Shown here one piece after another: positions 1-64,000 of a stretch of 64,000 nucleotides of DNA (position 1 is its first letter; each line of letters opens with the position of its first letter). The notes under the pieces were generated by a model. That model ran no database searches. It was not told where the DNA came from and worked only from the letters and a program-made list of their open reading frames with translations. A program made the translations under genes and the position numbers. The stretch is from assembly GCA_021803025.1 (NCBI GenBank), contig JAJZQV010000004.1, positions 1 to 64,000 of the forward strand, read 5' to 3'. The stretch comes from Actinomycetes bacterium. GTDB taxonomy: Bacteria; Actinomycetota; Actinomycetes; Propionibacteriales; Propionibacteriaceae.

Positions 1-1687
1 CCGCTGTGACGATGGCGGCGGCCAGGGGGTGATCGCTTTGTGATTCGACGGCGAGGGCGACGCTGAGCAGTTCGGATTCCTGGATCCCGGCGGCCGGTGC
101 AACGTCGGTCAGTTCCGGCCTGCCCGAGGTGAGTGTGCCGGTCTTGTCGAAGGCGATGGCGCGCAGGGTGCCAAGGTTTTCCAGCGGGCCGCCGCCCTTG
201 ATCAGCAGCCCGCCGCGTGCGGCGCGCGCCAAGCCGCTCAGGACCGCGCTCGGCGTGGAGATCGCCAGGGCGCACGGGCTGGCGGCGACCAGCACGGCCA
301 GGGCACGGTACAGGGTGGCGGAGAACGGTTCGTCGATGACCAGGCCGGCGAACAGCAGCACGACGACAAGGATCAGCACGGCGGGGACGAACACCCGCTG
401 GAACCGGTCGGTGAAGCGCTGGGTGGGAGAGGTCTGGGCTTGGGCTTCGCTGACCATCCGGACAACGCGTGCGAGCGTCGAATCATTGGACAGCCGGGTG
501 ACCTCGATCTCCAGCGCCCCTGGCCCGTTGACGGTACCGGCGTAGATCCGGCTTTCGGCAGGGATGTCCGTCTCGCCGCGAGGGGCCTGCGGGCCAAGCG
601 GGGCCTTGTCCACCGGAATGCTCTCCCCGGTCACGGCCGCCTGATCAACGCTGCTGCGACCCAGGAGGACAAGACCGTCCGAGGGGATCCGCGTGTTCGG
701 TTTGATGATGACGGTGTCCCCAAGCAGGATTCCCTCCACGGGGATCTCCTGCTCGCTGCCGTCACGCCGGACGATCGCGGTGCTGGGGGCGAGTTCCCCC
801 AGCGCCTCGATCGCCCGCCGGGCGCGCCCCATGGCGTAGCTTTCCAGGGCGTGGCCGATGCTGAATAGAGCAAGCAGCAAGGCGCCCTCTGCCAGTTCCC
901 CGAGCACAGCGGCGCCTGCGGCGGCGACCAGCATCAGGAAATCGATCTCGAACCGCTTGGCCCTCACGCTCTGGAGGGCTTCCTTGAGCGTGTAGTAGCC
1001 GCCGAAGAAATACGCGGCGATGTAGAGCGCCGTAGAGACGCCGTCCGCCGCCGCCGAGCTCAGTCCGAGCAGGAAGCCCGACGCCAGTGTCACGGATGCG
1101 AGAATGGCGAAGATCAGTTCGCTGCGCTCCCCAAAGACCCCGCCGTGCTTATGATCGTGATCCTCCCCCTTTTCGGGGGCTTCAGCCGCGGTCGCGGCCG
1201 CTGCGGGTCCGCGCACTTCGGCCGCTTCAGTGGCTCGGTGCCGTGCGGCGCGTGGCGGTGTCCCGGAACGCTCAAGCAACTCCCGCACGGCCTGCTCCGA
1301 GGCCAAGTCCGCGTAATACTCGACACGAACGGAACCTGTCGCGGAGACGTGCGCCTCCACCACGCCCGGGGCGTTGCGCAGCCGCTGTTCGAGCAGTTGC
1401 GCAGGGGCCAGCCTTGATACGCCGTCCACCTCGAGACTGAGGTGTCCGAAGTCGCTGTCGACCCGGGTGCCCAAGGATATGGCGAGTTCGCGGATGCGCT
1501 GCAGGCTGATGACATCGGGTTCGAAGTGCACGCACAATTGCGCCACCGAACGGCCCTGCTTGACGTGGGCGCTGATGACGCCCTCACGCGCCTGCAGGCC
1601 CGCTGTAAGCCGTTGTACGCAGGCATCTCTTTCGTCAAGCGCCTCAGGAAGCACGGCGTTCAGGTCAAGTTGTGTGTCGGTGGCCAT
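1..1687 (-). CDS. Heavy-metal P1B-type ATPase, C-terminus cut by window edge
   Basis: Membrane ATPase expected to export soft divalent cations such as Zn, Cd, Co or Pb. The ORF stays open from the ATG at 1687 to the window edge, giving 562 residues. Visible parts are a His-rich linker (EDHDHKHGG) before the first helices, the actuator TGES (residues 353-356), the ion-binding SPC in the sixth helix (470-472) and the phosphorylation site DKTGT (Asp514), followed by an SDHPL motif. SPC rather than CPC or CPH is typical of P1B-4 (CtpD/CadA-like) pumps. The N-terminal ~150 residues look like two HMA-like folds without a clear CxxC. The ATP-binding half lies outside the window. It is third in line after an ArsR repressor and a zinc-ribbon protein, 59 bp downstream, so probably metal-induced. 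Substrate is inferred from the motif only. Confidence 0.93.
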   Translation of the reverse strand, partial: MATDTQLDLNAVLPEALDERDACVQRLTAGLQAREGVISAHVKQGRSVAQLCVHFEPDVISLQRIRELAISLGTRVDSDFGHLSLEVDGVSRLAPAQLLEQRLRNAPGVVEAHVSATGSVRVEYYADLASEQAVRELLERSGTPPRAARHRATEAAEVRGPAAAATAAEAPEKGEDHDHKHGGVFGERSELIFAILASVTLASGFLLGLSSAAADGVSTALYIAAYFFGGYYTLKEALQSVRAKRFEIDFLMLVAAAGAAVLGELAEGALLLALFSIGHALESYAMGRARRAIEALGELAPSTAIVRRDGSEQEIPVEGILLGDTVIIKPNTRIPSDGLVLLGRSSVDQAAVTGESIPVDKAPLGPQAPRGETDIPAESRIYAGTVNGPGALEIEVTRLSNDSTLARVVRMVSEAQAQTSPTQRFTDRFQRVFVPAVLILVVVLLFAGLVIDEPFSATLYRALAVLVAASPCALAISTPSAVLSGLARAARGGLLIKGGGPLENLGTLRAIAFDKTGTLTSGRPELTDVAPAAGIQESELLSVALAVESQSDHPLAAAIVTA

Positions 1688-1746
1688 GTTGCCCTTCTCG
1701 GGTGGACCGAGGTCAGCGGTGGATGGAAAGGGCGTGTGCGCGCCGA

Positions 1747-2046
1747 TCAGTCGAAGAGGTCCCCCAGGAACCCGCCGCGCTTGCGTCCTCGACCGGAACC
1801 GTGACCACCGTGGTCGCTGTCCCTCTGGTCGTAGCCGTAGCCCTGTGGCTGAACGGCTCCGGGGCCAGGGGGTGGCGATACGGCGTAGTAGGAGCGTTCG
1901 GCGTCGATCAGCTGCTCCAGCTCGCCGCGGTCGAGGAAGATTCCGCGGCACCCAAGGCATTGGTCGATGAGGACGCGGTTGCGTTCATAGCTACGCATCT
2001 CCGCTCCGCACTTGGGGCAGGTCAAGACAGTGGGTGAAGCGTTCAT
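1747..2046 (-). CDS. TFIIB-type zinc-ribbon protein
   Basis: A 99-residue protein that starts with a zinc ribbon: CPKCG near residues 10-14 and CLGC near 30-33, with the family pattern C-G-I-F-L-D-R-G-E-L around 32-41. This is the zf-TFIIB fold of small bacterial proteins of unknown function. The rest is a low-complexity tail rich in Gly, His, Asp and Arg, ending in a short hydrophobic FLGDLFD. The His/Asp-rich tail could bind metal, but that is inference. Its ATG overlaps the stop of the ArsR regulator upstream (ATGA), so translation is probably coupled. The P1B ATPase follows, which makes a metal-handling or sensing role plausible. Confidence 0.85.
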   Translation of the reverse strand: MNASPTVLTCPKCGAEMRSYERNRVLIDQCLGCRGIFLDRGELEQLIDAERSYYAVSPPPGPGAVQPQGYGYDQRDSDHGGHGSGRGRKRGGFLGDLFD

Positions 2047-2498
2047 GAGGACTCCTGGTGGATTGGGTGGACAGGTAATTCGGGTTCGTTCGTGATGGCA
2101 ACGCCGATCACCGGAGAATGGCCGACGTGGGTGATGGCCAGGTCCAACAGCATCCTGACGTGGCTGTCATTCAGCCGGTAGAACACGTGGCGGCCCGAAC
2201 GGCGGGTCGCCACGACCCGGTGCGCTCGCATCATACGAAGTGCCTGGCTCGCCGAGGATTCGCTCAACCCACTAACCGACGCCAAGTCATGCACGCACGT
2301 CTCACCGGCTTCGAGCAAGGTGGCCAGGATGAGGACGCGACCGGGGTCGGCCATCAATTGAAAGACATCAGCCAAGCGCTCCACGTCGGCCGCCGACGGC
2401 AACGAACGCCGCAGGACTGCGACCCGTTCAGGTTCGTCAGCCGACCGACGCCCGGACACCCGATGAGAGGTCGACGAAGTGCCACCCTGCATGATCAT
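2043..2498 (-). CDS. ArsR/SmtB-family metal-responsive repressor
   Basis: Winged-helix repressor of the ArsR/SmtB type. The central part reads as the family core: LADVFQLMADPGRVLIL, then the ETCVHDLA segment that corresponds to the ELCVCDL metal site of CadC/CmtR-like sensors, then the recognition helix LSESSASQALRMM and the wing region RRSGRHVFYRL. Only one cysteine lies in this motif, so the metal site cannot be assigned by sight. In-frame starts exist at 2504 (GTG), 2498 and 2492 (ATG). I prefer 2498 because a TAATAT hexamer lies six bases before it, fitting a leaderless transcript. The gene overlaps the zinc-ribbon gene by four bases and heads the operon with the P1B ATPase, which it probably represses in the absence of metal. 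Confidence 0.9.
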   Translation of the reverse strand: MIMQGGTSSTSHRVSGRRSADEPERVAVLRRSLPSAADVERLADVFQLMADPGRVLILATLLEAGETCVHDLASVSGLSESSASQALRMMRAHRVVATRRSGRHVFYRLNDSHVRMLLDLAITHVGHSPVIGVAITNEPELPVHPIHQESS

Positions 2499-2504
2499 CT
2501 GCAC

Positions 2505-2510
2505 ATATTA
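2505..2510 (-). promoter_or_regulatory. Putative -10 box of the ArsR operon
   Basis: The minus strand reads TAATAT here, six bases before the ATG at 2498. The surrounding AT-rich stretch (2502-2522) stands out from the GC-rich background and is where an ArsR/SmtB operator would be expected. I see no clean -35 element and only an imperfect inverted repeat. Confidence 0.45.
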
Positions 2511-2640
2511 GCATCCGATAAGAGAGAGCGTCGCCGCCACGTCGCGAACCTGGCGGCGGCGAGAGTCGGTGTCATGACCACCATGGGAGGCGTTGCGCCT
2601 AGGTTGGTGAAGGCGGTCACCCATCCTTGACCGGAGGAAG

Positions 2641-3055
2641 TGCGTAGCGACCTGGCTGAGGACGCGATTGCCTACTGCGGCCTGTTCCCGCTGGCGCTCT
2701 GCGTCTACACGGCCTGAATCGCCCGGCGGTGACGATGTCCGCTACGAGGAGGGGATGACCGGCAAGGCGATCAGCGCGTGGACCGTGGCCGACGTCACTT
2801 TCGCCAACGGCGGCGCAACCTCGGCGTCACGTCCCAGTCTTCCTCACTGTGGGGACCGGGGCGATCGTGGCCAAGTCGATCGTCTATCTCATCCCTGGGG
2901 GCGGTGCTCGTGCTGCTGGCGAAGTTCGTTCTCGCCCGCCGACCCATCGCCGGTATCCTGAAGCGCGGGGAGCACGTCCTGTTCCCGGTCGACCTGATCG
3001 ACCTCGGCTTGGTCATCTTCGTCGAGGGCGGCGCCTTTGGCCTTGGGCGCCTCAA
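2641..3055 (+). pseudogene. cadD-like cadmium transporter remnant
   Basis: No single frame is open, but pieces in different frames line up with CadD-family cadmium resistance transporters. In order: SDLAEDAIAYCGLFPLAL from about 2645; AWTVADVTFANGG near 2779-2816, which matches the conserved VTFANGGDN of the family; then GAVLVLLAKFVLARRP and VIFVEGGAFGL near 2900-3043, the usual C-terminal end. Stops and frame changes separate these pieces and the N-terminal helices are missing. The gene is therefore dead. It sits between the repressor/P1B ATPase operon and lspA, consistent with an eroding cadmium-resistance cluster. Family assignment is from memory of the motif. Confidence 0.6.
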
Positions 3056-3069
3056 ATCCTCGGCATCCT

Positions 3070-3246
3070 TTCAAAGGAGCAGCCATTCTGAACCACTCGC
3101 ACCCACACCTGGAGCACCGGAGGCGGCTGGCGGTCACAGCCACCATCCTGCGTCCCGCGGTCGTCGGCCAGGACACCGTGGGCCGCGCTAACGCTGCCTG
3201 CGCGATCGAGGTCGCAATTGCCCAGGCGGAGGAAATGTCGACGTGA
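3070..3246 (+). pseudogene. Possible cation-diffusion-facilitator N-terminal remnant
   Basis: One frame reads NHSHPHLEHRRRLAVTATI from about 3091, which resembles the His-rich start and first helix of CDF-type zinc/cadmium exporters. It then becomes unrelated sequence and stops at 3246 without any of the six helices. It overlaps the ribosome-binding site of lspA. A short accidental ORF is the alternative. Confidence 0.25.
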
Positions 3247-3802
3247 CCACACCCAACCCCACCAAGAGCACCGGGGCGACCCGGCCGCGAGCCGCCCTGT
3301 CGCCACCGTCACGCTGCTGGCCGCGGGCGACCTGGGCTTGAAAGCATGGGCGAGCGCCTCCCTGGCCGACGGAAGGGCGGTGAACCTCGGGCCCATCCAA
3401 CTCCGCTTGGCGTTCAATCCCGGGGTGGCATTCAGCCTCGGTGCCAACCTGCCCGTGGGCGTCGTGATCGGCGTCGCCGGCCTGCTCGTCGTCGGGCTGG
3501 CGATCCTCGCCTGGCGGGCGACATCCACTGCCACCGCGCCGGCGCGGCTGGCCCTGGCCGTGATCCTGGCCGGCGCGGTCGCCAACCTGGTCGATCGGGC
3601 TGCAGACGGGGTGGTGACCGATTACCTGCACACCGGCTGGTTTCCGACCTTCAACCTGGCCGACGTCTTCATCACCGGGGGTGCCGCAGCGCTGGTCCTC
3701 GTCAGCCTCACCGGCAGCCCACGGGCAGGTCGCGGCATACCCCGGAAGACGCCAGGAGTTCCAGATGGACACCCACCGGGGGATGAGCTTGGGGTGCTCT
3801 AG
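3243..3802 (+). CDS. lspA: Lipoprotein signal peptidase II, apparent N-terminal frameshift
   Basis: Aspartyl membrane peptidase that cleaves lipoprotein signal peptides. Both catalytic motifs are present: NLVDRAADG and the downstream FNLADVF, each with its Asp, plus the N-x-GVAFSL motif (FNPGVAFSL) and four hydrophobic stretches. The best start is GTG 3243, ten bases after GGAGG. From it the reading frame gives a plausible N-terminus but stops after 32 codons. The conserved body (VTLLAAGDLGLKAW onward) is one frame away and joins near 3300, where a single missing base would account for it. Either the gene is inactivated, the assembly has an error, or translation starts internally. lspA copies are known passengers of lead and cadmium resistance clusters (pbr, Listeria cadAC-lspB), which fits its neighbours. 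Confidence 0.8.
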
Positions 3803-4243
3803 ACACGCGGCCGGGGCCAACCGCAAGCCACGGGAAGGCTCGCGGCGATTCGTCGGGGGTATTAGGGCCTCATGACGTAAATATCGGTGGAAAGCAGCCA
3901 GACCAGATGCTGACGGTTCGGTTTGGAACCAGGTTGAAAGCCCACGGGACGGACGCCAGCTGCTTGAAGCTGCGATGGGGCCCCGGTAGGAGCTCGGAGG
4001 GCGGAGCATGTGACCACCCAACATGTTCGCGCGTCAGTTTCGCGGTTGCGCAAGTGTGTGCAACCAATGATTTGCGCAGCTCGGGCCGCTCGAGGTGAAC
4101 GCGCGGTGACCACAGCGGCCGGGTGCTGCGTGGCGACAGCAGCGGGCGAGGTGCCTAAAGCTCGCCCGGTTGCCGGTTGGCGGCACCGCTCCACCAGCTG
4201 TGGGGGTTGCCCATGGCCCGAGGTCTGGCCATGGACGGGACGA
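3803..4243. other. Gene-free stretch between lspA and the CPBP gene
   Basis: No frame has a convincing protein. The only structure seen is a six-base inverted repeat GGTTGC/GCAACC at 4044-4065 that contains a TTGCGCAA palindrome. There is no T-run next to it, so it is not an obvious terminator. Confidence 0.4.
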
Positions 4244-5233
4244 TCACGGGGTCGCGGACGCGCGTCCCTCGCGGTTTGGTGGGGTGGTAGTCGTCTTGGG
4301 CAGGCGCAGGAGTCGGGCCGCGGCGAAGGCAGCGGCGGCGAAGGTGGCGAAAATGACGCCGTTGGTCAGTGCCTCGGCCCAGGTGAGGGTGCGGACTCCT
4401 CGGATTTGGGCGATGCTGGTGGTGAGCGCCGCCATGGTGAAGGCGCCGAGGTTGTTGACGATGTGGGCGGCAATGCCAGCTTCGAGGCCGCCGGTCAGGA
4501 TGACCAGGCCGGAGGCGAGGAGCCCGAAGGCGAATCGATCGACGAACAGGGCAGGGCTCTGGGTTCCGTGTAGCCCGGCGAACAAGAGCGAGGAGACGGT
4601 CGCCCCGAGCCATGGACTGGACGTGAGGCTCCCCAGCGCCTGAAGCAGGTAGCCGCGGAATAGGTACTCCTCTGCTGCCGCCTGCCATGGGGTGACCACG
4701 GCGACCACGGTCACGAAGCCCCACCATCCGGGCTGTGGCGCAATCTCGAGCTTTGGGCCATGAAGGGCGGTTACCAGCACAGTGCCGCCGATGATGATGA
4801 ACGTGGCAATTCCCAGACATAAAGCCAGATAGGGCCGACGAAGCCGTCCCTCTACCGAAGACAGCCGACCGAAGGGGACACCGTGCAGCCGTGTCATCAA
4901 CAGCCAGCACAGCGGGATAAATGCGGCAATGGCGAGGCCGTTCGCTGCCAACCCGGCGGGAATCTCGTATTTGGCCGCTGATTCGCGGAACTCATTCAAC
5001 GGAACCCTGGGGGCTTGGAAAAGGAAGGCAGCAGCGGTCAGCGCCAGACTCAGTAGCGGGATGATAGTGAAGTAGGTCACGAACGCCAAGACGATCCCCA
5101 ACAAGGACGCGGCCGCGCTGCCCGGCCGCCTCATTTGTTCGGCATAGTTCAAGCTCCTGCGCACCCCACCAGGCCGGGCGGTCTGGGGCGTGAGTTTCTC
5201 CCGGCGGAAGCGGGGGAAACCGTCCAAGCGCAC
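4244..5233 (-). CDS. CPBP-family intramembrane metalloprotease
   Basis: Polytopic membrane protein of about 329 residues with the three conserved motifs of the CPBP (CAAX protease/bacteriocin-processing, Abi) family in order: EEYLFRGYL (two adjacent glutamates and Arg), FAGLHG, and HIVNNLGA. At least seven hydrophobic helices are apparent. An in-frame extension to 5425 is possible, but GTG 5233 is preceded at five bases by GGGAG and the extra N-terminal residues look non-coding. The C-terminal ~15 residues are Thr/Pro-rich. The family includes prenyl-protein proteases and self-immunity proteins; the substrate cannot be predicted. It stands alone, transcribed divergently from the PAP2 gene. 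Confidence 0.85.
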   Translation of the reverse strand: MRLDGFPRFRREKLTPQTARPGGVRRSLNYAEQMRRPGSAAASLLGIVLAFVTYFTIIPLLSLALTAAAFLFQAPRVPLNEFRESAAKYEIPAGLAANGLAIAAFIPLCWLLMTRLHGVPFGRLSSVEGRLRRPYLALCLGIATFIIIGGTVLVTALHGPKLEIAPQPGWWGFVTVVAVVTPWQAAAEEYLFRGYLLQALGSLTSSPWLGATVSSLLFAGLHGTQSPALFVDRFAFGLLASGLVILTGGLEAGIAAHIVNNLGAFTMAALTTSIAQIRGVRTLTWAEALTNGVIFATFAAAAFAAARLLRLPKTTTTPPNREGRASATP

Positions 5234-5389
5234 GACACTCCCTTCATCCGAGCGTCGACCTGGCGCGGGGGCCCGGCTAGCGGCGAACGGCGGTCGACAG
5301 TAACCTGGCCACAGCCTAGCTGGCAGCTCTGGAGTATGTTGCCCCGACCTGGTGAACCCGAAGCGGCACGCTGCCAAGGCACCGGAAGG

Positions 5390-5423
5390 GATGCGCGCAT
5401 GGGCCATGGCCCATGCGCGCATC
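5390..5423. repeat. Perfect 34-bp palindrome
   Basis: The two halves are exact reverse complements with no spacer: GATGCGCGCATGGGCCA in the left arm and its complement on the right, centred on CCATGG. No T-tract follows on either strand. It lies between divergent genes, about 160 bp upstream of the CPBP start and 370 bp upstream of the PAP2 start. It could be an operator, a cruciform or a recombination site. Confidence 0.9.
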
Positions 5424-5792
5424 AACGTCGCCTAAGGTATTCATCTGCTTCCGGCTCCAGTCTGCCTTCACATTCCGAGATTTGCTGAGGGGGCTGAGGT
5501 CTCTCTGTCCAGTTGGGGCAACGATTTCCCGCTCCTGCCAGGATAGTGGCAAGGTCCGCGGCTCGCCGCAGCAGGCTGGCCGGCAACCGCAGCGCCGAGA
5601 TGGCACACAAGGTGGGGATTGGCTGGCCGGTGTGCGAGCGCCTGGCGGATAGCCAATTCGTTCACCGTACGCTGGTCATGCTCCTGTTGGGAGTGGGCGG
5701 GTCGCGCGCGTCCCCTCTTGCCCGAACGCCAGCGGCTCGATCACCCGGTCGGGTCTGTGATCGAGGCGCTGACCTACTCGAAAGTGGTGCCT

Positions 5793-6584
5793 ATGACTTC
5801 GCCGAAGACTGACCTCACGCTGCGATCTTCGGACGGTGTGGGGATCTTCCTGAAGACCGGCCATCCGGCGAGGCTGCTCGCAGTGGCGGCTGCAGCCTTC
5901 GCGCTCCTGGTCGTCACGGGGATCGCGCTCAGACCTGGGCAGGACCTCGGGTTGGCCCGGGCACTCAACGGCCTGCACACCGGGGCGCCTGGAATGGTTG
6001 CTTCCGCCATCTACAACGTGTTCGAGCCAGTGCCCTCGGCCGCTCTGACTGCCGCACTTGCCGCGCTGATCTGGATCGTCCGGGACTTGCGCACCGGCGC
6101 CGCGTTCGCGGGCGTGGTGGCCCTCACCTGGATCCCGTCGGAGATCGTTAAACTCATCGTCCATCGCGGCCGGCCGGACGTGCTGGTGTTGCCCCACCCG
6201 TTCTTCCCGGTTCAGACAGACCCATCGTTCCCTAGCGGCCACACCGCGTTCATCGTGGCCTTCGTCGTGGCCCTGGCGTTCGTGACGGACGGTACCCGGT
6301 GGCATCCGGTCGTCGTCGGCGTGGGGACAGCTCTGATTGGGCTGGTGGCACTGGCGCTTGCGGTCGATGCGGTCCACTACCCGACCGACATCGCAGCGTC
6401 CGTCGCGTGGTCCCTCGCCGTGGCTCCGGCGGCGCGCCTGGTCTGGGTGGACTGGGTGATGCCTCGGATACCTGCCCTTGCCACGGGCCCGACGACCAAC
6501 CGAGACTCCATCGCGGCGAAGCCCCCCACCGGCGTCCAGGACGGTGGTCCGGCCACCCCGACGGACGAACCGACCAGGACATAG
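5793..6584 (+). CDS. PAP2-superfamily membrane phosphatase
   Basis: Integral membrane phosphatase of 263 residues from ATG 5793. The three PAP2 motifs are present: K-x6-RP (KLIVHRGRP), PSGHT, and the C-terminal region DAVHYPTDI with the catalytic His and Asp (variant of SRxxxxxHxxxD, with Ala/Val in place of Ser-Arg). Five to six hydrophobic stretches surround them, and the last 40 residues are a Pro/Thr-rich cytoplasmic tail. Such enzymes dephosphorylate undecaprenyl diphosphate, phosphatidic acid or similar lipids; the exact substrate is open. In-frame starts exist upstream as far as 5619, but that sequence does not look coding and no start has a strong Shine-Dalgarno sequence. It is followed by about 370 bp without genes. 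Confidence 0.85.
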   Translation: MTSPKTDLTLRSSDGVGIFLKTGHPARLLAVAAAAFALLVVTGIALRPGQDLGLARALNGLHTGAPGMVASAIYNVFEPVPSAALTAALAALIWIVRDLRTGAAFAGVVALTWIPSEIVKLIVHRGRPDVLVLPHPFFPVQTDPSFPSGHTAFIVAFVVALAFVTDGTRWHPVVVGVGTALIGLVALALAVDAVHYPTDIAASVAWSLAVAPAARLVWVDWVMPRIPALATGPTTNRDSIAAKPPTGVQDGGPATPTDEPTRT

Positions 6585-6953
6585 CCGGGGCACCCCGAGG
6601 ACGCCGGCGTCGACCTCTGGCCCGGCGTCACCCGCGAAGGTGGACCCCGAGCAACACGCTCAGACGCCCTTCGCGCCACCCGCCAAGGATCTGGTCGCGA
6701 TCAGCACCTGACGTGCTGGTCCCGACGTCGAGCCCGAGCCCCCGATGGACCCGGCGCCTCGCGGCAAGTACGACCTCACGTCGGGCTCCAAGCTCGTTGC
6801 GGCTCTGCGGCTCCGCGGCTCTACGGACGGGGATTCAACGTCCGGAGAGAATCGTCCTGCCGGGCTCGACCAGGGGGAGGGGCTCTGCCAGAGCCCGTGC
6901 CCAGCTCCCGACCGCACCGGTTTGGGTACCCCGAGAAGTTCGCCCTCAACGGG
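6585..6953. other. Gene-free stretch before the NRAMP gene
   Basis: Frames are open here only because of the high GC content, and none matches a family I know. The stretch presumably holds the PAP2 transcript end and the promoter of the NRAMP gene, but I see no clear hairpin with a T-run. Confidence 0.4.
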
Positions 6954-6972
6954 TGAGGTTAGGCTGCCCTAA
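6954..6972 (+). promoter_or_regulatory. DtxR/IdeR-like metal box
   Basis: The 19 bases TGAGGTTAGGCTGCCCTAA agree at 16 positions with the DtxR/IdeR consensus TTAGGTTAGGCTAACCTAA. The box ends one base before the GTG start of the NRAMP-like gene, so repressor binding would cover the promoter or transcription start. This suggests repression by an iron- or manganese-loaded DtxR-type regulator. Confidence 0.7.
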
Positions 6973-6973
6973 C

Positions 6974-8317
6974 GTGCCACCAAACCCGTTGAGCCTCTTC
7001 GAATCCAGCATTCCCGATGCGCAGGACACTACCGAGCCCGTCGCTGAGCGTCCCTCGGAGGCTCGCGTGCCCAGTGCCGGACGCCGCAGGGCGATCCGGA
7101 TGATGGCGATGATGGGGCCCGGCCTGATGGTGATGCTGGCCGACACCGACGCGGGCAGCGTGATCACCGCGGCCCAGTCCGGGGCACGCTACGGCTACCA
7201 GCTGGTGGTCTCCCAGTTGGTGCTGATCCCGATCCTGTACCTGGTGCAGGAGATGACGGTGCGTCTGGGGCTGGTGACCGGTGAGGGGCACGGCGCGTTG
7301 ATCCGGCGAATGTTCGGTACAAGATGGGCCTGGCTCTCTGCGGTGACCCTCTTCGTCGCCTGTGTCGGCGCGCTGCTCACCGAGTTCGCCGGGCTTGCCG
7401 GGGTCGGCGCCCTGGTCGGGCTGCCCAGGGCGGTCTCGATCGGCGTGCCCGCGATGGTCATCATTGTGCTGGTCCTGCTGGGTCGCTACCGGCGGGTAGA
7501 GGTCGTCGGAATCGCCATCGGCGCACTGGAACTGCTGTTCATCCCGGCCGCCATCATCGCCCGCCCCAACGCGCAACAGATGCTCCAGGGACTCAGCCAC
7601 CCGATGCAGCTCGACACCGGCTACCTCACGCTGCTCGCCGCCAATGTTGGTGCAGTCATCATGCCGTGGATGGTCTTCTATCAGCAGGGCGCGGTGATCG
7701 ACAAAGGCAGGCAAGGGCTGGGTCTGCGGCAGGCCCTGCGCGCATCACGGGTGAACACCGCGATCGGCGCTGTTGTCACCCAACTGGTCATGGTCGCGAT
7801 CGTGGTGGTCACCGCGGCCACGATCGGTGCCCGCGATCCCGGAGCCAGCTTGAACAGCATCGGGGACATCGCGGCGGGCCTCACCCCGTTCCTGGGACGC
7901 ACCAACGCGGTCCTGCTGTTCGGCCTGGGCATGGTCGGCGCCGCGGTAGTCGCCGCACTTGTCGTGGCGCTAGCCGGCGCCTGGGGAATGTCGGAGGTCC
8001 TGGGCTGGCGCCACAGCCTGAACGACTCCCCACGCCGCGCCATGGGCTTCTACGGACTCGCCGTGGCCGGCCTCCTAGCGGGAGCACTGCCCGTGCTGCT
8101 TTGGCCAGACCTGATCGGCCTCTCAGTCGATGTCGAAGTCATGAATTCCATGCTGCTGCCCATCGTGCTGGGCTTCCTACTCGCGCTGGAACGCAAGGCG
8201 CTACCACCCGAAATGCGGATGCAGGGCGCCTGGCGGCTGACCACCTACATTCTCTCTGGACTCGTCATGGCCCTGGGCGTCTACACCGTCTTTCAGACTC
8301 TCCTCGGCACCACCTAA
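6974..8317 (+). CDS. NRAMP-family divalent metal transporter, atypical motifs
   Basis: Polytopic membrane protein of 447 residues with the NRAMP layout of about eleven helices. The helix-1 metal motif, canonically DPGN, reads DTDAGS (57-62), and the helix-6 motif, canonically MPHN, reads MPWMVF (230-235). The first acidic residue is thus kept, while the Asn ligand and the His are changed. Divergent NRAMP members with altered ligand sets include the Mg/Mn transporters called NRMT, so the substrate may not be iron. The start is GTG 6974, directly after a DtxR/IdeR-like box, compatible with a leaderless, metal-repressed transcript. Later in-frame starts near residue 43 would remove only a hydrophilic tail. 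Family assignment is firm; metal specificity is inference. Confidence 0.85.
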   Translation: MPPNPLSLFESSIPDAQDTTEPVAERPSEARVPSAGRRRAIRMMAMMGPGLMVMLADTDAGSVITAAQSGARYGYQLVVSQLVLIPILYLVQEMTVRLGLVTGEGHGALIRRMFGTRWAWLSAVTLFVACVGALLTEFAGLAGVGALVGLPRAVSIGVPAMVIIVLVLLGRYRRVEVVGIAIGALELLFIPAAIIARPNAQQMLQGLSHPMQLDTGYLTLLAANVGAVIMPWMVFYQQGAVIDKGRQGLGLRQALRASRVNTAIGAVVTQLVMVAIVVVTAATIGARDPGASLNSIGDIAAGLTPFLGRTNAVLLFGLGMVGAAVVAALVVALAGAWGMSEVLGWRHSLNDSPRRAMGFYGLAVAGLLAGALPVLLWPDLIGLSVDVEVMNSMLLPIVLGFLLALERKALPPEMRMQGAWRLTTYILSGLVMALGVYTVFQTLLGTT

Positions 8318-8588
8318 ACCCCACCACGCCGCCCCTCAACAACTGCAGAACCCCGCCATCTATCGGCGAAGGTCGCAGGAGTGGACGGCTTCCCGGCTCG
8401 GCTCCCTCACTCGGGGGAGCGCGAGCATGCGGAGTTGCGCTTGCGGCGGGCACGGCGACGGGTCATCGAGCGACCCGATTGAGGTTTGGTCAAGGTTCCT
8501 TGAAGGTCTTGTGTACATGCCGGATCTGAGTCGCGCCGACCACGTGATGACCGACATGGTTCGGATGTCCACACATCGAGGAGCCCTG

Positions 8589-9002
8589 GTGCTGAAGCCG
8601 TACGTCGTCGTTGTTGCCGCGCTGTCTGCACTCTTCGTGCCTCTCATCGGAGCGCAATTGGCAGTAGCTGCGGACACCCCCGGTGGGTGGAGCGCTCCGG
8701 TCGCGAAGCCGCAAGCGACGTCAAGTCCAGATTCCTCTGCGAGCCCGTCACCAGACGGAGACATGGCGGGGATGGAAGGGATGCCCGGCATGAACCATGC
8801 GAAGGCGACCACGGCGTCCCAGCAGTCGTCGAGTCACGCGCACAGTGGTGAGGAGGCCACCACAGGGGCCCGGCCGGTGGTGGCGCTGGTGTCTGGTTTC
8901 GCAGCCATCAACGGGGGAGTCCTGCTCCTCGCAGCCGCAACCCGGAGACGCGACAAGCGGGGCTCCGTTCCTTCCTCGCGGCCTGCACGGCCGGCCAAGT
9001 AG
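8589..9002 (+). CDS. Secreted or anchored Met/His-rich protein
   Basis: From GTG 8589 (GAGGAG five bases upstream) the protein begins with a typical signal peptide (KPYVVVVAALSALFVPLIG, cleavage near LAVAA). A Ser/Pro-rich segment follows, then the cluster DMAGMEGMPGMNH, a His-containing spacer, a hydrophobic helix near the C-terminus and a basic tail. This is the layout of a small envelope protein anchored by its C-terminal helix. GMxGMxH clusters are common in proteins that bind copper or silver, so a periplasm-side metal role is plausible but unproven. An earlier ATG at 8517 would hide the signal peptide behind a hydrophilic extension. It ends 26 bp before the polyferredoxin gene, so the two probably form an operon. 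Confidence 0.7.
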   Translation: MLKPYVVVVAALSALFVPLIGAQLAVAADTPGGWSAPVAKPQATSSPDSSASPSPDGDMAGMEGMPGMNHAKATTASQQSSSHAHSGEEATTGARPVVALVSGFAAINGGVLLLAAATRRRDKRGSVPSSRPARPAK

Positions 9003-9028
9003 CGCACCGAACAGACCAAGGGGAAACG

Positions 9029-10450
9029 ATGCCCACACTCATTCCGCTGCGCCCCAGGGACGACGAGTCCGACCTCGACGGGAACCCGCCACGTCCGGCA
9101 GCACCGGCGGGCCGGGACCTGATGCGGTTCCCGCTCGTGGCGCGGATCCTGCGCAGCAGGTGGTACCCGGGCGTCCTTCAAGTACCAGTCGCCGCCATCT
9201 TCGGTCTGGTGGCATACCAGCTTCTGGCCGGGCCCGAAGCGGCGCAGAAGAATGCCGGCACCGCGTTGATGTGGGTGCTGTGGTGGCCGGTCCTGCCGAT
9301 CACTTTCGTCGTCGTCGGACGCCTCTGGTGTGCGGTCTGCCCCTTCGGCGCCATCTCAGACCTCGTCCAGAAGCTCGTGGGCGTGAACCGACCGGTGCCG
9401 CGGTTCCTGAAGCTCTACGGGTTGTGGATTATCGATGCCCAGTTCCTTGCGATCACTTGGAGCGACCACGTCTGGGGAATCGTGGAGTCCCCCTGGGGCT
9501 CTGGAGTGCTCCTGCTCCTCCTGACCACCGGGGTCATCATTTCCGGAGCGTTCTTCCAGCGACGCACCTTCTGTCGCTACCTGTGCTTCCTCGGCGGGCT
9601 GTGCAGCAACTACTCGCGCAGCAGTGTCGTGGAGCTGCGCGCTGACCAGGCGATCTGCAGCACGTGCAAGGCGAAGGCCGCCTGCTACAACGGCACCGCC
9701 ACCCAGGCTGGCTGCCCGCTGTTCAACTTCCCCCGGACCATGGACTCCAGCGCCAATTGCACCCTGTGCGCCAACTGCATCAAGGCCTGCCCCAACGACG
9801 CCATCCAGGTGAGGACCCGCAAGCCGTTGAGCGAACTCTGGTTCCTCGACAAGCCGAAGGTCGAGGAGTCCTTCCTGGCCATGGCGATCATGGGCATCGT
9901 CCTGATCCAGAACCTCACCATGTTGTCGGTATGGAAAGACCTGCTGTCGTGGATCGAGGCAACCACCGGCATCACGAGCTATCCGCTCATCTTCACCGTG
10001 GCCTTCATCATCGCCGTGACGCTCCCGGTGGGGCTGTTGGCACTTGCCTCCCGTTTCGCCAGCGGGGGGAACCTCGAGAACACCCTGACCAACTTCGCCA
10101 GGTTCGGCTACGCACTGATCCCGCTGGACATCGCGGCCCATCTGGCCCACAACCTGTTCCACCTTCTCGCCGAAGGGGGCTTGGTGTTCTCGACCGTAGG
10201 ATCCCTCTTCGGCCTGGACGTTCAGGTCTCGCCCCAGCTCGTCAGCTCCTCGGCGATCCTCGTCCTGCAGTTGGTGATCTTGGCCCTGGGCGTCGCGGGT
10301 TCGGCGTACACGGTCCGCCGAATCACGAACCGACGCTACGGCAGCGTCGCCCGCCGTCGCTCAACCAGCATCCCCGTCATGGTGCTGCTCGGGATCCTCG
10401 CCGCCATCAACGTCTACCTCTTCATGCTGCCCATGGCCCATCGAATGTAG
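9029..10450 (+). CDS. Membrane-bound 4Fe-4S polyferredoxin (NapH/CcoG/NosR-like)
   Basis: A 473-residue integral membrane protein with several helices and two kinds of cysteine motif. CAVCP (101-105) and CRYLCFLGGLC (182-192) sit at membrane-proximal loops, as in NapH, CcoG and the C-terminal part of NosR. Ferredoxin-like motifs follow: CSTC (210-213), C219, C229, and CTLCANC with C254 in a CxxCxxCxxxCP pattern, enough for two cubane clusters. Four to five more helices follow to the C-terminus. Such proteins pass electrons from quinols or cytoplasmic donors to an envelope acceptor. The acceptor is unknown; the Met/His-rich secreted protein immediately upstream is the obvious partner candidate. 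The start ATG 9029 has AAGGGG a few bases before it. Confidence 0.85.
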   Translation: MPTLIPLRPRDDESDLDGNPPRPAAPAGRDLMRFPLVARILRSRWYPGVLQVPVAAIFGLVAYQLLAGPEAAQKNAGTALMWVLWWPVLPITFVVVGRLWCAVCPFGAISDLVQKLVGVNRPVPRFLKLYGLWIIDAQFLAITWSDHVWGIVESPWGSGVLLLLLTTGVIISGAFFQRRTFCRYLCFLGGLCSNYSRSSVVELRADQAICSTCKAKAACYNGTATQAGCPLFNFPRTMDSSANCTLCANCIKACPNDAIQVRTRKPLSELWFLDKPKVEESFLAMAIMGIVLIQNLTMLSVWKDLLSWIEATTGITSYPLIFTVAFIIAVTLPVGLLALASRFASGGNLENTLTNFARFGYALIPLDIAAHLAHNLFHLLAEGGLVFSTVGSLFGLDVQVSPQLVSSSAILVLQLVILALGVAGSAYTVRRITNRRYGSVARRRSTSIPVMVLLGILAAINVYLFMLPMAHRM

Positions 10451-10518
10451 GGGTTCCAGCCGGTCTTGCCGCGCCGAGCCTCTGCACCAAGAGGCAAGGG
10501 CCTCAACCCAGTCGACGT

Positions 10519-11832
10519 CTAGGAGAGATCCCGAGCCAGTTGCTCGATGGGGTGAAGGCCGGACCCGAAGCGCGAAATCACTTCACGGTTGGCGCTCAGC
10601 TCGCTGTACGGAAGGTAGCGGACATGGAGATCGGCGACTCGGCTGAAGGCTGGGCGCATCAGCTGCGCCCGAACCTCCTCCTCGCGAGCATCCGGCGCGA
10701 CCAGGTAGAGGCCTCGCGCGGCCCCTGGCTCGCCTGAGAGGGCAAGGTCGAGCATCCGGACGATGCCGGAATAGATGGATGTGGTGTGCTCCACCTCGAA
10801 CGCGGCCGCGACGTGGTCATCCTTAAGCCAGAGCACGTCGATGAGCCCTATCATCTCGGCGGCCGGGCTCGAAGAGACGGATACAGGCAATGACCGAAGG
10901 CACCCGTCACCGAGGCGGCCATTCTCGAAGGGTCGGCTCCGGTCGTTGCTGGCGATCCAGGTCTGGAATCCGAGCGCCAAGCCGAGGTCTCGCAGCCAGC
11001 CCTGAACTTCGGTGTGGGTGGCGTCTTCCCGATTCGGAGTCCCCAGACTGGCGTCGGCGTCTTGCTTCTTCCTTATGTCATCCAACTCCGCTCGCCAGGC
11101 TGCCACTGCCGCCTCCGGCTGTTGGCCTGGGAGTGGCGGGGACACGTAGCGACCGTTTCCGATGTCAAAGAGAAGCCCAGCGATAGCACCCAGATCGGTG
11201 GAGAGGATGTCCTTCAGCTCGCGATTGATCCTCAAGACTCCCGCTCGCATCGCCAGATACTCATCCCAGCGGCCGAGCTTGACGCGTGCTCCGGTGAGGT
11301 CGTTGTAGCCGCGCACGATCGCCGTGTTGAACGGCGGTGCGATCGTCGGGTGCAGGAAGTAGAGGAGGTTGGCGGCCGCCGGCCCCAGCCCCCGCACTCC
11401 TCGACTCGCGAACGATGTGACGGCCTGAAGGACTTGAGCCTCGGTGGTGCAGCACCGACATGTTTCGAGCATTCGACCGAAAGCAAGCTGGTTGCCGCGG
11501 TCCTCGTAGATGTCGGGGATACGGAGCTTCGGCTTCCATTGGAAAGCATGGTCGGCCCCCTTGAACATCGGTCGTTGCTCGGCGACGCCACGCACCACCG
11601 TCTCCAACGAGGAGCCCTTGAAAGCTCGCCCGAACTTGTCGGCTTCGATCTCGGCACTCACCTGCTCGATCCCGCGCCGCAGCGATCTGAAGTTCTTAAG
11701 CCGCTCGGGCCATAGGAACCAGCTTTGGTAACTTCCCCCAGGATCTTCTCGCCAGGCGAGGGCGAGCTGCCGGATTGCCGTCCAGTCGAGTTCGACTGAA
11801 CTGTTCGCTGAGGCAGGGGTCGGGGTGGTCAC
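10519..11832 (-). CDS. Putative PD-(D/E)XK nuclease-like protein
   Basis: A 437-residue soluble protein without a family I can name. The C-terminal third contains GLIDVLWLKDDHVAAAFEVEHTTSIYSGI. The Asp and the FEVEHT element, followed by TSIYSG, recall the core of PD-(D/E)XK nucleases, although the usual Lys is replaced by His. The middle has GVRGLGPAAANLLYFLHP, which resembles a helix-hairpin-helix or a glycosylase-like turn, followed by PFNTAIVRGYN. DNA cleavage or repair is thus a reasonable guess, for example a stand-alone restriction-like enzyme. It is a single gene convergent with the polyferredoxin gene and upstream of the relaxase. A two-cysteine CRCC near residues 124-127 is also notable. 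Confidence 0.6.
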   Translation of the reverse strand: MTTPTPASANSSVELDWTAIRQLALAWREDPGGSYQSWFLWPERLKNFRSLRRGIEQVSAEIEADKFGRAFKGSSLETVVRGVAEQRPMFKGADHAFQWKPKLRIPDIYEDRGNQLAFGRMLETCRCCTTEAQVLQAVTSFASRGVRGLGPAAANLLYFLHPTIAPPFNTAIVRGYNDLTGARVKLGRWDEYLAMRAGVLRINRELKDILSTDLGAIAGLLFDIGNGRYVSPPLPGQQPEAAVAAWRAELDDIRKKQDADASLGTPNREDATHTEVQGWLRDLGLALGFQTWIASNDRSRPFENGRLGDGCLRSLPVSVSSSPAAEMIGLIDVLWLKDDHVAAAFEVEHTTSIYSGIVRMLDLALSGEPGAARGLYLVAPDAREEEVRAQLMRPAFSRVADLHVRYLPYSELSANREVISRFGSGLHPIEQLARDLS

Positions 11833-12028
11833 GACTCAGTATCCCGGACAGCAATGACATGGGCCCGGTGCTGTCGGTCGTCGGACTGGTGTCGGCCCAC
11901 CATTCGCCGGGACCGCGCGCCAACCTCCGCACTGCCCCAACTGCTCCACCGTTGAGTTGGTTATGGGGGTTTGCTGCTGAGGGGTGGGTGGCATCCGGAT
12001 ATAGGCGTGAAGGTGGGGAGGGTACTCG

Positions 12029-15000
12029 TCACGGCCTGCGCGCGGGTACGTCCTGGATGTGCCCCGGGCGTCTTGAGTGGTCGAGCCGCTCTCGCGGTGC
12101 CGCAGCCGTTGGCTGAGCGGGTCGTGGATCTGCAGGCTTGCTGGTCCGGCGGGCCTCAGTCTCGCGGGCGATGCCTTGCTCGGCGGCCTTGCGCGGGTCG
12201 GCGTTCCAGTTGCGGGCTTGGTCAGCGAGGGCCGTTCGCACGGTCTCCGGTGGTGCATCGAGGGCTCGTGAGATGAGGTTGATGCCGTCTGGCCAGTTCG
12301 AGGTCGGGCTCGCGGCAAGGGCTGCGGCCGCCGCGTTGATGGCGGCGGCGGGCGACCCGGTGGAGGTTAGGTCGTGGATCATCTGGGTCGCCATCGGGGT
12401 GGAGTGGTCGAGGATCATGTTGAGGGTTGAGGGCCCGTCGCTGGTGAGGATCGATGCAGGGTCGCTGCCGGTGGGGAGCAGGGCGCGGGCGGGGTTGGCG
12501 CCCCAGGCGGAGAGCTGCCAGTAGTCGCGGACTGCAGCCTCTCTGCCTGCCGTGTCGGCGTCGGTGGCGATGACAACCTGGCCCTGTCCACATAGGAGTG
12601 CGGCTTGCTGGTCTGTGAGTGCGGTGCCGAGGGGCGCGAGGCCGCTGTAGCGGCGGGGGTTGCTGAGGGTGATGGCGATGGCGTCCATGGGTCCTTCGAC
12701 GATGACCGGGATGGTGCCGGGGTGCCAGGTGCCATAGAACTGGTCGCCCTTGTGGAACAGGGCCGTCTCGCTGGTGTTCAGGTACTTCGGGGTGTCGTCG
12801 CTTGCGTCGGGGTGGCGGCGGCCGACGAAGCCGAGGATCGCTCCGGTGGGGTCGGTGATCGGGAAGACGACGCGGTCGCGGAACTGGTCGATCAGGCTGT
12901 TGGTGCGGCGAGTTCTGATGGCAACGCCAGCGAGCGTCATCTCCTGGTCCGACACGCCGTGGGTGCGGAGGTGGCGGACCAGGCTGGTCCAGCCGTTGGG
13001 GGCGTAGCCGGGCATGACTCGTGGGTGGGCGGTGAGGTCGGTGTGGAAGCGTTCGGCGAGGTAGGCCTGGGCCCAGGATCCGGGTAGCTGGGCGGCGTAG
13101 TAATCCTGGGTGAGTCGGTTGATCTGAATGAGTCGGTCGCGGGGGATGGGGCAGTCGCGCCAGGCGTCCGCGCGGGCGAACATGCGGCGGATGTCGGCAT
13201 CGGTGGGCTCTGGTCGACCCAGGTTCTGATGGACCAGGGCCGTGAGGGCGAGGTCCGCGTCGACGCGGACCGCGATTGCAGGCTCGGTGGGCGACGGATG
13301 GCGTGTGACGGGCCGGGGGAGGTCGAGATCTGCAGGTGGCAGGTCCTCGGGCTGCGCCTCGATGGGGTCTGGTGGTCCTTGGGTGAGGGTGGCGATCTGG
13401 CAGACGAGTGCGAGGCAGTGATCCATGTCGGGGGAGACGGGGGCAGGGCTGAGGAGGCTGTGGAGGCTGAACCCGCGTTCGAGGGCCGTGTCGACCAGGT
13501 CGCTCAGGGTGGGCCAGAACGGGCTCTGTTTCAGGTCGACGGCGGTGCCGGCACCGACCACGCTGGCTATTTGGGTGGCCCATTGGCCGGGTGTGGGTCG
13601 CTGGTGGGCGGCGGTGAGTGCGTCTCGGGTGAGGATGCGGGTGATCCTCCACCACAGTGCGGACGCGGGGTGGTCGTCGGGTAGCGGACCGGCGCCGACG
13701 GCTGTGGCCAGGACCCCGCGGGTGTCCACGTTGGCTCGAGAGAGGGCCGCGAGGTGTTCGGCGAGGTGCCCGATGTACGGGTCTCGGTCGAGGGTCGGGT
13801 CGATGTCGTGGAGGGTGTCGCGCCATTCGATGAGCGCTGGTGCCTGGCCGTCCCGTACCCGTGCGAGGAGCCGGGTCTGGTGGTCGAACGCGAGTCGTGA
13901 GATCTGCGTGGGGCCGGTGGGGCGTCGGTCGGTGGGGTCGATGCTCATCGCGGCGCGCCAGACCTCGACGTCGTTCAGGGTGGCGGTGTCGGGCATCCGG
14001 GCACCTGCGTTGACCCAGATGGGTGTGGCCGCCTGGGAGACGGCTTGATCCCTCACGATGGTCACGAGGTCGGATACGAGGCGCGCGCGACGTGTCAGCC
14101 AGGGCCCGTACTCGGGGTCCTGGCGGAGCGGGTCCGGGGCCGGGCTGAGCCAGGGGAGAGGACCCGACCGAGTACCTGGGAGGGTGGTGGGGTCGAGCCT
14201 CCAGGCCAGGATGGCGGCCCGGTCGCGGGCTCCCGTGAGGTCGCGGTTCGCTAGGGCCTGGTCCAGTTGAAGCATCGGGTCGTGGCCGTGGGCGGCGAGC
14301 AGGATCAGGTGCGTCCGAAGTGTCGGCCAGGCGGCTTCGTCGATGATTCCGGGCAGTACGTGCTGGGCGTGCTCCTCGATGCTGGTCACGGTGGCTGTGC
14401 CGAGGTGGTGTTCGGCGGCGGCGGTGATGCCGTCGGTGTAGGCGCGGACGGCGTCGCCGAGCTGGAGCCGCGGGTCGATCTGGGCACGCAGTAGGGAGGT
14501 CGCCGACTCGGGGGAGGCGTCCCGGGCGAGGATCTGCTCGAGCAGGTCGGTGGGGGTCGGTGGGGTGATCGCTTCGGGCCGGATGAGGGTGGTGTCGTCG
14601 CCGTCGGTGACGGTCTGGAGCCAGATGTGGTTCTCGTACCGGCCGCGGGTGGCCATCGTGTAGAGCTGCTGACGGGTCAGGTCGGGGGTGGCAACGGTGT
14701 GGGTGGTGTCGCTGGAGATGCCTTGGGCGGCATGGATGGTGCAGGCATAGCCGAGCTCGACCGATGCGGCCACGTACTGGTGGGGGAGTGTCATCAGCCG
14801 CCCGGTGGGCCGGTGCTGCACCTGCAGGTCGCCGCCGGGGCTGACCTGGCGGACGGTCCACCGGTCCCCGTTCTTGACCCAGTCCGTCCGGGACCAGCGC
14901 AGCCGACGGTCGTTCGTCCGGGTGATCACCACATCACCGGCCGAGGCCTTGTTCCCATCCGCCAGCACCGCCTCCCACCCCGGAACACCCTCAGCGCCGG

Positions 15001-17434
15001 TGTGGGCGAGTCGGTCAGTGCGGGCACGGGCATTCAGGTCGGAGACCAGGGCGACCGTAGGGGCGAGCAGAACAGCGTCCAGACCCTTGTCTAGGTCAGC
15101 ACGCCAGGCGCTGTAGGCGTGGTCGGTGACGGTGGCGAGGTCTCCGACATGGACCCGGTGGTTGTCGAGGTAGAACCCGAGCGCGGCGGGGTCGCCGTCG
15201 CGGAGGGCGAGGGAGGCGGCGGCTTCGGCGGGGTCGGCGAACCGCATCAGCTCGATCAGGGTGATGGCGCCGTGGACGGTCCGGATGTCGCGCAGGACGC
15301 CGCCGGCGCCGATCGCGGCCAGCTGCTGGTCGTCCCCGATCAGCCGAATAGTGGCCCCCCGGCCGGCGAGCCAGGTGGTGACCTTGTCGAGGCTGATGGT
15401 GTCAGCCATCCCGGCCTCATCGACGATCACCAACGTCCCCGGACCGATCCCGGAGGCCCAGTCGGGGAGGTCGTGGTGGTCGATGCCGTGGACCAGTTTC
15501 GCCATCGTGTCGGTGACCGACCGGGTCTGCGCTCGCAACAGGGCGGCCGCTGCGGCTGACGGTGCGAGCCCGATCAGGGTCCCACCAGCGGCGGTCCAGG
15601 CCCGGCCGAGGACCTGCATCGCAGTCGTCTTGCCGGATCCGGCAGGGGCGATCGCCAGCTGCAAACGGGCACCCGAGGTCGCCATCTGCGTCACCAGATG
15701 CGCCTGCCCCGCGGTCAGTTCCTGCCCTCCCTCAGCACTCTGAGCGATCGCTTGAGCGACGATCTCGGCACCGACGACGCGGGCACCGCGTGCACCAGCG
15801 AGGTCGACCAAGCGCCGTTCCGCCGCGAGCACGGCGTGTGTGGTGAAGAGTTCGGAGCCGGCGACGGTGTAGACGCTGGCCCCGTCCGCGCGGCGGAGTG
15901 CGGGGGGCTCGTGGATGTCGTGGTCGGGGCGGGCGAGGCTGACGCAGCGGTCCTTCGCCATGGCCACGAGCAGCTCGACGGCGGCGGGGATCTGGTCGAT
16001 CCGAATGTGGGCGTAGCGGATCTGGCGCTGTGCTTCGGCCCGCAGATGGACGTCTTGCCAGGTCGCCCCGCGTGCCTCGGCGGCTGCCAGGATCTTCCGG
16101 GTCGCCTGCTCGAACCACGCCGCATCCGCCACCGGACCCGGCCGTTGCGGCCGGGTCAACGCCCGGGCGAGCATGTGCCGCAGCTGATCCTCGCCGCCCA
16201 ACACCTCGACCGCCTGCCGGTGCCACACCGCCCGCTGCTCCCCGATCGTGCGGGGTTCGTGCTTCACATCACGGGTCGCCAACGTCGCCTGCTGCGCCAG
16301 CTTCACCGACTCCACCACCGTCGGCGGACGACCATGATCCCGCTGAAAGGCCGCCACCAAGCCTTCCCGGTAGGCCTCGATCTCGGCCCGCCGCGTCGAC
16401 CACCGCTCATTCAACGCAGGCGACACACCCGAGATCTCACGGACCGGCCGGCCCCGGTCGCGGCTGACATAGCGGTCCTCGAACTGGAGCCCTTCGCGCT
16501 CCAGCAGCTTCACCAACGCCGTGTTGTAGGTCTCGGAGGCGGCCACGATGCCCTTGAACAACACCCGCCCATCGATCGCCAACCACTTCCCGCTCCCGGT
16601 CGCTTTCACCTTGTTCGCGACCGCGACATGGGTGTGCAGATCCGGGTCCCCGGCGCGGGTGTCTCGGTGGGTGAACGCGGCCCCGATCAGCCCGGTGACG
16701 TTGACCTGACGGGCTCCGCCGGTCCCTTCCCGGGTGAACAACAACGACGTCTCCACATACCGCAGCGCGATCTTCACAGCCTCCCGATGCGCGGTCTCGA
16801 TGCGAGCCGCGATCCCCGGGCTGGCGACCGCCCACAACGTCGAGACGCTCTTCGGCGGCGAGAACGTCAGGTCGAAACCGGCCACCGTCGTCGCCGCCGG
16901 CCGCGACGCCCGCGCAATGAACCCGGACAGCTCGCGGGCATCCAAGGGCGCCCGGCCGAACTCCGCCATGAACATTCCCCGGGCCACCCGCGTGCGGATC
17001 GCCGCCCGATCATCCACCGACACAGCAGCCCCACCAGGAAGGCCCCGGGACCGGTTCAACGCGTCTATCTGCCGCGCGACCTCGACCCGAAACGCGGTGG
17101 GTCCTCCGGTGGGCCGGAAAGGTGAACCCAGCCGGATCGCCGCCGCCAGCGCAGTCGACGAGGCGTCGTCCCCGAGGGCTCTCTCGAGCTCTGCTCCGAT
17201 CGGGTTGGTGCCGGCGCCGAACAGGGCCTGCATCTGCTCCGCGGTCACCACCGACCCGGCGAACCCGGGTCGGATCGCGTCACAACCGGTCCCGATCCAC
17301 ACCCCGGGGGTCTCCCCGCGCTCGGTGTAGTACGACGCGAGACCGGTGTAGCCCTTCTCCGTCGAGTCCATGGCAGCGACCTGCCGGGTCAGGTAGTCAT
17401 ACCCCGACCCCGCCGTCAGCTTGTGCAGCGACAT
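12029..17434 (-). CDS. MobF relaxase-helicase with C-terminal DnaG-type primase domain
   Basis: Conjugative relaxase of 1801 residues starting at ATG 17434 (MSLHKLTAGSGYDYL). The N-terminal TrwC/MobF domain (about 1-330) has N-terminal tyrosines (Y12 and the pair Y35-Y36), FDLTFSPPKSVS, and the metal triad HRD...LHTHVAVANK (H256, H267, H269). A RecD2/TraI-like helicase follows, with Walker A PAGSGKTT (about 597-604) and Walker B IVDEAGMAD (D672, E673). The C-terminal third matches the DnaG catalytic core: GYAPNGWTSL, FRDRVVFPITD, PKYLNTSETALFHKG, then the Toprim residues EGPMDA (E1580) and DAD (D1625, D1627). It should nick oriT, unwind the transfer strand and prime synthesis. TrwC-helicase fusions are usual; the added primase is less common. 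It is divergent from a small accessory gene. Confidence 0.93.
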   Translation of the reverse strand: MSLHKLTAGSGYDYLTRQVAAMDSTEKGYTGLASYYTERGETPGVWIGTGCDAIRPGFAGSVVTAEQMQALFGAGTNPIGAELERALGDDASSTALAAAIRLGSPFRPTGGPTAFRVEVARQIDALNRSRGLPGGAAVSVDDRAAIRTRVARGMFMAEFGRAPLDARELSGFIARASRPAATTVAGFDLTFSPPKSVSTLWAVASPGIAARIETAHREAVKIALRYVETSLLFTREGTGGARQVNVTGLIGAAFTHRDTRAGDPDLHTHVAVANKVKATGSGKWLAIDGRVLFKGIVAASETYNTALVKLLEREGLQFEDRYVSRDRGRPVREISGVSPALNERWSTRRAEIEAYREGLVAAFQRDHGRPPTVVESVKLAQQATLATRDVKHEPRTIGEQRAVWHRQAVEVLGGEDQLRHMLARALTRPQRPGPVADAAWFEQATRKILAAAEARGATWQDVHLRAEAQRQIRYAHIRIDQIPAAVELLVAMAKDRCVSLARPDHDIHEPPALRRADGASVYTVAGSELFTTHAVLAAERRLVDLAGARGARVVGAEIVAQAIAQSAEGGQELTAGQAHLVTQMATSGARLQLAIAPAGSGKTTAMQVLGRAWTAAGGTLIGLAPSAAAAALLRAQTRSVTDTMAKLVHGIDHHDLPDWASGIGPGTLVIVDEAGMADTISLDKVTTWLAGRGATIRLIGDDQQLAAIGAGGVLRDIRTVHGAITLIELMRFADPAEAAASLALRDGDPAALGFYLDNHRVHVGDLATVTDHAYSAWRADLDKGLDAVLLAPTVALVSDLNARARTDRLAHTGAEGVPGWEAVLADGNKASAGDVVITRTNDRRLRWSRTDWVKNGDRWTVRQVSPGGDLQVQHRPTGRLMTLPHQYVAASVELGYACTIHAAQGISSDTTHTVATPDLTRQQLYTMATRGRYENHIWLQTVTDGDDTTLIRPEAITPPTPTDLLEQILARDASPESATSLLRAQIDPRLQLGDAVRAYTDGITAAAEHHLGTATVTSIEEHAQHVLPGIIDEAAWPTLRTHLILLAAHGHDPMLQLDQALANRDLTGARDRAAILAWRLDPTTLPGTRSGPLPWLSPAPDPLRQDPEYGPWLTRRARLVSDLVTIVRDQAVSQAATPIWVNAGARMPDTATLNDVEVWRAAMSIDPTDRRPTGPTQISRLAFDHQTRLLARVRDGQAPALIEWRDTLHDIDPTLDRDPYIGHLAEHLAALSRANVDTRGVLATAVGAGPLPDDHPASALWWRITRILTRDALTAAHQRPTPGQWATQIASVVGAGTAVDLKQSPFWPTLSDLVDTALERGFSLHSLLSPAPVSPDMDHCLALVCQIATLTQGPPDPIEAQPEDLPPADLDLPRPVTRHPSPTEPAIAVRVDADLALTALVHQNLGRPEPTDADIRRMFARADAWRDCPIPRDRLIQINRLTQDYYAAQLPGSWAQAYLAERFHTDLTAHPRVMPGYAPNGWTSLVRHLRTHGVSDQEMTLAGVAIRTRRTNSLIDQFRDRVVFPITDPTGAILGFVGRRHPDASDDTPKYLNTSETALFHKGDQFYGTWHPGTIPVIVEGPMDAIAITLSNPRRYSGLAPLGTALTDQQAALLCGQGQVVIATDADTAGREAAVRDYWQLSAWGANPARALLPTGSDPASILTSDGPSTLNMILDHSTPMATQMIHDLTSTGSPAAAINAAAAALAASPTSNWPDGINLISRALDAPPETVRTALADQARNWNADPRKAAEQGIARETEARRTSKPADPRPAQPTAAAPRERLDHSRRPGHIQDVPARRP

Positions 17435-17631
17435 CACACCCCAAGAGGCCCCCACCGACCAGGCTCCGGCCCATGGGCAGGCACTGATTTCGGGACAGTC
17501 CTGCCCGACGTGCAGGAGGTGTGTGGGACATGGACGGGGAACGTTTGTCCGGAACAGGCCTCCCGACATCTGAGCCGGAACGACTCCCGAGAACGCTTCG
17601 TATCAGTGACAGGTTTGGGAAGGAGCCAGGG
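17435..17631. other. Candidate oriT / divergent promoter region of the transfer genes
   Basis: This 197-bp gap separates the MobF relaxase from a divergent small basic coiled-coil protein, the usual position of oriT. It has short repeats of CCGGAAC (near 17548 and 17574) and GGGACA/GGGACAT words, but no long inverted repeat that I can point to as a nic site. Confidence 0.4.
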
Positions 17632-17940
17632 ATGTCGAAGTCTCAGGACCGAGTGGAGGCGCGAAGGGCGATCCAGGAGCGGGCGATCGCCAGGCGGCGG
17701 GAGCGTGAGCAGCAAGACGAACGGATCGCGAAACTCGCGCTGGAGGTGAGCGTGGCGCTTCACGAGGGACGACGCGCTGTCGAGGCGGCGGAACGGCGGG
17801 CAGGGCTGGCCCTGAGCCTCATGTTCACGGGAGAGGGTCTGTCCGTGACCGAGGTGATCGACTGGGTGGGCGACTCAAGTCTCACGGCGCGAGAAATCGC
17901 GCGGTTGCGTGGCCTCGCCACCCGCTCACCCGAACAGTGA
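17632..17940 (+). CDS. Small basic coiled-coil transfer accessory protein
   Basis: A 102-residue protein from ATG 17632, preceded by GGAAGGAG. The first half is strongly charged and helical (RVEARRAIQERAIARRREREQ), then QQDERIAKLALEVSVALHEG continues the coiled coil. The C-terminal part reads LSVTEVIDWVGDSSLTAREIARL, which looks like a short helix-turn-helix. No metal or catalytic motif is seen. The position, divergent from the relaxase across a 197-bp gap, suggests a relaxosome accessory protein that binds oriT, comparable in role to TrwA or MobC, but I do not recognise the family. Confidence 0.7.
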   Translation: MSKSQDRVEARRAIQERAIARRREREQQDERIAKLALEVSVALHEGRRAVEAAERRAGLALSLMFTGEGLSVTEVIDWVGDSSLTAREIARLRGLATRSPEQ

Positions 17941-17964
17941 GTGGTGCAACGGCGGGCGGACGGG

Positions 17965-18792
17965 CTAGTGGCCGAGTTGAGCCCGGCGACATTCCGGGCA
18001 CCAGCACCCGTCGCGGTAGGCGAGCCGGCGACCGTGCTGAATCGCCGGATCTCTGCCCAGCATCAAGGCGTCATCGAGCTGCGTCCGAAGGACTGGATCC
18101 CGCCCGATCGCGGAAGCCACCCTCTGGGTGGTGATTCCCAGCCCTGCCGTGACAAGTGAGAACTTGCCGCCGGCCCTGGCACCGGCAAGGAGCTCGGGCC
18201 AGACCGCAATCACCGAGCCACGCAGGCCACGCATCGCCTCGAGGTTGTCCTCTGTCCACGGCGGGGCAGAGACGCTGCCACTGCGAACCCAAGCCCCAAC
18301 GACCCGCTGCTCGACACCAAGGCACTCCGCCACCACAGCGACATCGCTCAGTGCGGCCGACTCGGCTCGGACCACCAGCCTTTCTACGTCAGTCGCCCGG
18401 GTCGCCAGAACGTCCAAGGCCCGCTCGGTGACGACGCCGGCTGGCCAACCGAGCACGCTGGCGATCGCTTGTTGTGCCGCGACTCCCAGGCCGTCAGCGA
18501 GCTCAAGACCAGCATCACTGAGGGCATAGCGGTTCGGAGCCGCGGAGCATCGGATGACCCATCCGGACTCGCGAAGGGCGGCGAGGCCCGACTTGGCCCA
18601 GCTGTATTGCCGGCCCGCGCCGGCAGCCACGTCCGGGATGGACGCCGGTTGATGCTCCACCAGACACAGAACGATCGCGATGCCGTTCGGAGTCAAGCCC
18701 GAAGCCACCGCCAGCCGTTGCTCAAGCATGTCGGCCGCCGCCCTAAGGGATCGCACCAGATCAGCACGCGCCGACGGTGGAGTCACGACCAT
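17965..18792 (-). CDS. Winged-helix protein with C-terminal zinc-binding tail
   Basis: A 275-residue soluble protein. The N-terminal 100 residues resemble a MarR-type winged helix (LTPNGIAIVLCLVEHQPASI, then a recognition-helix-like YSWAKSGLAALRESGWV). The middle is mostly Ala/Val/Leu helical with no known motif. The end carries HGRRLAYRDGCWCPECR, a His-and-Cys pattern (HG-x-x-x-AYR-x-GC-x-C-x-x-C-R) frequent at the termini of phage and plasmid proteins and probably zinc-binding. A role in regulating transfer or in DNA binding is plausible from the neighbours. The ORF opens with several possible starts near 18792; ATG 18792 is kept because upstream sequence has no Shine-Dalgarno sequence. Confidence 0.65.
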   Translation of the reverse strand: MVVTPPSARADLVRSLRAAADMLEQRLAVASGLTPNGIAIVLCLVEHQPASIPDVAAGAGRQYSWAKSGLAALRESGWVIRCSAAPNRYALSDAGLELADGLGVAAQQAIASVLGWPAGVVTERALDVLATRATDVERLVVRAESAALSDVAVVAECLGVEQRVVGAWVRSGSVSAPPWTEDNLEAMRGLRGSVIAVWPELLAGARAGGKFSLVTAGLGITTQRVASAIGRDPVLRTQLDDALMLGRDPAIQHGRRLAYRDGCWCPECRRAQLGH

Positions 18793-19052
18793 GCAGCAGA
18801 CCCTACGGGCATGAGCCGATCAACACGCGGGAACGCCAACACGGCGGAGTCAGTTCGCAGGCTTTTGCAGGGCTGCATTGGACCTCGAGAACATCGCACA
18901 CCCCGGCCCGTCAAGGTGTGAGCCGGAACGGCCGGGCGCTGAGCCTCTTCAGAGCGGTGCTGGAGTCGAGCCGCCTCTGTGGGCGGCCGGGCCCTTGCGA
19001 ACGAAGACAGTCTCAGCCCTACGGAGCTGGGAGCCCTTAGCGATTGGAGGTC

Positions 19053-19382
19053 ATGGTGCCCGTACCAAGCACACCGGAGGGGAGCCTGCTGCTCGCTGCG
19101 CGAGCACTGCACACGGCTGCTGACCAAGCAGAAGACGACACCCGCACGGGACGAGCAACCCACGTCAGGGAGACCGACATCAAGATCTTGCTGTGGTTGT
19201 GTGCCTCGCTGCTCGGGGAGGGGAGAGACCTTCGCAGCACCCGTCCAACAAATCGGTCGGTCCATGCGTTGCTCCGACAGGCCGAGACAGAGCTGCGGCG
19301 ATTCCCCCTCGGGGACTACCCAGCGGGCACGACCGAGGTCGTCATCGGCCTGTGTGACCTGATCCGGGACAGCCGGCCATGA
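19053..19382 (+). CDS. Small hypothetical protein, transfer region
   Basis: A protein of about 109 residues with no family I recognise. It is helical, with LLLAARALHTAADQAEDD near the start and DIKILLWLCASLLGEG in the middle. GGAGG lies at 19046-19050, so either ATG 19053 (two bases away) or GTG 19056 (five bases away) may be used; a TTG at 19044 is also in frame. Its stop overlaps the ATG of the next gene by four bases (ATGA at 19379-19382), so the two are probably translated together. Similar small genes follow relaxase loci in actinobacterial elements. Confidence 0.6.
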   Translation: MVPVPSTPEGSLLLAARALHTAADQAEDDTRTGRATHVRETDIKILLWLCASLLGEGRDLRSTRPTNRSVHALLRQAETELRRFPLGDYPAGTTEVVIGLCDLIRDSRP

Positions 19383-20650
19383 GCGACACCGCAGACGATC
19401 TGCTGCTCCGCGAGGCCGAGCACCTGGCCAGAGACCTCCTCCTCAACGTGGACGACACGAAAGCCGCCGTCGCGGCACTGGTCAATAGTTGGGCGCCAGC
19501 CATCCAGGCCGCATCGGACTACTTCTCACCCCAAGCCGTCACCCCTTGCAGCCAGATCCTGGAGATCGCCCGTGGGTTGCGCCGCGACGCGTCGGAGTGG
19601 ATCGGCGACGGCGGGACCGAGCCGCGACTCAGCCGAATCAGGGAGCTACTCAAGGACGGCGCCGCCGCGTCGGAAGAGATCCGCCGCCGACCGCAGCGAC
19701 AGCACGCTGTCCTGCAGACGCTCTACATCGCAACCCACGCCGTAGCAGGCGCCGTAGCGCGGTACGGCGCGACCTTGAAGAAGGACGAGCCGACCAGAGC
19801 CCACGGCCAACTCGTCGTCGCCTTGAGCACGCGGATCCGAAGCGCTGAGCACATCCTCGATGCGCACCTCAGTGCCCGGCCGAGTGCGAGCCTTAGCGGC
19901 GATCCCACTCAGGCTCTTGCCACGGCGATCGGTGCCTGGGACGCCGCACTTCATGAGGCGCTCGTCGACAAGACCCCGGACCCACGCGTGCTCCTCGTCA
20001 ACGCCAACGTCTCGATCGGCCTCCTGCGGCGCACGGCGGACATAGTCACCGCGGCAGCCGCGGACGGACACCTCGATGACTTCACCGTTCACGCCAGACT
20101 CCTGCCGACCCTGGCGCCTGCCACTGAGAGTTGGGAAGCAATACGTGCCACATGGCGAGCCCTCGCCCCCGCAACTACGGGGATCCCGTATCCGGTGGCC
20201 ACAGCCGCCCAAGCGCTGCATCGAGCGCTCTACGCCCTGCCTCCGGACCCTCGGCCTGAGAGCTCCGTCGCCCTGCGGCTCGCGATCATCGGAACGGTGG
20301 AGGCGGCCCAACTCCAGGTCGGGGCCACCAGACGAGCCGACCTCAAGGGCATGGCATCGGGAGTATCGAAACTCACACAAGCAGTCTTCGACCAGATCCC
20401 GGAGGCCCGCTCGCTGACACTCTGGACCCAACTTGAAAGGCTGGACGGGCCGACACCGATCTCGATCCCGGCCCAGGTGCGAGCCGAGATGATGCACCAA
20501 GCCATCGGAACCCTTGAAGCCTCCGCCCTGGCAGCCTCTGCCAGCCACGGCCTCATTGAACGTGCTGCCCGCAGGGCTCAGCCACGTCGGGAGACGAAGC
20601 CACCGATGACCCGCGAGCGGCCCCGAGTCGGTATGGCCCGGCGGCCGTAG
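19379..20650 (+). CDS. Helical hypothetical protein of the transfer region
   Basis: A 423-residue, almost entirely helical and Ala/Leu-rich soluble protein. I see no signal peptide, transmembrane segment, Walker motif or cysteine cluster. The C-terminal 30 residues are very basic (RAARRAQPRRETKPPMTRERPRVG), which would suit nucleic-acid or membrane contact. It is translationally coupled to the small gene in front (ATGA overlap) and lies 3 kb downstream of the relaxase start on the opposite strand. The context suggests a conjugation or element-maintenance function, but nothing in the sequence fixes it. Confidence 0.65.
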   Translation: MSDTADDLLLREAEHLARDLLLNVDDTKAAVAALVNSWAPAIQAASDYFSPQAVTPCSQILEIARGLRRDASEWIGDGGTEPRLSRIRELLKDGAAASEEIRRRPQRQHAVLQTLYIATHAVAGAVARYGATLKKDEPTRAHGQLVVALSTRIRSAEHILDAHLSARPSASLSGDPTQALATAIGAWDAALHEALVDKTPDPRVLLVNANVSIGLLRRTADIVTAAAADGHLDDFTVHARLLPTLAPATESWEAIRATWRALAPATTGIPYPVATAAQALHRALYALPPDPRPESSVALRLAIIGTVEAAQLQVGATRRADLKGMASGVSKLTQAVFDQIPEARSLTLWTQLERLDGPTPISIPAQVRAEMMHQAIGTLEASALAASASHGLIERAARRAQPRRETKPPMTRERPRVGMARRP

Positions 20651-20807
20651 CCGCAACTCGTTCACTCGGCGGGACCACAGCAAGACGAGTCGAACAGTTG
20701 TACGAATGATCCGCAGTCTGCGACTCTGTTACCAAGGGCTGTGAGACGACCGTCAGGGCGTCCGGTGTCGGGCCGGCCACGTGACGTGATTGTGCGAGAG
20801 GGCTGAC

Positions 20808-21059
20808 ATGTCGTCGCGGATCCGATCTGACTTCGGAGGGCTGGGCGAGCGCATCCGACGGCGACCGACCCACTGCCTGGTCGATGAAGTGCATCCAGGG
20901 ATCGTCTTGTCCTGGAGGAGCACTTCATCTGGCTGGGTGGCCCTTGTCGCTTACGGTGACGAGAGTGGGGTTCTACACGTTGGCCCGCTGCCAGCTACGA
21001 GGCTTAGGCCGCTCCCACTCATCGCTCGCTCGGTCGGTCGCGAGCCCAACGGCGGGTGA
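20808..21059 (+). CDS. Small hypothetical protein
   Basis: From ATG 20808 (GAGAGGG a few bases upstream) an 83-residue protein is encoded. It starts with a basic, Arg-rich stretch (RSDFGGLGERIRRRP) followed by a beta-rich part (GIVLSWRSTSSGWVALVAYGD, LHVGPLPATRLRPL). The alternating pattern looks like a small beta-barrel or SH3-like fold. No homologue is known to me. It lies between the transfer genes and the restriction-modification pair. Confidence 0.5.
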   Translation: MSSRIRSDFGGLGERIRRRPTHCLVDEVHPGIVLSWRSTSSGWVALVAYGDESGVLHVGPLPATRLRPLPLIARSVGREPNGG

Positions 21060-21197
21060 GCTGTGTTCCATTGGGATGGTGGTCTTCGCGACGCGAGCGT
21101 TTCGCTCTTCAGCGCCGGGACAGTTGGAGATCAAGAAAGTTCGCGGGGGCGGGCAGCGGCCGGGCGTGCTCTGGTCCGGGGTTCGCCTCCTGTTTGG

Positions 21198-22223
21198 TCA
21201 GCCTGGGCGTTCGACCGGTTCGGCCATCCGCCGCCGACTCTCTTTGTGAAGATTGATCGGCGTGACGTCCAGTACACGTCGGACCATCGTTTCCATGAAC
21301 CTCGCCGGGGAGACTGACTCGGGGATGGCGTCGTGCCGGATGCTAACTGCGGGGAGGGTGGTCAGACTCCGCTCAACGTCAAGGTCCGTTAGGTCAGGCG
21401 GTGGATCCTCGGCAGTGGGATCGGTTTCGACGCCGGCGGCTACCAGCGGTTCGTCGATCGCTTCGGGCGGTCCTTCGGGGGCGTTTCCGCCGTACTCGAT
21501 CATGACCAGGCATGTGGCGTGATAGGCGTCATCTTCGCGGCCAAGCTTCCCCAGGAGGTCGATCAGCCAAGCGGCAGTATCGGGTTGGGTGTCCAGGATG
21601 TCTGACCTGAGACCGAAGACGAACCCGAGTGCTGCAAGAGGGTGACGTAGCCTCAGGTTCTTGGCGTCCCCGTAGGACTCCTCGACTCGGTTCGCGGCGT
21701 TGTTGCCATAGGACGAGTCCATGCGTTTGGTCGAGATGAGGAGCTGAGGGCCGGTCATCCAGTCCGTCATGATGACGTCGACCTGTTTGAAGTAGTTCTT
21801 GCCGAGGATGCTCGCGCTCGCTGAGGTCACACCTTGGATGCTCGACGCCTTCTGCAGCCTGAGTTGGAGGGCTTCTCGTTCCTTGGCGGTAACAGCTCGC
21901 AGGAGTTGCACGATGGGCATGGGAAGGATCCTCGGATGCTGTGCCCTGGGCCACGTCGCGTCTGCGTCGAACCCGGCACGCCGCAGTTCGTAGCTCAGCC
22001 AGACGTCTAGTGCGAGGGCCGGAACTCCGCTCTGCGTTTCGGCGCCCAACTGGAGGGGCACGGCAAGCAGCCGTTCCAGGGCCGAGAAGTCGGGCTGGTA
22101 CTTGACGTGTCCCTCTCCGTCGCGGATCCAAGGATTGGTATGGATTCCCGCCGGTGCGGCGTCGGCCACGATCTTGTCGAACAGGCCCCATGCTTGTTGC
22201 TTCGAGTTCGGGCTACCGGCCAT
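21198..22223 (-). CDS. Putative type II restriction endonuclease
   Basis: A 341-residue protein from ATG 22223, preceded by GAGGAG at five bases. The central segment FKQVDVIMTDWMTGPQLLIS followed by TKRMDSS gives an Asp, then a Ser-x-Lys, compatible with a PD-(D/E)XK nuclease core in which Ser replaces the second acidic residue. NRVEESYGDAKNLRLRHPLAA follows. The protein lacks methylase motifs. Its start overlaps the end of an N6-adenine methyltransferase gene by 11 bases on the same strand, so it is best explained as the cognate endonuclease. Recognition sequence unknown. A XamI-like endonuclease is one candidate family, but I cannot confirm it by eye. Confidence 0.75.
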   Translation of the reverse strand: MAGSPNSKQQAWGLFDKIVADAAPAGIHTNPWIRDGEGHVKYQPDFSALERLLAVPLQLGAETQSGVPALALDVWLSYELRRAGFDADATWPRAQHPRILPMPIVQLLRAVTAKEREALQLRLQKASSIQGVTSASASILGKNYFKQVDVIMTDWMTGPQLLISTKRMDSSYGNNAANRVEESYGDAKNLRLRHPLAALGFVFGLRSDILDTQPDTAAWLIDLLGKLGREDDAYHATCLVMIEYGGNAPEGPPEAIDEPLVAAGVETDPTAEDPPPDLTDLDVERSLTTLPAVSIRHDAIPESVSPARFMETMVRRVLDVTPINLHKESRRRMAEPVERPG

Positions 22224-23868
22224 TGCCACTCCTCGAAGTGCGTCGTCCACTGAGCACGGCCCGAGCCTCGCGGAGTGCCTCGCGGGCTGGCTTCTCAAGG
22301 TCTGCCAGGACGATGTTGTCGATGGTGTCAACGGCCCCCGCCAGGTCACCGCTCTCCAGAAGCTTGCTGACCCGGGGCTTGGCTTCCCTCAAGGGGGCTG
22401 CGTGTTCGCGGACAGTCGTAAGGGACGGCATGGCCCACACGTCGGCCTCCCTGGGTTCGATCTTGAGAACGCCGCCCCCGTAAGCCCTGCCGACCAGCTC
22501 GGCGCTGAGAAGGGTCGCTGAGTTGAGGCTAGCCAGAGACAAGAGCTCGTTTCCGATGTCCCTCACCTCAGTGTTCAGACGGACCCCGTGAACTGAATTG
22601 AGGTGGCGTGCTTGGGCTGAGTTAGTCACGAGCCTCGGCGTGTCGGCATTCATACACGTCAGGAGGAGATCCGCCGGCGGCAACAGTGGGACCTTGTACC
22701 AGGTCTGGCGGACTCGGCACTTGTAGGCCTCGTTCACCCCCGTGCGCAGGCCATCCTTTATGTATTCGGCTGCCGCGGGAGAAGGATGGTCGGTGGGATA
22801 GAACATCCACGTGGCTCGGCCAGCCTGGCCCAAAGCATCCAGCTTCTGTCGAGTCATCGCCAGGCCCCGAAGGTGAGCACTTCCAGGCGGGGAGATCCGA
22901 AGCAACTCACTGCGCCCTAGACCCAGGTCTCTTGCCCGCTGCGGCGACATTGTGAAGTAAGTGTTGTTGCCCGTCACCATGCCAAGGGAGGTATCTCCCC
23001 AAGCCTTCAAGGTGGTGAAGTTCCCTTCATCGCGCAGCATTGCAAGAGCGCGGGATGCATCCGGGTCAACTAGGGCAACCGTCCACTTGGCCGACGGGTC
23101 GGACGGCGTCCAGGACTGCCCCGGGGAAAGAGTTGTCAGCGCGGCAGCGTTCCTGGCTGACCTGATCACAGCCTGATCCGTGGGACCCTGCCGGTAACCG
23201 TCAGCCAACAGGAGTAGGGCGTCGGCCTCCGCGTTCGGAAAGACTTGCTCGTCGAACATCACCAGATCGACACTTCGGAAGTGATCGAACAGGTATCGCC
23301 GCACCGGTGCCGCGTAGTTCACCGTCAGCAGCTCCGCCGGAAGCACCAACCCGAGCCGACCACCCGGCTTCAAGAACAGCGATGAGTGGATCGTGAAAGC
23401 AGCCCAGCTTGATGCCAGCCCGTTCAAGGAGACGCCACCTCGCAGCGCCGCCCGCTGCGCTCGCGCCCGCTGCTCCCCAGTGAAGCCCTGGTAGCGGATG
23501 TAGGGGGGGTTGCCGATGACCGCGTCGTACACGGGTTGGGGATCGACAGTGAAGAAGTCCGCCTCACGGATATCCGCCCGGCCACCAGTCGCGGCCACTC
23601 GCGCTGAAGCCGCACGTACGCTCTCGCCGTGGATCTCGACCGCATCAACTTGCGGTACGGCAGACGCGGCGCCCGCCAGACCTCGGAGGCGATCGACCGC
23701 CGCCACGAGGAATGCAGCATCGCCAGCTGAGGGTTCGAGGACTCGATCATCCTGGTCCCGCAGCGCCCATGCGGCGACGAACCTGGTGATCTCCTCCGGG
23801 GTGAAGAAAGCTCCGCGGGCCTTCCTTAGCGTCGGGCTGTCCACGACGGGCGAAGGCACAGGACTCAT
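22213..23868 (-). CDS. Type II DNA N6-adenine methyltransferase
   Basis: SAM-dependent modification methylase of about 551 residues (ATG 23868; an upstream ATG at 23910 adds 14). The order of motifs is that of the gamma class (TaqI/Eco57I-like): motif X GAFFTPEEI near residue 20, motif I VLEPSAGDAAFL near 45, an acidic VEIHGESV, and the catalytic NPPYIRY near 120. The C-terminal half is a target-recognition domain. It methylates adenine within the sequence cut by the endonuclease encoded immediately downstream (11-bp overlap). The methylase-first order allows protection before cutting. The pair is complete and in frame. Confidence 0.92.
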   Translation of the reverse strand: MSPVPSPVVDSPTLRKARGAFFTPEEITRFVAAWALRDQDDRVLEPSAGDAAFLVAAVDRLRGLAGAASAVPQVDAVEIHGESVRAASARVAATGGRADIREADFFTVDPQPVYDAVIGNPPYIRYQGFTGEQRARAQRAALRGGVSLNGLASSWAAFTIHSSLFLKPGGRLGLVLPAELLTVNYAAPVRRYLFDHFRSVDLVMFDEQVFPNAEADALLLLADGYRQGPTDQAVIRSARNAAALTTLSPGQSWTPSDPSAKWTVALVDPDASRALAMLRDEGNFTTLKAWGDTSLGMVTGNNTYFTMSPQRARDLGLGRSELLRISPPGSAHLRGLAMTRQKLDALGQAGRATWMFYPTDHPSPAAAEYIKDGLRTGVNEAYKCRVRQTWYKVPLLPPADLLLTCMNADTPRLVTNSAQARHLNSVHGVRLNTEVRDIGNELLSLASLNSATLLSAELVGRAYGGGVLKIEPREADVWAMPSLTTVREHAAPLREAKPRVSKLLESGDLAGAVDTIDNIVLADLEKPAREALREARAVLSGRRTSRSGNGR

Positions 23869-24164
23869 CACCCCATCCTGCCGCACAGCCGCCCTGATCA
23901 CCCGGTTCATCTTGCGTGTGTCGAACCCAGGTCGTCCCGCACGGCACGCCCTCTTGGGGACGGGCGCGCAGGGTCACAGGGCGAGGCCTCCTCTCAGCAG
24001 TGAGTCGAATCGAACCGCTTCGGGCTGGCAGGCCCGATCCCGGGTGTGGCGCTCGCCAGGGAGGGGCGCATGAACCAGTGATGCACCAGATGCGCCCACG
24101 ATCTTGCCTTGGGGTACCAGTTGACGCCCCTAGATCAGACGGCGCAGCAGGGTAGGTTCGTCCC

Positions 24165-25073
24165 GTGACCGACGCAGCCAGACCCCAGTACCGGGTGCTG
24201 ATCACCGACCTGGATAACACGCTCTGGGATTGGTTCGGGGCCTGGTTCAAGTCTTTCGACGCCATGCTAGAGCGTTTGACAGCCTTGTCCGGAGTTCCTC
24301 GAAGTGAGCTCGAGGCAGAGATTCGCGATATTCATCGGCTGCGTCACACGACTGAATATTCAAACCTCGTGAACGAGATCCCTGCCCTTGTTTCGGCCGC
24401 CAGGGGAGAGGATCCGAGCAGATTCTTCCACGAAGCATTACACGTCCTCCGGTCTACCCGTCGCGCGGAGACTAGGCTCTATCCAGCTGTGTTGGAGACC
24501 TTGCGAATGCTCCGCGAGAGGGGAATTCGCGTAATCGCCTATACTGAATCGGTAGCATATTGGACTGAATGGCGAATCAAGTACACGGGCTTGGACGGGA
24601 TGTTGGATGTCTTATACTCAGCGCCAGATCATGACCTCCCCACGGGAATGACCCGGGATAATCTTCGCCATCTCTCGGCCGATTCTTATGGGCTCCGAAT
24701 GACTGAGCATCGCCATATCCCAAGAGAAGCCACGAAACCGAACGTAGCAGTCCTCAGATCGATCTTGGCAGATGCGGGGATTGAGCCGGAGCAGGCAGTC
24801 TACATCGGCGACAGCCTCATGAAGGACGTCGCGATGGCCCAGGCGGCAGGAGTGCTCGATGTACATGCGGCGTACGGAGAAGCCCAGGCCGCCGAGGGAT
24901 ACGATCTGTTGAGGCGCGTGTCACACTGGTCTGATAGCGAAATCCAGCGCGAGAGGACGCTCTTCGAGCATCGTGAGACGATCACCCCGTCGGTCGTTTG
25001 CGAAAGTGGTTTCCACCAAATCCTATCCGTGTTCGACCTAAAGGGTATCTATGACAGAAGACGCGAACAATGA
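24165..25073 (+). CDS. HAD-superfamily hydrolase-like protein
   Basis: A 302-residue protein from GTG 24165. HAD motif I is DLDNTLWDW with both aspartates (D15, D17), motif II is probably the AYTES segment near residue 125, a Lys lies in EATKPNV, and motif IV is GDSLMKD near 225. A helical cap domain of about 90 residues separates motifs I and II. The DLDNTLW start resembles magnesium-dependent phosphatases such as MDP-1 and FkbH, but the cap differs. The base composition is visibly AT-richer than its neighbours, a sign of separate acquisition. Its last 23 bases overlap the membrane-protein gene in another frame, so the two are likely co-expressed. The substrate is unknown; a nucleotide or protein phosphate is possible. 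Confidence 0.8.
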   Translation: MTDAARPQYRVLITDLDNTLWDWFGAWFKSFDAMLERLTALSGVPRSELEAEIRDIHRLRHTTEYSNLVNEIPALVSAARGEDPSRFFHEALHVLRSTRRAETRLYPAVLETLRMLRERGIRVIAYTESVAYWTEWRIKYTGLDGMLDVLYSAPDHDLPTGMTRDNLRHLSADSYGLRMTEHRHIPREATKPNVAVLRSILADAGIEPEQAVYIGDSLMKDVAMAQAAGVLDVHAAYGEAQAAEGYDLLRRVSHWSDSEIQRERTLFEHRETITPSVVCESGFHQILSVFDLKGIYDRRREQ

Positions 25074-25680
25074 GGTAGTTGAGAGCTCCTCGATATTGAC
25101 AGAGAGCGAACGGGTGAGCTTCTACATGGAAATGTGGAAGCAGTCCGTCGAGACTCAGCAGCACTTCAATACAATTGAGTGGCAGATCCGCGGGCTTGCC
25201 CTGACTGTGGCTACATTCGCCCTGGGCGCCTCTGGTTTGGTGGCTAAAGACGGAATCTCTATCGGGAAGATCAGCTTCGGTGCGGTCGTCTCGGTGGCCG
25301 GGCTCGTGCTTTGGTACGCCTTCTACTTCGTGGATCGGTACTGGTATCATCCGCTCCTCAAAGCAACTGTCGACCATGGATCACTTATCGAGGATGAGAT
25401 CAAGAGGAATCTTCCGCAGGGCGGTATGACGAGGAAGATCACAGCTGGGAGCGCGTACAAGCCGAATCGCCTAGTGAGGTTTCTGAGCCGGACGCCAAAG
25501 GGGGGAGAAATGCACTCTGATGATAAGCTGGCGTGGTTCTACAAGATTGGAGCAGCGGCGCTCCTGGTCACTGCGGTGGGTTTGCAGGCAGCAGCCCTTC
25601 TATCCCCGGTTGCCCCGTCGCCGCAACAAGTCGTTGTCTCTGTGACCCAGGCGGCATCTTCCGGGCCAACTCATCGCTGA
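25051..25680 (+). CDS. Three-helix membrane protein coupled to the HAD gene
   Basis: A 209-residue protein from ATG 25051. The N-terminal 45 residues are acidic and helical, then come two helices (about 46-64 and 72-95), a cytoplasmic basic loop (KRNLPQGGMTRKI), and a third helix near 170-190 with a short tail. The segment MEMWKQSVETQQHFNTIEW before the first helix is characteristic of small membrane proteins seen next to defence genes, loosely similar to the SLATT and RipA-like groups, but I cannot assign a family. The gene overlaps the HAD gene by 23 bases. Together they look like an enzyme-plus-membrane-effector pair. Confidence 0.7.
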   Translation: MTEDANNEVVESSSILTESERVSFYMEMWKQSVETQQHFNTIEWQIRGLALTVATFALGASGLVAKDGISIGKISFGAVVSVAGLVLWYAFYFVDRYWYHPLLKATVDHGSLIEDEIKRNLPQGGMTRKITAGSAYKPNRLVRFLSRTPKGGEMHSDDKLAWFYKIGAAALLVTAVGLQAAALLSPVAPSPQQVVVSVTQAASSGPTHR

Positions 25681-25736
25681 GCCTCAGGTCCCGACTCGCC
25701 GGGTCCGAGGGGATTCCCGAACGGGACCTCCCCTTG

Positions 25737-25753
25737 CGAGGGGCCTCCCCTCG
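25737..25753. terminator. Bidirectional hairpin terminator candidate
   Basis: CGAGGGG-CCT-CCCCTCG forms a 7-bp GC-rich stem with a three-base loop between two convergent genes (membrane protein and TIR protein). A weaker GGTCC/GGGACC pairing lies just before it at about 25702-25727. There is no T-run, as is common in high-GC actinobacteria. Confidence 0.6.
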
Positions 25754-25776
25754 AGGGTGACTGCCAATGGTGCCGA

Positions 25777-26592
25777 TCACACTGGGGGAGTAAGCCCGCT
25801 CGTGCCGCCCTGCTTGGCTGCGTAGTAGATCAACCCACCAGCTGCGAGCAGCACTACAGCGCCAATGAGGAACTGCTCGGGCGTGAGGTGTAGCTGCGCG
25901 TCCATGCGCAGGTTCAAGCTGAACACCGGCGCCGGGAGCGCGGCGGGTGCCATTCCGGGCTCGCTCAGTCTGAGTCCGATGTTGCGTAGGCCTGTCGTGA
26001 TCGCGGCCGTCGATGCGGCAAGGTCGTTGCGGTCGAATCGGACCTGCTCCACATCGGTGAGCATGCCCATCGGCAGATTGCCGAGGCTCTTCTCAACGAG
26101 AGCGATGGCGAGCTTCCCGCTCATCGCCACGTAGCCGGCCTCCTGCTGTACGTAGGGAGAGGCATACCCGTCGTCAGTCAACAAGACGACATAGCCGCTG
26201 GAATCCCGCAACTTCTGGGCAACCTTGTCCGTGAGACGCGCTCCTGGCTGGTAGTCCCACTCGGCCACCCATGCCTCGTGCCCGCTGGCTTCCACCTGCT
26301 CCTTGAGCCATCGTGCGAGCGTTTCGTCCTTGGTGGCGTGGCTGATGAAGACCGTCGCGCGGGTTGGCGATGGTGGCTGTTGGATGCCGCTGAGACTCAA
26401 GTCGCAGGTGTACCACGCTGGTGTGACCAATTCTTCGATGACGGCCAACATCGTGCTGAGCAACATCGCCGCACGTGGCTGGAGTTCGGTCCCCAGAGCC
26501 CGGAACTGCTTGTCCTCGGTACCCCGCGCTGCGACGAGGTTGTCAACATGCACGACGTGACGCGGCGCGACAATGTGCCGGCTGAATGACAA
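25777..26592 (-). CDS. TIR-domain protein with C-terminal transmembrane helix
   Basis: A 271-residue protein whose residues 79-200 form a TIR domain: ATVFISHATKDE (strand A and box 1), WVAEWDYQPGARL (BB loop), YVVLLTDDGYASPYVQQE with the putative NADase glutamate E151, and a final helical part. A hydrophobic helix near 240-258 (FLIGAVVLLAAGGLIYY) anchors the C-terminus. Bacterial TIR domains degrade NAD+ or make cyclic ADP-ribose derivatives in anti-phage defence. The leftmost start is a TTG at 26592 without a good Shine-Dalgarno sequence; internal ATG codons near residues 43 and 48 are alternatives and would keep the TIR domain intact. It is convergent with the HAD/membrane pair. Confidence 0.82.
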   Translation of the reverse strand: MSFSRHIVAPRHVVHVDNLVAARGTEDKQFRALGTELQPRAAMLLSTMLAVIEELVTPAWYTCDLSLSGIQQPPSPTRATVFISHATKDETLARWLKEQVEASGHEAWVAEWDYQPGARLTDKVAQKLRDSSGYVVLLTDDGYASPYVQQEAGYVAMSGKLAIALVEKSLGNLPMGMLTDVEQVRFDRNDLAASTAAITTGLRNIGLRLSEPGMAPAALPAPVFSLNLRMDAQLHLTPEQFLIGAVVLLAAGGLIYYAAKQGGTSGLTPPV

Positions 26593-27132
26593 CTACTCGG
26601 CGATCTCGAAGCATCCGCTGCGGTTCCCAGCGGGAGCAATGAAACTGTGGGGTCCGGGTGCCGCTTGGATGCCGCGCCTAGTCATCTATGGGGCGGCCGC
26701 CCGACATTCCACAACGAGACCTTCCGGCTCACCATCAGATCGTCTGTGTCAAGGTCTAGCCCGTGTCTGTTCATACGCCTGGTCTCCAAAGGGGCTAGCA
26801 CTGGCGGGCCTCGTCGGCCAGGAACCGGTACCCGAACTCTGGACCCGGTGAGCATCGAACAGCGCCTTCGTAGTGCCTCAGTTGGCTAGGGACGCGGCGC
26901 CTTGGCGTAGAACGTGGAAGGTGAGGTCGCGGCGTCTCCGTGGCCCGTCGAGCTGCCGTGGGCGTAGAACAGACGTTTCTCCGACATCGGCAAGACGCGG
27001 TGGTGACCCGGCATGACGCGTCCGTCGCGTCCGGTGGCAACTTCCCAGCCGGATCCCGGGCCGGTCTTGAACGCAGCTCAAGGGGTTCCCTGTAGGCACA
27101 GCTGGGGCGCGTGGGGGGTGCAAGCCCAACAG
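26593..27132. other. Gene-poor stretch before tRNA-Asn
   Basis: About 540 bases with no frame that resembles a known protein. Open frames on the minus strand (26795-27135) have Arg/Pro-rich composition typical of non-coding high-GC DNA. This is probably the eroded end of the element inserted at the tRNA. Confidence 0.4.
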
Positions 27133-27178
27133 CAAAGCCGTTCCAACCAGAGTATTTCCCCTAGTCGGAACGGCTTTG
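27133..27178. terminator. 12-bp inverted repeat next to tRNA-Asn
   Basis: CAAAGCCGTTCC (27133-27144) pairs perfectly with GGAACGGCTTTG (27167-27178) around a 22-base loop. It begins six bases after the 3' CCA of tRNA-Asn on the minus strand, the place of the tRNA terminator, with only a weak T-rich tail. Because it sits at the presumed element boundary it may instead be part of the attachment region. Confidence 0.55.
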
Positions 27179-27183
27179 AACTC

Positions 27184-27259
27184 TGGCTCCCCCGACTGGA
27201 CTCGAACCAGTAACCCTTCGATTAACAGTCGAATGCTCTGCCAATTGAGCTACGGGGGA
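27184..27259 (-). tRNA. tRNA-Asn (anticodon GTT)
   Basis: The minus strand folds as a complete tRNA: acceptor TCCCCCG paired with CGGGGGA, D-arm GCTCAATTGGCAGAGC, anticodon loop CTGTTAA with GTT, and a T-arm with GGTTCGAGTCC. The CCA end is encoded (27184-27186). Its 3' side faces the mobile region. Confidence 0.97.
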
Positions 27260-27341
27260 CCGCTTGCGGCGCTGCAGAAGGCTAGCAGACCTGGTGTTGG
27301 GCTGTCGCATCGACAGGGGGCGCGCGGGCTAGCGTTCGAGC

Positions 27342-27704
27342 GTGGCAGCGACGACTCTTCGTACAGGCTCGGACCTCGACGGCGAGGAGGTCTCGGGTGT
27401 CGACCTGAGCGGCGTACGGGCGGGCGACGTCCGCATGCTGGAGTGCCGTCTCGTGGACTGCCGCATGGATGAGGCGAAGCTGACGGGCCTGCACGTCGTC
27501 GACTCCACGTGGGTACGGGTGGCGGCGAGCAACCTCGCCTGTCCGCACTCGTCGTGGCGCGACTCGGAGATCCGGGATTCCCGGTTCGGGCTGCTCGACC
27601 TGGCGAGCTCGACGCCGAGAACAACGTCTTCGGCATCCACCAGCCCGATCCTGACGTCACGTCGCGTCGTGGCGCTCCGGAGGACAGTCACGCCAGCGAG
27701 CTGA
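27342..27704 (+). CDS. Pentapeptide-repeat protein, probably C-terminally truncated
   Basis: From GTG 27342 a 120-residue protein is read. Residues 20-85 show the pentapeptide rhythm A(D/N)LxX: VDLSG, VRAGDVRML, CRLVDCRMDEAKLTGL, SNLACPHSSWRDSEIRDSRFGLLDL. After about residue 88 the pattern is lost and a Ser/Thr/Arg-rich tail runs to a stop at 27704, overlapping the end of the convergent ABC gene. Actinobacterial relatives are usually near 200 residues, so the last third seems to have been lost by a frame change or deletion. The repeat folds as a right-handed quadrilateral helix; function is unknown. Confidence 0.7.
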   Translation: MAATTLRTGSDLDGEEVSGVDLSGVRAGDVRMLECRLVDCRMDEAKLTGLHVVDSTWVRVAASNLACPHSSWRDSEIRDSRFGLLDLASSTPRTTSSASTSPILTSRRVVALRRTVTPAS

Positions 27705-29586
27705 GCCAGGACTCGTGCAGGCTGGCGTAGTGACCTCCGGTGGCCAGGAGGTCGGCAGGATGGCCGTCCTCGATGATCCTGCCGTGCTCGAGCACGAGGA
27801 TGCGGTCGGCGATCTCCACGGTCGACAGCCGGTGCGCGATGATCACGGCCGTGCGGTCCGCGAGCAGCGTCTGCAAGGCCCTCTGCACCGCTCGCTCTGA
27901 CGGGATGTCGAGCGACGAGGTCGCCTCGTCGAGGATCAGGACGCGCGGGTCCGCCAGGACGGCCCGGGCGAAGACGAGCAGCTGCCTCTGCCCGGCGGAC
28001 AGGCGTCCGCCACGCTTGGCGACGTCGGTGTCGTACGTGTCGGGCAGTGCCTCGATGAAGGTGTGCGCCCCGACGACGCGTGCGGCCGCCTCGATCTCCT
28101 CGCGGGACGCACCGGGCTTGCCGAAGGCGATGTTGTCGGCGATCGTGCCCGCGAAGACCACGTTCTCCTGCGTCACCATCGTCACCGCCCGCCGCAGGTC
28201 GCCGTCGGCGAGGTCCCGCAGGTCCACCCCGTCCAAGCGAACTGTCCCGCTGGTCGGGTCGTAGAACCGGGAGATGAGCTTGGCGATCGTCGTCTTGCCG
28301 GCTCCCGTCGTGCCGACCAGCGCGACGGTCTGGCCGGCGGGGACGTGGAGCTCCAGGCCCGGAAGCACCGGAACGCCGGGCACGTACGAGAACTCGACGT
28401 CGTCGAAGTCCAAGGCGCCATGGGCCTGCGGCAGGGGCGTCGGGTCGCTGGGCTCCGGCACGCCGTCCTCCTGCTCGAGGACGCCAGAAAGCTTCTCCAG
28501 CGCGGAGATCGCCGACTGGAAGGAGCTGTAGAACTGCGAGATGTCCTGCATCGGCTCGAAGAACTGACGCAGGTACAGCAGGAACGCCGCGAGGACGCCG
28601 ACCGTCATGGAGCCGTTCAGCACGAACAGGCCGCCGATGAGCAGGACGATGCCGGTCGCCGTGTTGCCGATGATGCGGATGCCGGGCTGGAAGACGGCGA
28701 AGAGCCGGAACGTCCGTACGTTGATGGCCCGGAACCGGTCCGCGAGGTCCATGAACAGGTCCTGGTTGCGCGGCTCCCTGCGGTACGCCTGGACCGCCTT
28801 GATCCCGGTCATCGTCTCGACGAACTGCACGATGACCATCGCCGACGCCTCGCGGACCGAGCGGTAGTTCGTCGCCGACTCGCGCCTGAACCACCGCAGC
28901 AGGAGCACGACGAACGCCATCGAGCCGAGGCACAGGAGCCCGAGGCGCCAGTCGAGCAGCAGCAGCATGACCGACACGCCGACGATGGACAGCACCGCGT
29001 TGACGAGTCCGTCGAAGCCGCCCTGCAGGAGCTCCGCGATCGCATCCATGTCCGAGGTGAGCCGCGAGACGGCCCGGCCAGACGTGTACGAGTCGTGGAA
29101 GGCCACGTCGAGCCGGAGGAACTTCCGGAAGACCCGGCGCCGCAGCTCGAGCAGGACGTCCTGCCCGATCTGTCCCGAGAGGCGGAGGAAGAAGATGCGC
29201 GTGACGGTCTGGACGGCCACTGCGACGACCATGGAAGCCACGACCACGACGAGCGTCGCCGCCGAGCCGCCGGCCAGCAGCGGCGGGACGCCGAAGTCGA
29301 TGCCACGCTGTACGAGCCAGGGGGTGGCCAGCCGCGCGAGGTTCTCCACCACGACAGCCACGACGAGCAGGCCGATGGAGAAGCGGTACGGATGGAGCAG
29401 GTCTCGCAGCAGAGCCCTGCTGCGAGCCACGAGCTTGATCCCGGCGCGCTCGCTGAGCGCCTCGCGCTGCTCGGCCGCGACACCGCGCCACTCGAGGTCC
29501 CTCGCGGTCTCGTCGCTGCGGTCGACCGACTCGGGCGCCTCCTCCACCGAGGGGTTCTCCTCTGTGGAGGTGTCCTCCACGGTCAC
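27688..29586 (-). CDS. ABC exporter half-transporter, canonical ATP site
   Basis: A 632-residue fusion of a six-helix type IV exporter membrane domain (about 50-360) and an ATPase domain (about 390-632). Walker A is GTTGAGKTT, the signature is LSAGQRQ, Walker B plus catalytic Glu is VLILDEATSSLD, and the switch His is in AHRLS. It is the second gene of a pair whose coding regions overlap by four bases, so it should form a heterodimer with the upstream half. Exporters of this kind move lipids, peptides or drugs; nothing here fixes the substrate. It converges on the pentapeptide gene. Confidence 0.93.
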   Translation of the reverse strand: MTVEDTSTEENPSVEEAPESVDRSDETARDLEWRGVAAEQREALSERAGIKLVARSRALLRDLLHPYRFSIGLLVVAVVVENLARLATPWLVQRGIDFGVPPLLAGGSAATLVVVVASMVVAVAVQTVTRIFFLRLSGQIGQDVLLELRRRVFRKFLRLDVAFHDSYTSGRAVSRLTSDMDAIAELLQGGFDGLVNAVLSIVGVSVMLLLLDWRLGLLCLGSMAFVVLLLRWFRRESATNYRSVREASAMVIVQFVETMTGIKAVQAYRREPRNQDLFMDLADRFRAINVRTFRLFAVFQPGIRIIGNTATGIVLLIGGLFVLNGSMTVGVLAAFLLYLRQFFEPMQDISQFYSSFQSAISALEKLSGVLEQEDGVPEPSDPTPLPQAHGALDFDDVEFSYVPGVPVLPGLELHVPAGQTVALVGTTGAGKTTIAKLISRFYDPTSGTVRLDGVDLRDLADGDLRRAVTMVTQENVVFAGTIADNIAFGKPGASREEIEAAARVVGAHTFIEALPDTYDTDVAKRGGRLSAGQRQLLVFARAVLADPRVLILDEATSSLDIPSERAVQRALQTLLADRTAVIIAHRLSTVEIADRILVLEHGRIIEDGHPADLLATGGHYASLHESWLSSLA

Positions 29587-31442
29587 TGCGCCACCTCCCG
29601 CTCCAGCTCGTCCAGCTCGGACTCGGCGTCGAACGAGGCGCTGAGCAGGTCGCGGTACTCGGGCACCGACGCCAGAAGCTCACGGTGGGTCCCGACATGG
29701 GTGATCGTCCCGTTCTGGAGCAGCGCGACCCTGTCCGCGAGCATCACGGTCGACGCCCTGTGGGCGACGACAAGGCCGGTCACGCCGACGAGCACGCGCT
29801 TGAGGGCCTCCTCGACGAGCGCCTCGGTGTGGATGTCGAGCGCGGAGAGCGTGTCGTCGAGCACCAGCACCCGGGGCTTCACGAGGATCGCCCGGGCGAG
29901 TGCGAGCCGCTGCCGCTGGCCGCCCGACAGACTCATTCCCTGCTCGCCGATCCGCGTGTCGAGGCCCCAGGGCAGGTCGTGCACGAAGCCCGCCTGGGCG
30001 GTCTCGAGAGCCTCCTCGATCTCCTCCTCGGTCGCCTCCGGGCGACCCAGGGTCAGGTTCTCGCGGACCGACATGGAGAAGAGGGTGGGATCCTCGAACG
30101 CCGTCGCGACGATGCTCCGCAGGTTGGCGAGCTTGAGCTCTCTGATGTCGACGTCGTCGATGGTGATGCAACCGCCGGTGACGTCGACGAGGCGGGCGAC
30201 GAGCGATGTCAGCACCGTCTTGCCCGAGCCCGTGCCGCCGACGATGCCGATCGTCTCGCCCGCCCGAACGTGCAGGGTGAGGTCGTGCAGGACGTCTTCC
30301 GACGCGTCGGGGAAGCGGTACGAGACGTGGTCGAACACGATCTCGCCGCGCGGGTCCTCGAGGTGCAGCGGACCGTCTGCGATCGCCTCCGGCTCGTCGA
30401 AGATCTCGGTCACCCTGTCAGCCGCCGTCATCGCGTCCTGGGTCATCGACAGCAGGAAGCCGAGCGCCGCGACCGGCCAGATCAGCGACAGCATCATCGT
30501 GATGAACGCGACGAGCGTGCCGAGGGTCAGGTGGTGCTGCGCGGCGGCGAACGCACCGATCGTGAGGACTGCGACCAGCGCCAGGCCGGGGATCACCTCG
30601 AGGAACGTCCAGAACCTGCTCGTGTTGCGGACGCGGGCCAGGCTGGTCGCGTACAGGACCTTCGCCCGCCGGTCGAACATGTCGTAGACGAGCTGGGAGC
30701 GGCCGAACGCCTTGATGACCCGTACGGACTGCATGGACTCCTCGACGGTGCTCGCGACGTCCCCGGTCTGGTCCTGGATGCCGCGAGACAGGCGCGTGTA
30801 GGTCCGCTCGTTCACGAGGCAGACCAGCACGACGGGCACGGCCGCGACCGCGACGACAAGCCCCATCGGCCAGTACAGATGAAGCAGCAACGACGTGACC
30901 ACGACGATCTGGAGCAGGTTCATGACGATCATGAGCAGGCCGAAGCCGATGAAGCGCCGCATCGTCGACAGGTCGTTCATGATGCGGCTCAGCAGCTGGC
31001 CTGACTCCCACCTCGCGTGGAACCCCCACGGGAGGCGCTGCAGCTTCGCGTACATGTCGAGCCTGACGCCGGTCTCGGAGCCAAGCGTCGCGATGGCCAT
31101 GACCCAGCGCCGGAGGAACGCGAGGCCGCCCTCGACGAGTCCGAGCCCCAGGGCGACAGCCCCGAGCGCAAAGACACCCTGCCGGTTCCCGGCGGCGATC
31201 GGACCGTCGATGAGCTGGCGGGTCACGAGCGGGATGACGATCGAGATGCCCGTACCGCCCAGCGCGGCGAGGAACATCACGACGAAGCGGACGCGGTACG
31301 GCCGGATGTACGGCCCGAACCGCAGCAGCGACGTCAACGGCACCTGCCGCTCCGGTGCGTGGCGCAGGGACGGCGGCCGCGTCAGCGAGTCGCCGTACAG
31401 AACCCGTACGCGCTCGCTCGCGCTCATGGGTCCGGCACGCAT
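29583..31442 (-). CDS. ABC exporter half-transporter, degenerate catalytic site
   Basis: A 619-residue half-transporter with the same membrane-ATPase layout as its partner. Walker A is GGTGSGKT and the signature is LSGGQRQRL. Walker B ends in VLVLDDTLSALD, so the catalytic Glu is Asp. That substitution is typical of the inactive site in heterodimeric exporters such as BmrCD and TmrAB. The stop overlaps the partner's start (29583-29586), so translation is coupled. Start choice: ATG 31442 or ATG 31427; neither has a strong Shine-Dalgarno sequence. Substrate unknown. Confidence 0.93.
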   Translation of the reverse strand: MRAGPMSASERVRVLYGDSLTRPPSLRHAPERQVPLTSLLRFGPYIRPYRVRFVVMFLAALGGTGISIVIPLVTRQLIDGPIAAGNRQGVFALGAVALGLGLVEGGLAFLRRWVMAIATLGSETGVRLDMYAKLQRLPWGFHARWESGQLLSRIMNDLSTMRRFIGFGLLMIVMNLLQIVVVTSLLLHLYWPMGLVVAVAAVPVVLVCLVNERTYTRLSRGIQDQTGDVASTVEESMQSVRVIKAFGRSQLVYDMFDRRAKVLYATSLARVRNTSRFWTFLEVIPGLALVAVLTIGAFAAAQHHLTLGTLVAFITMMLSLIWPVAALGFLLSMTQDAMTAADRVTEIFDEPEAIADGPLHLEDPRGEIVFDHVSYRFPDASEDVLHDLTLHVRAGETIGIVGGTGSGKTVLTSLVARLVDVTGGCITIDDVDIRELKLANLRSIVATAFEDPTLFSMSVRENLTLGRPEATEEEIEEALETAQAGFVHDLPWGLDTRIGEQGMSLSGGQRQRLALARAILVKPRVLVLDDTLSALDIHTEALVEEALKRVLVGVTGLVVAHRASTVMLADRVALLQNGTITHVGTHRELLASVPEYRDLLSASFDAESELDELEREVAQ

Positions 31443-31884
31443 GAGGTTTTCCTTCGTGTGATTGGGGGAGTGGACCCTCTTCAGGGGCCTCTCGGCAGCC
31501 TAGACCCGGGCGTCAAAGGTTTCACCTGGTCGCGCGTGCTTCTCAGAGGCCGGTGCGGAGCGCCACGGCGGCAGCACCGGATCGCCGGTCTCTCGCTGTT
31601 CACGCCCCTCCTCGTCCACCTCCGACGCTTGACGCTGCCTCTGACAGAACCGCGTAAAGCAGTGGCGTCGGGCGCCAGCGGTTCCCTACCCTCGTTGAGG
31701 CCCGGGACACAATGGCCTGGGAAGCCGGTCCGTCGACGCCTGCACAGGCCGTGGCCGACGCCTGCACCGATCAGTCACGGTCTCGACACCAGGCCGTGCG
31801 GCCACGATGCTGGCGCTAGGGCCGTACAGCCGTCAGACTCTGCCCAAGGACGCCCGATTCCGCAGCCAGCGGAAAGGAGGAACC
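31443..31884. other. Intergenic stretch between ABC exporter and HNH gene
   Basis: No plausible coding frame. It should contain the divergent promoters of the exporter pair and the HNH gene. A clear AAAGGAGG at 31874-31880 belongs to the HNH gene. I see no notable repeat. Confidence 0.5.
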
Positions 31885-31887
31885 GTG

Positions 31888-32334
31888 ATGAGCCAGGTCG
31901 TGCTGCTCAACGCGACGTACGAGCCACTGGGTGGCGTCACCTTCCGTCACGCCATCGGGATGCTCGTGCGGGGTGTGGCCATCGTCGAGGAACAGGACGG
32001 GGTCCTGACGTTCGGCCCTTTTCCGCGACCGCGCGTCATCCGGCTCGTACGCTTCGTCGCGACGACCTGGCTGTACAAGCCCGCGGGCTTCTCCAAGCCC
32101 GGCGTCCTCGCCCGTGACCGGCGGACGTGCGCCTTCTGCGGCGGGTACGCGACCACGGTCGACCACCTCCGCCCGAAGTCGCAGGGCGGTGCGAACTCGT
32201 GGCTCAACTGCGTCGCCGCGTGCAAGGCGTGCAACGGGCGCAAGGCGAACCGCACCCCTCACGGTGCGGGCATGAAGCGGCTGCACTGCACTCCGTACGT
32301 GCCTCGGGTCATCGACCTCATCAACGCGGCCTGA
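31888..32334 (+). CDS. HNH endonuclease family protein
   Basis: A 148-residue protein starting at ATG 31888 (seven bases after GGAGG; GTG 31885 is also possible). The N-terminal part VVLLNATYEPLGGVTFRHA is a conserved lead of a widespread actinobacterial HNH family. The nuclease motif has two zinc-binding CxxC pairs (CAFC and CKAC) around TTVDHLRPKSQGG and NCVAACKACNGRKANRTP, giving the H-N-N type beta-beta-alpha metal fold. The family is common in chromosomes, not only in phages; its biological role is not established. Confidence 0.9.
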   Translation: MSQVVLLNATYEPLGGVTFRHAIGMLVRGVAIVEEQDGVLTFGPFPRPRVIRLVRFVATTWLYKPAGFSKPGVLARDRRTCAFCGGYATTVDHLRPKSQGGANSWLNCVAACKACNGRKANRTPHGAGMKRLHCTPYVPRVIDLINAA

Positions 32335-32600
32335 GCGGGCGCGCGAGCCCTTCTCGGAGCATAGGGTCGCGCCTAGCATCGTCGTATGAACCGGACCGCT
32401 CGTCCTGGCGGCTCTTGCCCTGTCGGGATGCGCCCATGCAGCCCCCACCGTCTGGGGAGTCGCCGGTCGCCGGCCACGTCGTACAGGTCGTCGCCGTCAC
32501 GGCGCCCGCCAGCGGCACCACGGGGCGTGACCGTGCCGGACTCGTCTCGGTCCTGCAGGGCCTCCGGCACGGGTGAGGCGCGCTCGTTAGTCTGAGCGGC
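32335..32600. other. Intergenic stretch with possible lipoprotein signal remnant
   Basis: From about 32398 one frame reads LVLAALALSGCAHAAP, a good lipoprotein signal with lipobox LSGC. The ATG at 32386 is in a different frame and the sequence after the lipobox does not continue as a believable protein. It looks like the stub of a frameshifted lipoprotein gene, or chance. Confidence 0.3.
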
Positions 32601-32601
32601 A
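32601..32601 (+). other. Start position of the aldo/keto reductase
   Basis: ATG 32601 is chosen because the protein then begins with MEQRRLGTSGLRVS, the usual first strand and loop of the family; no longer in-frame extension is conserved. Confidence 0.6.
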
Positions 32602-33569
32602 TGGAACAGCGTCGTCTAGGAACGTCAGGTCTTCGCGTCTCCCGGCTGGCTCTCGGCTGCATGAGCTACGGGGACGCCAGCAGGGGCGGGCACCCGTGGG
32701 TGCTCCCCGAGGAGGAGTCGCAGGACTTCTTCCGCCAGGCCGTCGAGCTGGGCATCACGTTCTGGGACACGGCGAACGTGTACTCGGGCGGCAGCTCGGA
32801 GGAGTTCACAGGCCGCGCGATGCGCCGCTACGCCTCGCGCGAGGAGATCGTGCTCGCCACCAAGGTGCACGGGAAGATGCACGACGGGCCGGGCGGCTCC
32901 GGCCTGTCGCGTAAGGCGATCCTCGAGAACATCGACGCGTCCCTCAACAGGCTCGGCACCGACTACGTCGACCTCTACCAGATCCACCGCTTCGACCCGG
33001 CGACACCTGTCGAGGAGACGATGGAGGCGCTGCACGACGTCGTCCGCGCCGGCAAGGCCCGCTACATCGGCGCGTCGAGCATGTGGGCCTGGCAGTTCTC
33101 GAAGATGCAGTACGTGGCCCGCCTTCATGGGTGGACCGAGTTCGTGTCGATGCAGGACCAGTACAACCTCATGCAGCGCGAGGAGGAGCGCGAGATGTAC
33201 GGGCTGTGCGCCGACCAGGGCGTCGGTGTCCTGCCCTGGAGTCCCCTGGCGCGCGGCCGGCTCACGCGGCCGTGGGGGACCGACACCACGCGCGACGGGT
33301 CCGACCAGATGATGCGTCACTACGGCGAGGCGGACGCGGCGGTGGTCGCGGCCGTCGAGAAGGTCGCCCGTGAGCGGGGCGTGCCCATGGCGCAGGTCGC
33401 GCTCGCCTGGGTGCTGCGCAACCCCGTGGTCACCGCGCCCATCGTGGGTGCCACCAAGCCGCACCATCTCACCGACGCGGTCGCTGCGCTCGACATCCGG
33501 CTCAGCGACGAGGAGGTCGCCATTCTCGAGGGCGCCTACGTGTCGCGGCCGCCGTCCTACTTCGGATGA
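32601..33569 (+). CDS. Aldo/keto reductase
   Basis: A 322-residue NADP(H)-dependent oxidoreductase of the TIM-barrel AKR superfamily. The start RRLGTSGLRVSRLALG, the catalytic DTANVYSGG (Asp and Tyr), TKVHG (Lys), and YQIHR (His) form the usual tetrad. SPLARGRLT and the final GATKPHHL cofactor-binding region are also present. It belongs to the YajO/YhdN-like group that reduces aldehydes and ketones of broad specificity. It is a single gene between an HNH nuclease gene and a LacI-type regulator that reads towards it. Confidence 0.93.
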   Translation: MEQRRLGTSGLRVSRLALGCMSYGDASRGGHPWVLPEEESQDFFRQAVELGITFWDTANVYSGGSSEEFTGRAMRRYASREEIVLATKVHGKMHDGPGGSGLSRKAILENIDASLNRLGTDYVDLYQIHRFDPATPVEETMEALHDVVRAGKARYIGASSMWAWQFSKMQYVARLHGWTEFVSMQDQYNLMQREEEREMYGLCADQGVGVLPWSPLARGRLTRPWGTDTTRDGSDQMMRHYGEADAAVVAAVEKVARERGVPMAQVALAWVLRNPVVTAPIVGATKPHHLTDAVAALDIRLSDEEVAILEGAYVSRPPSYFG

Positions 33570-33687
33570 CCACGCCCCCTCTGCCCTGACTGGGCGCAGG
33601 CGAGGAGCGCCCGTCATTCCGTCGATGTGCACGTCATGACCGGAGGTTGCGGAGGCGTCGCCAAGGCATGCGACCGGTTTCAAGCCC

Positions 33688-34701
33688 TCATGTCGATGGA
33701 GTCGACCGGAGCTCGTAGGTGCTCTCGTGGCCGACGAGGAGCGTGGTGTCGAGCATGACCGTCACCGGGGCGTCCGGACCTTCGCCGGCAAGACGCTGGA
33801 GGAGAAGCTCGGCAGCCTCCATGGCGAGGTCCTCGACGGGTTGCGTGACGAGCGTGGGCCGGGGTCGGATCAGCCGCGCGAGCTCGAGGTTGTCGAAGCC
33901 GACCAGCGCGGGCCGCGAGCCGGGCTCCAGCTCGTTGAGAGCGACCGTGGCGCCGAGCGTCAGGTCGTAGTTGGCGCATACGACCGCCGTGGGCGGGGCG
34001 CTGAGACGCATGAGCCGCCGCAGGCCCGCGTAGCCGCCCTCGATGCTGATGTGCTCCGGTGCCGTGAGCTCGCTGCGAGGAGCCACGCCCGTACGGCGCT
34101 GCACCGCGTCGCGAAAGCCCGCGCGGCGCTCCCGCATCGTGTACGTGGTGTCGGGTCCCGCCAGCAGCCCGATCGTCCGATGGCCCACCGTGCCGAGCAG
34201 GCTGACGGCGGACGCGATCGCCGTACGGTTGTCGATGACGACCGAGTCCGTGCCGCGCACGAGACGGTCCACGGCCACCACCGGCACCCCGCGGGCGCGG
34301 GCCGGGGCCAGGAACGTGTCGTCGTCGTCGACGGGGACGACGACGATACCGTCGACCATCTTGCCCACCAGGAACCGCATGACGTCCGTCTGCGAGGCCG
34401 CGTCCTGGCGCGAGTCGCAGATGATCGTCCCGTACCCCGCCTCGCGGAGCCTCTCCTCGATCCGCGACACGATCGTCGTGTTGAACGTCGACGCGAGCTC
34501 GTCGAGGATCACCCCGACGGTCATCGAGCGGCGACTGCGCAGCCCGCGCGCCACGTTGTTCACCTGGTAGTCGAGCTGTGCGGCGGCCTTCTCGATGAGC
34601 TCCCGGTTGGGGCCGAGAACGTTGCCTCCGTTGTAGTACTTGGAGATCGTCGCCAGGGACAGGCCGGTGAGTCGACGGATGTCCTTGTACGTCGCCGGCA
34701 C
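33688..34701 (-). CDS. LacI-family transcriptional regulator
   Basis: A 337-residue repressor. The N-terminal helix-turn-helix YKDIRRLTGLSLATISKYYN is followed by the hinge helix NNVARGLRSRRS. A periplasmic-binding-protein-like sugar domain occupies the rest (VGVILDEL, DGIVVVPV, RTIGLLAG, VGFDNLELARLI). The hinge has VNNVARGL instead of the common LAR motif, still compatible with minor-groove insertion. No transporter or catabolic gene adjoins it, so its target operon is not evident; it neighbours a dead P-type ATPase. Confidence 0.9.
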   Translation of the reverse strand: MPATYKDIRRLTGLSLATISKYYNGGNVLGPNRELIEKAAAQLDYQVNNVARGLRSRRSMTVGVILDELASTFNTTIVSRIEERLREAGYGTIICDSRQDAASQTDVMRFLVGKMVDGIVVVPVDDDDTFLAPARARGVPVVAVDRLVRGTDSVVIDNRTAIASAVSLLGTVGHRTIGLLAGPDTTYTMRERRAGFRDAVQRRTGVAPRSELTAPEHISIEGGYAGLRRLMRLSAPPTAVVCANYDLTLGATVALNELEPGSRPALVGFDNLELARLIRPRPTLVTQPVEDLAMEAAELLLQRLAGEGPDAPVTVMLDTTLLVGHESTYELRSTPST

Positions 34702-34799
34702 GTCGACCCCCCTTCGGCGAAACGTTTCGAATGCACTGTCCCAGCCGTCTGTGAGGGTGTCAACCGAGACTGCGAGTCGGCCGAGCCTGCGAGCAGGAG

Positions 34800-35841
34800 G
34801 AGGCCGGTGAGGACACCACGCTCGCCGGGATTCGGCGTCTCGTCGAGCAGGCGCAGAGCTCCACGTCGAGAGCGCAGCGGCTCGCGGACCGTGCCGCCGC
34901 CTGGCTCTTCTGGTTCGCCCTCTCGGCCGCCGCCATCACAGGGTTCGTGTGGACGGCTCTGGGCCAGCCCGACCAGGCGGTGACCCGCGTCATCACGGTC
35001 CTCGTCATCGCGTGCCCCCACGCGCTCGGCCTGGCCATCCCGCTCGTCGTCGCGATCGCCACCGAGCGGTCGGCACGTGCAGGAGTGCTCGTCAAGGACC
35101 GGCTCGCCCTCGAGCGGATGCGGACGGTGGCGACGGTGGTGTTCGACAAGACCGGCACCCTGACCAAGGGCCAGCCCGCGGTCGCGGGTGTGGAGACGGC
35201 CGCCGGCGCGTCCGAGGAGGACGTGATCGGCTGGGCTGCGGCCGCGGAGTCGGAGAGCGAGCACCCCTTGGCGCGGACCGTCGTGAGGGCCGCCGGGGAG
35301 CGGCACCTTCGCGTCCCGTCCACCACGGGCTTTGCCTCGCACCCGGGACTGGGCGTCTCGGCGCACGTGTGACGCCCGGGGGATCGCCGAACGGGTCGCG
35401 GTGGAGATCGGCATCGACACCGTGCTCGCGGAGGTCCGGCCCGAGGACAAGGCTGCGAAGGTCTCCGAGCTGCAGTCCAGGGGTGAACGGGTCGCGATGG
35501 TCGGCGACGGTGTCAACGACGCTCCCGCGCTGGCTCAGGCGGACGTGGGGCTGGCGATCGGAGCGGGTACGGACGTGGCGATCGCCTCGGCGGGCGTCAT
35601 CCTCGCCGGAGACGACCCTCGGACAGTCGTGTCCGTCATCGAGCTGTCGAAGGCCACGTACCGCAAGATGGTCCAGAACCTATGGTGGACCGCCGGGTAC
35701 AACCTGGTCTCGGTCCCGCTCGCGGCGGGGCTGCTCGCCCCGATCGGGATCGTGGCGCTCAACGCTCAGCTGCTCCGCCGGCTCGACCTTCGACCGGGAC
35801 ACCGTGATGGCGATCGGAGGCTCGCGGCAGCCACAGTGTGA
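34800..35841 (+). pseudogene. CopB-type P1B-3 ATPase remnant
   Basis: Two fragments in different frames. From about 34811 to 35370: GEDTTLAGIRRLVEQAQ, a membrane helix, the CPH ion motif in IACPHALGLAIP, and the phosphorylation site DKTGTLTKGQP with SEHPLA. A stop follows at [10 protein letters not shown]. From about 35380 to 35841 in another frame: [34 protein letters not shown] and part of the last helices. The N-terminal half, most of the nucleotide-binding domain and the C-terminus are missing. CPH marks the CopB class (copper/silver). It is dead by truncation, internal deletion and frameshift. Confidence 0.85.
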
Positions 35842-35998
35842 GGAGGGCCCCTGGCCCGGACCGTCGCTTGAACGCGATGAGCCGCCCTCAGGGCGGGCCA
35901 TCGCCGAGGCGCAGGGGGAGTACCCGTCCATGTGCCTCATGCCCAGCGACCTTCTGGCCGAGATCCGCAGCCACCTGGGGAGCTGAGCCAGCGCCCTG
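35842..35998. other. Short tail after the CopB remnant
   Basis: One frame ends with a 40-residue piece GRAIAEAQGEYPSMCLMPSD up to a stop at 35986. It has no start of its own, resembles nothing I know, and may be another gene's decayed end. Confidence 0.25.
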
Positions 35999-36739
35999 TC
36001 AGGCGGGGTCCTCCCACAGGTGCTTGGACTCCAGGATGCTCTGGTCGACGATCTGGCGAGCCGCCGCGCGGGCGGCGTCCGGCTCGCGCTTCTGGATCGC
36101 CCGCGCCAGCGCCATGTGCCGCTCGAGCGCCTCGTCCACCGGTAGGGGCGGGGTGAGGTGATGACGTACCCGGCCTCGGAGGATCTCGCCCACCGCGGGG
36201 GCGAGGCTCGCGAACATCTCATTGCCTGACGCCTCGAGCACCATCGTGTGGAAGCTCACGTCGAGCTCGATGAAGTCCGAGCCGTCCGTGTGTCCGGCGA
36301 CCCACAGCGATGCCGCCATGCCGACGAGGGCACCCACCGTGGCGTCGTCCCCCCGCGTCGCCGCGAGCGCGGCCGCCTCGGGTTCGAACGCCGCCCGGAG
36401 CTCGGCGAGGGACCTCAGCTGGGCCATCCGGTTCGGCGAGGCGAGACGCCACCGGACGACCTGCGGGTCGAAGACGTTCCACGAGCGCGAGGGCAGGACG
36501 ACCGTCCCGACCCCGCGTGTCGACGACACCAGGCCCATCGACGCGAGAACGCGCAGCACCTCGCGGACGACGGACCGCGAGACACGGTGCGCCTCGGCGA
36601 TCTCGTCGATGGACATGACCTGCCCGGTCGGTGACTGGCCCCCGACGATCTCGATCCCCAGCGCATCCAGAAGCCCTCGGTGCAGGTTCCGCGCTGTACC
36701 AGCCTGCGGCTCGGGATTCGTTATCAACACGTCATACAT
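35999..36739 (-). CDS. GntR/FadR-type regulator of the galactonate locus (DgoR-like)
   Basis: A 246-residue regulator. The winged helix has the GntR signature around IDEIAEAHRVSRSVVREVLR, followed by ASMGLVSSTRGVGTVV. The C-terminal FCD domain carries metal-binding-type positions in FIELDVSFHTMVLEASGN and LERHMALARAI. The order and divergence from an ABC importer plus dgoD, dgoA and dgoK point to a galactonate-responsive repressor like DgoR. It has an N-terminal 15-residue extension before the winged helix. A TGTGTACACA palindrome lies 45 bp upstream of its start, between the two divergent operons. Confidence 0.9.
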   Translation of the reverse strand: MYDVLITNPEPQAGTARNLHRGLLDALGIEIVGGQSPTGQVMSIDEIAEAHRVSRSVVREVLRVLASMGLVSSTRGVGTVVLPSRSWNVFDPQVVRWRLASPNRMAQLRSLAELRAAFEPEAAALAATRGDDATVGALVGMAASLWVAGHTDGSDFIELDVSFHTMVLEASGNEMFASLAPAVGEILRGRVRHHLTPPLPVDEALERHMALARAIQKREPDAARAAARQIVDQSILESKHLWEDPA

Positions 36740-36784
36740 CCTATGCGTCGTTCAGTTCAATTCATCCGGTTTGTAGGTTTACTG

Positions 36785-36794
36785 TGTGTACACA
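36785..36794. promoter_or_regulatory. Candidate GntR operator in the divergent promoter
   Basis: TGTGTACACA is a perfect 10-bp palindrome fitting the GT-N-TAC family operator core. It lies between the start of the regulator (36739) and the solute-binding protein (36864). A nearby repeat of GTTCAGTTCAATTC at 36751 may be a second half-site. Confidence 0.5.
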
Positions 36795-36863
36795 AGGCGG
36801 ACGAACGAGGGTGTTCGGTGCCTGGATCGGCCAAGGAAGGCCGACGACGAGCGGAGGAAATCG

Positions 36864-38171
36864 ATGGCGACAGTGAGCCGACGGACTGTCCTGGTGGCAG
36901 CGGGAGGCCTGGTGGCTGCGGCCGCAGCGGGCTGCAGCGCGAACGGGAGCGGTACGGGAGGTGGCGACTCCGGAGGGTCCACCACGGTCAAGGTCACGAT
37001 GGCCAATCATGTCTGGACCGAGAACGTGAAGAAGGCGATCCCTGACTTCGAGAAGGCCAGCGGCCTGAAGATCGAGATCACGCAGCTCGCTGAGGACCAG
37101 CTGAGCGACCAGTACAACGTCAAGCTCAACGCGGGTACGTCGGAGATCGACGTGATGATGTACCGCCCCCTGCAGGAAGGCCTCCTGTTCGCCCAGAACA
37201 AGTACCTGGCCGACCTGACCTCGAAGGCCAAGGGTGACTCGACGTGGGACCTGTCCGACTTCCAGCCGGCCCCGATCGCGGCGACGACCTACCAGAACAA
37301 GGTGGTCGGCGTCCCGATCATCACCGAGCGAGAGGTCCTCTACTACCGCAAGGACCTCCTCCAGAAGGCCGGCCTCTCCGTCCCCACGACTCTGGACGAG
37401 CTGCAGGCCGCGGCCCAGAAGATCAAGGCGGCCAACCCCGATATCGCCGGCTTCGTAGCGCGCACCGGCAAGTCGCCGGCCGTCACGCAGTTCTCGAGCT
37501 TCCTGTACTCCATGGGGGGCGACTGGGTCGACTCCGCCGGCAAGGCCGCGGTGAACTCCGACGCCGCCAAGAAGGCGTACGCCCTGTACGGCGGCCTCAT
37601 CAAGAACTTCGGGCCTGCCAACGTGTCCACCGACATGAGCTGGCCCGAGGCGATGGCGATCTTCACGCAGGGCAAGGCAGCCTTCTACACCGAGGCCGAC
37701 TCGCTCTACAAGAACGCCACCGACACCGCCAAGTCCAAGGTTGCCGACACCGTCGGGTTCGCGGTCTTCCCCGCCGGTCCGGCCGGCAGCAAGCCGTACA
37801 ACATCCCCTCGTGGGCCCTCGGCGTGAACGACGCCAGCAAGAACCAGGCCAACGCGTGGAAGTTCATCCAGTGGGCGACCAGCAAGGACCAGACGATGGC
37901 CCAGCAGAAGGGCGGCGTCCCCGGCGCCCGCGCCTCGGTCTGGGCGGCGCCTGAAGGTACGTCCACGTACCCGAAGGACCTCGCAGCGGCGATCGCGGCC
38001 AGCACGAAGGGCGGCGTCAACCACGACCGTCCCGTCGTCGCCCAGGTCGTGAAGGCGCGCGAGGCCGTCGGGCAGCCGATCGTCGACGCAGTCAAGGGCA
38101 ACGACCTCAATGCGTCGGTCGAGGCCGCCGCCAAGGCGTTCCAGGCCGTCCTGGACTCCGACAAGAAGTAG
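36864..38171 (+). CDS. Sugar-type ABC transporter solute-binding lipoprotein
   Basis: A 435-residue extracytoplasmic binding protein, starting at ATG 36864 with GGAGG nine bases upstream. The N-terminus has a twin-Arg-like SRRTVLVAAGGLVAAAAAGCS, with lipobox AAGC cleaved before the Cys, so it is lipid-anchored. The mature part follows the family 1 (CUT1) pattern: VTMANHVWTENVKKAIPDFE, NKVVGVPIITEREVLYY, WALGVNDASKN and a helical C-terminus. Two permease genes follow; no ATPase is encoded in the locus, so it must share an ATPase, as CUT1 systems with MsmK often do. The gene order suggests galactonate or a related acid sugar as ligand. Confidence 0.92.
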   Translation: MATVSRRTVLVAAGGLVAAAAAGCSANGSGTGGGDSGGSTTVKVTMANHVWTENVKKAIPDFEKASGLKIEITQLAEDQLSDQYNVKLNAGTSEIDVMMYRPLQEGLLFAQNKYLADLTSKAKGDSTWDLSDFQPAPIAATTYQNKVVGVPIITEREVLYYRKDLLQKAGLSVPTTLDELQAAAQKIKAANPDIAGFVARTGKSPAVTQFSSFLYSMGGDWVDSAGKAAVNSDAAKKAYALYGGLIKNFGPANVSTDMSWPEAMAIFTQGKAAFYTEADSLYKNATDTAKSKVADTVGFAVFPAGPAGSKPYNIPSWALGVNDASKNQANAWKFIQWATSKDQTMAQQKGGVPGARASVWAAPEGTSTYPKDLAAAIAASTKGGVNHDRPVVAQVVKAREAVGQPIVDAVKGNDLNASVEAAAKAFQAVLDSDKK

Positions 38172-38229
38172 TCCGTCCACCCCCCCGAGGGTGAGGCCGT
38201 ACGCGTCCTCACCCCCGGAAGGAGCCGCC

Positions 38230-39153
38230 ATGACTTCTGCCGTGACCGCGCGCGCCGCCCGGCGCGACGCACTCTCCCACTGGGCGGACAGGCACCGTCG
38301 CTGGCTTTTCGCGCTGCCCGCGATGATCTTCATCGTCTGCCTCATGGCGTTTCCCGTCGTCTGGACGGCCTGGCTCTCCTTGACGAACGCCTCCGGCTCG
38401 GTCCGCGCGGACTCGTCGTTCATCGGCCTGAAGAACTACGGCGACATCCTCACCGACACCAAACGCTTCTGGCCCGCTGTCGGCCGGACGCTGTCGTTCA
38501 CCGTGGTGGTCCTGTTCTTCGAGATGCTGCTCGGCCTGGGCATCGCGTTGCTCCTGTGGCGGCCGTTCCGCGGAGAGCGCTGGGTCCGGACGGCCATCCT
38601 CATGCCGCTCGTCGCCACTCCCGTGGCCGTCGGCATGATGTGGCGGCTGATCTTCGACCCGTCGATCGGCCCCGTCAACCGGCTGCTCGTCGCGGTGGGC
38701 ATCCCAGCCCAGCCCTGGCTCGCCGGTGAGTACACCGCTCTGCCGACGACGATGTTCATGGACATCTGGCAGTGGACGCCGATGGTCGCCCTGATCCTGC
38801 TGGCGGGGCTGACGTCCCTGTCCGAGGAGCCTCAGGAGGCAGCTCGGGTCGACGGCGCCACCGGGTGGCAGACCCTGCGGTTCATCACACTGCCCATGCT
38901 GCGGCCCACGCTCGTCGTGGCCCTGCTACTGCGCGGCATCGACGCCCTCAAGACGTTCGACATCCTCATCGCCGCCAAGGGCAAGGGCGGTGGCTCGTTC
39001 AACGAGGTCGAGACGCTGAACCTCTACGCGTACGGACTCTCGTTCGACTACAACGAGTTCGCTCGCAGCTCGACCGTCCTGATCCTGTTCTTCGTGATCA
39101 TCGTCGTCTGCATCTTCCTGCTGACCCGCAAGCGGGGGGAGTCCGGCGCATGA
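38230..39153 (+). CDS. ABC transporter permease, CUT1 subunit 1
   Basis: A 307-residue membrane protein with six helices and the EAA loop EEPQEAARVDGATGWQTLRF for docking the ATPase. Start ATG 38230 is preceded by GGAAGGAG. A hydrophilic N-terminal extension of about 25 residues precedes the first helix. The gene's end overlaps the next permease (ATGA at 39150-39153). Confidence 0.92.
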   Translation: MTSAVTARAARRDALSHWADRHRRWLFALPAMIFIVCLMAFPVVWTAWLSLTNASGSVRADSSFIGLKNYGDILTDTKRFWPAVGRTLSFTVVVLFFEMLLGLGIALLLWRPFRGERWVRTAILMPLVATPVAVGMMWRLIFDPSIGPVNRLLVAVGIPAQPWLAGEYTALPTTMFMDIWQWTPMVALILLAGLTSLSEEPQEAARVDGATGWQTLRFITLPMLRPTLVVALLLRGIDALKTFDILIAAKGKGGGSFNEVETLNLYAYGLSFDYNEFARSSTVLILFFVIIVVCIFLLTRKRGESGA

Positions 39154-39965
39154 TCCAGTCACCGCGGTACAAGGTCTTCCGGGTCGCGATGCTGGTTCTC
39201 GTCGTCCTGTTCCTCCTCCTCCCGATCGTCTGGATGCTGCTGGCCGCGTTCAAGACGAACGTGGACATCTACGACGCGGCGAAGACGATCGTGTTCACCC
39301 CGACTCTGCAGAACTTCACCAAGGTCTTCGCGCAGGGCAACTTCGGCGCCTACATCATCAACTCCGCCGAGGTGGCGGTCGCCGCCACCGGGGCCTCCCT
39401 CGTACTCGGCGTTCCGGCGGCCTTCGCAATGAGCCGGTTCGTCATGAACAAGTCGGCCCTGGTCGTGCTCATGGCCCGCGTGATCCCGGGCATCTCGCTG
39501 CTGGTCCCCTGGTACTACATCTTCAGCAACCTGCGGCTCGTGGGCTCGCTGTGGGTCCTGGTCCTGTCGCACATGTTCGTGTCGCTGCCGCTCATCGTCT
39601 ACATCATGATGGGTTTCTTCGACGGCCTTCCGTTGGAGATCGAGGAGTCCGGCCTCGTCGACGGGCTCACCCACATCGGCGCGTTCTGGCACCTCATGCT
39701 GCCGCTCAGCCGCTCAGGCATGGCCACCGCCGGCGTCCTGAGCTTCATCTTCAGCTGGAACAACTTCATGTTCGCCCTCGTCCTGTCAGGATCGAGCACG
39801 AAGACGCTGCCGGTGGCGATCTACGACTTCATCGGCTACGCCGCGATCGACTGGGGCGCCCTCATGGCGGCGTCCACCGTCGTGACGGTGCCGATCATGG
39901 CGATCGCCCTGTTCACCCAGCGATACATCGTCGCGGGTCTGACCGCAGGTGCGACGAAGGGATAG
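39150..39965 (+). CDS. ABC transporter permease, CUT1 subunit 2
   Basis: A 271-residue permease with six helices and the EAA loop EIEESGLVDGLTHIGAFWHL. The start ATG overlaps the previous stop. It closes the importer; dgoD starts two bases after its stop. Confidence 0.92.
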   Translation: MIQSPRYKVFRVAMLVLVVLFLLLPIVWMLLAAFKTNVDIYDAAKTIVFTPTLQNFTKVFAQGNFGAYIINSAEVAVAATGASLVLGVPAAFAMSRFVMNKSALVVLMARVIPGISLLVPWYYIFSNLRLVGSLWVLVLSHMFVSLPLIVYIMMGFFDGLPLEIEESGLVDGLTHIGAFWHLMLPLSRSGMATAGVLSFIFSWNNFMFALVLSGSSTKTLPVAIYDFIGYAAIDWGALMAASTVVTVPIMAIALFTQRYIVAGLTAGATKG

Positions 39966-39967
39966 GC

Positions 39968-41116
39968 ATGGAGACGATCACGCGGGTCGAGACCTTCCTC
40001 GTCCCGCCGCGCTGGCTGTTCGTACGGGTCGAGACGTCGGGCGGCCTTGTCGGGTGGGGCGAGGCCTCGTGCGAGGGGCGCTCCGAGACCGTCCGTACGG
40101 CCGTTCACCAGCTCGCCGAGTACCTCATCGGCCAGGACCCGTTCCGGATCGAGGACCACTGGCAGGTGATGTCGAAGGGGTCGTTCTACCGGCACGGCGT
40201 CATCCTGTCCAGCGCGGTCGCCGGGCTCGACCAGGCGCTGTGGGACCTGCTCGGCAAGTCGGTAGGCCTGCCGGTCCACGCGCTGCTGGGCGGGCACGTA
40301 CGGGACCGGGTACGCGTGTACTGCTGGGTGGGTGGTGACGAGCCGGCCGAGGTCGCGGACCAGATCTCCCAGGTTGTCGAGGAGGGCATGACCGCGGTCA
40401 AGATGAACGCGTCGGGACGGATGAAGCCCCTGGGCACCCCCGGTTCGCTGCAGGGCGTGTACGACCGCGTGGCGGCGGCCCGCGAGGTGCTCGGGCCGGA
40501 GCGGGACGTGGCCGTGGACCTCCATGGCCGCTTCACCCTCGGCACGGCCCGTCGGCTTGCCCACCTGCTGGAGCCGCTCTCGCCGTTCTTCCTCGAGGAG
40601 CCGGTCACGCCCGAGAACAGCCATCTCATCGGTCAGGTGGTGTCCTCCACCACTATCCCCGTGTCGACCGGCGAGCGCCTGTACACGCGGCAGGAGTTCC
40701 TGCCCGTGCTGCAGGCGGGGATCGCGGTCGCCCAGCCGGACCTGTCCCATGCGGGCGGCATCAGCGAGGTGCGGCGCATCGCGTCGCTGTGCGAGACGTT
40801 CGACGTGTCCCTCGCCCCCCACTGCCCGCTGGGCCCGATGGCCCTCGCCTCCTGCCTCCAGGTGGCGTTCGCGACGCCGAACCACCTCATCCAGGAGCAG
40901 AGCATCGGCATCCACTACAACGAGGACGCCGAGGTCCTCGACTACATGGTCGACCCCGAGCCCTTCCGGTTCGTCGACGGCCACGTCGAGCGTTTCACCG
41001 GTCCCGGCCTCGGCATCGAGGTGGACGAGGCGAGGGTCCGCGAGGCGGACCGCCGAGGACACGCCTGGCGCAACCCCGTGTGGCGTCACGACGACGGAGG
41101 CTTCGCGGAATGGTGA
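39968..41116 (+). CDS. dgoD: D-galactonate dehydratase
   Basis: Enolase-superfamily enzyme of 382 residues that converts D-galactonate to 2-keto-3-deoxy-D-galactonate. It matches the E. coli enzyme across its length: IGQDPFRIEDHWQVM, an FYRHG loop, ISSAVAGLDQALWDL-like barrel entry, the metal-ligand positions VDLHGRF, FLEEPV and TGERLYTR, then QPDLSHAGGI and LAPHCPLGPMALA with the catalytic His, and the family C-terminus WRNPVWRHDDGGFAEW. The start ATG 39968 lies two bases after the permease stop. The end overlaps the aldolase gene by seven bases. Confidence 0.95.
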   Translation: METITRVETFLVPPRWLFVRVETSGGLVGWGEASCEGRSETVRTAVHQLAEYLIGQDPFRIEDHWQVMSKGSFYRHGVILSSAVAGLDQALWDLLGKSVGLPVHALLGGHVRDRVRVYCWVGGDEPAEVADQISQVVEEGMTAVKMNASGRMKPLGTPGSLQGVYDRVAAAREVLGPERDVAVDLHGRFTLGTARRLAHLLEPLSPFFLEEPVTPENSHLIGQVVSSTTIPVSTGERLYTRQEFLPVLQAGIAVAQPDLSHAGGISEVRRIASLCETFDVSLAPHCPLGPMALASCLQVAFATPNHLIQEQSIGIHYNEDAEVLDYMVDPEPFRFVDGHVERFTGPGLGIEVDEARVREADRRGHAWRNPVWRHDDGGFAEW

Positions 41117-41739
41117 GCCTCCTCGACGCCCTGCGTGCCCACAGGATCCTGGGCATCGTGCGCGGCTCCTCGCCGGAGGCCGCCGAGACGGCGGCGCTGG
41201 CGCTCCTCGAGGAGGGAGTCGGTCTCGTCGAGGTGTCGCTCACGACGCCTGAGGCCGTACGGGTGATCGCGCGCCTGGTGGCCGCTGCGCCCGCGGGCTG
41301 CCTTGTCGGAGCGGGGACGGTCGTCACGGACGCGGAGGCGGAGGCCGTCGCCGAGGCCGGCGCGGTCTTCGCTGTGAGCCCCGGGATCACGTCGGGGATC
41401 AGGCGTGCCGCTGCGCTGGGCCTGCCGGTGGCGCCGGGGGCGTACACCCCCTCGGAGGTGTACGCGGCCCTCGACCTCGGCGCTGAGGCCGTGAAGCTCT
41501 TCCCAGCCTCGGCGGGTGGCCCGGCGTACCTCAAGGCCCTCCTTCAGCCGATGCCGACTGTGCCGTTCGTCCCCGTCGGCGGCGTGGGTCTCGAGGAGGC
41601 CCGGGCCTACCTCGCGGGCGGCGCCGTGGCTGTGGGCGTCGGCTCGCCCCTGGTCGGTGACGCCGCATCGGGCGGGGACCTCTCGGCCCTGCGGCGGCGC
41701 GCGGCCGACTTCGCTGCCGTCGCTCGGGAGTTCGCGTGA
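41110..41739 (+). CDS. dgoA: 2-dehydro-3-deoxy-6-phosphogalactonate aldolase
   Basis: Class I aldolase of 209 residues (Eda/DgoA family) that splits 2-keto-3-deoxy-6-phosphogalactonate into pyruvate and glyceraldehyde 3-phosphate. Motifs: GIVRGSSPE, EVSLTTPEAV (Glu), GAGTV, VSPGITSGI, and the Schiff-base lysine in AVKLFPAS, followed by PVGGV. It is overlapped at both ends by dgoD and the kinase gene, so the three form one tightly coupled unit. Confidence 0.94.
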   Translation: MVSLLDALRAHRILGIVRGSSPEAAETAALALLEEGVGLVEVSLTTPEAVRVIARLVAAAPAGCLVGAGTVVTDAEAEAVAEAGAVFAVSPGITSGIRRAAALGLPVAPGAYTPSEVYAALDLGAEAVKLFPASAGGPAYLKALLQPMPTVPFVPVGGVGLEEARAYLAGGAVAVGVGSPLVGDAASGGDLSALRRRAADFAAVAREFA

Positions 41740-42611
41740 TCGACGTCCTCACGCTCGGTGAGGCGCTCGTCTCGTTTCGTACCGCAGGACCTCTCGTCGG
41801 CACCTGGGGCGCGGAGGCTCACGTGGCCGGCGCCGAGTCGAACGTCGCCATCGGGCTGGCCCGGCTCGGCCACCGGTCGGCCTGGGTCGGCTGCGTGAGC
41901 GACGACGACCTGGGCACGTGGGTCACCGGCACGCTGGCTGCCGAAGGGGTGGACACCCGGTTCGTACGCAGGGTGCCGGACGCCTCCGCCGGCGCGATGG
42001 TGCTCGTCGACCCGAGGGACCATGCGCGGCGGGTCACGTACCTGCGGCGCGGGTCGGCGGGCTCGCGCCTGACGCCGTCCGACGCGCTCGGCGCTCTCGA
42101 CGAGGGCGTCAGGTGGGTGCACCTGACCGGCATCACACCCGCCCTGTCGGAGTCTGCGCGCGACGCGTGGGTGGCGCTCGCCCGCGAGGCGAAGGCACGC
42201 TCGGTGCGGGTCTGCCTCGACGTGAACTTCCGTCCCGCCCTCTGGTCCCGCGCCGAGGCCGCACGTGCGCTCGCTCCGGTGCGGGGGCTGGTCGACCTCC
42301 TCGTGGCATCGGAGGACGAGGTGGACCTGGTCGACGCCCCGGACGTCCCGCTCGTGGTCGTCAAGCAGGGGAGCGAGGGTGCGACGCTGGTCGGCTCCCA
42401 GGGACGAGTCGACGTGCCGGCCGAGCCGGTGCCCGTCATCGACGTCATCGGCGCGGGCGACGCCCTGTGTGCAGGCCTGCTCTCCGGCCTGCTCGACGAC
42501 CTCGACCCGCTGGCCGCCCTGCGGCGCGGGACCTGGGTGGCCGGGCGCTGCGTCGCGTCAGCGGGCGACTGGGAGGGTCTGCCCAGCCGGGCCGAGCTCC
42601 CACCGACCTGA
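41736..42611 (+). CDS. dgoK: PfkB-family 2-keto-3-deoxygalactonate/gluconate kinase
   Basis: A 291-residue ribokinase-like sugar kinase. The start is GTG 41736, overlapping the aldolase stop. It begins LTLGEALVSF, has the substrate loop GAESNVAIGLARLG, RVTYLRRGSAGS, and the PfkB signature DVIGAGDALCAGL with the catalytic Asp. E. coli DgoK is a different fold (kinase of the hexokinase/actin type), so this is a non-orthologous replacement of the same step, as in KdgK. The role follows from its position behind dgoD and dgoA. Confidence 0.9.
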   Translation: MIDVLTLGEALVSFRTAGPLVGTWGAEAHVAGAESNVAIGLARLGHRSAWVGCVSDDDLGTWVTGTLAAEGVDTRFVRRVPDASAGAMVLVDPRDHARRVTYLRRGSAGSRLTPSDALGALDEGVRWVHLTGITPALSESARDAWVALAREAKARSVRVCLDVNFRPALWSRAEAARALAPVRGLVDLLVASEDEVDLVDAPDVPLVVVKQGSEGATLVGSQGRVDVPAEPVPVIDVIGAGDALCAGLLSGLLDDLDPLAALRRGTWVAGRCVASAGDWEGLPSRAELPPT

Positions 42612-42635
42612 GCCCCTTTCACCCCAAGAACCCCT

Positions 42636-42660
42636 CGGGACGGCATCGGGCACCGTCCCG
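42636..42660 (+). terminator. Hairpin at the end of the galactonate operon
   Basis: CGGGACGG and CCGTCCCG pair over a nine-base loop, 25 bp after the kinase stop. No T-tract follows. Confidence 0.55.
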
Positions 42661-42830
42661 GGGCCGGGGTCAGACGGCCGCCTGCGTACGGACGCGACGT
42701 CCGTTCGCGGAGACGTCCACGACCACGGCAGGGGACCCTAACTCGGCCTTGCGGACTCGGGCAAGGGCTTTCCCGATCCTTATCAGGGGTTGTCCGGCGC
42801 CCGCGAAACCCCTACCCGGCGGCAAACCCC

Positions 42831-43691
42831 CTAGTCGAGGTCGAGTCGGGCGACGACGGAGAAGTCGTCGTCGCCGTGGCCGGTCTGCTGGGCGACGAGC
42901 AGAGCCTGGGCTGCGGCAGTCAGCGCCGGGAGCGGCCGGGTGGTGGTGTGGAGCATCAGCCCGGTGTCCTTGAGCAGGAGATCGGCGGAGAACTGGGTGT
43001 CGCTGAAGTCGCCCGTACGGAGGTTGTCGCCCTTCATGGCGGCGATGGCGCCCAGCCCGGTGCCCTTGAGCGTCGAGAGGACCTGCTCCACGTCGAGGCC
43101 GCCAGCCTTGCCGAGCCGTACGGCCTCGACGAGACCCTGGTACGAGACCGCCAGGGCGAGGTTGGCCACAAGCTTTCCGGTGGCCGCCGCTGCCGCCGTC
43201 GGCAGCACCTGGAGCCGCTGGGGGTCGGCCCACAACGACACGTACTCCAGGACGCGGTCCGCACTGGGTCCACCGACCAGGACGCCGAGGGCGTGCTTGG
43301 CTGCCGGGCCGAGGGACCCGATGACGGGTGAGTGCACGTACGCGATCCCGTGCTCGTCGGCCCACGTCGCGAACTCGTCCGCGTCGGCCGGAGCCACGGT
43401 CGTGATGTCGACCCACACCGTGCCCGGGGCCAGATCCAGCCCCCCGAGTACGACCTCGCGCACGGCGGGCGGCCCGAACAGGGCGGTGAACACGATGCTG
43501 GCGCCGGCGACCGCATCCTGCGCGGAGGCGGCTGCGGACGCGCCACGGGAGACGAGGTCGGCCTCCGGGCCCGCGGAACGGTTCCAGACGGCGACGTCAT
43601 GACCGGCCTCAAGGAGGTGACCCGCGAGGATCCGGCCCATCCGCCCGAGCCCCAGGAACGCGACCGGCTCGCGGCTGTCGGCTGTACCCAT
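42831..43691 (-). CDS. NAD(P)-binding beta-hydroxyacid dehydrogenase-like protein
   Basis: A 286-residue enzyme starting at ATG 43691 behind GAGAGGAAG. The Rossmann motif FLGLGRMGRILAGHL opens the NAD-binding domain, followed by VWNRS. The substrate-binding helix normally contains DAPVSGG-like sequence; here it reads VHSPVIGSLGPA, and the catalytic lysine region is GKLVANLALAV. This is the 6-phosphogluconate/3-hydroxyisobutyrate dehydrogenase superfamily, including tartronate-semialdehyde reductase and imine reductases. The altered substrate loop fits the imine-reductase-like subgroup as well as a hydroxyacid dehydrogenase. It is convergent with the galactonate operon and may share its physiology. 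Confidence 0.85.
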   Translation of the reverse strand: MGTADSREPVAFLGLGRMGRILAGHLLEAGHDVAVWNRSAGPEADLVSRGASAAASAQDAVAGASIVFTALFGPPAVREVVLGGLDLAPGTVWVDITTVAPADADEFATWADEHGIAYVHSPVIGSLGPAAKHALGVLVGGPSADRVLEYVSLWADPQRLQVLPTAAAAATGKLVANLALAVSYQGLVEAVRLGKAGGLDVEQVLSTLKGTGLGAIAAMKGDNLRTGDFSDTQFSADLLLKDTGLMLHTTTRPLPALTAAAQALLVAQQTGHGDDDFSVVARLDLD

Positions 43692-43974
43692 GACGTCTTC
43701 CTCTCGTCGACCATCCCGGGTTTCCGTTCTACCCCCCGGGCGCCGGTCCTGGCAAAAGACCGCCACGCTGTTCGGGCGTGGCTCCCCAGTCAGGCGCGTT
43801 CACGCCTCCCGATGTTGGGAGGCACTGCCAGTACCGGGCTCGGATGTGCCTCCCGCCCGTACGGGAGACGGCGTCGACAACCAGCCCCTCGCTGACGAGC
43901 CGGCCTTGGTGCAGGCCGACCTCTCGGCAGTGTCGCGCTGACCGCCGGGTCCCCGCTGTCGCGTGCCGGACGGC
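43692..43974. other. Intergenic stretch
   Basis: Spans the upstream region of the dehydrogenase and the end of the malic enzyme gene. One small inverted GGCGTTCACGCC element near 43793 is visible; no gene is supported. Confidence 0.4.
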
Positions 43975-45690
43975 TCACTCCACGATCTCGAGCCGCGGGT
44001 ACTCGGGCTTCCACATCCGCTGGTAGATGTCGCTGATGGGGTTCGTCATGGGCCGCCGGGCGAGGCCCTGCTTCTCGGCGGTCTCGGCGACCGCCTTGGC
44101 GACCGTCGCGGCGACGACGCGGAGGTCGCTCATGGCGGGCAGGAGGGACGCGCCGGGACGGTACTCGTTCACGAGGCCGGCCAGGGCGTCCGCTGCCGCG
44201 TAGATCATCTGCTCGGTCACCCGTTCGGCCCGCACGACGGACACGCCAAGGCCGAGACCCGGGAAGATCAGCGCGTTGTTGGCCTGGGCGATGGTGTGGT
44301 ACGTCTCGCCGTGGCGGATGGTGCCGAACGGGCTGCCCGTGGCGATCAGTGCCTTGCCATCGGTCCACTCGAGCAGGTCGGCGGGGTGGGCCTCGGAACG
44401 GCTGGTGGGGTTCGACAGGGGCATGATGATCGGCCGCTCGCACTGAGCCGCCATCTCGCGAACGACCTCCTCGGTGAACGCGCCGTGCTGGGCGGAGGTG
44501 CCGATGAGGATCGTCGGCCGCACCGCCCGTACCGCCTCCTCGAGCGTGATCCGCGCCGGATCGGTCACCTTCCAGTCGGCCACCTCGGCCCGGCTCCGTG
44601 CGTACGGGCGCTGGAAGTCACGCACGCCCTCGCTGTCCTCCACGATGAGGCCCTGCCGGTTGAACGCGTAGAAGGGCACGTGCCCGTCGGCCTCCGGCAG
44701 CCCGGCGCGGACCATCGCCTCCTGGATGAGGTCCGCCACGCCGACACCCGCGGTGCCGGCGCCGTACACCATGACGCGGTGCTGCGTCAGGGGCAGCCCG
44801 GTGAGCCGGACCGCCGCCAGCACGGCGGCGAGCACGACGGCCGCCGTCCCCTGGATGTCGTCGTTGAAGGTGCAGATCTCCTCGGAGTAGCGCGCCAGGA
44901 TGCGGTGGGCGTTGCTCGCGCCGAAGTCCTCCCAGTGCAGCATCGCGTGGGGGAACAGCCGCGTCACCGCCTGGACGAAGGAGTCGATGAACTCGTCGTA
45001 GCGGGGGCCGCGGACGCGCGCGTGGCGCTCCCCGAGGTACACGTCGCTGTTGAGCAGGCCGAGGTTGTCGGTGCCCACGTCCAGAACCACGGGGATGGCG
45101 CGACGAGGGTGGATGCCGGCGGCCGCGGTGTACACGCCGAGCTTGCCGACGGCGATCTGAAAGCCGCCGATCCCCTGGTCGCCGATGCCCAGGATCCCTT
45201 CGGAGTCGGTGACCACGACCAGGTCCACGTCCTCGGCGTCCAGTTCGAAGTCACGCAGCGACTGCTCGACCAGCTCAGGGTGGTCGATGGACAGGAACAC
45301 GCCGCGCGCACCCGTGTACTCGTGGCTGAACCGCTCGATCGCCTCGCCGATGGTCGGGGTGTAGATGATCGGCAGCATCTCCTCGAGGTGCTCGCTCAGC
45401 AGCCGGTAGAACAGCACCTCGTTCCGGTCGCGGAGCTGGGCGAGCTGGATGAACTTCGCCAACGGTGAGGGGGAGCGCGTGTACTGCGCGTACGAGCGCC
45501 TCAGCTGCTCGTCGATCGTGGTGACACGGCTGGGCAGCAGACCCGACAGGCCGAGCTTCTTGCGCTCTTCCACGGTGAACGCGGTGCCCCGGTTCGCCAT
45601 GGGATGGACCAGGACGAGGCGCCCGCGTGCGCTGACCCGAAGCACCGCCTCGCGCGACGTCGTGTCGAGGCTGAAGTCGCGCTGCTGCAT
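43975..45690 (-). CDS. NAD-dependent malic enzyme (decarboxylating)
   Basis: A 571-residue malic enzyme of the large SfcA/MaeA type, converting L-malate to pyruvate and CO2. Key pieces: YTPTIGEAIERFS, GILGIGDQGIGG with the malate/metal site, LDVGTDN, FNDDIQGTAAVVLAAV with the metal-binding acidic pair, the NAD-binding GAGTAGVGVADLI, and the LSNPTSRSEAHPADLLEW segment. Start ATG 45690. It is a stand-alone gene upstream of nothing obvious. The length and the NAD-type glycine motif point to NAD use, but cofactor preference is not proven by sequence alone. Confidence 0.94.
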   Translation of the reverse strand: MQQRDFSLDTTSREAVLRVSARGRLVLVHPMANRGTAFTVEERKKLGLSGLLPSRVTTIDEQLRRSYAQYTRSPSPLAKFIQLAQLRDRNEVLFYRLLSEHLEEMLPIIYTPTIGEAIERFSHEYTGARGVFLSIDHPELVEQSLRDFELDAEDVDLVVVTDSEGILGIGDQGIGGFQIAVGKLGVYTAAAGIHPRRAIPVVLDVGTDNLGLLNSDVYLGERHARVRGPRYDEFIDSFVQAVTRLFPHAMLHWEDFGASNAHRILARYSEEICTFNDDIQGTAAVVLAAVLAAVRLTGLPLTQHRVMVYGAGTAGVGVADLIQEAMVRAGLPEADGHVPFYAFNRQGLIVEDSEGVRDFQRPYARSRAEVADWKVTDPARITLEEAVRAVRPTILIGTSAQHGAFTEEVVREMAAQCERPIIMPLSNPTSRSEAHPADLLEWTDGKALIATGSPFGTIRHGETYHTIAQANNALIFPGLGLGVSVVRAERVTEQMIYAAADALAGLVNEYRPGASLLPAMSDLRVVAATVAKAVAETAEKQGLARRPMTNPISDIYQRMWKPEYPRLEIVE

Positions 45691-45917
45691 GTCGGCCTTT
45701 CTGCACCCTGAGGTCGGCGTCGGCCGGCCGAGATCGCCTGGCAGCGGGCCTCCCGCGCCATTGCTTCGGACACTATCCAGTCGGGCGCAGTGGCATCCAG
45801 GCTTTGCTCAGTGAGCGTCCTCGGGCCGAGAGCGAAGTCGTCGCGGATGCTCACCACTGTCCACCCGGACGTACGGGCTGCCGGCAGCGCCTCCGCGTCG
45901 TCGCTGCGGATCTGGCG
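45691..45917. other. Intergenic stretch
   Basis: No plausible gene in this 227-bp gap between malic enzyme and the L,D-transpeptidase. It holds the malic-enzyme promoter and the end of the transpeptidase transcript. Confidence 0.4.
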
Positions 45918-46946
45918 TCAGACCGGAGTGGTGAGCTCGCCTGTTGCGCTGCCGGCAAGCCAGTCGGTCCAGGAGAGGTTGTAGTCCGCGTACCCGTTGT
46001 CGCCGGCCGCGAGGCCTCGTGGCGATCCCGTGATGGTCACCGGGTCGCCCGGCTTGGACAGGTTGTAGAACCACTCGGCGTCGGTCAGCGAGAGGTGGAC
46101 GCACCCGTGGGAGCCGTACCCCTGCCCCGGGTTGGGGTCGCCGGTGGAGTAGTGCAGGTACGTGCCCGACCAGGTGATCTCGACGTCCCAGGGCAGCGTC
46201 AGGTCGTAGAAGTTGGGGTCGCTCGGGTTGCAGGCGATGCCGACGCTGCAGGAGGTCATCCGGACGCTCGCCGCCTTGGTGACGACGGCCATGGTGCCGT
46301 CCCAGGTGGGAAAGGTGGGGTTCCCGGCGTCGCTCAGCATGGTCCGGATGACCTGGCCGTTCTTTGTGACGACGGTTCGGTGCTGGTCGATGTCGACGTG
46401 GGTCTCGATGTCGTCGCCGATCGTGAAGGTCCGCGTGTAGGCGTGGGTGCCGTACCGGCCGTAGCCGTCGCCCACGTGGTCGAAGTTCGCCACCATGGCG
46501 ACCGTCGTGCCGGGGGTCCAGAAGGTCTTCGGCCGGAAGTCGACCCGCCGGTCGCTGAACCAGTGCCACGCCCCCTGCACCGGCGACGAGGTGGCCACCG
46601 TGATGTGCTGCTCGATGTCCGCGCGGGCACTCGCCTTCACCGGATCGGAGAAGACGATCGAGATGGGCATCGCCACACCGACCGTCGTGCCGTCGAGAGG
46701 CGCGATGCTGCCGATGAGCATCGCCGGCGGTGCGGACGTCTGTACCGACGAGGGGGCGCTCGACGCGGACGAGGGCCCGGCGCTTCCGAGCGTCCCCGAC
46801 GCAGGGGAAGCCGAGCGCGAGGCGGCCGGAGAGGAGCCGCCCGGGGGTACGGCGGGGGACTGCGGCGCGGCACACCCGACAAGGACCAGCATCAGGACGA
46901 TCCCGATGCCGACGACCGGGTGGCCAGAGCGCGGCGGATGGTTCAT
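45918..46946 (-). CDS. L,D-transpeptidase lipoprotein
   Basis: A 342-residue cell-wall enzyme that forms 3-3 peptidoglycan cross-links. From ATG 46946 the protein starts MNHPPRSGHPVVGIGIVLML with lipobox LVGC, so it is lipid-anchored. A Ser/Ala/Pro-rich linker follows, then an Ig-like domain (SIAPLDGTTVGVAMPISIVF) as in LdtMt2, and the YkuD catalytic domain ending in YGSHGCVHLSLTDAEWFY. The catalytic Cys lies in SHGC; the usual Arg two residues later is His. Starts further upstream are in frame but do not give a signal peptide. It is divergent from the reductase gene. Confidence 0.92.
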   Translation of the reverse strand: MNHPPRSGHPVVGIGIVLMLVLVGCAAPQSPAVPPGGSSPAASRSASPASGTLGSAGPSSASSAPSSVQTSAPPAMLIGSIAPLDGTTVGVAMPISIVFSDPVKASARADIEQHITVATSSPVQGAWHWFSDRRVDFRPKTFWTPGTTVAMVANFDHVGDGYGRYGTHAYTRTFTIGDDIETHVDIDQHRTVVTKNGQVIRTMLSDAGNPTFPTWDGTMAVVTKAASVRMTSCSVGIACNPSDPNFYDLTLPWDVEITWSGTYLHYSTGDPNPGQGYGSHGCVHLSLTDAEWFYNLSKPGDPVTITGSPRGLAAGDNGYADYNLSWTDWLAGSATGELTTPV

Positions 46947-47136
46947 ACCGTTGATGGTCCTCTGTCGGACCAACATCCCCGGCGCCTGCTCCACGGAGTG
47001 GACGGCAGGTCGGCCGGGAGTCGGCCGCTTTCGCCGGGCCCGGTAAGCGGTGTTCCAGGTGGGCCGACCACCTCCAGGCAGGGGGCGCCGCGACGGCCGG
47101 AGCGTGGGGAGGTCCGCTGGCGGGTACTGACGGGAC

Positions 47137-48534
47137 ATGATCTTCGCGGGCTTCAGCGAGGCGCGGCTCGTACCTCCTCGTCCGACGTTCGTGGGGAATG
47201 GGCTGGTCTCGCCCTGGTACCGGAGGGTCGGTCCGGTGACGCTGTTGCTGCTCGTCGTCTCGTACGCCGTGGTCTGGCTGCTCTCGAGGCCGGCCGGTGT
47301 TCCCACGGGGACGTTCTGGGGTCAGCTGCTGGGGGCTGAGTCGGTGCTCCTGCTGTCGATGGGCCTGGTCCTGGTGAGCACGCTGCCGTTGGTGGAGCAG
47401 TGGTTCGACGGCATCGACCGGGCCGCGATCTGGCATCGCCGGCTGGCGATCGTCGGGATGCTCCTGCTCGTCGTGCACATGATGACCGCCACCAACCCCG
47501 CAGGAACCTCCTTGGGCAAGCTCTTGGCGCAGGCAGGGGCGACTGGTCTGATCGCCCTGGTCGTGTGGTCGGTGCTCCCGCGGTGGCGGTCGGTGATACC
47601 GTCCCGTCTGCACTCGCTGCCGGACCGTGCGTCGCGGCTCCGCGTCGTCGCCCTTCTGCGAAAGCTTGTGGGCGGGTACGACCGGTGTCGCGGCTTCCAT
47701 CGGCTCACCGGTCTCTTCGTGGCCGCCGGGTTCGTACACGGCCTGCTGGACGCGACGACGTTCGGTTCGCCCGTGCTGCGCTGGTCGTACGTGGGGATCG
47801 CCGGTACGGGCCTGGCCTTCTACGGCTATCGCGAGCTGCTGGCCCGCCGGTTCATGGCGCTGCACGACTACGAGATCGACCGTGTGACTCACGTGGGGGA
47901 CGGACTCGTCGAGATCTCGCTGCGTCCTCTCGGCCGTGCGCTGGAGTACGCCCCCGGCCAGTTCGCGATGGTGTACCTGGAGGCCCGTGACGGGTGGCAC
48001 CGGCATCCGTTCACCATCGTGAGCGCACCTCACGAGGACGCGGTCCGGTTCACGGTCAAGGCGCTCGGCGACTGGACGGGCTCCATCGGCGACCTCGTGG
48101 AACCTGGGATGCCGGCCGTCATTGGCGGACCTCACGGCCGCTTCACGCATCGCAAGGGAACGCGCCACCAGGTGTGGGTGGCCGGCGGCGTGGGCGTCAC
48201 GCCGTTCCTGTCGTGGCTGCGATCGCTCGACAAGCACCCCGTGCACGCCGAGGTGGACCTCTTCTACACCTCGGCCGAGGACCCGGTGCCCTACGCGGAG
48301 GAGATCAGAGCTATTGCGGCCCGCCACCCCGAGGTGCGGGTCCACATCGTGCGCAGCACCGTCGAGGGCCGGCTGACCCCGGCCATGATCCTCGACCAGG
48401 TGCCCGCATCACCGAAGGACCTGTCGGTGTTCCTGTGCGGCCCCGAGCCGCTCGTGTCCGCCATGTCCGACGGCCTCCGGGCTGACGGCGTCCCGGCCGG
48501 CCGCTTCCATCGCGAGTACTTCGACTGGCGTTGA
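47137..48534 (+). CDS. Ferric-reductase-like membrane flavoprotein
   Basis: A 465-residue protein with six helices in the N-terminal half and a flavin/NAD reductase in the second half. In the membrane part His pairs near LLVVHMMTATNP and GFVHGLLDATTF suggest bis-heme ligation as in FRE/NOX-type cytochromes. The C-terminal domain has the FAD motif WHRHPFTIVSAP and the NAD-binding GGVGVTPFLSWL and FLCGPEPL. It would carry electrons from NAD(P)H across the membrane to a metal or other acceptor. Its stop nearly meets a multicopper oxidase gene, so a joint redox role is plausible. Confidence 0.9.
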   Translation: MIFAGFSEARLVPPRPTFVGNGLVSPWYRRVGPVTLLLLVVSYAVVWLLSRPAGVPTGTFWGQLLGAESVLLLSMGLVLVSTLPLVEQWFDGIDRAAIWHRRLAIVGMLLLVVHMMTATNPAGTSLGKLLAQAGATGLIALVVWSVLPRWRSVIPSRLHSLPDRASRLRVVALLRKLVGGYDRCRGFHRLTGLFVAAGFVHGLLDATTFGSPVLRWSYVGIAGTGLAFYGYRELLARRFMALHDYEIDRVTHVGDGLVEISLRPLGRALEYAPGQFAMVYLEARDGWHRHPFTIVSAPHEDAVRFTVKALGDWTGSIGDLVEPGMPAVIGGPHGRFTHRKGTRHQVWVAGGVGVTPFLSWLRSLDKHPVHAEVDLFYTSAEDPVPYAEEIRAIAARHPEVRVHIVRSTVEGRLTPAMILDQVPASPKDLSVFLCGPEPLVSAMSDGLRADGVPAGRFHREYFDWR

Positions 48535-48665
48535 GCGCCGGGGGTGCGGGTCACGAAACGGTCGCCAGCACCAGCCTCTGGTCGCACTGCGTGGTGCGCG
48601 GCTCCTCTTCACCTTTGGTGCATTGCGGCCTAGCATTCGTGTTCCAGATCCATCTTGGGGGAGAA

Positions 48666-50801
48666 GTGGACACGAACCGTGTTCCCGCAGGGCGAAACAG
48701 GGCGTGGACCGTTTCACGACGCACATTCTTTCGAGCTGGAGGGGCAGGTTTCGGCTTGTGGTTACTCGGCTCTGTCGAGGGACGCGCTGTGGCTGTCGAG
48801 GTGCCCTCCTCCTCCCTGGGCGCCGCTCCACCGGGAGGCAGCCTTGACCCGCTGAGAGTCCCCAAGTTTGTGACGTCGATGCTCATTCCGCCGGTGATGC
48901 CCGTGGCCGCGACGATCAACCTTCCGGGTGGGAAGCCCGCGGACTACTACGAGATCTCGGTGCGCCAGTTCGCTCAGCAGATCCTGCCTGCTGGGATGCC
49001 GTCCACCACGGTGTGGGGGTACGGTCCGGTCGCGGCGTCCTCGAAGAAGGGACTGCTGTTGCACAATGCCCCGTCCCTGACCATCGAGGCGCAGGCGGGC
49101 CGTCCGGTGCGGGTGAAGTGGATCAACGACCTCGTCGACGCGAACGGCCACTATCTCCCTCACCTTCTGCCGGTGGACCCGACCCTGCACTGGGCGAACC
49201 CGCCGGGCGGGACGGGCGGCAGGGACTCACGTCCCACGTTCACGTCAACGCCCGGGCGATACACCGGGCCGGTCCCGCTGGTCACCCACGTCCACGGGGC
49301 CGTGGGTGTGGGCGACGAGAGCGACGGTTACCCCGAGGCGTGGTTCCTGCCTGCGGCGGACAACGTGCCGTCAGGCTTCGCGACGGAGGGCACGTGGTAT
49401 GGCTTCTTCGCTCGGAAAGCCGCCGACAAGTTCGGGGTGACGTGGGGACCTGGCTACGCCACCTTCCACTACCCCAATGTCGACCGAGCCTCGACGAACT
49501 GGTACCACGACCACACACTCGGCATGACTCGCCTCAACGTGTACGCGGGCCCGGCGGGCTTCTACATCATCCGCGGTGGCCCGCAGGGTGACGACGCCGT
49601 ACTCGACTCTCGGACCCGCCGGACGGCCGTCCTGCCCGGCCCCGGACCCAAGGCGGCGGACAGGCTCCCGTCGAACAAGAGCTACTACGAAGTGCCGATC
49701 GTGATCCAGGACCGTTCCTTCAACTCGGACGGGTCCTTGTTCTATCCGGACACCCGAGAGTACTTCGACGAGACGACCGGTCCGTTCCTGCCCGACACGG
49801 ACCTCTCACCGGTCTGGAACCCCGAGTTCTTCGGCAACACGATCATGGTGAACGGCACGACGTGGCCGTACCTGGTCGTCGAGAAGCGGCGCTACCGGTT
49901 CCGGTTCCTCAATGGCTGCCAGGCGAGGTTCCTGATCCTCGACTTCAGCCGGATCCCCGGTGTGGAGGTCTGGCAGGTCGGCAACGAGGGCGGCTTCATC
50001 GACAGATCACCCGTCAACCTCACGGCGACGAACCAGAACCGCCTGCTCATGGCTCTTGCCGAGCGGGCCGACCTGATCGTCGACTTCACGAACGTACCTG
50101 TGGGTGAGCACGTGCTCGGCAACATCGGCCCCGACGAGCCGTTCGGCGGTGGCGTTCCCGGCACCGACTTTCCCGTTGCCGACCCTCAGACAACCGGTCA
50201 GGTGATGCAGTTCCGGGTGGTGCCGGCGGCTGCGGCAGATCCCACGACCCCGCCTGCACATCTCTTGCTTCCCGTACGGGCGCCGCTTCCAGCGCCGTCC
50301 CTGACTCGACGGCTGGCTCTCGTCGAGATGATGTCGGAGCACTTCGAAGACGCGCCTGTGGAAGCGATGTTGGGCACTGTGACGGGTGACCCGAGCACTG
50401 GGAAGGCAACGTACGGCGGCCTGATGTGGATGGCTGGTGTCACCGAGAACCCCCGACCGGGCACGACGGAGGTCTGGGAGCTCTACAACACGACGGGTGA
50501 CGCCCACCCCATGCACCTTCATGAGCTGAAGTTCGAGGTGCTGAACCGCCAGGACATCGAGGTGGACGAGGAGGAGATGACGGTCCGGCTTGCCCCGGGG
50601 TCGACTGCCTTGCCGCCGCACGCGTGGGAAGCAGGGGTGAAGGACACGGTGACGGCCTACCCGGGCCAAGTCACGCGGATCAAGGCCACGTTCAACACCC
50701 CTGGCCAGTACGTATGGCACTGCCACATCGTCGAGCACGAGGACAACGAGATGATGCGCCCCTTCCGCATCGGGCCGGCACAGGACGGCCAGCCCCGCTG
50801 A
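48666..50801 (+). CDS. Tat-exported multicopper oxidase (CotA/bilirubin-oxidase type)
   Basis: A 711-residue oxidase from GTG 48666 (GGGGGAGAA just before). The N-terminus has a Tat signal SRRTFFRAGGAGFGLWLLG. The four copper motifs are complete: HVHGAVG, WYHDHTLGM, HPMHLHELKF and WHCHIVEHEDNEMM, i.e. the type 1 Cys with two His and an axial Met, and the trinuclear cluster. It follows the fungal-bilirubin-oxidase/CotA domain plan with cupredoxin domains 1-3. Such enzymes oxidise phenols, bilirubin, manganese or cuprous copper with oxygen. It may act with the flavoprotein upstream, but the 130-bp gap leaves room for its own promoter. Confidence 0.94.
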   Translation: MDTNRVPAGRNRAWTVSRRTFFRAGGAGFGLWLLGSVEGRAVAVEVPSSSLGAAPPGGSLDPLRVPKFVTSMLIPPVMPVAATINLPGGKPADYYEISVRQFAQQILPAGMPSTTVWGYGPVAASSKKGLLLHNAPSLTIEAQAGRPVRVKWINDLVDANGHYLPHLLPVDPTLHWANPPGGTGGRDSRPTFTSTPGRYTGPVPLVTHVHGAVGVGDESDGYPEAWFLPAADNVPSGFATEGTWYGFFARKAADKFGVTWGPGYATFHYPNVDRASTNWYHDHTLGMTRLNVYAGPAGFYIIRGGPQGDDAVLDSRTRRTAVLPGPGPKAADRLPSNKSYYEVPIVIQDRSFNSDGSLFYPDTREYFDETTGPFLPDTDLSPVWNPEFFGNTIMVNGTTWPYLVVEKRRYRFRFLNGCQARFLILDFSRIPGVEVWQVGNEGGFIDRSPVNLTATNQNRLLMALAERADLIVDFTNVPVGEHVLGNIGPDEPFGGGVPGTDFPVADPQTTGQVMQFRVVPAAAADPTTPPAHLLLPVRAPLPAPSLTRRLALVEMMSEHFEDAPVEAMLGTVTGDPSTGKATYGGLMWMAGVTENPRPGTTEVWELYNTTGDAHPMHLHELKFEVLNRQDIEVDEEEMTVRLAPGSTALPPHAWEAGVKDTVTAYPGQVTRIKATFNTPGQYVWHCHIVEHEDNEMMRPFRIGPAQDGQPR

Positions 50802-50849
50802 GGATGCTCTCGGGCTGGAGGCGCTGGCAGCGACCGATGCTTGCTGCCG

Positions 50850-51420
50850 TCGGCTGATCAGGACGGCTCCTTTGCCCAATCGAACCGCGTGGTGGACGTG
50901 GATCACGCCGTTGTCGAATCGACGGTTGTCCAGGAGCTCGAGGTCGAGTCGCACTCCGCGAGGGAGCGCCGGCTTGCCGCCGCCGACGATGACCGGGCAC
51001 AGCAACAGCACGCTCTCGTCGACCAGTCCGTGCTTGAAGGCCTCAGCCGCGATCCCCGCGCCTTCCGATGCTCAGGTCCGCGTCGGAGGTCTCCTCGAGC
51101 CGCCCTACGGCCTCGGGGTCGATCTGCCGCTCGATCCTGGTCCGCGTGGTCGACGCGTCGGTGAGCGAGGAGGAGTAGACCGACCTTGTCGGCGTCACGC
51201 CAGATCTGGGCGTACTCACGGACCACGGGGGCTCGTCGGTCATCGTTCTCCCACACCCGCATCGTCTCGTACATGCGTCGCCCGTAGAGCGACGTGCCGA
51301 TGTGGCGCTCGTGCTCGTTCCAGAACGCGTGCACCTCCTCGTCGACCAGTCGAACGAACCCGTCGCGTCCTCGAGGAAGCCGTCGAGCGAGATGTTCGCC
51401 GCGTAGATCAACTTGGACAC
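50850..51420 (-). pseudogene. Dihydrofolate-reductase-family gene broken in three frames
   Basis: Three fragments that together match RibD/DHFR-like proteins of about 190 residues. From ATG 51420: [21 protein letters not shown]; in a second frame from about 51340: HAFWNEHERHIGTSLYGRRM and YAQIWRDADKVG; in a third frame to about 50857: CPVIVGGGKPALPRGVRLDL, FDNGVIHVHHAV. Two frame changes separate them, so the gene is inactive. Confidence 0.85.
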
Positions 51421-51644
51421 GGGAGCCCTCCGCTTGGTCGTGGGCTACACGTGCAGCGTCCCCACGACACGGGCAACACCATCGACGGTGCGATCATGGA
51501 ACTGGTTGGTCTACCGAGAGCCTGGAGGATCTCGCCCAAAGGTTCCTGCATGCGGATCGGCTGGCCGATGACGCCATAACTCGGTTCATGGGCATCTGAA
51601 CCTTCAAGGGCGCGAGGCCGCCCCCGGTCAGACGGCCACCTCAC

Positions 51645-51785
51645 GTAGTGGTACCGGCAGGCAGCGATGCGGATCTCGTCGTCAACGAGTTTGTAGACGA
51701 GGCGGTGCTCGTCGGTGATGCGGCGTGACCAGTAGCCGGCGAGAGTCGTGCTTGAGTGCCTCGGGCTTACCGATGCCGGTTGTCC
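51645..51785 (-). pseudogene. yoeB toxin C-terminal fragment
   Basis: The minus strand reads [11 protein letters not shown] and, after a one-base frame change, [20 protein letters not shown] and CRYHY, the C-terminal half of YoeB/Txe ribosome-dependent RNases. The usual stop after CRYHY is out of frame, and the N-terminal half is replaced by transposase sequence. No YefM gene precedes it. Confidence 0.8.
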
Positions 51786-51794
51786 ATCACCAGG

Positions 51795-51902
51795 TTCGGC
51801 GGCAAGCAACACGATCCGGGCCCGCTGCGCCGCCGACGCCCGCACCGTGGCCGACCGGGGCAACCGCTCCAACTCGGCCCGATCACCCTCACGCAACACC
51901 AA
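51795..51902 (-). mobile_element. IS630-type transposase N-terminal fragment
   Basis: The first 36 residues of the fused ORF ([14 protein letters not shown] and [15 protein letters not shown]) match the start of IS630-family transposases (helix-turn-helix domain). It ends at the yoeB fragment. No catalytic DDE domain and no terminal repeats are visible, so only a stub remains. Confidence 0.65.
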
Positions 51903-52149
51903 CGCGGGAGCCAGTTGGGCGGTTGTGAGTTCTGCGCGGTATTAGCGGAGTCGTGCGAGATGGCCTACAACCTTGAGGGGTCGCGCACTGGCGCTCGCAC
52001 TCTCGGCGATCTCCCCCGCGGCCGAGATGGTAGATCGCCAAACCCCACCCCCGCTCGAGCACTGATCCAGGCGCCGCAAGGACGCGCGGGGCTCTCGGAG
52101 AGTCGACGGTGGCTCTTGACCGTGGTACCACCCGCAGTACCATGAAACC

Positions 52150-52395
52150 GTGCCGACCGTGGACAAGATCGTGGCAGCGATGAGAGAGAACCCTCGGAAC
52201 GTGCGCTACGACGACCTGCTCAAGGTCTGCGAGCACTACTTCGGTCCACCTCGCCGGACCGGCGGATCGCACGCCGTGTTCAAGATCCCGTGGCCCGGCG
52301 ACCCACGCATGAACATACAGAATGGCAACGGCCAGGCGAAGGCCTATCAGGTAAGGCAGGCCTTGGCCGCGATCGACAAGAAGGAGGCAGTGTGA
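52150..52395 (+). CDS. hicA: HicA mRNA interferase toxin
   Basis: An 81-residue toxin with the dsRBD-like HicA fold: a conserved motif GGSHAVFKIPWPGDPRMNIQ with the catalytic His, preceded by the usual helix DDLLKVCEHYFG. The start is GTG 52150. It cleaves mRNA unless bound by HicB, encoded immediately downstream with a one-base overlap. Confidence 0.92.
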   Translation: MPTVDKIVAAMRENPRNVRYDDLLKVCEHYFGPPRRTGGSHAVFKIPWPGDPRMNIQNGNGQAKAYQVRQALAAIDKKEAV

Positions 52396-52742
52396 TGGAG
52401 ACGATCCACGGGACCGACGTGTCCCGCTACACCTACCGTGTGACCTGGTCTGTCGAGGACGAGGCATTCGTCGCAACCTGTGCCGAGTTCCCCTCGCTCT
52501 CCTGGCTCGCCGACTCCCAGGCAGCCGCGCTGCAGGGGCTGGTCGACCTCGTCGCCGACACGGTCGCTGACCTTGTGTCGCAGGGCGAAGACGTTCCCGA
52601 GCCACTCTCCGAGCGCAGCTACTCCGGCAAGTTCAACCTGCGCGTCGGCGAGGGCCTTCATCGCCGCCTTGCCATCCGAGCCGCCGAAGAACACCTGAGC
52701 CTCAACCAGTACGTCGTCCAGCGTCTCTCCGACGCGTCGTAG
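52395..52742 (+). CDS. hicB: HicB antitoxin
   Basis: A 115-residue antitoxin. The N-terminal partial RNase-H-like domain (YRVTWSVEDEAFVATCAEFP, SLSWLADSQAAALQGL) is followed by a ribbon-helix-helix type C-terminus (SGKFNLRVGEGLHRRLAIRA, LSLNQYVVQRL). Start ATG 52395, eight bases after AAGGAGG and overlapping the HicA stop. It neutralises HicA and probably represses the pair. Confidence 0.93.
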   Translation: METIHGTDVSRYTYRVTWSVEDEAFVATCAEFPSLSWLADSQAAALQGLVDLVADTVADLVSQGEDVPEPLSERSYSGKFNLRVGEGLHRRLAIRAAEEHLSLNQYVVQRLSDAS

Positions 52743-52895
52743 CCCAGTCTTGTTCGGAACCCTCGACGAGCCCGGACAAACGTCTCATCACCACCCACAC
52801 ACCAACTGCATCAGTCGGCCAGCACCGTTCTGGCGCTGACCCGGCCGGGGGTGAAGGGGTGCTGCATCTTGGCGCTGGCGGGTCAGAATGGCTCC

Positions 52896-53126
52896 ATGCC
52901 GAACATTCGGATCAAGGATGTGCCGGACGAGACGAGCGTCGTGCTCCGGCAACGCGCGAGGGCGGCGAACCAATCGCTCCAGGAGTACCTACGCTCGAAG
53001 CTGATCGCCGAAGCGTCGCAGCCGACGATCGACGAGGTGCTCTATCGCGTGGGCGGTCGTACAGGCGGTTCCCTACGGCTGACGGACGCCGTGGGCCAGT
53101 TGCGGTGCGATCGTGCGCGTGATTGA
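52896..53126 (+). CDS. FitA/VapB-like antitoxin without partner
   Basis: A 76-residue ribbon-helix-helix antitoxin from ATG 52896: MPNIRIKDVPDETSVVLRQR, SLQEYLRSKLIAEA, PTIDEVLYRVGGRTGGS. VapB partners normally overlap or adjoin a PIN-domain VapC gene. Here the next 60 bp hold no PIN sequence and lead into a broken phd copy, so the toxin is missing. Confidence 0.8.
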   Translation: MPNIRIKDVPDETSVVLRQRARAANQSLQEYLRSKLIAEASQPTIDEVLYRVGGRTGGSLRLTDAVGQLRCDRARD

Positions 53127-53187
53127 GCGACAGCGGGCGATTGCCCGGTGGACGTGAATCCCGATGGCTGAGCGCAGGAATGTGAGC

Positions 53188-53446
53188 ATGGGCGTTGAAC
53201 TGGATGAGGTCCGCAATCGTCTCGGTGAACTTTGTTGACCGCGTGGAGCACCGCCATTGAGCGCGTGACGGTGACCCGGGACGGCCGCCCTGTTGTCGTG
53301 CTGATCAACCCTGACGACCTGGCCCAGCTCGAGGAGACCCTCGATGTCCTGTTGGATCCCCGAGCGCTGGCCGACATCAGCGAGGGCGACCACGCCTACG
53401 CTGCCGGGGACGTACTGCGACGCCCCGACGCGGTGACGAACCCTGA
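53188..53446 (+). pseudogene. phd/yefM-type antitoxin pseudogene
   Basis: Starts as MGVELDEVRNRLGEL from ATG 53188, then an extra base gives a stop near 53230; a second extra base lies near 53260. After it the sequence continues as ERVTVTRDGRPVVVLINPDD. It is a diverged copy of the intact antitoxin at 57387-57686, with about three quarters of the bases shared. Confidence 0.88.
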
Positions 53447-53490
53447 CCCAACGAGTCTTGGCGACCAATCCCCGCCGAGTCGGTGAGACC

Positions 53491-53810
53491 TCACGCCACG
53501 ACGTAGAACAACTTGGCTTCAGCCAGGATCTGCTCGCGGATCCGGGGGTTCAGCGTCCTGCGCGAGACGAGCCGGGGGTTCAGCGCCCTGCGCGAGACGA
53601 GGTCGACGGGCCGACCCAGGACAGCCGCGAGTTCGTCGCTGAGATCCTCGACCGCCCATCCGAGACGAGCTCCCGGCGCGAGTGTGTAGAGCAGATCAAT
53701 GTCACTGTCGGGCCGACTCGTGCTGTGGGGCTGGGAGCCGAAGACGTCCAGACGCCTTAGCGTTCGCACACCTCACGCAAGCGCTCAACGTCGATCTCAA
53801 TCGCGCGCAT
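53491..53810 (-). pseudogene. mntA-like nucleotidyltransferase pseudogene
   Basis: Copy of the MntA gene at 58023-58319. It begins MRAIEIDVERLREVCER and hits a TAA in place of the Tyr codon, then has a seven-base deletion; the body (LDVFGSQPHSTSRPDSDIDL, LSDELAAVLGRPVDLVSRR) is readable from 53769 only with a weak start. An internal tandem duplication is also present. The HEPN gene that should accompany it is absent. Confidence 0.85.
53542..53601. repeat. 30-bp tandem duplication in the mntA remnant
   Basis: Two consecutive 30-bp units (53542-53571, 53572-53601) differ by one base. They encode LVSRRTLNPR and LVSRRALNPR on the minus strand. The intact copy elsewhere has one unit. Confidence 0.9.
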
Positions 53811-53908
53811 GCCAGGAGCCTACGGGTGCATCGGCTTGTCGAGGCTGGTGTGGCGTTCCCGCGGGAACGCCTTGCTATCGGGCAGTCCCTGACCAGACGA
53901 GTAAAATG

Positions 53909-53977
53909 CCTAGTCAGCGAGCACTAACGTGCTGGTGGGGCGGGTGGGGCTCGAACCCACGACCCAGGGATTATGAG
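53909..53977. repeat. attL: displaced tRNA-Met 3' half
   Basis: Identical over 69 bp to 60691-60759. It holds the tRNA-Met sequence from the anticodon loop to the CCA end plus 24 bp downstream flank. The sequence that follows at 53978 does not continue as a tRNA, so it is a remnant of the site before insertion. Confidence 0.95.
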
Positions 53978-54018
53978 GCAACCTGAAGTGCCTCTGGCTA
54001 GGACATATACCTCGCCTA

Positions 54019-54037
54019 TTGCACGAACCGTGCAATA
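54019..54037. promoter_or_regulatory. Candidate integrase arm site, left
   Basis: ATTGCACG-AAC-CGTGCAAT, a near-perfect inverted repeat 42 bp inside attL. The word TATTGCACGA recurs at 60602-60611 just inside attR. Confidence 0.55.
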
Positions 54038-54193
54038 AGGACGCGTTCTGTGCCGTATCCCTGGGTCGCTGTATGCCCCTCTGGGTAGACCGTCACCGGG
54101 TGGGGGTATCTGCTCGGACGGGTGTGTGAAGAGCTTGGTCCGCGCGGGCCGGCGGCCGTGCGGTAGCCGACGTGGCACGCCTCCTGAGAGGCT

Positions 54194-55612
54194 GTGCAGG
54201 TGGACGAGAACGAGCTCTTGCTGAGGCACGCGAAGCGATGGGCCGACGAGCACGGCCGCGACCTCGATACGGATCTGCTTGACGAGGCGCTGCGGCTGCG
54301 CTCGGTTCACGACGGCCTGGCTGCCAACCGCTGGCCGACTCGTAGCGTGACGCAGCTGCTCTTGGTGCGCTGGCCCGCCCATGGGCCGCTGGAGCCACCG
54401 GACGTGGCTGCGCTGCTGGCGAGCCTGGAGACGTTCTGGCGTTTCTTGCGCAACACCGGACGCATGGCCGGCGGCTCTGCCGATCCGTCCTCCTTGGTGA
54501 AAGAGGCCAAGTCCGCGGGGCGGCGCATGCGGGCCGCGTGCGCGGATCCTGCGAACTTCGGCGCGTCGAAACAGATGATGGCCTTCGGGCAGGAGATCGG
54601 CATCACGCTCGACGACCTCGAGGACATGGACGACGCCAACGACCGGCTGCAGCAGATCATGGACGCCTGGAACTCGCTGCCCGTCGAGGAGCGTCAGCGG
54701 AGAAGCCCCGCGGTGAGCAGCGCCGGCAGCCGGATGGGGCGAGCCCTCACCGAGGCCGCCGGGTACGTGCAGGAGTACGGGGAACTCCCCGTGGGCTGGG
54801 CCATGCCGGAGTCGCCCAGGCTCGACGAGGAGCCCGACGATGAGCGAGTCTTCCCTACAGACCCCAGGCTGAGCGCCTCGCAGTACCGCGACTCGGCGTA
54901 CCTGAAGCAGGTTCTGGCGCTGTGCGAGTGGGTGGGTGAGGGGCGTGAGGTGACACCGAATCAGGTGCTGCGCCCTGCCCTCGCCAAGGAGGCCTACGCC
55001 GACCTCGGCCTGTGGGCCTGGGAGCAGGAGTGGCTGCTCGCAATCGGCATGGAGATCCCGGGCGGCAAGCGGATGAACGACCTGCTAGCCCAGACGGGCC
55101 TCTCCGGCTGGCGCACGGCGGCGGACTGCCTCGCGTTGGATCGGCTGTGGCTGCCGGCCCTGGGGGCGGGACTCATCGTGATCAGGGGCAAGAAGGCGGT
55201 CTTCGATCGCAGCGCCCTGCCCGACACTGACGAGCACTGGGCCCAGCTGGCCCAGGTGCTCCTCCTGGGGCTCGCTCATCGAGCGCAGCCGGAATCCGCG
55301 CTCGACCCGTTGCTCGGCATCCTGTTCAGCGTCGCGTGGGAGGGCAAGGCGGCCCGCACCCCGACCGAGCTCGCCGATCAGTGGTGGTCGAGCCCGGCGA
55401 ACTGGGTGGCGACCAGCGTCGGCGAGGGGAAGGTGGCCCGCCGAGTGAGCGACGACCATGTACGGCGGTGCTTGGCGATGTTCGGCGACTCCGGGGCGTG
55501 GACGATCCGCCGGGGCAAGCTGACCGGTACCGACATCGGCCGGGACCTCGCCATCGTCATCATGTCCGCCCGTGAACACGGCATGCTCGAAGGCCTGGAC
55601 CCGGACGAGTGA
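54194..55612 (+). CDS. Unrecognised 472-residue island cargo protein
   Basis: A soluble protein from GTG 54194 (GTG 54200 also possible). It is helical at the start (ENELLLRHAKRWADEHGRDL), with an acidic region DLEDMDDANDRLQQIMDAW, then a hydrophilic linker with EEPDDERVFP, and a C-terminal region that looks like a helical winged domain (VLRPALAKEAYADLGLWAWE, GWRTAADCLALDRLWLPAL). No Walker, nuclease, methylase or transmembrane motif is seen. It is the largest gene of the tRNA-Met island, alone on its strand in the left part, and in a position where such islands keep defence or host-manipulation genes. Function unknown. Confidence 0.8.
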   Translation: MQVDENELLLRHAKRWADEHGRDLDTDLLDEALRLRSVHDGLAANRWPTRSVTQLLLVRWPAHGPLEPPDVAALLASLETFWRFLRNTGRMAGGSADPSSLVKEAKSAGRRMRAACADPANFGASKQMMAFGQEIGITLDDLEDMDDANDRLQQIMDAWNSLPVEERQRRSPAVSSAGSRMGRALTEAAGYVQEYGELPVGWAMPESPRLDEEPDDERVFPTDPRLSASQYRDSAYLKQVLALCEWVGEGREVTPNQVLRPALAKEAYADLGLWAWEQEWLLAIGMEIPGGKRMNDLLAQTGLSGWRTAADCLALDRLWLPALGAGLIVIRGKKAVFDRSALPDTDEHWAQLAQVLLLGLAHRAQPESALDPLLGILFSVAWEGKAARTPTELADQWWSSPANWVATSVGEGKVARRVSDDHVRRCLAMFGDSGAWTIRRGKLTGTDIGRDLAIVIMSAREHGMLEGLDPDE

Positions 55613-55681
55613 CCGCACGACGATGACGTCGCGACGCAGCATCGTGTGATCGTGGCGGAGATCCGCCACGCTGCGCAGAGC

Positions 55682-56527
55682 TCACTGATGACTCAGTGGG
55701 CCGAGTGAGGAGCCGTAGAAGCCTTGGACGAGGCGTGCTGCGCCTTCGAGCGCCTGATGTTCGAGGCCGAGCTCCGAGGCCATAGCGGTGAATGGGCCTC
55801 CCCAATCGCCCGGCGGAGCCGGCAGGAGGGAGGGCGGAGCGGAGTCGTCGCGCTCGGCGAACACGGCCTCGACAGCGCTGGCGTAGGCATTCGGCTCCAG
55901 GAGGCCGTGCTCAATCAGCAAGGTGAGGTCGATCATGTCCTTCACGCGGGACGAGGGGCGATCGTGTGCATAGACACGTGCGTAGGCGTGAGTCTTCTCG
56001 GCCGCGTGCCGGGCCACGTCCACGCTTCGCATGGCGAACGGCTCACCGCCGAAGACCGGGCTCACGGCTACTGCGTCGAGCCCGCCGGTGGGCTCGCTCC
56101 CGCTCGTGACCACGTCGATTGTCACAGTCTGGAATGGACTGTGCGCCACGTGGACGTCGACGACGACCCGCCACGTGGAGGGCATCTCGTCCTCAGCGCG
56201 AACCTGGCGCGGCAGCCGCACGGCGAAGGTGAGGTCGTCGCCGAGGTCCACCTCCAGCGCCTCGTCCAGGAGATCCTGAAGGGCGGGAGCAGACAGACCG
56301 GTTGCATCCCAACGAAGCAGGTCGAGATCCTTCGTCGACCGCGCTGTCAGCCCAAGGCGCAGTTCAAGGCTGAACCCGCCTTTGAGCACCCATCGGGGAT
56401 CGCGGGACAGGCGGGCGAGCACGCGCTGGAACACGTACCGGTTGCGGACACGCTGGGCAGCCACGCCTTCCTGGACGGCGAGGTTGCGGAGACGATGGTT
56501 CAGGCTGACCAGTCGAGAGTCAGGCAT
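55682..56527 (-). CDS. AbiEii nucleotidyltransferase toxin
   Basis: A 281-residue type IV toxin of the DUF1814 nucleotidyltransferase family. Motifs: VLKGGFSLELRLG followed by RSTKDLDLL (the GG...DxD-type site), VTIDVVTSGSEP, and the later VDVARHAAEKTHAYARVYAHD with the conserved Lys, and DMIDLTLL. Start ATG 56527 overlaps the AbiEi stop by eight bases; an upstream start exists but would extend into the partner. AbiEii-type toxins transfer nucleotides to tRNA and mediate abortive infection. Confidence 0.92.
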   Translation of the reverse strand: MPDSRLVSLNHRLRNLAVQEGVAAQRVRNRYVFQRVLARLSRDPRWVLKGGFSLELRLGLTARSTKDLDLLRWDATGLSAPALQDLLDEALEVDLGDDLTFAVRLPRQVRAEDEMPSTWRVVVDVHVAHSPFQTVTIDVVTSGSEPTGGLDAVAVSPVFGGEPFAMRSVDVARHAAEKTHAYARVYAHDRPSSRVKDMIDLTLLIEHGLLEPNAYASAVEAVFAERDDSAPPSLLPAPPGDWGGPFTAMASELGLEHQALEGAARLVQGFYGSSLGPLSHQ

Positions 56528-57119
56528 CCGGGTCCGCCTTCGCGAGCGCCCGTTCCAGGCGCAGCGCGGCGTGAGGGGGGAGATCGGCTGTCGCACGCAG
56601 GAGCCGGCGGCGCGTCAGGAGTCCGCGCCGCAAGGCGTCGTCGATTGCCCGATCGATCTGCTCCTGCGAGACGTCGGTCGCGGCGGCGTCGGCCAGAGTT
56701 CGCAGCGGCGTTGTAACGGCCCATCCGCGCCGCTGCTCACGCTCGTCCTCACGGAGGTCGGCGACGTGAAGCACGACGAGGCTGTCGCTTGCGCGCATGC
56801 CCGGCGGGACGGTCAGGTGCACCTTCGCGGGGTCGATGTCCGATAGGCCGTGGATGGCGAGGGCCGAATCGTGCGAGACGACGCCGCGCCCGGCGCTCCA
56901 CAACGTCCAGCGAACGAAGATGTCGTCGGGGTCCGACGGCCACTCAGGCAGTCGGAAGAGGCCGCGGTCCACCCGCACCCAGTTGCCGGCGTCGACGTGG
57001 TACCTCTGGGCCTGATAGCTGTAGCCCGCCTCGAGCGCCTGGGCCGCGGTGAAGTAGCCGGCCTGCTGGAAGGCTATGGCGTGCAAGGCTCGGCGGAGAT
57101 CCTGGCGATGGCTTGGCAC
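56520..57119 (-). CDS. AbiEi antitoxin
   Basis: A 199-residue antitoxin starting at GTG 57119. The N-terminal winged helix (FTAAQALEAGYSYQAQRYHV followed by WVRVDRGLFRL) and the C-terminal domain (SHDSALAIHGLSDIDPAKVH, TTPLRTLADAAATDVSQEQI) match the type IV AbiEi family. It represses its own promoter by binding inverted repeats and counters AbiEii without contact with it. It precedes the toxin by an eight-base overlap. Confidence 0.92.
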   Translation of the reverse strand: MPSHRQDLRRALHAIAFQQAGYFTAAQALEAGYSYQAQRYHVDAGNWVRVDRGLFRLPEWPSDPDDIFVRWTLWSAGRGVVSHDSALAIHGLSDIDPAKVHLTVPPGMRASDSLVVLHVADLREDEREQRRGWAVTTPLRTLADAAATDVSQEQIDRAIDDALRRGLLTRRRLLRATADLPPHAALRLERALAKADPDA

Positions 57120-57135
57120 CCCTTCAATCTAGCGG

Positions 57136-57160
57136 ATAACTGCATGAAAACTATAGTTAT
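57136..57160 (-). promoter_or_regulatory. Promoter/operator of abiE
   Basis: ATAACT and AGTTAT form an inverted repeat over 13 bases, in a strikingly AT-rich patch 17 bp before the antitoxin start. TATAGT on the minus strand is a possible -10. AbiEi proteins are known to bind inverted repeats at their own promoters. Confidence 0.55.
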
Positions 57161-57386
57161 GCGATCCCGTCTGCGCACGAAACTAAAGATACGAGGAGCT
57201 CTTCCGAGGCCCGTCTAGTCGCCGTGCCCGCCGCCAGTTGATGGACATTGACAAGACATCACCTCCCCTACACCCACTGCACACTCGGCGGGAGCCGCAA
57301 GCTTCAGCCACCCGTCGAGCAGGTCGTCGGCGACGAAGGCGAATGCCCAGGCCAGGACGTGACTTCTACTGGCCTGGCGCCAGAAT

Positions 57387-57686
57387 GTGCTCATGGGTAT
57401 CGAGCTAGACGAGGTCCGCGATCACCTCAGCGAATTCGTCGACCGCGTGGAGCAGCACCACGAGCGGGTGACGGTGACCCGGGATGGTCGTCCTGTTGTC
57501 GTGCTGATCAACCCTGACGATCTGGCCGAGCTCGAGGAGTCCCTCGCTGTGCTCTCCAATCCCGAAGCGCTGGCCGACATCCGCGAGGGTGACCAGGCCT
57601 ACACGGCCGACGACGTAGTGCGTGGTGGCGAGGCGGTCAGGAATCTTCGTGATTCGAAGCGGCAACCATCGGCGGACTCGATGTGA
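57387..57686 (+). CDS. Phd/YefM-type antitoxin without clear toxin
   Basis: A 99-residue antitoxin from GTG/ATG 57387 (IELDEVRDHLSEFVDRVEQH, ERVTVTRDGRPVVVLINPDD, LAELEESLAVL). Its C-terminus is acidic and presumably toxin-binding. No RelE/Doc gene follows; the next genes are on the opposite strand (HEPN/MNT). An inactive homologue lies at 53188-53446. Confidence 0.88.
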   Translation: MLMGIELDEVRDHLSEFVDRVEQHHERVTVTRDGRPVVVLINPDDLAELEESLAVLSNPEALADIREGDQAYTADDVVRGGEAVRNLRDSKRQPSADSM

Positions 57687-57691
57687 CGCTT

Positions 57692-58036
57692 CTACGCCTC
57701 GAGTTCGTCCAGGACGGCTTTGAGCTGGTCGACGAACGTGGGGAGGTCGTCGACCGCGGTGGAATGCAGAACTTCGAGATCGATGGACCAATAGCCGTGC
57801 ACGATCCGGTTCCGGAGCTGGCTGGGGCGCGCCCAGTTAACGCTCGGATGGGCAGCCTTGAACTGATCGGGGAGTTGGGCTGCGGCCTCTCCCAGCACGG
57901 TGAAGTTCCACAGCAGAGCGTCGCGGCGTTGCCGATCCGCCTCAAAGTCTTGGACGTCGTGTCCGGTGGCGAGTTGTTGGGCCTGTTCGGCGGCGTCGAT
58001 CATTTCGCCGAGCAGGAGGATTTCACGCCGCGTCAT
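57692..58036 (-). CDS. HEPN-domain RNase toxin (HepT-like)
   Basis: A 114-residue helical protein with the HEPN catalytic motif R-x4-H in SQLRNRIVHGYW. It begins RREILLLGEMIDAAEQAQQL. HepT toxins cleave RNA; the cognate MntA adenylylates the HEPN Tyr in the RxxxxHxY motif (here HGYW). Its start overlaps the MntA stop by 14 bases. Confidence 0.92.
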   Translation of the reverse strand: MTRREILLLGEMIDAAEQAQQLATGHDVQDFEADRQRRDALLWNFTVLGEAAAQLPDQFKAAHPSVNWARPSQLRNRIVHGYWSIDLEVLHSTAVDDLPTFVDQLKAVLDELEA

Positions 58037-58319
58037 AGAACGGCTGGGCTTCAGCGAGAACCTGGTCGCGGATCCGGGAGTTCAGTGCACGACGTGAGAC
58101 GAGGTCGACGGGTCGGCCCAAGACCGCCGCGAGTTCTTCGCTGAGATCCTCGATGGCCCAACCCAGGCGAGCTCCCGGCGCAAGGGTGTAAAGCAGATCG
58201 ATGTCGCTGTCGGGCCGACCTGTACCGCGTGACAAGGACCCGAAGACGTCCAGACGGACGACGCCATAGCGCTCGCACACCTCGCGCAAGCGCTCCACGT
58301 CGATCTCGATCGCGAGCAT
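58023..58319 (-). CDS. MNT nucleotidyltransferase antitoxin (MntA-like)
   Basis: A 98-residue minimal nucleotidyltransferase with GSLSRGTGRPDSDIDLLY, carrying the GS...DxD active site. MntA transfers AMP to the HEPN partner and so silences it. Start ATG 58319. It overlaps the HEPN gene by 14 bases. Confidence 0.93.
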   Translation of the reverse strand: MLAIEIDVERLREVCERYGVVRLDVFGSLSRGTGRPDSDIDLLYTLAPGARLGWAIEDLSEELAAVLGRPVDLVSRRALNSRIRDQVLAEAQPFYDAA

Positions 58320-58454
58320 GGCAGGAGTCTACGGGAGCAGCCGTCGGCCGGACACGATCCACGCCCCGGGAGGCAGGGATCGCACGCCGGACGTTCTGGA
58401 CCATCTCGGCGGTGGATCCCGATGCTGCCGGTCCTCGGGCTGGTGCACATTCTT

Positions 58455-58799
58455 CTACTGGTGGGCTGGTGTTCTGTGCCAACCGTGCTGCGACTGGAGG
58501 ACCGCGTTCGCAAGATCCCGAAGCATTGCGTAGTACTCACGTTCGACGGGGTCGGTGAGGATGGCCAGGACCCGTTGAACCTCGTCGCGACAAGTGCTGA
58601 AGATGCCGATCTTCGCTGCGTCGAGGTTGGCTGATGAGTCGAGCCACACTTGGACGCACCCGGCGATGTCCGCATCGACCATGACCATGTCAACGCCGTT
58701 GATCACCTCACCACGCAAGCGCGGTGGAAACGCACGGTCGTTGTGGTTCTGCTGGAGGCTTCGAACTTCATCGCGAACGGGATCGTGCATGCCGCACAT
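58455..58799 (-). CDS. Small hypothetical protein
   Basis: A 114-residue protein starting near ATG 58799 (TTG/GTG alternatives). It reads as VRDEVRSLQQNHNDRAFPPR, a strand region INGVDMVMVDADIAGCVQVW, and a helical end VEREYYAMLRDLANAVLQ. Similar proteins accompany regulators in actinobacterial genomes; I know no function. It lies on the same strand as the HEPN/MNT genes. Confidence 0.6.
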   Translation of the reverse strand: MCGMHDPVRDEVRSLQQNHNDRAFPPRLRGEVINGVDMVMVDADIAGCVQVWLDSSANLDAAKIGIFSTCRDEVQRVLAILTDPVEREYYAMLRDLANAVLQSQHGWHRTPAHQ

Positions 58800-59424
58800 C
58801 TTGCCTCGTCCCCCGTAGGCGCACGCCGAACTTCCCCCGCTGGCGAGGGGTACGTGAGGTCAGGAGGGCCCCGCTGACCCAGTCGGGTCGGGGCCCGGAG
58901 CGATGACGACCTCAACGCCACCAACCTCAGCTGCCGCATCTTGCAAGGCGAGCAGGAAGTTCTTCTGTCGTCGGTCGTCCGCCGCGTCCAGGCGGCCCAT
59001 GCGTCCAGCAGGCTGCTGGGCCCAGTCGAGACTCCTTCATTGGTGCTCCACTGTTGCGTCGTGGCCGACGGGCTCGAACGCGTTTATGGTTGAATACAGC
59101 GGCGATTCAGGAGACTTCGTTGCCGGCCGCGCAGAAACGGTTGTTATGAGGGCCGAAAACCGGCTCATATCAACCGTTATCGGGTTTGAGGGCCCAGGCG
59201 ACCCCTGTTTGCCTCGCCATAACAACCGTTAATGCGTTTGACCGTCCCTCGACGCCGGGTACGGATGCCATGACCCAGGGCCGGCCACGGCACGACTCTC
59301 GGCTACGAGAGGTCATTTGGTGCGGCGACACGCCGAAGTGACCGCGCGTGTCGTGGCCTCTCGACGGGAAGGCGGTAGCGACGCACAACTCTCGACATGA
59401 GCGGCTGGTACAACTCGTGGTGGC
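58800..59424. other. Non-coding stretch downstream of the integrase
   Basis: Apart from the inverted-repeat array at 59136-59230 no supported gene. Frames are short and their composition is not protein-like. Confidence 0.5.
59136..59178. repeat. Long imperfect inverted repeat, unknown role
   Basis: AACGGTTGTTATGAGGGCCG faces CGGCTCATATCAACCGTT around AAAA(C). The two arms agree at nearly all positions. A third copy of the core, CATAACAACCGTT, lies at 59218-59230 in the same direction as the second arm. Confidence 0.85.
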
Positions 59425-60585
59425 CTAGTCACTGACGAGCCTCGAGAGGCTCTCCGCGATCAGCTCATCGCGCCCCTTCGCGGTGTGTTGGTACAGCAGC
59501 GCCGCGTTTGCCGTGGAGTGACCGAGGCGTGCCTGCAGGTCCGCGAGCGTCGCTCCCTGCTGCGCGGCCATCACGGCTCCCGTGTGGCGGAGGTCGTGGA
59601 AGCGGAGGTCTGGGCGTCCGGCGATGGCCGCGGCCTTCTTGAAGTGGGTGGTGACCGTGGAGGGCCACATCTGGCGTTTGACGTCCGAGGGGAAGAGCAG
59701 GCCCTCCTGGCCCGGCGCGGCGTGGATCTCCAGGTGCTCCTGGATGATCGGGATGAGGTGCGGGGGTATGGCTACGTCCCGGATGCCGGCCTCCGACTTC
59801 GGGAGTTCCACACGGATCTCACGTCTCACGAAGGTCACGCCTCGGCGTACCTGAATCACCCCGGTCCATCGACCACCGACGTGGCGAAGCTTGATGTCCT
59901 TGCGGCGGAGCTCGGCGATCTCGCCGTACCGAAGCGCGCACCAGGAGGCGAGTTGGATCATGAGCTTCTCCTTGACCGGCATCTTCTCGACGATGATGTC
60001 GAGCTCCTCGATCGTGGCCGGCTCGAGCCGTCTGCGCTTGGGGCGGTAGCCGGCCCCTCGGATATGTACAGGGCTGGCCTCGATGAGGTCTTCGTCGACC
60101 GCGGTGTTCATGATGGCCCGCAGCAGCCCGTATGCCTTCGACGTCGCCCGCGGGCTGTCGGCGCTGCCGTCCTGGGTCTCGTCGTACCACTTACGGACAG
60201 TGCCCTTCGTGATGTCGCGCAGCCGCATCTTCCCGAAGACTGGGACCAGGTGGATCCAGGGCGTCGTGACGTACCCCGCTCTCGTAGTGGCCCTCAACGG
60301 CTCGCCCTTGTCCGTACGTCGCTTGGCAATCCACTTCGTGGCGTAGGTCTCGAAGTCGGGGACCAGCTGGGTCGCGCGGGCCTTCTCGGCGCGGTACTTC
60401 GGGGGAGACCACTCGTTCGCTTCGATGAGCTTGTGCTCCTCGTGGAGCCAGCCCTCGACGTCGATCTTGGCCGTGAACGTGGTCGGTGCCATGTGCCGCA
60501 GGAGGTCCGGGCCGGTGTAGATCCCCTGGTACCGACCCGACGTGAGCTTGCGGATCGAGCCGAACGCGCGGCGCTCGCGGACCAT
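59425..60585 (-). CDS. int: Tyrosine recombinase/integrase
   Basis: A 386-residue integrase. The N-terminal arm-binding region (FGSIRKLTSGRYQGIYTGPD) is a short beta-rich domain, followed by a SAM-like core-binding domain and the catalytic domain. Catalytic residues seen: R219 in CALRYGEI, K about 263, H330 and R333 in HDLRH, H356 in LGHST, and Y365 in LLYQH. It inserts the island into tRNA-Met by recombination in the 69-bp att core and faces away from it, 106 bp from the right att repeat. Confidence 0.96.
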   Translation of the reverse strand: MVRERRAFGSIRKLTSGRYQGIYTGPDLLRHMAPTTFTAKIDVEGWLHEEHKLIEANEWSPPKYRAEKARATQLVPDFETYATKWIAKRRTDKGEPLRATTRAGYVTTPWIHLVPVFGKMRLRDITKGTVRKWYDETQDGSADSPRATSKAYGLLRAIMNTAVDEDLIEASPVHIRGAGYRPKRRRLEPATIEELDIIVEKMPVKEKLMIQLASWCALRYGEIAELRRKDIKLRHVGGRWTGVIQVRRGVTFVRREIRVELPKSEAGIRDVAIPPHLIPIIQEHLEIHAAPGQEGLLFPSDVKRQMWPSTVTTHFKKAAAIAGRPDLRFHDLRHTGAVMAAQQGATLADLQARLGHSTANAALLYQHTAKGRDELIAESLSRLVSD

Positions 60586-60602
60586 CGGGCCCTCCGATCC
60601 TT

Positions 60603-60630
60603 ATTGCACGACGTCCGCATATCGTGCGAT
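60603..60630. promoter_or_regulatory. Candidate integrase arm site, right
   Basis: ATTGCACGA pairs with TCGTGCGAT over 10 bases. It shares TATTGCACGA with the repeat at 54019-54037. It lies between the integrase start and attR, so it could also serve as an autoregulatory site. Confidence 0.5.
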
Positions 60631-60690
60631 GAGGCGGGTCTCATGCAAGGCCATGCCCCCTTGTGGCCTGTGGCCATCCGAGTAACAAGC

Positions 60691-60759
60691 CCTAGTCAGC
60701 GAGCACTAACGTGCTGGTGGGGCGGGTGGGGCTCGAACCCACGACCCAGGGATTATGAG
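60691..60759. repeat. attR: 3' half of tRNA-Met
   Basis: Perfect 69-bp copy of 53909-53977. It spans the anticodon stem-loop through the CCA end and 24 bp of downstream sequence, so insertion keeps the tRNA functional. Confidence 0.95.
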
Positions 60760-60791
60760 TCCCCTGCTCTGACCGGCTGAGCTACCGCCCC
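60715..60791 (-). tRNA. tRNA-Met (anticodon CAT)
   Basis: The minus strand gives GGGGCGG acceptor with CCGCCCC partner, D-arm GCTCAGCCGGTCAGAGC, anticodon loop CTCATAA (CAT), variable loop and T-arm GGTTCGAGCC, with encoded CCA (60715-60717). CAT may also be tRNA-Ile2, but elongator tRNA-Met is more likely. Confidence 0.93.
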
Positions 60792-60992
60792 GGAGCGACG
60801 AGTCTATCGGCGGACGTCGGGATGACCCGGAGGACATGGCGCCCAGGTCAGGACTGTGGACCGGTGCGACTGTCAGACCGGGACCGTACTCACCGCCTTT
60901 TCAGGTCCGCCGCAGCGATGAGAGATCTCTAGCGAGCATGAGGTGCGATGACCGCCTGTGTAGGCTGCTGCTGATTGGGATGTGAGGAAAAC

Positions 60993-61427
60993 GTGTCGAC
61001 CCCTTGGATTGCCTTCGTCGCACTCAGCGTCGTCGTGTCGATCGTGTCGATCGTCCTCATTCTCGTCTCGCCCGCCGCGGACGTCCGGATGCTGCGAAAG
61101 CCCCTGTGGATCGTCATCGCGCTCGTGCCCATCCTCGGTGGCGTCGCGTGGCTGGCCTTCGGCCGGCCGAAGAGGCGCCCCGTGGGCAAGCGTGTGGCGA
61201 AGGAACGCCGGCCCCGCGGGAAACGCCAGAAGATCTCGGCGGATCGGCAGGTCGTCGTCGACCGGCTCACGAGCGACATCCGCACACGTTCCGCCCGTAC
61301 GAGCGGGCCCAGTGCCATCTCGCCCGAGAGCCCCGGAGGTCAAACGGCCCGAGCGGCACGCTCTGCGCAGAGTGCCGCCGAACGTTCCGCCAGCTCACCG
61401 GCCACAGCCTCGTACCGCGAGGAGTAG
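60993..61427 (+). CDS. PLDc_N-domain membrane protein
   Basis: A 144-residue protein from GTG 60993 (AGGA upstream). The first 65 residues form two helices with the PLD-nuclease N-terminal pattern: WIAFVALSVVVSIVSIVLIL and LWIVIALVPILGGVAWLAFG, ended by RPKRR. A long basic and Ser/Ala-rich tail follows without a phospholipase domain. Such short members are common actinobacterial envelope proteins of unknown role. It is convergent with the pseudokinase gene. Confidence 0.8.
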   Translation: MSTPWIAFVALSVVVSIVSIVLILVSPAADVRMLRKPLWIVIALVPILGGVAWLAFGRPKRRPVGKRVAKERRPRGKRQKISADRQVVVDRLTSDIRTRSARTSGPSAISPESPGGQTARAARSAQSAAERSASSPATASYREE

Positions 61428-61470
61428 CCGGGCGGCTCCGGCCGAGCAGCTCGTTCCCGACGACCAGCTC

Positions 61471-62376
61471 CTAGAGCCGCGGGTTGCTCGTCGGCGCGCC
61501 CGCCGCGCTCGGCGACTCGGACCCGCCCGGCGACCCCGTACCGGGCGACGGGGAGGGGCTGCTCGACCCCGACGGGCTCTCGGAGCCGGACGGTGACGGC
61601 GACCCGGACGATGCCGACGGTGACGCCGACTGCGGCGACGGTGAGCCGGACGGCGGGGGAGAGCCCGACTGCGACGCCGAGGGCGGCGGTGTCGTCGGAA
61701 GCGGTGGAGGCGCCTGGCTCGGCGGCGACTGGCTGAACATGAGGATCGCCATGAGGATCGCCAGCATCGCGATGAGGATCATGAGCAGCCACGAAGCCAC
61801 GATCGAGACCCGTCCTGCCCGGTCGTGGCGGCCCGGCCACGGCAGCGGCCACAGCCGAGAGAGCCCGGGCTGCACGCGGTCGATCCAGTGAAGGGCGTAG
61901 TCAGGGCCCGAAGGACTGCCGAGCTGCGGGAGCTGGGCGAGGCTGATCTCGTCAAGCAGGCGCCGGGCCTCGGCCGCTGCCGCCGGGGTGCCGTCGTACG
62001 CCAGCGCCACCCACGGAGCGAGCGGCTGCTGCCCCAGGGCGACCGGATCGTCCGCCTCGCTGCGGAACTTGTGCGCGAGGCGTCCCTCGTCCTGCCCCTG
62101 CCCGCCGCGCGCCACGACCGTGTCGATGTGCATCGCGTTGACCTGCCCGGCGAGCCGGTCGCGCGCCGCCGCGTCCTCCGCGGCCCCCGCCGACAGGAGT
62201 ACGAGCATGACGACCGCACCGACCGCATCGTGCGCGAGGTAGGTGACGCCGCTGGGTGTCGCCACGAGCCGGGAGTCGAGCCAGAAGTCGCCGATCTTGG
62301 GCGGGTCGGTCGCCAGCAGCGGCGACGACTCCACGTACGGCTCGCCCCCCCCGGGGGACTGCGGTGGCGTCGTCAT
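61471..62376 (-). CDS. Kinase-derived membrane protein with Ser/Pro tail
   Basis: A 301-residue protein. The N-terminal 100 residues (GDFWLDSRLVATPSGVTYLA, AVVMLVLLSAGAAEDAAARD) look like the N-lobe of a Ser/Thr kinase whose glycine loop and catalytic lysine are lost. The C-lobe is truncated (WVALAYDGTPAAAAEARRLL, RVQPGLSRLWPLPWPGR). A helix near 200-217 (WLLMILIAMLAILMAILMF) then anchors a Pro/Ser/Gly-rich extracellular tail. It is divergent from moxR. A scaffold or regulatory role is more likely than phosphorylation. Confidence 0.75.
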   Translation of the reverse strand: MTTPPQSPGGGEPYVESSPLLATDPPKIGDFWLDSRLVATPSGVTYLAHDAVGAVVMLVLLSAGAAEDAAARDRLAGQVNAMHIDTVVARGGQGQDEGRLAHKFRSEADDPVALGQQPLAPWVALAYDGTPAAAAEARRLLDEISLAQLPQLGSPSGPDYALHWIDRVQPGLSRLWPLPWPGRHDRAGRVSIVASWLLMILIAMLAILMAILMFSQSPPSQAPPPLPTTPPPSASQSGSPPPSGSPSPQSASPSASSGSPSPSGSESPSGSSSPSPSPGTGSPGGSESPSAAGAPTSNPRL

Positions 62377-62566
62377 GGTCCTCGTCTCGGTTCGTCGGCC
62401 CCGACGTCCCGCGAGGCAGTACCCATGATGCCCATCATGCCTGAGGCCCGAACGGGACCGTCCATGCTGACAGGGGGTTCACAGGTTGACCGACCGGGTC
62501 TCCACTGGAGGAGCCGGTATCGTGGGCGGGACGTACCGCCTTGCCGCAGACTCAATGGGGGAAGAA

Positions 62567-63619
62567 GTGACCAACCAGCCGCCAGCCTCTGGTCTGCTCT
62601 CGACCGAGCAGGCAGCCCGACTCCTCACCGACGCCATCGCCCAGGTCCAGCGGGTCATCGTGGGCCAGGAACACATGGTCGAGCAGCTCATGGTCGCCCT
62701 CCTCGCGAAGGGCCACTGCCTCCTCGAGGGCGTGCCCGGCGTCGCGAAGACCCTCGCCGTACGGTCGTTCGCCACGGTGGTGGGCGGCGACTTCGCCCGC
62801 ATCCAGTTCACCCCCGACCTCGTACCGTCCGACATCGTCGGCACGCGCATCTACTCGGCGTCCAAGGAGAAGTTCGACGTCGAGCTCGGCCCGGTGTTCG
62901 TGAACTTCGTGCTCGCCGACGAGATCAACCGCTCGCCCGCCAAGGTGCAGGCCGCGATGCTCGAGCTCATGGCCGAGCAGCAGGTCTCGATCGCCGGCCA
63001 GACCTACCCCGCCAAGCAGCCGTTCATCGTCATCGCGACCCAGAACCCCATCGAGTCCGAGGGCGTGTACCCGCTGCCCGAGGCCCAGCGCGACCGCTTC
63101 CTGCTCAAGGTCGACGTCCCGTATCCGCGTGGAAACGAGGAGTTCGAGATCCTCCGCCGCATGTCCGTCTCGCCGCCGAAGCCCTCGCCCGTGCTCAACC
63201 CTGAGGTCGTCCGGCAGCTCCAGGACAAGGCGTCGAACATCTTCGTCCACAACCTCGTGGCCGAGTACATCGTCAGGCTGGTCCTCGCGACCCGTACGCC
63301 CGCCGACTTCGGCATGCCGGACCTCGTCCCCGTCATCTCGATCGGGTGCTCGCCCCGCGCGACGCTGGGCCTCGTCGCCGCGTCCCGGGCGCTCGCCCTC
63401 ATCCACGGCCGGGACTATGTGCTGCCGACCGACGTGCAGTCGGTCGCCAGGGACGTCATGAGCCACCGCATCGTGCTGGGCTTCGACGCGGTCGCCGACA
63501 ACGTGTCCACCGCCCAGGTCGTCGAGCGGATCCTCGCCATGGTGCCGCCGCCCACGCCCGTGTGGAACCAGCCGCAGCAGGCCGACGCCTCCCGCCGGAC
63601 ACCCGCGTTCCACAACTGA
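62567..63619 (+). CDS. MoxR-type AAA ATPase
   Basis: A 350-residue AAA+ ATPase. Start GTG 62567 has GGGGGAAGAA in front; earlier in-frame starts (62486 TTG, 62555 ATG) give non-conserved N-termini. Walker A EGVPGVAKT, Walker B VLADEINRSPAK, sensor IATQNPIESEG and the arginine-finger region PEAQRDRFLLK are all present. MoxR ATPases act as chaperones with VWA/DUF58 proteins; a DUF58 gene follows three bases later. Confidence 0.95.
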   Translation: MTNQPPASGLLSTEQAARLLTDAIAQVQRVIVGQEHMVEQLMVALLAKGHCLLEGVPGVAKTLAVRSFATVVGGDFARIQFTPDLVPSDIVGTRIYSASKEKFDVELGPVFVNFVLADEINRSPAKVQAAMLELMAEQQVSIAGQTYPAKQPFIVIATQNPIESEGVYPLPEAQRDRFLLKVDVPYPRGNEEFEILRRMSVSPPKPSPVLNPEVVRQLQDKASNIFVHNLVAEYIVRLVLATRTPADFGMPDLVPVISIGCSPRATLGLVAASRALALIHGRDYVLPTDVQSVARDVMSHRIVLGFDAVADNVSTAQVVERILAMVPPPTPVWNQPQQADASRRTPAFHN

Positions 63620-63621
63620 CC

Positions 63622-64000
63622 ATGACTGAGCCCGGCTTCGCGCCACCGACCGGTCAGCCGGCCGCCTCGGTCCTCGCCGAGCCGGCGGGACCGTCGCTGC
63701 CCCTGAACCAGCTGGCGCCCGAGGCCGCGCTGCGCCGCCTGGAGCTCGCGATCGTCCGGCGCCTCGAGGGGTTCCTCCACGGCGACCACCTCGGCCTGCT
63801 GCCCGGACCGGGGTCAGACTTCAACGACGCCCGTCCGTACCAGCCGGGCCAGGACGACGTCCGCCGCATGGACTGGGCGGTGACGGCACGTACGACCGTG
63901 CCGCACGTACGGGACACCATCGCCGACCGTGAGCTGGAGGTGTGGGCCCTGCTCGACGTCACCCCGTCGATGAACTGGGGGACCGAGGGCGTCACGAAGC
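63622..64000 (+). CDS. DUF58-domain protein, cut by window end
   Basis: At least 126 residues are visible from ATG 63622. The DUF58 core appears in DFNDARPYQPGQDDVRRMDW and VTARTTVPHVRD, then the VWA-like LLDVTPSMNWG start. It is two bases from moxR; the pair is a widespread stress/assembly module. Confidence 0.93.
   Translation, partial: MTEPGFAPPTGQPAASVLAEPAGPSLPLNQLAPEAALRRLELAIVRRLEGFLHGDHLGLLPGPGSDFNDARPYQPGQDDVRRMDWAVTARTTVPHVRDTIADRELEVWALLDVTPSMNWGTEGVTK

Follow-up and report, generated by a model that had tools for sequence, protein, structure and literature searches.

A combination of relaxase, helicase and primase in one chain is already in print for another relaxase type, so that the MOBF form analysed here is a variant on a known theme. 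TraATi of Rickettsia bellii likewise carries a relaxase, a helicase and a C-terminal Toprim primase, but its relaxase is of the MobA/L type whereas that of the 1801-residue protein described below is of the TrwC/MobF type; in the available parts of that paper (PMC4564193), its authors suggest priming in the donor or the recipient and regard the primase as peculiar to relaxases of rickettsiae. According to excerpts of two reviews, MobA-RepB' of RSF1010/R1162 (MOBQ) also links a relaxase to a transfer-active primase (PMC12857230, PMC5714925). The Toprim primases of conjugative plasmids, RP4 TraC and ColIb/R64 Sog, are transferred and prime in the recipient, as stated in the accessible text of PMC5512222 and PMC4595007, and they are not fused to a relaxase, unlike the protein described here. 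More generally, plasmid primases prime transferred DNA (PMC4595007, PMC5512222 and PMC5714925, in excerpt). Iyer et al. place Toprim primases across conjugative elements, both fused and solo (excerpt of PMC5512222), a 2025 review of T4SS assigns a helicase to MOBF relaxases and a possible primase to MOBQ ones (excerpt of PMC12857230), and the available part of another review proposes that primase activity in some relaxases may widen host range (PMC5714925).

A search limited to the open-access literature, and for most papers to their listing entries, returned no description of a MOBF–primase fusion, and the accessible parts of PMC4564193, PMC12857230, PMC5714925, PMC12375680, PMC8563766, PMC3218068 and PMC6305408 describe none. 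MobF–primases with the same domain order are encoded by the plasmids pNOCA01 (Nocardioides sp. JS614), pA-N39 (Pimelobacter simplex) and pTC1 (Paenarthrobacter aurescens), where they are annotated just as "MobF family relaxase" or "Toprim domain". These proteins share 42–50% identity with the 1801-residue protein over 90–98% of its length. Whereas they reside on plasmids, the copy studied here lies on a 65-kb contig that has tRNA genes and lacks a coupling protein.

Domain organization of the MobF protein

The mobF gene is a single open frame of 1801 codons at positions 12029–17434, found on the minus strand only. A gene on the plus strand was rejected because that strand is full of stops, and a longer, 1846-residue product starting at an upstream ATG was rejected because relatives align from MSLHKL and a conserved putative nick site lies inside the extension. 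From the N- to the C-terminus, the chain carries a relaxase domain of the TrwC type, a RecD-like helicase, a stretch of about 510 residues that no Pfam model matches, and then DNAG_N and Toprim. Since full-length relatives with about 50% identity are encoded on annotated plasmids, this combination is far beyond chance.

The relaxase domain (positions 16205–17413, minus strand; residues 8–410) matches Pfam TrwC with an E-value of 2e-80 (PF08751, 270.9 bits against a cut-off of 25) and the NCBIfam MobF model NF041492 with 226.6 bits against a cut-off of 100. The relaxase motif THRDTRAGDPDLHTHVAV is at residue 255, and the HUH histidine triad is formed by H256, H267 and H269 in THRDTRAGDPDLHTH. 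Tyrosines near the N-terminus of the relaxase, any of which may be the catalytic one, are at residues 12, 14, 29, 35 and 36. An SF1 helicase of the RecD/TraA-like type follows at positions 14615–15718 on the minus strand (residues about 573–940), C-terminal to the relaxase on the same chain as in MobF proteins. Pfam AAA_30 covers residues 573–765 (E 3.5e-53), TraA/RecD2 models reach residue 940, and the helicase motifs APAGSGKT, VDEAGM, GDDQQL, CTIHAAQG and MATRGR were located by script at residues 596, 671, 700, 898 and 927, respectively. The scripted positions and the Pfam matches thus confirm the earlier note's chain of 1801 residues with a TrwC histidine triad and RecD-like helicase motifs, and add the strand, which that note had left unstated. 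The curated models, the histidine triad and the helicase together identify the protein at the sequence level as a MobF (MOBF, TrwC-type) relaxase, and assignment to the MOBQ type with a MobA/MobL relaxase was rejected because TrwC was the only relaxase type matched in Pfam. MobA-RepB' of RSF1010/R1162 belongs to another relaxase family, is not known to have an SF1 helicase in its chain and carries a non-Toprim primase.

The C-terminal part is predicted to contain a complete DnaG polymerase core, as had been proposed before from the letters. Pfam DNAG_N spans residues 1454–1569 (positions 12728–13075, minus strand; E 1.5e-26) and includes K1550, N1553 and K1562, and Toprim spans residues 1577–1661 (positions 12452–12706, minus strand; matched as Toprim_2 with an E-value of 3.3e-13) and includes E1580, D1584, D1625, D1627 and D1658. 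The primase motifs PKYLN, EGPMDA and DADTAG begin at residues 1549, 1580 and 1625, with E1580, D1625 and D1627 at the places given earlier. When the C-terminus was compared by sequence with the PDB, all matches were DNA primases (8 distinct sequences, best E-value 4.2e-30). An AlphaFold2 model of residues 1378–1801, built with ten relatives, has a pLDDT of 78.2, falling below 50 only at both ends, and a pTM of 0.75. The best Foldseek match of this model is the polymerase domain of Staphylococcus aureus DnaG (4edg, E 1.1e-15), and a VIA alignment with a DnaG polymerase domain gives a Z of 27.6 and an rmsd of 2.5 over 302 aligned residues. The aligned stretch, residues 51–359 of the model, corresponds to protein residues 1428–1736 (positions about 12227–13153, minus strand), so that the modelled core comprises the N-terminal subdomain, Toprim and the helical bundle.

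The active site agrees with this prediction. Nine positions (R1539, K1550, N1553, K1562, E1580, D1584, D1625, D1627 and D1658) are invariant among the 19 fused proteins, some of which share only about 30% identity with the 1801-residue protein; the 10 chromosomal DnaGs all keep these residues, as do 12 of the 14 solo element primases. In the alignment, E1580, D1625, D1627 and D1658 fall on E265, D309, D311 and D345 of Escherichia coli DnaG. A1660 at the position of DnaG D347 counts against priming by the core, although aspartate is likewise missing from this position in the ten chromosomal actinobacterial DnaGs sampled (cysteine in nine, glycine in one). The fused core shares its predicted RNA-polymerase fold and its active site with bacterial DnaG, which also has a zinc-binding and a DnaB-binding domain, both of which the fused core lacks. 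Pfam searches at E-values up to 1 found no zf-CHC2 domain in the 1801-residue protein, and no model of a DnaB-binding domain matched at the same limit. The zinc cysteine motif is present in 10 of 10 chromosomal DnaGs as against none of the 32 fused or solo element primases scanned, and the tail following the helical bundle is modelled as disordered. Since both domains are absent, the C-terminus is, by sequence and model, a DnaG core and not a full DnaG. The zinc-binding domain is used by DnaG and T7 primases for template recognition, and hence the fused core might start poorly on its own.

Distribution of the fusion and lineage of the primase

The earlier note had called a DnaG-type core on a MobF protein less usual, and this holds across the class but not in the order to which the source genome belongs. 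TrwC is present in 146 of 394 sampled genomes of the class, and verification left 12 proteins in 11 of the 394 with primase and TrwC in one frame. Among 391 genomes of that order, probably Propionibacteriales, 236 have TrwC at an E-value of 1e-40, 85 have an element-type primase at 1e-72, and 69 together hold 98 element-type primases within frames of 1700 residues or more, where frame length defines the fused state; in a hand check of this criterion, 20 of 20 TrwC frames of at least 1500 residues among the matches listed carried the primase. The source genome itself encodes an ordinary DnaG and three MobFs, of which two carry a fused primase. At least nine plasmid records, among the 5000 best-scoring of 72,556 searched, cover at least 80% of the protein in one place, and in the trees the Nocardioides and Pimelobacter plasmid proteins branch among members of the order on very short branches, a placement that points to Propionibacteriales. 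The fusion is therefore neither unique nor ubiquitous, being uncommon across the class and common in its own order; with a polymerase core also predicted, the analysis gave neither of the two outcomes that the earlier note had named as refuting it. A MobF–primase of 2361 codons of the actinobacterial type is also found on "plasmid 2" of Variovorax sp. PBS-H4 (L019:6001-13086), which may reflect transfer across phyla or contamination of the assembly.

The idea that all long MobFs are primase fusions was rejected, since three MobFs of similar length from Rhodococcus and Mycobacterium that were scanned (L020, L033 and L035) contain no primase, suggesting that the primase is dispensable in related systems. 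These three and two further MobFs of the Rhodococcus or Mycobacterium type (L026 and L027) are about 2000–2175 residues long and have long tails, and the tail of L035 matches TraI_hel_assoc_N, as if it were a second, dead helicase.

A tree of 43 primase cores, consisting of 10 chromosomal DnaGs, 19 fused primases and 14 solo element primases, places the chromosomal DnaGs in one clade (100/100) separate from every fused and solo element primase. Derivation from the host DnaG was rejected on the basis of these separate clades and of 30.7% identity over 274 aligned positions, and the sequences point instead to a mobile-element lineage set apart from chromosomal DnaG as the origin of the fused primase. 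The fused state requires six changes on the primase tree, four of them forced by well-supported branches, and again six, five of them forced, on a tree built from 38 MobF cores, half of them fused, although these counts of gain and loss are rough because the branches of G012 and the Nocardiopsis protein are very long and the G211 frame is truncated.

The primase is also joined to conjugation genes in other ways. In a plasmid MobF of Nocardiopsis changdeensis (L047:4416-11444), DNAG_N/Toprim at residues 709–937 lies between TrwC (30–399) and the helicase (1215–1408). Nine further loci were fetched, and in six of them a short MobF of 1181–1212 residues is followed by a separate primase gene on the same strand, the two open frames being 17 to 1135 bp apart. 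In one (L087:2224-7807), the MobF core and the primase lie in overlapping frames on one strand, as if a frameshift either interrupted a fused gene or were read through in it, and the remaining two have a primase without MobF in the fetched stretch. Solo primases adjoin a coupling-protein gene on Yimella and Micromonospora plasmids and lie near a relaxase of another kind, MOBP included, with MobC on Amycolatopsis and Cellulosimicrobium plasmids, and in Cellulosimicrobium one also lies near a MobF. Besides its fused protein, pTC1 encodes a solo DnaG with a TraA-like protein two genes away. Since the primase is fused in some elements and a neighbour in others, these arrangements are good evidence of a joint function with conjugation genes, and with an element-type lineage tied to such genes, the interpretation that suggests itself is that the primase primes transferred DNA.

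Candidate nick site and proposed mode of action

A candidate oriT/nic lies upstream of mobF at positions 17499–17526 (plus strand), where a hairpin, TCCTGCCCG-A-CGTGCAGGA (17499–17517), is followed by GGTGTGTGG. Its core motif, CACACCTNNTGCA, is read on the minus strand at 17511–17523, that is, at -89 to -77 from the mobF start, and occurs once in the window (the whole 64-kb stretch of DNA analysed) against 0.01 expected. The same motif lies 43–166 bp upstream of mobF in 22 of 31 MobF loci, fused and unfused alike, a count from which two further proteins were left out because their N-terminus did not align. The source genome has three sites as against seven for a reversed control pattern, and therefore only position is telling there, two of the three lying directly upstream of the two fused MobFs. 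The third copy (L080, C90:84637-84649) may be due to chance or belong to a further mobilizable element, and the motif also occurs once in L066, a locus fetched for its chromosomal DnaG. The complement of the core motif, AGGTGTGTGG, resembles the F nic site, and by this analogy the cut would fall close to 17522/17523, making mobF the last part to enter the recipient. In the open literature, a search with the motif retrieved only yak-cell papers, judged from their titles to be primer matches, and one for an oriT or nic site of MOBF in Rhodococcus retrieved nothing. As a candidate nick site, CACACCTNNTGCA can be put to the test in many actinobacterial MobF elements. A small divergent gene lies at positions 17632–17940 on the plus strand, and eight relatives have a homologue (E up to 2e-9) in the corresponding position. 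Its product of 102 residues, which has no Pfam or NCBIfam match, may be an accessory protein of the relaxosome.

The domain order, the predicted fold, the intact active-site residues, the conserved upstream motif and the repeated linkage of primases to conjugation genes are observations, and a hypothesis to which we give a probability of roughly 0.6 is that the protein, as relaxase of an element that is either conjugative or mobilizable, nicks and unwinds the DNA, enters the recipient and primes the second strand there by its own DnaG-type core. The relaxase would nick some 80 bp upstream of mobF and remain covalently attached to the nicked strand at its 5' end, the RecD-like helicase would unwind that strand, and the protein would accompany it into the recipient. 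The DnaG-type core would then lay RNA primers on the incoming strand, and a host polymerase, which would still be needed, would extend them into the second strand; as the earlier note proposed, this may take place without the host primase. The polarity of the helicase would be 5'-to-3', as for TraI and TrwC. Holding both a 5'-to-3' helicase and a DnaG core, the protein would by itself take over the role of the DnaB–DnaG pair, and a geometry of helicase and primase like that of DnaB with DnaG on the lagging strand would explain the loss of the DnaB-binding domain. More tentatively, and at less than even odds in our judgement, the protein may be a single-chain conjugative primosome in which the helicase, moving 5'-to-3' on the transferred strand, feeds the tethered core, so that one protein at the leading 5' end replaces DnaB, DnaG and the loader in the recipient; a zinc-less mobile-element primase would have been captured repeatedly, by C-terminal fusion, by insertion into the middle of the protein or as an adjacent gene, and may make the element independent of priming that is specific to the host. 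To our knowledge, priming of transferred single strands in Gram-positive recipients has been little studied, and a relaxase equipped with a DnaG-type core of its own would, if the hypothesis is true, be a simple answer to it and could help to explain the host range of actinobacterial plasmids and ICEs. The family also lends itself to comparison: it includes MobFs with a fused primase, with a neighbouring one and with none, and many of these have the same motif upstream.

The main rival is that the primase acts mainly in the donor, where relaxase-driven rolling-circle replication of the excised element would proceed with the fused primase priming the displaced or the replacement strand. The same chain is indeed present in the donor first, but a relaxase is an element protein carried with the DNA, as is generally known, and this makes a role in the recipient the simplest reason to fuse; a mainly donor-side function is thus a possible but rather unlikely reading. 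The accessible text of PMC4595007 gives it some room, since it describes rolling-circle replication of an ICE in its host with a plasmid-encoded primase among three ways of priming, and cites a title in which the ColIb primase is active in both donor and recipient. It is improbable that the core no longer primes and is kept as a structural or single-strand-binding tail: the zinc domain is absent, and related MobFs have other long tails, coiled-coil-like or helicase-like, without a known catalytic role, but the nine catalytic or nucleotide-binding positions are kept in all 19 fused proteins despite identities as low as about 30%, and a full polymerase fold is predicted. That mobF is a decayed, functionless remnant in a degenerate island is scarcely credible, as the frame is intact over 1801 codons with intact motifs, and neither the motif upstream nor the divergent accessory gene is missing, while the lack of a coupling protein on the contig, which would favour decay, comes from an assembly fragmented into 191 contigs. 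The preferred reading, priming in the recipient by the relaxase itself, carries a proviso for this copy: a search of the mobF contig found no coupling protein, TraG-D_C matches lying on the contigs C44, C74, C120 and C123, so that the source-genome copy may need help or be incomplete.

Neighbouring genes in the window

On one side of mobF, a type II methyltransferase gene (PADLOC PDLC03301, E 3.4e-222) with an overlapping gene of unknown function occupies positions 21198–23910 on the minus strand, and on the other side a gene resembling type II restriction enzymes (E 1.7e-12) lies at 10519–11832, also on the minus strand. A HAD hydrolase and its partner (24165–25680, plus strand, and 25777–26592, minus strand) match PDLC03008/PDLC03009, a candidate pair in PADLOC. 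A TIR-domain protein is encoded alongside, and these genes near tRNA-Asn are a possible defence cluster. The end of tRNA-Asn, looked for as an att-site repeat, has one copy only in the window. Farther along, an AbiEii/AbiEi pair lies at 55682–57119 on the minus strand, and a tyrosine integrase gene at 59425–60791 on the same strand adjoins tRNA-Met and probably belongs to another integrated element.
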